Of a stretch of DNA of 15,717 bases, positions 1-15,717 are shown piece by piece; within the stretch, counting starts at the first letter, position 1, and each line of letters begins with the position of its first letter. Below the pieces are notes generated by a model, which was not told the DNA's origin, did no database searches, and worked only from the letters and a program-made list of their open reading frames with translations. A program made the position numbers and the translations under genes. This DNA comes from CBDUXP01 sp965371225 [NCBI: uncultured bacterium] (GTDB lineage Bacteria > Abyssobacteria > SURF-5 > CBDUXP01), in the NCBI GenBank assembly GCA_965371225.1, contig CBDUXP010000082.1:1-15717 (forward strand), given 5' to 3'.

Positions 1-1
1 C

Positions 2-34
2 TTTGTCGCCGCCGAGCCCGGCATCCCGCTCTGA
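2..34 (+). CDS. Possible C-terminal tail of a gene entering from the left edge
   Basis: Frame 2 reads FVAAEPGIPL followed by TGA, and no stop interrupts it from the left edge. If real, this is the last ten codons of a + strand gene whose body lies outside the window. It would converge on the comEC-like gene, with about 68 bases and a hairpin between the two stops. Ten codons are too few to recognise a family, and another frame also stays open here, so this is only a possibility. Confidence 0.25.
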   Translation, partial: FVAAEPGIPL

Positions 35-94
35 GCTTCGCGCAACCGCTTTCCCCTTCGACCCGCCCGTTCGCGCACACCGAGGCTGACGTGC

Positions 95-116
95 GGGCCG
101 GTCTAATGACCGGCCC
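95..116. terminator. GC-rich hairpin between convergent genes, covering the ComEC stop codon
   Basis: A perfect 9-bp inverted repeat, GGGCCGGTC (95-103) and GACCGGCCC (108-116), encloses the 4-base loop TAAT. The minus-strand stop codon TAG of the ComEC gene (105-103) lies at the junction of loop and stem. A hairpin this strong at a gene end suggests a transcription end or 3'-end protection structure for either strand. Neither side has a clear run of U residues, so it is not a textbook intrinsic terminator. Confidence 0.5.
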
Positions 117-2598
117 CTACCCCAGTGGATCGCAACGTGCGCGTTTGCACTGTCGCCAAGCGGTGGTTCTCTGCCTTCTCCGGCCACGCTTGCGGTTCAC
201 CGATGGTCGGCCGCACGGTGATCGCGCCGGTGGGTTCGATGCGAATGCGCACGCCGCCGTGCCGATCCGTGCGTCGCGTGGCCTGGGCGCCGTGCAGGCC
301 GGGGACAGGCCAGCGGGGGGGCCAGACCGCGCCGAGGGACGCCCACGCCAGAGTGGGCCGTAATGCCGCGAGCGCCGGGCCGGTGCCCGGCCGCGGGAAC
401 CCGTGGTGTGGCGCCTTCAGCACGACACGCTCGGGCCAGGGCGCTCCCGCCGCGATGGCGTCGGGCAGGGTGCCGCTCGCGTCCGCCGCGAGCAGGACCG
501 CCACCCCCGCGTAATCGATGCGAATGACAATGCTGTTGTCATTCTCGTCGTTGCTGGTTCCTGTCCGCGGCACCGCCGTCGGATTGAGCACGCGCACGTC
601 CACGTGGTCGCCCACGCGGAGCGTATGCCCGCGTTGCACCTGGACGACGGGTCGCCCGCTGCGCACCGCACGCGCGCCGAACGTCCGCGTGGTCCACGTG
701 TCGTGCGCGCTGCCGTTTGTCCAGATTTCGCCCACCGGCAGCGCGTCGAGCACGCTGATGAGACCGCCCAGGTGGTCGTTGTGCCCGTGCGTAGCCACCA
801 GCCAGTCCACGCGTCGTATTCCGTGGCGCAAGAGGTACGGCAGCACGATGGCGGTACCCGTGTCGAACGTGCGCGACCGCCGGCCCCCGTCCACGAGCAT
901 CACCTCTCCCGTGGGAAAGCGAAGCACCGTGGCATCCGCTTGCCCTACATCGAGCGCCGTGATCTCCAGCGCACGCGGTGCGGGGCGCGCCGGCGCGAAG
1001 TTGAGCAGCACCAGGCTGGCGGCCACCGTGCCCGCGCGCCAGAGGGGACGGTACCGCAGCAGGAACCACGCGGAGAGCAGCGCCACTGCGTACGCCGCCA
1101 GCACGGGCAGGGGTGGCACCGTGGCGACGCCCGTCACCGTGGCGGCCAGCCGCGCCATGAGTTTGATCCACCCCAGCAGCATCTCCGTTGCGCCGGCCGC
1201 CAGCCACGCGGGTACCGCGCCGACCACGGGATGAATGCTCAGGCCCGCCGCCGCGAGAGCGCCCGTCAGCAGCACGACGCCAAGCAACGGGGTCGCCAGG
1301 GTATTTGCCGGAACGCTGACGACCGGCAACTGTTGGAAATGCCACAGCAGGATGGGCGCGATGGCCAGGTGCACGATCGCAGGGACGAGGAACGCGTGGG
1401 CGACGGCGAGCACCGGCCACCGCCACGGCGGCTCGACGCGCGCCGCGACCCAGTCGTACAGGTGGCGGGACAGCGGGCGGTATACCACGAGGAGCGCCGC
1501 CACCGCTGCGAACGAGAGCTGGCACCCGGCCGCGTGGAATGCCAGTGGGTCAAACAGCAGCACCGCGGCGGCGACCACGGCGATGATGCTCAGGCCGTCC
1601 GGGGGGCGCCGCCATCGCAACATTATGAGCGCGAGGCTGAACATGAGCGCCGCGCGCACCACCGGAACCGCGCCGCCGGTGAGCGTGGCGTAGGCCGCAA
1701 TGAATCCGATGGCGACGACGGTGGTCCATCGGCGCCGCAGGCCGGCGGCGCGGGCGGCCAACAACACGCCGGCGGCAACGATCCCCACGTGCAAGCCGCT
1801 GATGCTGAGCAGATGGTATGTGCCCGTGAGCTGGCCTGCCTCGCGCAGCTCCGCACTCACCCACCGGCGGTCGCCACCCAAGACGGCGAGCAGGAAGCCG
1901 CGTCCGTCCTCCGACGCGGGAATACGCTGGACGACCGCGCTCAGGTGCCGCCGCACCGCGCCCACCGCGGCCTGTCGGAGCGGCAGGTGCCCGCGTCCCA
2001 GCACGGTGACCGCGTCGGACCCGTGCGCCGAGAGTTGCGAGTGATACCCGCGGCGCCGGAGATACCGGCCGTAATCGAAGAGGCCGGGATTCACGAAACC
2101 GCGCACGGCCCGCAAGCGGCCCGCGACCTGCACCCGTGTGCCCGCCTCCAGCGATCCATTCGGCCGATACCACGACCACCAGACCCGCCCTGACAGAGGC
2201 GCCCACGCGTCGTCGACCCGGACGGCCTCGACGCGGAGACCGGCGCGGACCCGCGTACCATCCGTAGACCAGCGAATCTGCGGCTCAACCACCCCGCGGA
2301 CGGTCACGGGCCGCGAGCCGGGTGTGGCGATCAGCAGCGCGAGCGGATCGGGCACGCGCGTGCGCAACTCGGCCCCGCGCGCCAGCACGCTGCCGGCGCA
2401 GAACATGGCCAGTGCGGCGACGGGCCAGCGCCACCGCGGCCACCACCCCGTGCAAATGAGCGCACCGATCGCGGCCAACAGGCCGGTGATCCACGCGCTG
2501 TCAGGGCCGGCGTGTGCGTTGACGAACGTGCCCGCCACCAGCCACACGACACACCAACACCATGGGCGTCGCCGCACGGCGGGCTCCCTCAGCGCCAC
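103..2598 (-). CDS. comEC: ComEC/Rec2 family DNA uptake channel with C-terminal metallo-beta-lactamase domain
   Basis: In this family ComEC forms the inner-membrane channel that admits single-stranded DNA during natural transformation. The 831 residues show the full layout. There are N-terminal membrane helices (about 12-75) and a soluble N-terminal domain to about 200. The competence domain (about 230-500) carries the signature HLLSISGLHVG at 262-272 and many membrane helices. A metallo-beta-lactamase domain starts near 543, with THGHNDH at 603-609 (metal ligands His604, His606, Asp608, His609), DENDNS at 684-689 and KAPHHG at 728-733. The listed start is GTG at 2598. A second GTG at 2577 has a better-placed GAGGGAG six bases upstream and gives MRRRPWCWC before the first helix, so it may be the true start. 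It is the last gene of the long minus-strand operon, 21 bases after the receiver gene. Family certain; role in transformation inferred. Confidence 0.95.
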   Translation of the reverse strand: MALREPAVRRRPWCWCVVWLVAGTFVNAHAGPDSAWITGLLAAIGALICTGWWPRWRWPVAALAMFCAGSVLARGAELRTRVPDPLALLIATPGSRPVTVRGVVEPQIRWSTDGTRVRAGLRVEAVRVDDAWAPLSGRVWWSWYRPNGSLEAGTRVQVAGRLRAVRGFVNPGLFDYGRYLRRRGYHSQLSAHGSDAVTVLGRGHLPLRQAAVGAVRRHLSAVVQRIPASEDGRGFLLAVLGGDRRWVSAELREAGQLTGTYHLLSISGLHVGIVAAGVLLAARAAGLRRRWTTVVAIGFIAAYATLTGGAVPVVRAALMFSLALIMLRWRRPPDGLSIIAVVAAAVLLFDPLAFHAAGCQLSFAAVAALLVVYRPLSRHLYDWVAARVEPPWRWPVLAVAHAFLVPAIVHLAIAPILLWHFQQLPVVSVPANTLATPLLGVVLLTGALAAAGLSIHPVVGAVPAWLAAGATEMLLGWIKLMARLAATVTGVATVPPLPVLAAYAVALLSAWFLLRYRPLWRAGTVAASLVLLNFAPARPAPRALEITALDVGQADATVLRFPTGEVMLVDGGRRSRTFDTGTAIVLPYLLRHGIRRVDWLVATHGHNDHLGGLISVLDALPVGEIWTNGSAHDTWTTRTFGARAVRSGRPVVQVQRGHTLRVGDHVDVRVLNPTAVPRTGTSNDENDNSIVIRIDYAGVAVLLAADASGTLPDAIAAGAPWPERVVLKAPHHGFPRPGTGPALAALRPTLAWASLGAVWPPRWPVPGLHGAQATRRTDRHGGVRIRIEPTGAITVRPTIGEPQAWPEKAENHRLATVQTRTLRSTGVGAGH

Positions 2599-2619
2599 CT
2601 CCGTGGCGTGGTTCGCGGC

Positions 2620-3021
2620 TCAGTCTTCTTCGACTGGCCCGTCGTCTTCGAGCGGCACGTATTGATTGACCGATTCGCGTAGCTCCTCGATGCCGATCGG
2701 TTTCACCAGGAAATCCGACGCGCCCACATCCATCGCTTGCATGCGGGCCTTCTCCGTCCCCACCGCCGTGCAGAAGATGATGGGGACGCGGTGGGTGCGG
2801 CGGTGTTCGCGCAGGGCCGCACAAATTGCGAAGCCGTCCATGTCAGGCAGCATCAAGTCCAGGGTGATCAGGCTGAAGCGGTGTTCGTCCACACGGCGGA
2901 GCGCGACCTTCCCCGTGATCGCGGTTACGACCTCGAACCCGAGACGCTCTAACGCGACGGTGAGGAACTCGCGGAAGTTCTCCTGATCCTCGACAACCAA
3001 CGCTCTCCGTGTTCTTGACAT
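2620..3021 (-). CDS. Stand-alone CheY-like response regulator receiver
   Basis: A single receiver domain of 133 residues with no output domain. It shows the acidic pair Glu11-Asp12 (VVEDQ), the phospho-acceptor Asp55 within LITLDLMLPDMDGF, the switch Thr85 in IIFCTA, and the invariant Lys107 in FLVKP. The usual Asp-Asp acid pair is Glu-Asp here, which many active receivers tolerate. The tail after residue 121 is strongly acidic. Such proteins act by phosphorylation-dependent binding to partners rather than to DNA. The gene lies 27 bases after the 158-aa membrane protein gene and 21 bases before comEC. No kinase is adjacent; the nearest is the FHA-GAF kinase about 9 kb away, and pairing between them is only a guess. 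Start ATG at 3021; a weak GGAG lies 12 bases upstream. Confidence 0.93.
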   Translation of the reverse strand: MSRTRRALVVEDQENFREFLTVALERLGFEVVTAITGKVALRRVDEHRFSLITLDLMLPDMDGFAICAALREHRRTHRVPIIFCTAVGTEKARMQAMDVGASDFLVKPIGIEELRESVNQYVPLEDDGPVEED

Positions 3022-3048
3022 ACGGCTCTGATGCTCCAGACGGGCGAG

Positions 3049-3525
3049 TTACGGGATCGGCGCGGTGATTCCGGTCGGCGGGGGGGCAATTCCGGAATTG
3101 GCCGGGGCGAGCCGGACGCGGGGAATCGTGACTGTGCCCTGGGCGGTGCTGACGGCTGCCCCGAGCGCGCCGCCGCCCAGGTGCACTCCCGCGCCCAGAC
3201 TCTGCACGCCCAGCGAGTCACCGGTCCGGATCGGGGTCGCACGGGCCAGGTCCCAGCCCATCTCGGGCGGTTCCCCGGCGCGCGAGGGCGGAGGCGCATC
3301 GGCCGCGTCGCCCGACGGGCGCACGGGTTTGTCGCTCAAGATCACGGGTTTCATGAGTTGCCGTTCCAACGCGCGGGACGCCGATTCAGCGGCCGGTTCT
3401 GGCGTGCTCACTTGAAGCCGCCACACATTCCACAGTGCGAGAACGACCAGCCCCGCCCCCGCCACGAGCACGAAACTCAATACGACCCCTTCCGACCGCG
3501 TTATACCGGCGGTGGTCTCCAGCAT
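3049..3525 (-). CDS. Hypothetical single-pass membrane protein with Pro/Ala/Gly-rich tail
   Basis: I do not recognise a family. From the ATG at 3525 the protein is 158 residues. A hydrophobic segment lies at about 13-35 (EGVVLSFVLVAGAGLVVLAL). A charged stretch with an ERQLMKPVILSDKP segment (54-67) follows, then a low-complexity region rich in Pro, Ala and Gly to the end. The segment at 98-135 resembles short beta strands with repeated small residues (GVQSLGAGVHLGGGALGAAV). The frame stays open upstream to 3792, but that part is antisense-like filler overlapping two better-supported small genes, so I chose 3525. The gene sits 41 bases after the 53-aa gene and 27 bases before the receiver gene. 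The N-terminus is probably cytoplasmic or a signal anchor, with the tail outside. Function unknown. Confidence 0.7.
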   Translation of the reverse strand: MLETTAGITRSEGVVLSFVLVAGAGLVVLALWNVWRLQVSTPEPAAESASRALERQLMKPVILSDKPVRPSGDAADAPPPSRAGEPPEMGWDLARATPIRTGDSLGVQSLGAGVHLGGGALGAAVSTAQGTVTIPRVRLAPANSGIAPPPTGITAPIP

Positions 3526-3566
3526 CCAGGATACCTGATGCGCACCGGTGTCACAAGCAGAATCGG

Positions 3567-3728
3567 CTATTCGGCGGCCGCTTCCAGCCATCGAGCGGCC
3601 CGATGGAGCCCCTCGGGCCAGACCAACCCGCAGACCAGCGTGTAGAGGCTGAAGACGGGAAGGATGAACGAGACGAGGTCCAGCACCGCCAACCCCATGA
3701 GCCCCCACCACGCCCGCGACTTGCCCAT
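3567..3728 (-). CDS. Small hydrophobic membrane protein, 53 aa
   Basis: The ATG at 3728 is preceded by AGGAGGA with about six bases of spacing, the best Shine-Dalgarno sequence in the window, which strongly supports this short gene. The product begins MGKSRAWWGLMGLAVLDLVS. It is almost continuously hydrophobic from about residue 7 to 37, enough for one long or two short membrane helices. It ends in an amphipathic stretch, LHRAARWLEAAAE. No family is recognised. It begins 11 bases after the 58-aa gene, whose stop region contributes to the ribosome binding site, so the two are probably translationally coupled. Position after a transporter permease suggests an accessory subunit or a general small membrane protein; this is inference. 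Confidence 0.72.
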   Translation of the reverse strand: MGKSRAWWGLMGLAVLDLVSFILPVFSLYTLVCGLVWPEGLHRAARWLEAAAE

Positions 3729-3730
3729 GA

Positions 3731-3740
3731 CGTTCCTCCT
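3731..3740 (-). promoter_or_regulatory. Strong Shine-Dalgarno overlapping the stop of the preceding small gene
   Basis: On the minus strand the sequence is TGAGGAGGAACGTC followed by ATG. The TGA stop of the 58-aa gene abuts AGGAGGA, and the start codon of the 53-aa gene follows at 3728. This decides the start of the 53-aa protein and points to translational coupling. Confidence 0.75.
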
Positions 3741-3916
3741 CACCGGGTCTTTTCGACCAGCCGCCCCGCCGCGTAACCCAAGCGCAACCCATGGGTCCGC
3801 CCGAGCCAGAAACCCAATGCTGCGCCCCCGCCGAAGATGAGCACCGTGTACAGCACGCCGAACCAGAACCGCCGGCTCCTGCGGCGGCGGAGCCCGGCCG
3901 TGTCCCGCGCGGGCAT
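3740..3916 (-). CDS. Small basic membrane protein, 58 aa
   Basis: A short gene lying between the DppC-type permease and the 53-aa gene. The ATG at 3916 has GGAAGG about eight bases upstream. The product has a very basic N-terminus (LRRRRSRRFW, residues 9-18), then a membrane helix at about 17-39 (VLYTVLIFGGGAALGFWLG), then a short basic tail ending GRLVEKTR. The positive-inside rule puts the N-terminus in the cytoplasm. Glycines are spaced GGGAALG and GFWLG within the helix, which could support helix packing. It starts 18 bases after the permease stop and ends 11 bases before the next start, consistent with co-transcription. No family recognised. Overlapping frames of the permease region are open here but lack comparable start signals. 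Confidence 0.65.
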   Translation of the reverse strand: MPARDTAGLRRRRSRRFWFGVLYTVLIFGGGAALGFWLGRTHGLRLGYAAGRLVEKTR

Positions 3917-3934
3917 CAGGCGTGCCTTCCCGGC

Positions 3935-4771
3935 TTACGTACCACGGGCACTCTCCCGCAGCGCGAAGCTCGGGTCCCATGCGTCCCGCAGCCGGTCCCC
4001 CAGGATGTTGCACGCCAAGATCGTCAGCGCCACGGCGACTCCGGGCGCTACCACGATCCAGGGGGCAGTGGCGATGAAGTGGCGCCCGAGGCTGATCATG
4101 CCGCCCCAGGACGGGGAGGGAGGCGCGACGCCGAAGCCGAGGAAGCTCAATGATGCCTCGGCCAAGATGAAGCCCCCCAGCTTGACCGTGGCAGCGACCA
4201 CCACGAGCGACTGGCACTGGGGCAACAAGTGGCGCAGGGTTAGGCGCCACACGGGCAGTCCCGCGGCGCGCGCCGCCTGATACGCCGGCTGCTCGCGCAA
4301 CACGAGCACCTGAGCGCGCAACAGGCGTGCGAACGTGGTCCACCCCACCAGCGCGAGCGCCAGCAGGATCGACACCGCTCCCGGGGGCATGACCACTGCG
4401 ATGCCTAACGCGAGCAGCAAGCTGGGGAACGCCATGGTCACGTCGGTCACCGCGACACAGCCCATGTCGATCCACCCGCCGCTGACGCCGGCCGTCAGGC
4501 CCACCACACTGCCAATGACCACCGCGAGCAGCGTGGCGCAGAAGCCGATGGCCAGGGACAGGCGGGCGCCCGCAATCATGCGCGCCAGCACGTCGCGCCC
4601 GTGTTGATCCGTGCCGAGCCAGTGGGCGCGCGAGGGTGCGTGGAGCGACGCGTCGAAGTCCACCGCCAGCGGATCGTAGCCGGTCCACGCCGGCCCGGCG
4701 AGCGCGAGCCCGGCCATCACCAGCAATATGCCGGCGGCCGCGTAGGCCGTCAGGCGGCCCGCGCCGCTCAT
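3935..4771 (-). CDS. DppC/OppC-type ABC transporter permease
   Basis: The second membrane subunit of a peptide/nickel-type ABC importer (binding-protein-dependent inner-membrane component), 278 residues. The N-terminal helix (about 9-26) is followed by HWLGTDQHGRDVL at 50-62, the hallmark of DppC-like proteins. Further helices lie at about 72-95, 108-145, 188-210 and 235-257. The EAA loop contacting the ATPase is YQAARAAGLPVWRLTLRHLL (164-183). Later motifs are EASLSFLGFGV (205-215) and NILGDRLRDAWDP (255-267). Length and motifs are normal for the family. The ATG at 4771 overlaps the TGA stop of the upstream fusion gene as ATGA, a sign of translational coupling and of a DppB-DppC heterodimer. 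Substrate is not predictable from the permease; neighbours suggest peptides. No ATPase gene is found nearby. Confidence 0.95.
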   Translation of the reverse strand: MSGAGRLTAYAAAGILLVMAGLALAGPAWTGYDPLAVDFDASLHAPSRAHWLGTDQHGRDVLARMIAGARLSLAIGFCATLLAVVIGSVVGLTAGVSGGWIDMGCVAVTDVTMAFPSLLLALGIAVVMPPGAVSILLALALVGWTTFARLLRAQVLVLREQPAYQAARAAGLPVWRLTLRHLLPQCQSLVVVAATVKLGGFILAEASLSFLGFGVAPPSPSWGGMISLGRHFIATAPWIVVAPGVAVALTILACNILGDRLRDAWDPSFALRESARGT

Positions 4772-7374
4772 GTTACGGCCCCCCGCTGCAGCCGGACGCG
4801 AGGATCCAGCACCGCGTACGACACGTCGACGATGAGGTTGACCACGACGAAGATCACTGCGCCGAACAGGACGGTGCCGAGCACGACGGGAAAATCATGT
4901 TGCAAGACGCCGGTCATCGCGTAGCGGCCGATGCCGTCCCAGCCGAAGATCGTTTCCGTCAGCACGGCGCCGTTGAGGTAGCTACCCAGGTCCACCCCGA
5001 AAAGGGTGACCAGCGGGAGCAGCGCGTTCCGATACGCGTGGACGAGCACCACGCGCCACTCGTGGACGCCTTTCGCCCGCACCGCGGTGAGGAACGGTTG
5101 CGAAAACACCTCGAGCAGGGCCGTTCGCGTCACGCGGGCGACGAACGCGGCCGACTGCGTGCCGAGGGTGATGGCCGGCAGCACCAGATACGCCAGCTCC
5201 CCGCGGCCCATCCCGGCGACCGGTAACGCGCCTAGGCGGTAGGCGAACACATACACCAGCACGAGCCCAAGCCAGAATGTGGGCACGGACAGCCCCACCA
5301 GCGCGCCTGAAGAGCACAGCACGTCGCCCCACCGCCCGCGCAGCACCGCCGCCCCCAGGCCCAGCGTGCTCCCCACCAGGACGGACACCACCATGGCCGC
5401 GACGGCGAGCCGCAGCGTGTTGGGCAGCTTCTCCATGAGCGCCTCGGCCACCGGAATCCCCGTGTAGTACGACCGGCCCAGTTCGCCGCGCGCCAGCAGG
5501 CCCACGTAGCTGACGTACTGCGCCGGGAGGGGCGCGTCCAGCTGCAGCGCCTCGCGGAGTTGCGCGATGGTCGCCTCGTCCGCCTGCTGGCCCACCAGGG
5601 CGTAGACGGGATCCCCGGGCATGCTGCGCAGCAGCGCGAACGTGATGAGGGTGACCCCGAGCAGGGTCGGGACCGCGATCAACAACCGGCGCCCGGCGTA
5701 CTGGCGGGCGGGCGACGCGATGAGGACGACGGTGATGCCGGCCAGCGCGAGCAGCACGAGCGGGCCGATCCGGGAACGGCTGGGCGCTGCCACGCCCCCG
5801 CGCTGCACGAGCTGCGACTCGATGGCCAGCATCGGATCGCCGTTCGGAATGGCGGACGGCGTGAAATTAGTGATCCACGGTTGTCTGACGTACAGGCGAT
5901 CTTGGTGCCACAGGAAGACCCACGGGGCATCCTCGACCACGGTGCCGGCGATGGCCGCGATGAGTTGCCGCTGCGCCCCGGCGTCCACGGTTCCCTGCAG
6001 CGCGCGAATCTGCGCATCCACCGACGCGCTCGCATACTGCGCGCGATTGCCCCCTGCACCCCAGTTCGCGGAGTGGAAGACGGGCGCGAGAAAATTCTCC
6101 GCGTGCGGATAGTCGGCGTACCACGAAAGGAAAAACAAGTCCGCCTCCCCCTCCACGATGGCGGCCTTCAACGCGCTCCACTCGCGCTGCACCAGCTCCA
6201 CCTCCAGGCCTGCTTCCGACAGATAGGCCTGTAACGCCTCCGCGATGCTGATGGCCTCCTGCGTCGCCCGCACGTACAGGCGCAGGGGCCGGCTCGGGAG
6301 CGTGATGCGTCCCAGCAGTTGTCGGGCGCGGGCCGGATCGTACTCCCAGGCCGCGTCGCTCGCGCCCCCGCCCCGCAGGCTCGGCGGAATCGGCCCGCGC
6401 GCCGGTGTGGCCAATCCGCGCAGCAGGACGCGCACGATCTGCTCGTTGTTGATCGCCAGGTTCAGGGCCTGCCGGTAGGTGCGGTCCCGGCCCGGGCCGC
6501 GCGCGCAGTTGATGCCCAGGTAGTACGTGTTCAGGCCGGTCACGCGGTGGAGGAGCGGCGCCCAACGCGCGTCCGCTTGAAACCGCGCGACTTCCGTAGC
6601 CGGGACGTCGAGGATGTCCAGCTCCCCGCGTTCGAAGAGCGCCACGCGCGAGAACGGTTCCGGAATGATGTGGTAGATCACTTCGGAGTTGCGCGGTGGC
6701 CCGGCGTGGTAGCGGCCGAACGCGTCCAGCTCCAGCACGCGCCCCCGCTGCCACTGGGCCAGGCGATAGGGGCCCGCGCCGGCGGGTTCTGTCGCGAAGG
6801 CGCGGGGCCCCTTCGCAGCGACGACGGGATCGACGATGGCCGCGTTCGGCATCGCCAGCAGGCTGGGAAAGATGCCGAAGGGTTCGGTGAGCGTGATCCG
6901 GATCGTGTGTGCATCCTCGGCGGTGAGGCCGCGGACGTGCGGCGCGTGCCCCTGCCGAAACGCTGCGACGCCGTCGACCCGATCCAGGAGCCAACTGCGC
7001 CGCGAGCCGGAGGCCGGCGTGGCCAGGCGCTCCAACGACGCCACCACGCTCGTGGCGGTCAGGGGCCGGCCGCTGTGAAAAGTCAGGCCGTCGCGCAGGT
7101 GGAAGCGGTAGACGCGCCCGTTCTCGGTTACGGTCCAGGAGGCGGCCAAGTCGGGAACCACGTCGCCGTCCGGTGTGAACCGCACGAGGCCGGCGTACAC
7201 CTTCGCCGCCACCTCGGCGCCGGAGACGTCTACGATCTGGACGGGATCGAGGGTCGTGGGATCTTCGGCCAACGCCAAGCGCACGGTGGCCGACGCCCTG
7301 CGTGGCGCGCCGAGGCACAGGAGGAGCAGGAAGACCGCCGCGCGGCAGGAATTAATGGCCGGTCGACTGCGCAC
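4768..7374 (-). CDS. Fused oligopeptide-binding protein and DppB-type permease
   Basis: One continuous frame of 868 residues combines two parts normally made separately. Residues 1-29 form a signal sequence (basic start, VFLLLLCLG core, cleavage possible after ASA). Residues about 30-525 are an extracytoplasmic solute-binding protein family 5 domain, with LAEDPTTLDPVQI at the N-terminus, LRDGLTFHSGRPLTA, RQALNLAIN and FLSWYADYPHAENFL. An extra membrane helix (about 536-553) leads to a basic cytoplasmic turn (SPARQYAGRR). A complete DppB permease follows to the end, with SMPGDPV, LPNTLRL, the EAA loop TAVRAKGVHEWRVVLVHAYR (763-782) and ETIFGWDGIGR (807-817). The start chosen is GTG at 7374; the frame is open upstream to 7476, but that part lies inside the hydrolase gene and lacks a signal peptide. 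It overlaps the hydrolase gene by 23 bases and the DppC gene by four. No frameshift is visible. Confidence 0.92.
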   Translation of the reverse strand: MRSRPAINSCRAAVFLLLLCLGAPRRASATVRLALAEDPTTLDPVQIVDVSGAEVAAKVYAGLVRFTPDGDVVPDLAASWTVTENGRVYRFHLRDGLTFHSGRPLTATSVVASLERLATPASGSRRSWLLDRVDGVAAFRQGHAPHVRGLTAEDAHTIRITLTEPFGIFPSLLAMPNAAIVDPVVAAKGPRAFATEPAGAGPYRLAQWQRGRVLELDAFGRYHAGPPRNSEVIYHIIPEPFSRVALFERGELDILDVPATEVARFQADARWAPLLHRVTGLNTYYLGINCARGPGRDRTYRQALNLAINNEQIVRVLLRGLATPARGPIPPSLRGGGASDAAWEYDPARARQLLGRITLPSRPLRLYVRATQEAISIAEALQAYLSEAGLEVELVQREWSALKAAIVEGEADLFFLSWYADYPHAENFLAPVFHSANWGAGGNRAQYASASVDAQIRALQGTVDAGAQRQLIAAIAGTVVEDAPWVFLWHQDRLYVRQPWITNFTPSAIPNGDPMLAIESQLVQRGGVAAPSRSRIGPLVLLALAGITVVLIASPARQYAGRRLLIAVPTLLGVTLITFALLRSMPGDPVYALVGQQADEATIAQLREALQLDAPLPAQYVSYVGLLARGELGRSYYTGIPVAEALMEKLPNTLRLAVAAMVVSVLVGSTLGLGAAVLRGRWGDVLCSSGALVGLSVPTFWLGLVLVYVFAYRLGALPVAGMGRGELAYLVLPAITLGTQSAAFVARVTRTALLEVFSQPFLTAVRAKGVHEWRVVLVHAYRNALLPLVTLFGVDLGSYLNGAVLTETIFGWDGIGRYAMTGVLQHDFPVVLGTVLFGAVIFVVVNLIVDVSYAVLDPRVRLQRGAVT

Positions 7375-8065
7375 AGGCGACGACGAACGCTTCGAACAGG
7401 GCGGTACGATGCCGGCCCGACATCTTTTCCGGATGCCACTGCACCCCGACGCAGAACGGGTCGCCCTCGCGTTCAATGGCTTCGATGATGCCGTCGTTGG
7501 AGAGCGCCGCGATCTGCATCCCGTGGCCCACGTTCTTCACGCCTTGGTGGTGCATGCTGTTGACGCCCTCGGGCTGTTTCCCGAGGATGGTCGCCAATCG
7601 CGTGCCGCGTTCAATCGCGATGTCGTGGCGCCCGTCGGTTTCGGGGAGTTTATGCTCCCGGGCCCCGGGGGCGTCGGTGCGAATGTGGTACAGAAGCGTG
7701 CCCCCATGGTGTAGGGCCATGAGCTGCATGCCATAACAGATCCCCAGGACCGGCAGCCCGCGGGTCAACGCTTGGGTCATCAGGTTGTGATCCGTATCGA
7801 TGCGCGCCTGCGACACGGGGTTGAATTGGATGGGGTACGCCGGGCTCCCCGGCGGCGGCAGAATGTCGTCCCCGCCCGGGATCAGGATGCCGTCCAGGCG
7901 ATCCATGAGGCGCGCGGCGTCGGCTTGCAGTGGGATGTACACCGGAATCGCGCCGGTCGAGGCGATGGAATTGGCATACGCCGCGTCGATGTATTCGTAA
8001 TCGCGCCCGGTGCGCCACTCGCCGCGGTCATCCAGCCCGAGCGAAATGCCAATGATCGGCACCAT
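7352..8065 (-). CDS. Class I glutamine amidotransferase-like gamma-glutamyl hydrolase (peptidase C26, PuuD type)
   Basis: The 237 residues match the C26 family that hydrolyses gamma-glutamyl bonds, as in gamma-glutamyl-GABA hydrolase PuuD. The nucleophile is Cys110 in LGICYGMQ, and the His211/Glu213 pair lies in VQWHPEK. Family-specific segments are IPGGDDI (62-68) and VNSMHHQGV (168-176). The N-terminus PIIGISLGLDD also fits. There is no signal peptide, so it acts in the cytoplasm. Synthase partner domains typical of GuaA or CarA are absent, so it works as a free hydrolase. It starts 21 bases after the deacylase stop and overlaps the transporter gene by 23 bases, implying shared function. 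The exact substrate (gamma-Glu-GABA, gamma-D-Glu peptides, or other) cannot be read from sequence. A TATACT box eight bases upstream may provide an internal promoter. Confidence 0.92.
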   Translation of the reverse strand: MVPIIGISLGLDDRGEWRTGRDYEYIDAAYANSIASTGAIPVYIPLQADAARLMDRLDGILIPGGDDILPPPGSPAYPIQFNPVSQARIDTDHNLMTQALTRGLPVLGICYGMQLMALHHGGTLLYHIRTDAPGAREHKLPETDGRHDIAIERGTRLATILGKQPEGVNSMHHQGVKNVGHGMQIAALSNDGIIEAIEREGDPFCVGVQWHPEKMSGRHRTALFEAFVVACAQSTGH

Positions 8066-8073
8066 AAGCCAAT

Positions 8074-8079
8074 AGTATA
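8074..8079 (-). promoter_or_regulatory. Possible internal -10 box upstream of the C26 hydrolase
   Basis: On the minus strand TATACT ends eight bases before the hydrolase ATG at 8065, and no Shine-Dalgarno sequence is present. A start of transcription at or next to the ATG would give a leaderless mRNA. No convincing -35 is seen. It lies in the 21-base gap after the deacylase gene. Confidence 0.35.
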
Positions 8080-8086
8080 CCAGGAG

Positions 8087-9673
8087 TTAGCCGCTGCGAC
8101 GGTGGAGGACGCGACCGGGCCGCGCAGGGGTGACGGCACCATCGCGCACCACCGGTACGCCTGCGACCCACACGTGGGCAATGCCGGCGGCGTACTGGTG
8201 CGGCTCTCCATAGGTGGCGCGGTCGTCGACGGTTACCGGATCAAACAACACGAGATCCGCCGCGAGACCCGGCGCCAGCCGGCCGCGCTGCGCGAGACCG
8301 AACCGCTGCGCGGGGAGGCCGGTCATCTTGTGGATGCCTTCCGCCAGGCTGAGGGTGCCGTCGTCCACGAATTCGCGGAGCACCCGCGCACACGTGCCGT
8401 ACGTCCGCGGGTGGGGCTTGCCACGAAACAGCGGACCGTGTGCAGCCTTGGCCGACGCGTCCGACCCGATCATCACATACGGGCGCGTCAGGATCCGGCG
8501 CAGGTTCTGCGGGTCCATGAAGAACCGGACCGAGTCGACGCGGAGTTCTTCCTCGATGAGCAGATCGAACATCGCGTTGCACGGGTCTTCGTTGCGGTCA
8601 GCCGCGATCTCGGCGAGGGTGTTGCCCTCGAGATGCTTGTTCGCGTCCCCGAAGACGCCCGCCACGACGATGCGCTCCCAGTACGCGTCGTCGGGGTGGT
8701 CGCGCAGGATCTCATCCCGCAGCCGGCGGCGCGTGGCCGGGTCGCGCAGTCTGGCCAGCTCGGCTTCGTGCCCACCCTCGAACGCCCACGCGGGCAGCAC
8801 CGCGTCCAGATCGGTGCTGGATGCGGTGTAGGGATACCGGTCGGCCCACACGTCGAGCCCGGCTGCGCGCGCCCCCTCGATTTTCCCCAGCACGGCATCC
8901 AGCTTGTGCCAGTTTTCCGGCCCGCTGCACTTCAGGTGCGACACTTGGAGCGCGCAGCCCGTAGCTTCGCTGATCGCGATGACTTCGTCGAGGGCGCGTT
9001 CCACTTCCGCGCTCTCGCTGCGCATGTGCGTGGCGTGCACGGCGCCGTGGTGTTCGGCCACCCGGCCCAGGTCCTGCAGCTCGTCGCTGTCCGCAAAACA
9101 GCCGGGCGAGTACACCAGGCCCGTGCTGAACCCGAAAGCCCCCGCGTTCAGCGCGTCGTCCAGGAGACCGCGCATGCGGTCCCGTTCCCCCGCGGTCGCA
9201 GGCCGCTGTTCGTAGCCGACGGTGGAGCCGCGAAGGTTCCCATGACCAATGAGCACGGCCAGGTTCACGGCCGTGCCGGTGGCGTGCACCCGCTCCACGT
9301 ACTCCGGATACTCGCGCCAGTCCAATTGCAGCGCGGGCTCGGCGGCCCACGAGTGCTGAATGTGCGTGCGGCACGGCTCGTGCAACGGCGCGGCGGCGTA
9401 CCCGCAGTTGCCGATGACCTCGGTGGTCACGCCCTGGCGGGTTTTGCTGTCGGCGCCCCCGTTGACGAGGATCGTGAAGTCGCTGTGCGAGTGTACGTCG
9501 ATGAAGCCCGGACAGAGCACCCGCCCCCGCGCGTCGATCACTTCGCGCGCGTCGCCGGTCACGTGCGCGCCCACCTCCGCGATGCGCCCGTCTTGGACCG
9601 CGAGCGTACCGCGCTCACCTGGCGCTCCGTTCCCGTCGTACACGGTCGCATTCGCGATCAACAGATCGAACAC
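8087..9673 (-). CDS. N-acyl-D-amino-acid deacylase (D-aminoacylase), amidohydrolase superfamily
   Basis: This enzyme type hydrolyses N-acyl-D-amino acids to a free D-amino acid and a carboxylate. The 528 residues carry the zinc-site residues of the family in order: His61 and His63 in DVHSHSDF, Cys90 in VIGNCGY (the bridging cysteine of D-aminoacylase), His216 in HATHMRSE, His246 with Lys248 in QVSHLKCSG, and Asp405 in MIGSDAS. The C-terminal strand domain (GLAADLVLFDPVTV, 469-482) is typical. The GTG at 9673 begins VFDLLIANATVYDG, the expected N-terminus; longer frames reaching 10126 run into the divergent gene and are not credible. No signal peptide, so cytoplasmic. It is the first gene of the long minus operon. 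Some family members act on dipeptides or dihydropyrimidine-like substrates, so the exact substrate is open. Confidence 0.94.
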   Translation of the reverse strand: MFDLLIANATVYDGNGAPGERGTLAVQDGRIAEVGAHVTGDAREVIDARGRVLCPGFIDVHSHSDFTILVNGGADSKTRQGVTTEVIGNCGYAAAPLHEPCRTHIQHSWAAEPALQLDWREYPEYVERVHATGTAVNLAVLIGHGNLRGSTVGYEQRPATAGERDRMRGLLDDALNAGAFGFSTGLVYSPGCFADSDELQDLGRVAEHHGAVHATHMRSESAEVERALDEVIAISEATGCALQVSHLKCSGPENWHKLDAVLGKIEGARAAGLDVWADRYPYTASSTDLDAVLPAWAFEGGHEAELARLRDPATRRRLRDEILRDHPDDAYWERIVVAGVFGDANKHLEGNTLAEIAADRNEDPCNAMFDLLIEEELRVDSVRFFMDPQNLRRILTRPYVMIGSDASAKAAHGPLFRGKPHPRTYGTCARVLREFVDDGTLSLAEGIHKMTGLPAQRFGLAQRGRLAPGLAADLVLFDPVTVDDRATYGEPHQYAAGIAHVWVAGVPVVRDGAVTPARPGRVLHRRSG

Positions 9674-9679
9674 CAACGC

Positions 9680-9685
9680 AGTGTA
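9680..9685 (-). promoter_or_regulatory. -10-like box giving a leaderless deacylase mRNA
   Basis: The minus strand reads TACACT, then GCGTTG, then GTG start. Six bases between a -10 hexamer and the start codon would place transcription initiation at the start codon itself. There is no Shine-Dalgarno sequence. The position where a -35 would fall (about 9703-9708) overlaps the -10-like box of the divergent gene. Confidence 0.45.
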
Positions 9686-9700
9686 GCACGCGCTGCGTGG

Positions 9701-9706
9701 TATCAT
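9701..9706 (+). promoter_or_regulatory. -10-like box giving a leaderless mRNA for the TPR metallopeptidase
   Basis: The plus strand reads TATCAT, then GCCGCG, then ATG at 9713, the same six-base spacing seen on the opposite strand for the deacylase. No Shine-Dalgarno sequence precedes the ATG. The expected -35 region (about 9678-9683) overlaps the deacylase -10-like box. Confidence 0.45.
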
Positions 9707-9712
9707 GCCGCG

Positions 9713-10957
9713 ATGCGCCGATGCGTACTCGCGTTGTGCACTGTTGTGCTGCTCGTATGTGCGGGACGCGTTCGACCTGCCGGTGCGCAGCCCGCCGCCG
9801 CCGCCAAAGCCGCGCAACTCAACGAAGAAGGGCTCGCCCTCTACGAGGCGGGGGCCCATGAGGAGGCGATCGACCGGTTCACGCGCGCCTATGAATTGCA
9901 GCCGGAGGAACCGGTCCTCATCAAGAACCTGGCGAACGCGCATGCGGCGTACGGGGCCGCGCTCGACGAGGCGCGGCGGGATGCCGCGGCCATCCAGCAT
10001 TTTCGGTATGCGTTGGAGTTGGCGCCCGGTAATGAGTCGGCGCACGCGGGGCTGACGAACCTGTACTACCGTCGCGGGAACTACACCAAGGCGCAGGCGG
10101 AGTTGGGCCCCTACGTGCGCGAGCATCCGGAGGACACCGACGCGCGAACGATGCTGGGGGAATTGTATTACCGCACGGGGGACCTGGCGGCCGCCGTGCG
10201 CGAGTGGGAAGGCGTGTTGCGACGGACGCCGCGCGACACGGACCTCCGGGAGCGTTTACACAAGGCGAAGCGCGAACTTGCGGTCGAGGGTCACTTCGAA
10301 CAAGACCGCAATCAGTTCTTCACGGTCCGGTATGAAGGCGATCGCATGGAGGATGCCGGCTACCACGTCCTGCGGCTGTGTAGCGACGCGCGGCGCGACA
10401 TCGGCCGCGAGCTGCAGGTGTATCCGCAGCGGCCGCTGGAAGTGATCCTCTATACGACCGCGCAGTTCGATGCGGTTACCCAGGCGCAGTCCCACGTGGC
10501 GGGACTGTACGACGGGAAGATTCGCATCCGCGTGCCGCCCGGGCGGCTCAGCACGTCGCACCTGCGGCGCGTAGTGTTTCACGAATACGCGCACCTGGCC
10601 ATCGGTGAGCTGACGCAGGATAATTGCCCGTACTGGCTCAATGAGGGCTTGGCGCAGTGGTTCTCGGAGGACTTCACCGATGCCCACCGCCATCGCCTGC
10701 GGCGCGCGGCCCTGCCACCGACCGCCTCACTGGAGCAGGTGGACATCATCCAGACGGGCGCGGACCGGCTGCTCCTGCTCAACGCCGCATCTTTCGCGCT
10801 GGTGGACTACCTGCGTGCACGCTACTCGTCGCGGTATCTGCTGGACCTATTGCGGGCACTCGGAAACGGCGTGCCATCGCAGGAGGCCCTGCGGGCCAGC
10901 TACCGCCGCTCCTACGCGTACCTGGATAAAGCCGTCGCGGCGTACGTGGCGGAGTAG
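9713..10957 (+). CDS. Exported TPR protein with HExxH metallopeptidase domain
   Basis: The 414 residues begin with a signal peptide (MRRCVLALCTVVLLVCAGRV, cleavage likely after AGA near 25), so the protein is exported. Tetratricopeptide-like repeats occupy about 33-185, with helices such as NEEGLALYEAGAHEEAIDRF, HFRYALELAPGNESA and LYYRTGDLAAAVREWEGVL. A gluzincin-like peptidase domain follows, with the zinc motif HEYAH at 290-294 and the likely third ligand Glu311 in WLNEGLAQWF. Such TPR-peptidase proteins are thought to act on envelope proteins with the repeats binding partners; substrate unknown. The frame is open far upstream, antisense to the deacylase, but ATG 9713 is right because of the signal peptide and the -10-like box. 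It diverges from the deacylase by 39 bases and converges on the YchF-like gene with five bases between stops. Confidence 0.88.
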   Translation: MRRCVLALCTVVLLVCAGRVRPAGAQPAAAAKAAQLNEEGLALYEAGAHEEAIDRFTRAYELQPEEPVLIKNLANAHAAYGAALDEARRDAAAIQHFRYALELAPGNESAHAGLTNLYYRRGNYTKAQAELGPYVREHPEDTDARTMLGELYYRTGDLAAAVREWEGVLRRTPRDTDLRERLHKAKRELAVEGHFEQDRNQFFTVRYEGDRMEDAGYHVLRLCSDARRDIGRELQVYPQRPLEVILYTTAQFDAVTQAQSHVAGLYDGKIRIRVPPGRLSTSHLRRVVFHEYAHLAIGELTQDNCPYWLNEGLAQWFSEDFTDAHRHRLRRAALPPTASLEQVDIIQTGADRLLLLNAASFALVDYLRARYSSRYLLDLLRALGNGVPSQEALRASYRRSYAYLDKAVAAYVAE

Positions 10958-10962
10958 CGCGC

Positions 10963-12021
10963 CTACACGTTGAAGCGCACGTGCAGGATGTCCCCGTCCT
11001 GCACCACGTAGGTCTTTCCCTCCAACCGGAACGTCCCCGCCTGCTTGGCGCCCGCCATGCTCTTCGCCTGCTGAAAATCCGAGAAGGCGACCACTTCGCC
11101 GCGGATGAATCCCCGCGCCAGGTCCGAATGGATCGTGCCGGCGGCGTCCACCGCCGTCGTCCCCTTGGGGATCGGCCAGGCGCGCACGTCCTTCTCCCCC
11201 ACCGTGAGGAAGGTAATGAGGTCCAAGAGGGCATAGGCGGCGCGGATGAAGCGGGCGCGCGCCGATTCGTTGACCCCCAGGTCCGCGAGGAACGCCGCCT
11301 GCTCTTCGGGCTCCAGCTGGGCGATCTCCGCCTCAGCCGCCGCGGCGAGGGTGAGCGCTTCCGCGCCCGTATCCCCCAACTGTTCCGCGACGCCCGCAGG
11401 CACCGGAGCCGCAGCCTCGAGTTCACTGACGTTCACCAGCACCAGCATCGGTTTGCGGGTGAGGAACTGAAAGCTCGCCACGGCCTTTGCTTCTTCCGGC
11501 GACAGGGCCAGCGTGCGGAGCGCCTGCTCCGCCTCCAGGGCAGCCTTGCAGTGTTCGAGTGCTGCGAATTCCACCGTTCCCGTCTGCTGCTCCCTGACCA
11601 GCCGCTCCATGCGCTTCTCCACGACGAGCAGGTCCGTCAAGAGCAGTTCACCGGTGAGTTCCGCCAGGTCGCCGGCGGGATCGGGGGGCCCGCTGCGAAA
11701 CGGGCTGGCCAGATTCTCGAACGCTTGCACGACTTGCACGAGCGCATCGGCCGCGCGCAGATGCGTGAGCACCTCGGGCTCGAGCCCCTGGCCCGGTTCC
11801 GCCGCCATACCGGCAATGTCCACGAAGTCGATGCCCGCGTAGGTGGTCTTCTTCGGGCGAACCAGGTCGGTCAGCCAATCCACCCGTGAGTCCGGCACGG
11901 GGGTGTGGCCCAGTTGCACGCTGAGCTTGCCGCCCGCGGCCGGGGCGGGAGTGAGGCCGGTCAGGGCGGAAAACGCGGTGGTTTTGCCGGCCCCCCGCAG
12001 GCCGATGATGCCGATTTTCAT
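10963..12021 (-). CDS. YchF/Ola1-family P-loop nucleotide hydrolase with TGS domain
   Basis: The 352 residues are close to the usual YchF length of about 363. The C-terminal half fits the family closely: NESARARFIRAAYALLDLIT, VRAWPIPKGTTAVDAAGTIH, and the TGS-domain ending TYVVQDGDILHVRFNV. The G3 motif is DIAG (68-71) with GQGL after it, and the NVSE motif (197-200) replaces NKxD, as is normal for these ATP-preferring proteins. The P-loop is unusual: GLRGAGKTT (7-15) rather than the common GLPNVGKST. A long helical segment (about 113-185) corresponds to the family's coiled-coil insertion. The gene starts 18 bases after the histidine kinase stop, so it is probably co-transcribed with it. Family sure; because of the altered P-loop it may be a paralogue rather than the housekeeping copy. 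No Shine-Dalgarno sequence is evident. Confidence 0.9.
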   Translation of the reverse strand: MKIGIIGLRGAGKTTAFSALTGLTPAPAAGGKLSVQLGHTPVPDSRVDWLTDLVRPKKTTYAGIDFVDIAGMAAEPGQGLEPEVLTHLRAADALVQVVQAFENLASPFRSGPPDPAGDLAELTGELLLTDLLVVEKRMERLVREQQTGTVEFAALEHCKAALEAEQALRTLALSPEEAKAVASFQFLTRKPMLVLVNVSELEAAAPVPAGVAEQLGDTGAEALTLAAAAEAEIAQLEPEEQAAFLADLGVNESARARFIRAAYALLDLITFLTVGEKDVRAWPIPKGTTAVDAAGTIHSDLARGFIRGEVVAFSDFQQAKSMAGAKQAGTFRLEGKTYVVQDGDILHVRFNV

Positions 12022-12039
12022 GGGGCGCGGCCCGAACGC

Positions 12040-13695
12040 TTAGGTGGGCCGCACGTTCGGCACCGTCACCGTAAAGATGCTGCCCTTGCCCACTTCGCTG
12101 GCGACACTGATGTCGCCGCCCAACGCCTGCGCCGCCATTCGGCAGAAGGCCAGGCCCAGGCCCACGTCGGACTTCAAGCCGAGTTCCCGCACGTCCGCCT
12201 GCACGAATTTCTCGAAGATGCGGTCGTGGAATTCCGGAGGGATCCCCTCCCCTTCGTCGCCGACGGCCATGGTGAACTGGTCGGCGCCGGCCGCCCCGGT
12301 CTGGATCGTAATGGTGGTCTCCGGATCAGAATGATTGATCGCATTCATCACGAGATTCAGGAGGATGCGTTCGAGCAGCGCCGGATCGCTCCAGCACGTG
12401 AGATTCGCCTGAGCTTTGACCTTGAGGGACATCTTCGCGCCGCGCGCGTACGGGCCCAGGGTTTCGAGCACGCGGCGCAGGAAGTCGTGCGTGTCGAACT
12501 GCTCAATCTCCGGTATCAGCCGGCCCTCCTCGAGCCGGTCCAGATCCAGGAGGTTCATGATCATTTCGTTCAGCTTGCGCTGATTGCGCTTCGCGATCCC
12601 CACGTACTGCCGCGCTTGCTCTGTCAGCCCCCCATCTGCATCCAGCCCGATCACGTCCAGGCTCATCATCGTGGTCGCGACACTGCCTTTCATGTCATGC
12701 ACGAGCATGTTGACCATGTCGGATTTGAACTGTTCCAACTCGCGCAGTTTCGCGTTCGTCGCCGCCATCTCGTCATTCAACACTTTCAGCGTAGCCACCT
12801 CCAGCGTCTCCTGGTAGAGGCGGATGTGGTCCAGCCGCTGCCCCAGCACATTGGCCATCAGCGTCGCGAGCTGCAACTGTTCGATCGTAAAGGGTTCATC
12901 GGAGTGCACGCGATCGAGGTAGCACGCGCCGACCACGCCCGCTTCCCCGCGGACCGGCACGCAGAGGACCGACCGGATGCCTTCCCGCACCACGCTCTCT
13001 TTCCCCGCGAACCGCTCGTCGGCCATGGCATCCAACACCCGAACCGCCTGCTGATCCTGCACGACCTGGTGCAGAATCGATTGGCTGATCTGCGGCGGCC
13101 CGCTGTCCGACTGCGTGATGCGCGGCTGCAGTTCGCCATTGGCCCCATCGCGCATCAGCAAGACGACACGATCCGGAGCTAGCGACTGCACGCACATGTC
13201 GACCCCGTGCTGGAGCACTTCCTCCACGTCGTAGAACATGGCCATCTGTTCGCTCATTTCGAGGATGGTGCGGAGATGGCTGTGGGCGGCGGCGAGGCTG
13301 CGCGGATCCCGGGGCGCGGGGGTGGTCGTGCGGAAGCGCCGGAGGATCGCCGCGGCGTCGGCGGTGTCGACACCCGGTTCCGTGGTGAGGGCCGGGCCCG
13401 TCTTGCCGACGCGGAAGCGCAGCCGCACCCGGCCGATTTGGACGCGGTCCCCGTCGTGCAGCTCTTGCATCTGCACGCGCGCCTCGTGGACGAACGTGCC
13501 ATTCAGCGACCCCAGGTCCAGCAGGCGGTACCGGTCGCGCCGCACGTCGATGCGGGCGTGGTGTTCGGTGATCGCGTCGTCTTCGAGCACCACATGATTG
13601 TCCGCGCCGCGCCCGAGGCGCACGCCGGGCGCCTCAATGGAAAACTGTTCGCCTCGGCTGGGGCCGTTTTCGATAACCAGCACCGCGGTGCTCAT
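12040..13695 (-). CDS. FHA-GAF sensor histidine kinase
   Basis: A soluble signalling kinase of 551 residues. The FHA domain (about 5-95) has the phosphothreonine-binding framework LGRGADNHVVL (27-37), TEHHARI (43-49) and GSLNGTFV (62-69). A GAF domain (about 140-295) includes RSVLCVPVRG and ACYLDR. A coiled linker (about 296-328) leads to the histidine phosphotransfer motif MLVHDMKGSVA with His333. The ATPase region has the N box LERILLNLVMNAINHS (441-456), G1 VGDEGEGIP (478-486), F box IFEKF and G2 VGLGLAFCR (511-519). There is no membrane segment, so it senses a cytoplasmic or phosphoprotein signal; FHA suggests cross-talk with Ser/Thr kinases. No response regulator is adjacent. Start ATG 13695, with no Shine-Dalgarno sequence, nine bases after a -10-like box. 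First gene of a two-gene unit with the YchF-like gene. Confidence 0.93.
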   Translation of the reverse strand: MSTAVLVIENGPSRGEQFSIEAPGVRLGRGADNHVVLEDDAITEHHARIDVRRDRYRLLDLGSLNGTFVHEARVQMQELHDGDRVQIGRVRLRFRVGKTGPALTTEPGVDTADAAAILRRFRTTTPAPRDPRSLAAAHSHLRTILEMSEQMAMFYDVEEVLQHGVDMCVQSLAPDRVVLLMRDGANGELQPRITQSDSGPPQISQSILHQVVQDQQAVRVLDAMADERFAGKESVVREGIRSVLCVPVRGEAGVVGACYLDRVHSDEPFTIEQLQLATLMANVLGQRLDHIRLYQETLEVATLKVLNDEMAATNAKLRELEQFKSDMVNMLVHDMKGSVATTMMSLDVIGLDADGGLTEQARQYVGIAKRNQRKLNEMIMNLLDLDRLEEGRLIPEIEQFDTHDFLRRVLETLGPYARGAKMSLKVKAQANLTCWSDPALLERILLNLVMNAINHSDPETTITIQTGAAGADQFTMAVGDEGEGIPPEFHDRIFEKFVQADVRELGLKSDVGLGLAFCRMAAQALGGDISVASEVGKGSIFTVTVPNVRPT

Positions 13696-13704
13696 GGCGG
13701 AGGC

Positions 13705-13734
13705 ATTCTAGGGGGGGGGCGCGCGAATGGGCAA
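13705..13734 (-). promoter_or_regulatory. Predicted promoter of the FHA-GAF kinase with a C9 tract in its spacer
   Basis: On the minus strand TTGCCC (13734-13729) and TAGAAT (13710-13705) are separated by 18 bases. Nine of those spacer bases, directly next to the -10 box, are an uninterrupted C run (G run at 13711-13719 on the + strand). The -10 ends nine bases before the ATG, so the leader is at most a few bases. Confidence 0.5.
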
Positions 13735-13740
13735 CGCCGT

Positions 13741-13769
13741 TGCTCCCCATGGCCGTGCGCAGTAGGCTA
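13741..13769 (+). promoter_or_regulatory. Possible promoter of the phosphodiesterase gene
   Basis: TTGCTC (13741-13746) and TAGGCT (13764-13769) are spaced by 17 bases, acceptable but weak matches to sigma-70-type boxes. Transcription would begin near 13776, giving a leader of about 60 bases that contains the mini-ORF at 13812. Confidence 0.35.
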
Positions 13770-13800
13770 GGAGCCGGCGTGCGCTCCCGTTTGGGACCAC

Positions 13801-13809
13801 GGAGGGGGG
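13801..13809 (+). promoter_or_regulatory. Shine-Dalgarno for the mini-ORF
   Basis: GGAGGGGGG lies immediately upstream of the ATG at 13812, with the GGAGG core six bases from it. This is a better ribosome site than the GAGGGGG (within the mini-ORF) that precedes the phosphodiesterase ATG. Confidence 0.45.
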
Positions 13810-13811
13810 AC

Positions 13812-13841
13812 ATGGTGGCCGAAGAGGGGGACGGACGATGA
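13812..13841 (+). CDS. Candidate 9-codon leader ORF overlapping the phosphodiesterase start
   Basis: The reading frame encodes MVAEEGDGR and stops at TGA. The stop overlaps the next gene's ATG at 13838 in the order ATGA, the classic arrangement for translational coupling. A purine-rich GGAGGGGGG lies just upstream. The peptide is acidic and has no run of one amino acid, so classical attenuation is not indicated. It may be a coupling device that delivers ribosomes to the phosphodiesterase start, or it may be chance. Confidence 0.35.
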   Translation: MVAEEGDGR

Positions 13842-15717
13842 GCAGTCGACGCGGCGCCTGGTGGCCGGCCCTCCTCCTGCCGGCGGTCCTGCTCCTTGCC
13901 CCGGGACCCGTGGCGGATGCCGCCTCCCCGCCCCCCACCGGCGACGCGCCCGGGGAGGTGCCGGGAACCCCCGCCGAGCCGGATCCGGCCGACGCCGCGA
14001 TGCTGCGCGACGCGGAGCGGCCGTACGCGTTGCTGATGGTGATCGACGGGGTACCCGTGGAGCTGTTCGACCGGCTGCGGGCGGCGGGCGACCTCCCTCA
14101 CCTGGACGAGCATATCTACCGGCGCGGATTCCACAGCGAGCACCACACCGCCACGTTCCCCCCCATTACGTTCTCGGCGATGGCGTCGCTCTTAACCGGC
14201 GACCTTCCCGCATCGCACGGTATTCCGAATTTCCAATGGGTCAACCGCGAGACGGGCGCCTACCGCAACTACATCGGGTTGGACCTCCTGAATTATCAGG
14301 GCGACTTGCTGCGGCGCACGAAGAGCGTGTTTCAATATTTCCCGAACGAGCGCACGATTTCGTTCGGGCTGCAGGTGAGCGCGGGGGCCCACTACCAGCG
14401 CGGGATCATCGCCTCGTTCCTCGACCCCCTGCGGCAGGCGAAGGACACGGCCTATCTCGAGAAGACCCTGAGTCCCGACAAGCGAGTCCACCCGCTGAAG
14501 GCGGCGGTGAACCTCGTCAATCCACGCGCGGATGCCAACCTGCTCACCCTGGTGAACCCGACCGCGCCGGGCAACATCCTGCGCAGCACGCTCGCCACCC
14601 TGTCGCCGCGGCAGCGCGCGATCCGGCGCCAGATTCCGCGCCTGGTGGCGTACTACGAATGGAAGACGGACAAGCTTGGGCATGGACTGGGGCTCGAGCA
14701 CCCGACGGTGCAGCAGACGCTGCGCGATGCCGACGCGACCTTCGGGAGGCTGGTGGGGCTGTATCGGGACGCGGGCCTCTATGAGCAGACGTACTTCATC
14801 CTGGCCGCCGACCATGGCCAAGCCCCCACGGACCCGCGCTACGTGCCGCTCGACGCGCACTTCCAGCGCCAAGGGCTGCGCGTGAAATTCATCTCGCACG
14901 AATTGGGCGTGAAGACGCCGAAGCTCAAGCGGCTGGACTCGGTCGTCGGCGCGCACAGCAGCGTGTACGGCGCGAACATGGTCATGGGAACCACCGGCGC
15001 CGGGGCGGTGCACATCGACCTGGTGAAGCGCAATGGGAAGGGGGACGATCTTCACGCTCTGTGGTCCGAGCAGCTGGGGTATGCGGACTTGCTCGCCTAC
15101 GAGATCGATGGCGGCACCATCAATCTCGTCGACGCGTTCAATGCGATTCCGGAATGCGATTTCGCCATCGTTCGGGACGAGCCGTTCGAGGCCGGTGCGC
15201 CCCGGCGGACGCGCGTGTTCAACGGCGCGGGGGAGGCGCGTATCACCCGCTATCCCACCACGCCCGTCACTTACAGCTATGACGTCCTCCACGGCCAGGA
15301 CCCCCTCGGTTACGCCGAATACTCCGGCACCGCCGCCCTGGTGGGCGAACCGCCGGTGGACGATCGCGCGTGGCTCGCGGCGTGTGCCGGGGCGTTTTAT
15401 TCAGACGCGGTGGTCCAGTTGAGTCAGATCATGGAGCTGGATAACAGTGGATCGGTCATCCTGCTCCCCAAGGACGGCGCCTCGTTCAACGCGCAGGCGA
15501 AGACGCGCCACGGCGGCATTCTGCGCCGGGAGATGGAGACGGTCTTCGCCATCGCGGGCCCGGACCTGCCGGCGCCGGCTGGGGGTGGCACGTTCCCCCT
15601 GTCCCGCACCGTCGATATCGTGCCGACGCTGTTGTACGCGCTCGCACAGCCCGACGTGGCGTATACGGACTTCGACGGGATCGTGGTGCCGGAACTTCGG
15701 GCGTCCTTGGACAGCCG
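13838..15717 (+). CDS. Exported type I phosphodiesterase / nucleotide pyrophosphatase, alkaline phosphatase superfamily (partial, runs off right edge)
   Basis: At least 626 residues with the C-terminus outside the window. A signal peptide (MSSRRGAWWPALLLPAVLLL, cleavage near VADA 25-28) and a Pro/Ala-rich linker to about 52 precede the catalytic domain. The metal and nucleophile set is complete: Asp70 in LLMVIDG, nucleophile Thr111 in FPPITFSAMASLLTG, LPASHGIPNF, Asp278 and His282 in DKLGHG, Asp325 and His326 in ADHGQ, and probably His558 in KTRHGG. These enzymes cleave phosphodiester or pyrophosphate bonds, or act as phosphonate or phospholipid hydrolases, in the periplasm or outside. The segment between Asp325 and His558 is longer than in compact members and probably forms an extra lid or inserted domain. 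Start ATG 13838, overlapped by the stop of a mini-ORF. Substrate unknown. Confidence 0.9.
   Translation, partial: MSSRRGAWWPALLLPAVLLLAPGPVADAASPPPTGDAPGEVPGTPAEPDPADAAMLRDAERPYALLMVIDGVPVELFDRLRAAGDLPHLDEHIYRRGFHSEHHTATFPPITFSAMASLLTGDLPASHGIPNFQWVNRETGAYRNYIGLDLLNYQGDLLRRTKSVFQYFPNERTISFGLQVSAGAHYQRGIIASFLDPLRQAKDTAYLEKTLSPDKRVHPLKAAVNLVNPRADANLLTLVNPTAPGNILRSTLATLSPRQRAIRRQIPRLVAYYEWKTDKLGHGLGLEHPTVQQTLRDADATFGRLVGLYRDAGLYEQTYFILAADHGQAPTDPRYVPLDAHFQRQGLRVKFISHELGVKTPKLKRLDSVVGAHSSVYGANMVMGTTGAGAVHIDLVKRNGKGDDLHALWSEQLGYADLLAYEIDGGTINLVDAFNAIPECDFAIVRDEPFEAGAPRRTRVFNGAGEARITRYPTTPVTYSYDVLHGQDPLGYAEYSGTAALVGEPPVDDRAWLAACAGAFYSDAVVQLSQIMELDNSGSVILLPKDGASFNAQAKTRHGGILRREMETVFAIAGPDLPAPAGGGTFPLSRTVDIVPTLLYALAQPDVAYTDFDGIVVPELRASLDS

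What the first reader, a model, noticed from the sequence alone, without database searches (positions are those of the whole stretch)
4768..7374. Binding protein and DppB permease in one chain, joined by an extra helix that restores topology
Seen: a signal peptide, a full family 5 solute-binding domain and a full DppB permease lie in one uninterrupted frame. Between them sit a hydrophobic segment (about residues 536-553) and a basic turn. Known: binding proteins lie outside the membrane, while DppB starts on the inside. Inference: the extra helix brings the chain back to the cytoplasm so that DppB can fold normally, which argues for a selected fusion rather than an assembly error. A tethered binding protein would work at a fixed one-to-one ratio with its permease. 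Fusions of this kind exist in other ABC importer families; I do not know how widespread this one is in peptide importers.
Basis: partly seen in the sequence, partly recalled or inferred. Interest (0 to 1): 0.7.

Follow-up and report, generated by a model that had tools for sequence, protein, structure and literature searches.

The report
Peptide-binding protein fused to its permease
In a small group of uncultured bacteria, two normally separate parts of a peptide-uptake pump, the outside catcher and one half of the membrane channel, appear to be made as one chain with an added membrane helix that would keep each part on its correct side.

Summary
One open frame on the minus strand (7374..4768, 868 aa) carries a signal peptide, a family 5 solute-binding domain and a DppB permease, with a predicted helix at 536-553 between them. 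It is not an assembly accident: the same architecture, extra helix included, occurs in three other genomes, which are all three genomes held of one GTDB phylum (Abyssubacteria group). Of 50 separate binding proteins of the family, none has such a hydrophobic tail; 4 of 4 fused proteins do. The fused proteins form one clade in a concatenated tree (SH-aLRT 99). No fusion was seen in samples of three other phyla (44, 247 and 395 genomes). Best reading: a type I peptide importer whose single binding domain is tethered to DppB, so the two are made 1:1; its ATPases are probably shared with a second operon. Binding-domain/permease chimeras are known (GlnPQ, OpuA, EgtU), but my limited literature searches found none for the Dpp/Opp family: a new variant of a known kind. 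Function is inferred, not tested.

The parts
4768..7374 (-). Fused gene: signal peptide, family 5 solute-binding domain, linker, extra helix, DppB permease (868 aa)
7288..7374 (-). Signal peptide region, residues 1-29 (start codon unsure; by eye no classical lipobox, whereas the three relatives read as lipoproteins)
   Evidence: sequence; no signal-peptide program was run
5857..7287 (-). Solute-binding domain, residues 30-506 (SBP_bac_5)
   Evidence: model pLDDT mostly above 90
5770..5856 (-). Linker, residues 507-535 (pLDDT below 50 at 524-534)
5716..5769 (-). Extra membrane helix, residues 536-553, expected to run outside to inside
   Evidence: same place in a relative's model (533-555)
5692..5715 (-). 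Short turn, residues 554-561, expected cytoplasmic, before DppB helix 1
4771..5691 (-). DppB permease domain, residues 562-868
5584..5589 (-). Scoop-loop pair Q596-Q597, in the place of E. coli DppB E41-R42
3935..4771 (-). DppC permease partner; its ATG overlaps the stop of the fused gene (ATGA)
7352..8065 (-). PuuD-like peptidase C26, upstream neighbour; also upstream in 2 of 3 fused relatives and in 20 of 31 split-gene loci with enough flank
8087..9709 (-). D-aminoacylase-like amidohydrolase, neighbour in 15 of 31 split-gene loci with enough flank; not seen in the three fused relatives

Best explanation
A type I ABC importer of the Dpp/Opp (peptide/nickel) family in which the solute-binding protein and the DppB permease are one polypeptide. 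Shown: the fused frame, its domains, its presence in four genomes, the hydrophobic helix between the halves, and the DppC gene that follows. Inferred: the N-terminal signal sends the binding domain outside; helix 536-553 stops transfer and brings the chain back to the cytoplasm, so DppB starts on the inside as usual and pairs with DppC; the binding domain, held by a roughly 29-residue linker, docks on its own DppB/DppC pair. If DppB and DppC form a heterodimer as in E. coli, each pump carries exactly one tethered binding domain. No DppD/DppF ATPase was found in the window. In the three relatives the only oligo_HPY ATPase pair lies with a second, ordinary dpp operon, so it is probably shared. 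The substrate is probably a peptide, perhaps with gamma-glutamyl or D-amino-acid links, judged only from the PuuD and D-aminoacylase neighbours.
For: Domains. Fused relatives: L001 and L004 (2 of 80 loci), and 3 of 3 genomes of the GTDB phylum of G002 (third read). Helix: hydropathy maxima 2.16-2.45 in 4 of 4 fused proteins against a highest value of 1.12 in 50 split binding-protein tails. Models of two fused proteins place a helix there, 536-553 and 533-555, each with a break before DppB helix 1. Single origin: DppB tree SH-aLRT 94, concatenated tree 99. Synteny: DppC follows in 3 of 3 fused loci, ComEC lies within 5 kb downstream in 3 of 3 fused and 0 of 31 split loci; the window has both. 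ATPases: exactly two oligo_HPY matches in each of G001, G002, G013, on the contig of the separate dpp operon.
Against: The linker helix is modelled with middling confidence (block means about 50-70 in the window model, 53-74 in the other). Flanking charges are symmetrical, so the positive-inside rule gives no independent support. The binding-domain tree alone leaves the fused group unresolved, although an AU test does not reject it (p 0.67); the window's branch is long. On the DppB side the contrast is less complete: of 80 separate DppB rows, 55 have a start codon within 5 codons of the usual N-terminus, and 3 (L043, L046, L052) have a possible upstream start with a 16-17 residue hydrophobic run; whether that is translated is unknown. 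No reads, expression, transport or proteomic data. No whole genome for the window, so the source of its ATPases is unknown.
Confidence: 0.85

Rival explanations
1. The chain is made fused but is cut in the flexible linker (residues 507-535), releasing an ordinary free binding protein; the fusion is then only a way to make the two parts in equal amounts.
For: Part of the linker is disordered in both models and it is poorly conserved (13-41% identity).
Against: In three relatives the N-terminus reads by eye as a lipoprotein signal, so even a cut binding domain would stay anchored there. Signal peptidase acts at the outer end of helices running inside to outside, not at this one (general knowledge). 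No test of cleavage was possible.
Confidence: 0.12
2. An assembly or sequencing error joined two adjacent genes by losing a stop codon.
For: In many relatives the two genes are adjacent or overlap by 4 bases, and in some they lie in one frame with a stop between (L123, L129, L130, L131).
Against: Four genomes carry the same join. Simple loss of a stop would not create a membrane helix, yet all four have one. G+C by codon position is smooth across the junction.
Confidence: 0.01
3. A decayed or non-transport use: the fused protein lacks ATPases of its own and acts as a peptide sensor rather than a pump.
For: No ABC ATPase among the window proteins given to Pfam; in the window the scoop-loop pair is Q-Q instead of E-R.
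Against: DppC follows in all three fused relatives and in the window. DppB is the best conserved part (63-85% identity). Split-gene relatives in Nitrospirota also have their oligo_HPY ATPases away from the binding protein (6 of 6 genomes looked at). The other three fused proteins keep the E-R pair (3 of 3).
Confidence: 0.07

Closest known systems
DppABCDF / GsiABCD type peptide importers (E. coli), TCDB 3.A.1.5 (number recalled)
   Same: Same binding-domain family (SBP_bac_5) and permease families (BPD_transp_1_N + BPD_transp_1, DppC partner); best solved relative of the permease is E. coli DppB.
   Different: In E. coli, separately purified DppA and DppBCDF did not form a stable complex (PMC12136057, passages read); here the binding domain is in the same chain, joined through an extra helix.
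GlnPQ of Lactococcus lactis
   Same: Two binding domains are joined in tandem to the permease in one chain (PMC8025302, passages read); that they lie on its N-terminal side is recalled.
   Different: Different families; two binding domains per chain in a homodimer, so four sites. Here one domain, with a separate DppC gene.
OpuA of L. lactis and EgtUBC of Streptococcus pneumoniae
   Same: Binding domain and permease in one chain (PMC2861598 and PMC9732360, passages read).
   Different: Betaine and ergothioneine transporters; OpuA is a dimer of two such halves; that EgtUBC also works as a dimer is recalled.
Split orthologues in Nitrospirota, Auribacterota and deltaproteobacterial MAGs (names from record titles)
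   Same: Same gene order PuuD, binding protein, DppB, DppC in many loci; about 34-45% identity in the binding domain and 41-57% in DppB.
   Different: Two genes; no hydrophobic tail on the binding protein (0 of 50).

Membership tests
Dpp/Opp (peptide/nickel) ABC importers | Family 5 solute-binding protein | tested here: met
   PF00496 284.6 bits against cut-off 32.4
Dpp/Opp (peptide/nickel) ABC importers | DppB-type permease with BPD_transp_1_N | tested here: met
   PF19300 and PF00528 over cut-off; E. coli DppB best solved match, 1.1e-66
Dpp/Opp (peptide/nickel) ABC importers | DppC partner permease | tested here: met
   3935-4771: PF00528 over cut-off; best NCBIfam matches Opp2C, Opp4C, NikC, below their equivalog cut-offs
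Dpp/Opp (peptide/nickel) ABC importers | DppD/DppF ATPases with oligo_HPY | tested here: inconclusive
   None among the 11 window proteins given to Pfam; no genome held; in the three fused relatives exactly one pair, on another contig
Dpp/Opp (peptide/nickel) ABC importers | Scoop-loop E-R pair of DppB | tested here: not met
   Window has Q596-Q597; in the 42 aligned DppB rows E 33, R 40. Described for E. coli DppB; not a strict family mark, so membership is not withdrawn
Dpp/Opp (peptide/nickel) ABC importers | Peptide uptake | not testable with these tools
   No functional data
GlnPQ/OpuA-type binding-domain/permease chimeras | Binding domain and permease in one chain | tested here: met
GlnPQ/OpuA-type binding-domain/permease chimeras | Belongs to the amino-acid or betaine families of those systems | tested here: not met
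   Pfam matches are SBP_bac_5, BPD_transp_1_N and BPD_transp_1 only
GlnPQ/OpuA-type binding-domain/permease chimeras | Homodimeric permease with two or more binding domains per pump | tested here: inconclusive
   A distinct DppC gene follows, pointing to a heterodimer; not shown biochemically

The most novel reading that the evidence does not exclude
A heterodimeric peptide importer that carries exactly one covalently tethered binding domain per pump, tethered at both ends in some members (lipid at the N-terminus, extra helix at the C-terminus), which arose once in an Abyssubacteria-like lineage and borrows its ATPases from a second dpp operon.
Probability: 0.5. Interest if true: 0.6.

Novelty: new variant of a known kind. 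Interest (0 to 1): 0.42.

Why it matters
The well-studied tethered importers carry two or four binding domains per pump (OpuA, GlnPQ), so the effect of tethering is hard to separate from competition between domains. A heterodimeric pump with one tethered domain would be a clean natural case. In E. [quoted passage not shown] It also shows how a fusion between an outside protein and a permease that starts inside can be solved by adding one helix.

Tried and rejected
Candidate second fusions G016:C247 and G017:C51 looked like single frames in the 'open_frame_aa' column, but reading the DNA showed separate frames; that column reads across stops. Likewise L129, L130 and L131 are separate genes. Plasmids: 4809 records matched, 40 rows were listed, and I read the frames of three (H2, H37, H38): separate genes. 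For the other 37 rows I saw only annotated names, most of which list separate binding-protein and permease genes; H21 and H31 lie in records without annotation, and H22 lists permeases only.

A coupled change of scoop loop and binding pocket was considered: the residue aligned to DppA R383 is E in 37 of 51 aligned rows, so it is not special to the window; the mapping of R383 and D436 was counted by hand from the alignment. A murein-recycling operon was considered: the genes between PuuD and the binding protein in some Nitrospirota loci gave no peptidase by eye (no family search was run on them). The fold search listed 50 of 734 matches, all binding proteins.

Literature: searches (listings) and passages; none describes a family 5 binding protein fused to DppB. 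The Abyssubacteria genome paper PMC6121073 has no occurrence of 'ABC transporter', 'peptide' or 'permease' in its main text (term search only). Only open-licence PubMed Central papers were searchable. Domain-architecture counts in Pfam/InterPro could not be queried.

Rows dropped: trees used rows above bit-score limits (60 binding proteins, 89 DppB), duplicates from genome searches left out; the concatenated tree (46 rows) also leaves out L013, L020, L032, L060 and L078, where the two genes are apart or belong to another system. Counts of aligned residues rest on alignment A2: 4 fused, 47 of 50 separate binding proteins and 38 of 79 separate DppB rows; L003, whose genes are broken, was left out. 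In one search the tail start fell too early in at least three rows (L013, L026, L038), so more than the tail was scored there. Neighbour counts use only loci with enough flank. In the genome surveys only the best 2-3 candidates per genome were scored.
Full report
Observation. The frame on the minus strand runs from GTG 7374 (open up to TTG 7476) to TGA 4770-4768 and encodes 868 residues, 93.4 kDa. Pfam finds SBP_bac_5 at 72-439, BPD_transp_1_N at 561-657 and BPD_transp_1 at 668-861. Among the 25 of 27 NCBIfam matches shown, the best are DppB/NikB/GsiC-type permeases for the second half and GsiB/DppA/NikA for the first, all below their curated cut-offs, so no exact substrate is named. Hydropathy peaks at 536-554 (2.45). 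An AlphaFold model built from 89 rows of the window and fetched loci has mean pLDDT 88.6 and helices at 536-553 and 556-584. The stretch 524-534 is disordered and the extra helix is modelled with middling confidence.

Is it real? One scan of genome contigs kept the best 80 of 138 confirmed loci. Reading frames in all 80 showed the two halves in one frame in L001 and L004, and in separate frames in the other loci that hold both. L001 is titled Candidatus Poribacteria, L004 Candidatus Abyssobacteria SURF_17. The GTDB phylum of L004's genome has three genomes in the tool's collection, one of them L001's, and all three have the fused protein (3 of 3); the third was read directly, and all three carry the same three Pfam domains as the window. 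Identity to the window is 44-46% in the binding domain and 63% in DppB. The same join in four genomes excludes a one-off assembly error.

The helix. All four fused proteins hold a 19-residue stretch of mean hydropathy 2.16-2.45 between the end of the binding domain and DppB's first helix. Of 50 separate binding proteins of the same family, none has such a tail (highest 1.12). On the other side, of 80 separate DppB rows 55 have a start codon within 5 codons of the usual N-terminus; 15 have a possible start 12 or more codons upstream, and in 3 of these (L043, L046, L052) the upstream stretch is a 16-17 residue run of hydropathy 1.62-1.99. In L130 the frame just after the binding protein's stop also reads a short hydrophobic run before DppB's ATG. 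Whether any of these is translated is unknown. Between fused proteins the helix shares only 16-44% of residues while DppB shares 63-85%. A second model, of the L004 protein with 61 rows, puts a helix at 533-555 and a break before DppB helix 1. Kept hydrophobicity with drifting letters fits a spacer that must cross the membrane. The charges on its two sides are equal (3 Arg each in the window), so its direction rests on the signal peptide before it and on DppB's known start inside (general knowledge).

Origin. In the DppB tree the four fused proteins are one group (SH-aLRT 94). In the binding-domain tree they fall in one supported set of eight with four Auribacterota-group rows but are not resolved; holding them together is not rejected (AU p 0.67). 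The concatenated tree groups them at 99. The window's branch is long in all three. Synteny agrees: DppC follows in 3 of 3 fused loci and ComEC lies within 5 kb downstream in 3 of 3, against 0 of 31 split loci with enough sequence; the window has DppC and ComEC in the same order. A response regulator between them was matched in L001 and L125 but not in L004, and PuuD upstream in L004 and L125 but not in L001. The window's YchF-like GTPase scores best against the three Abyssubacteria-group genomes of 26 searched, 22 with a match (41-43% identity; one Nitrospirota genome has 44% at a lower score). So the window probably comes from a relative of that group; this is inference, as no genome is held.

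How widespread. With the same model, a strict E-value limit and, in the larger samples, only the best few candidates scored per genome, fused matches were absent from 44 genomes of the phylum of G003 (Auribacterota by title; 2 rang, both separate genes with a stop between), from 247 genomes each of the phyla of G004 and G015 (deltaproteobacterial or proteobacterial by title; the 19 genomes listed besides each centre are the same, so this seems one sample), and from 395 genomes of the phylum of G007 (Nitrospirota by title; 1 rang, also separate genes). The positive control is. Other phyla could not be reached this way, so wider occurrence is open.

The rest of the pump. DppC's ATG overlaps the stop of the fused gene (ATGA). 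No ABC ATPase is among the 11 window proteins given to Pfam. In each of the three fused relatives there are exactly two oligo_HPY matches and exactly two DppB N-domains, one fused and one ordinary; both ATPases lie on the contig of the ordinary dpp operon. Two family 5 binding proteins were counted in G001 and in G002. The simplest reading is that one ATPase pair serves both permeases. Of six Nitrospirota genomes with the split genes, four have exactly two oligo_HPY matches, G007 three (one a fragment) and G008 four; none lies beside the binding protein. So the arrangement probably came before the fusion.

Working model. In E. coli one DppA caps one DppB/DppC pair, DppBCDF alone has essentially no ATPase activity, and separately purified DppA and DppBCDF do not form a stable complex (PMC12136057, passages). 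In the fused pump the binding domain would be held next to its permease by about 29 linker residues, at a fixed one-to-one ratio. In three relatives the N-terminus reads by eye as a lipoprotein signal, which would anchor the domain at both ends; the window's does not. The window differs in one more point: the DppB scoop-loop pair E41-R42 is Q596-Q597, whereas in 42 aligned rows R is kept in 40 and E in 33; the binding-domain aspartate aligned to DppA D436 is kept in 51 of 51.

Substrate. A PuuD-like peptidase is upstream in 20 of 31 split loci with at least 4 kb of upstream sequence, and a D-aminoacylase within 7 kb in 15 of 31. This hints at peptides with gamma-glutamyl or D-amino-acid parts; it is a weak inference.

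Novelty. Chains joining a binding domain and a permease are established for GlnPQ, OpuA and EgtU (passages). I found no report for the Dpp/Opp family in the searches named, which cover open-licence papers only. I rate it a new variant of a known kind.

Noticed in passing
window 5584-5589: DppB scoop-loop E-R pair replaced by Q-Q in the window, unlike the other three fused proteins, although its binding-domain aspartate is kept.
   Followed up: partly
G001:C60, G002:C130, G013:C104 (L127, L126, L128): A second, ordinary dpp operon holds the only oligo_HPY ATPase pair of these genomes, so one pair may serve two permeases.
   Followed up: partly
L001 7530-10646: The fused protein of L001 carries an in-frame insertion of a repeated RHSEPPP-type unit, and a similar motif lies upstream of its start: perhaps a repeat element inside a transporter gene.
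   Followed up: no
L043 and L052 upstream of DppB; L130 between binding protein and DppB: Short hydrophobic runs in DppB's frame before its usual start: chance, or possible half-way stages to the fused form.
   Followed up: partly
L123 3078-5723: Binding protein and DppB of another dpp system share a frame and are parted by a single stop codon.
   Followed up: partly
L003 7938-10533: The split system is broken into several frames, by decay or sequencing error.
   Followed up: no
window 103-4771: DppC and ComEC are neighbours in the window and all three fused relatives (response regulator between them matched in the window, L001 and L125), although the functions look unrelated.
   Followed up: partly
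window 9713-10957: A TPR protein with a peptidase MA-like domain on the plus strand; its frame stays open far back across the D-aminoacylase gene on the other strand (7772-10957).
   Followed up: partly
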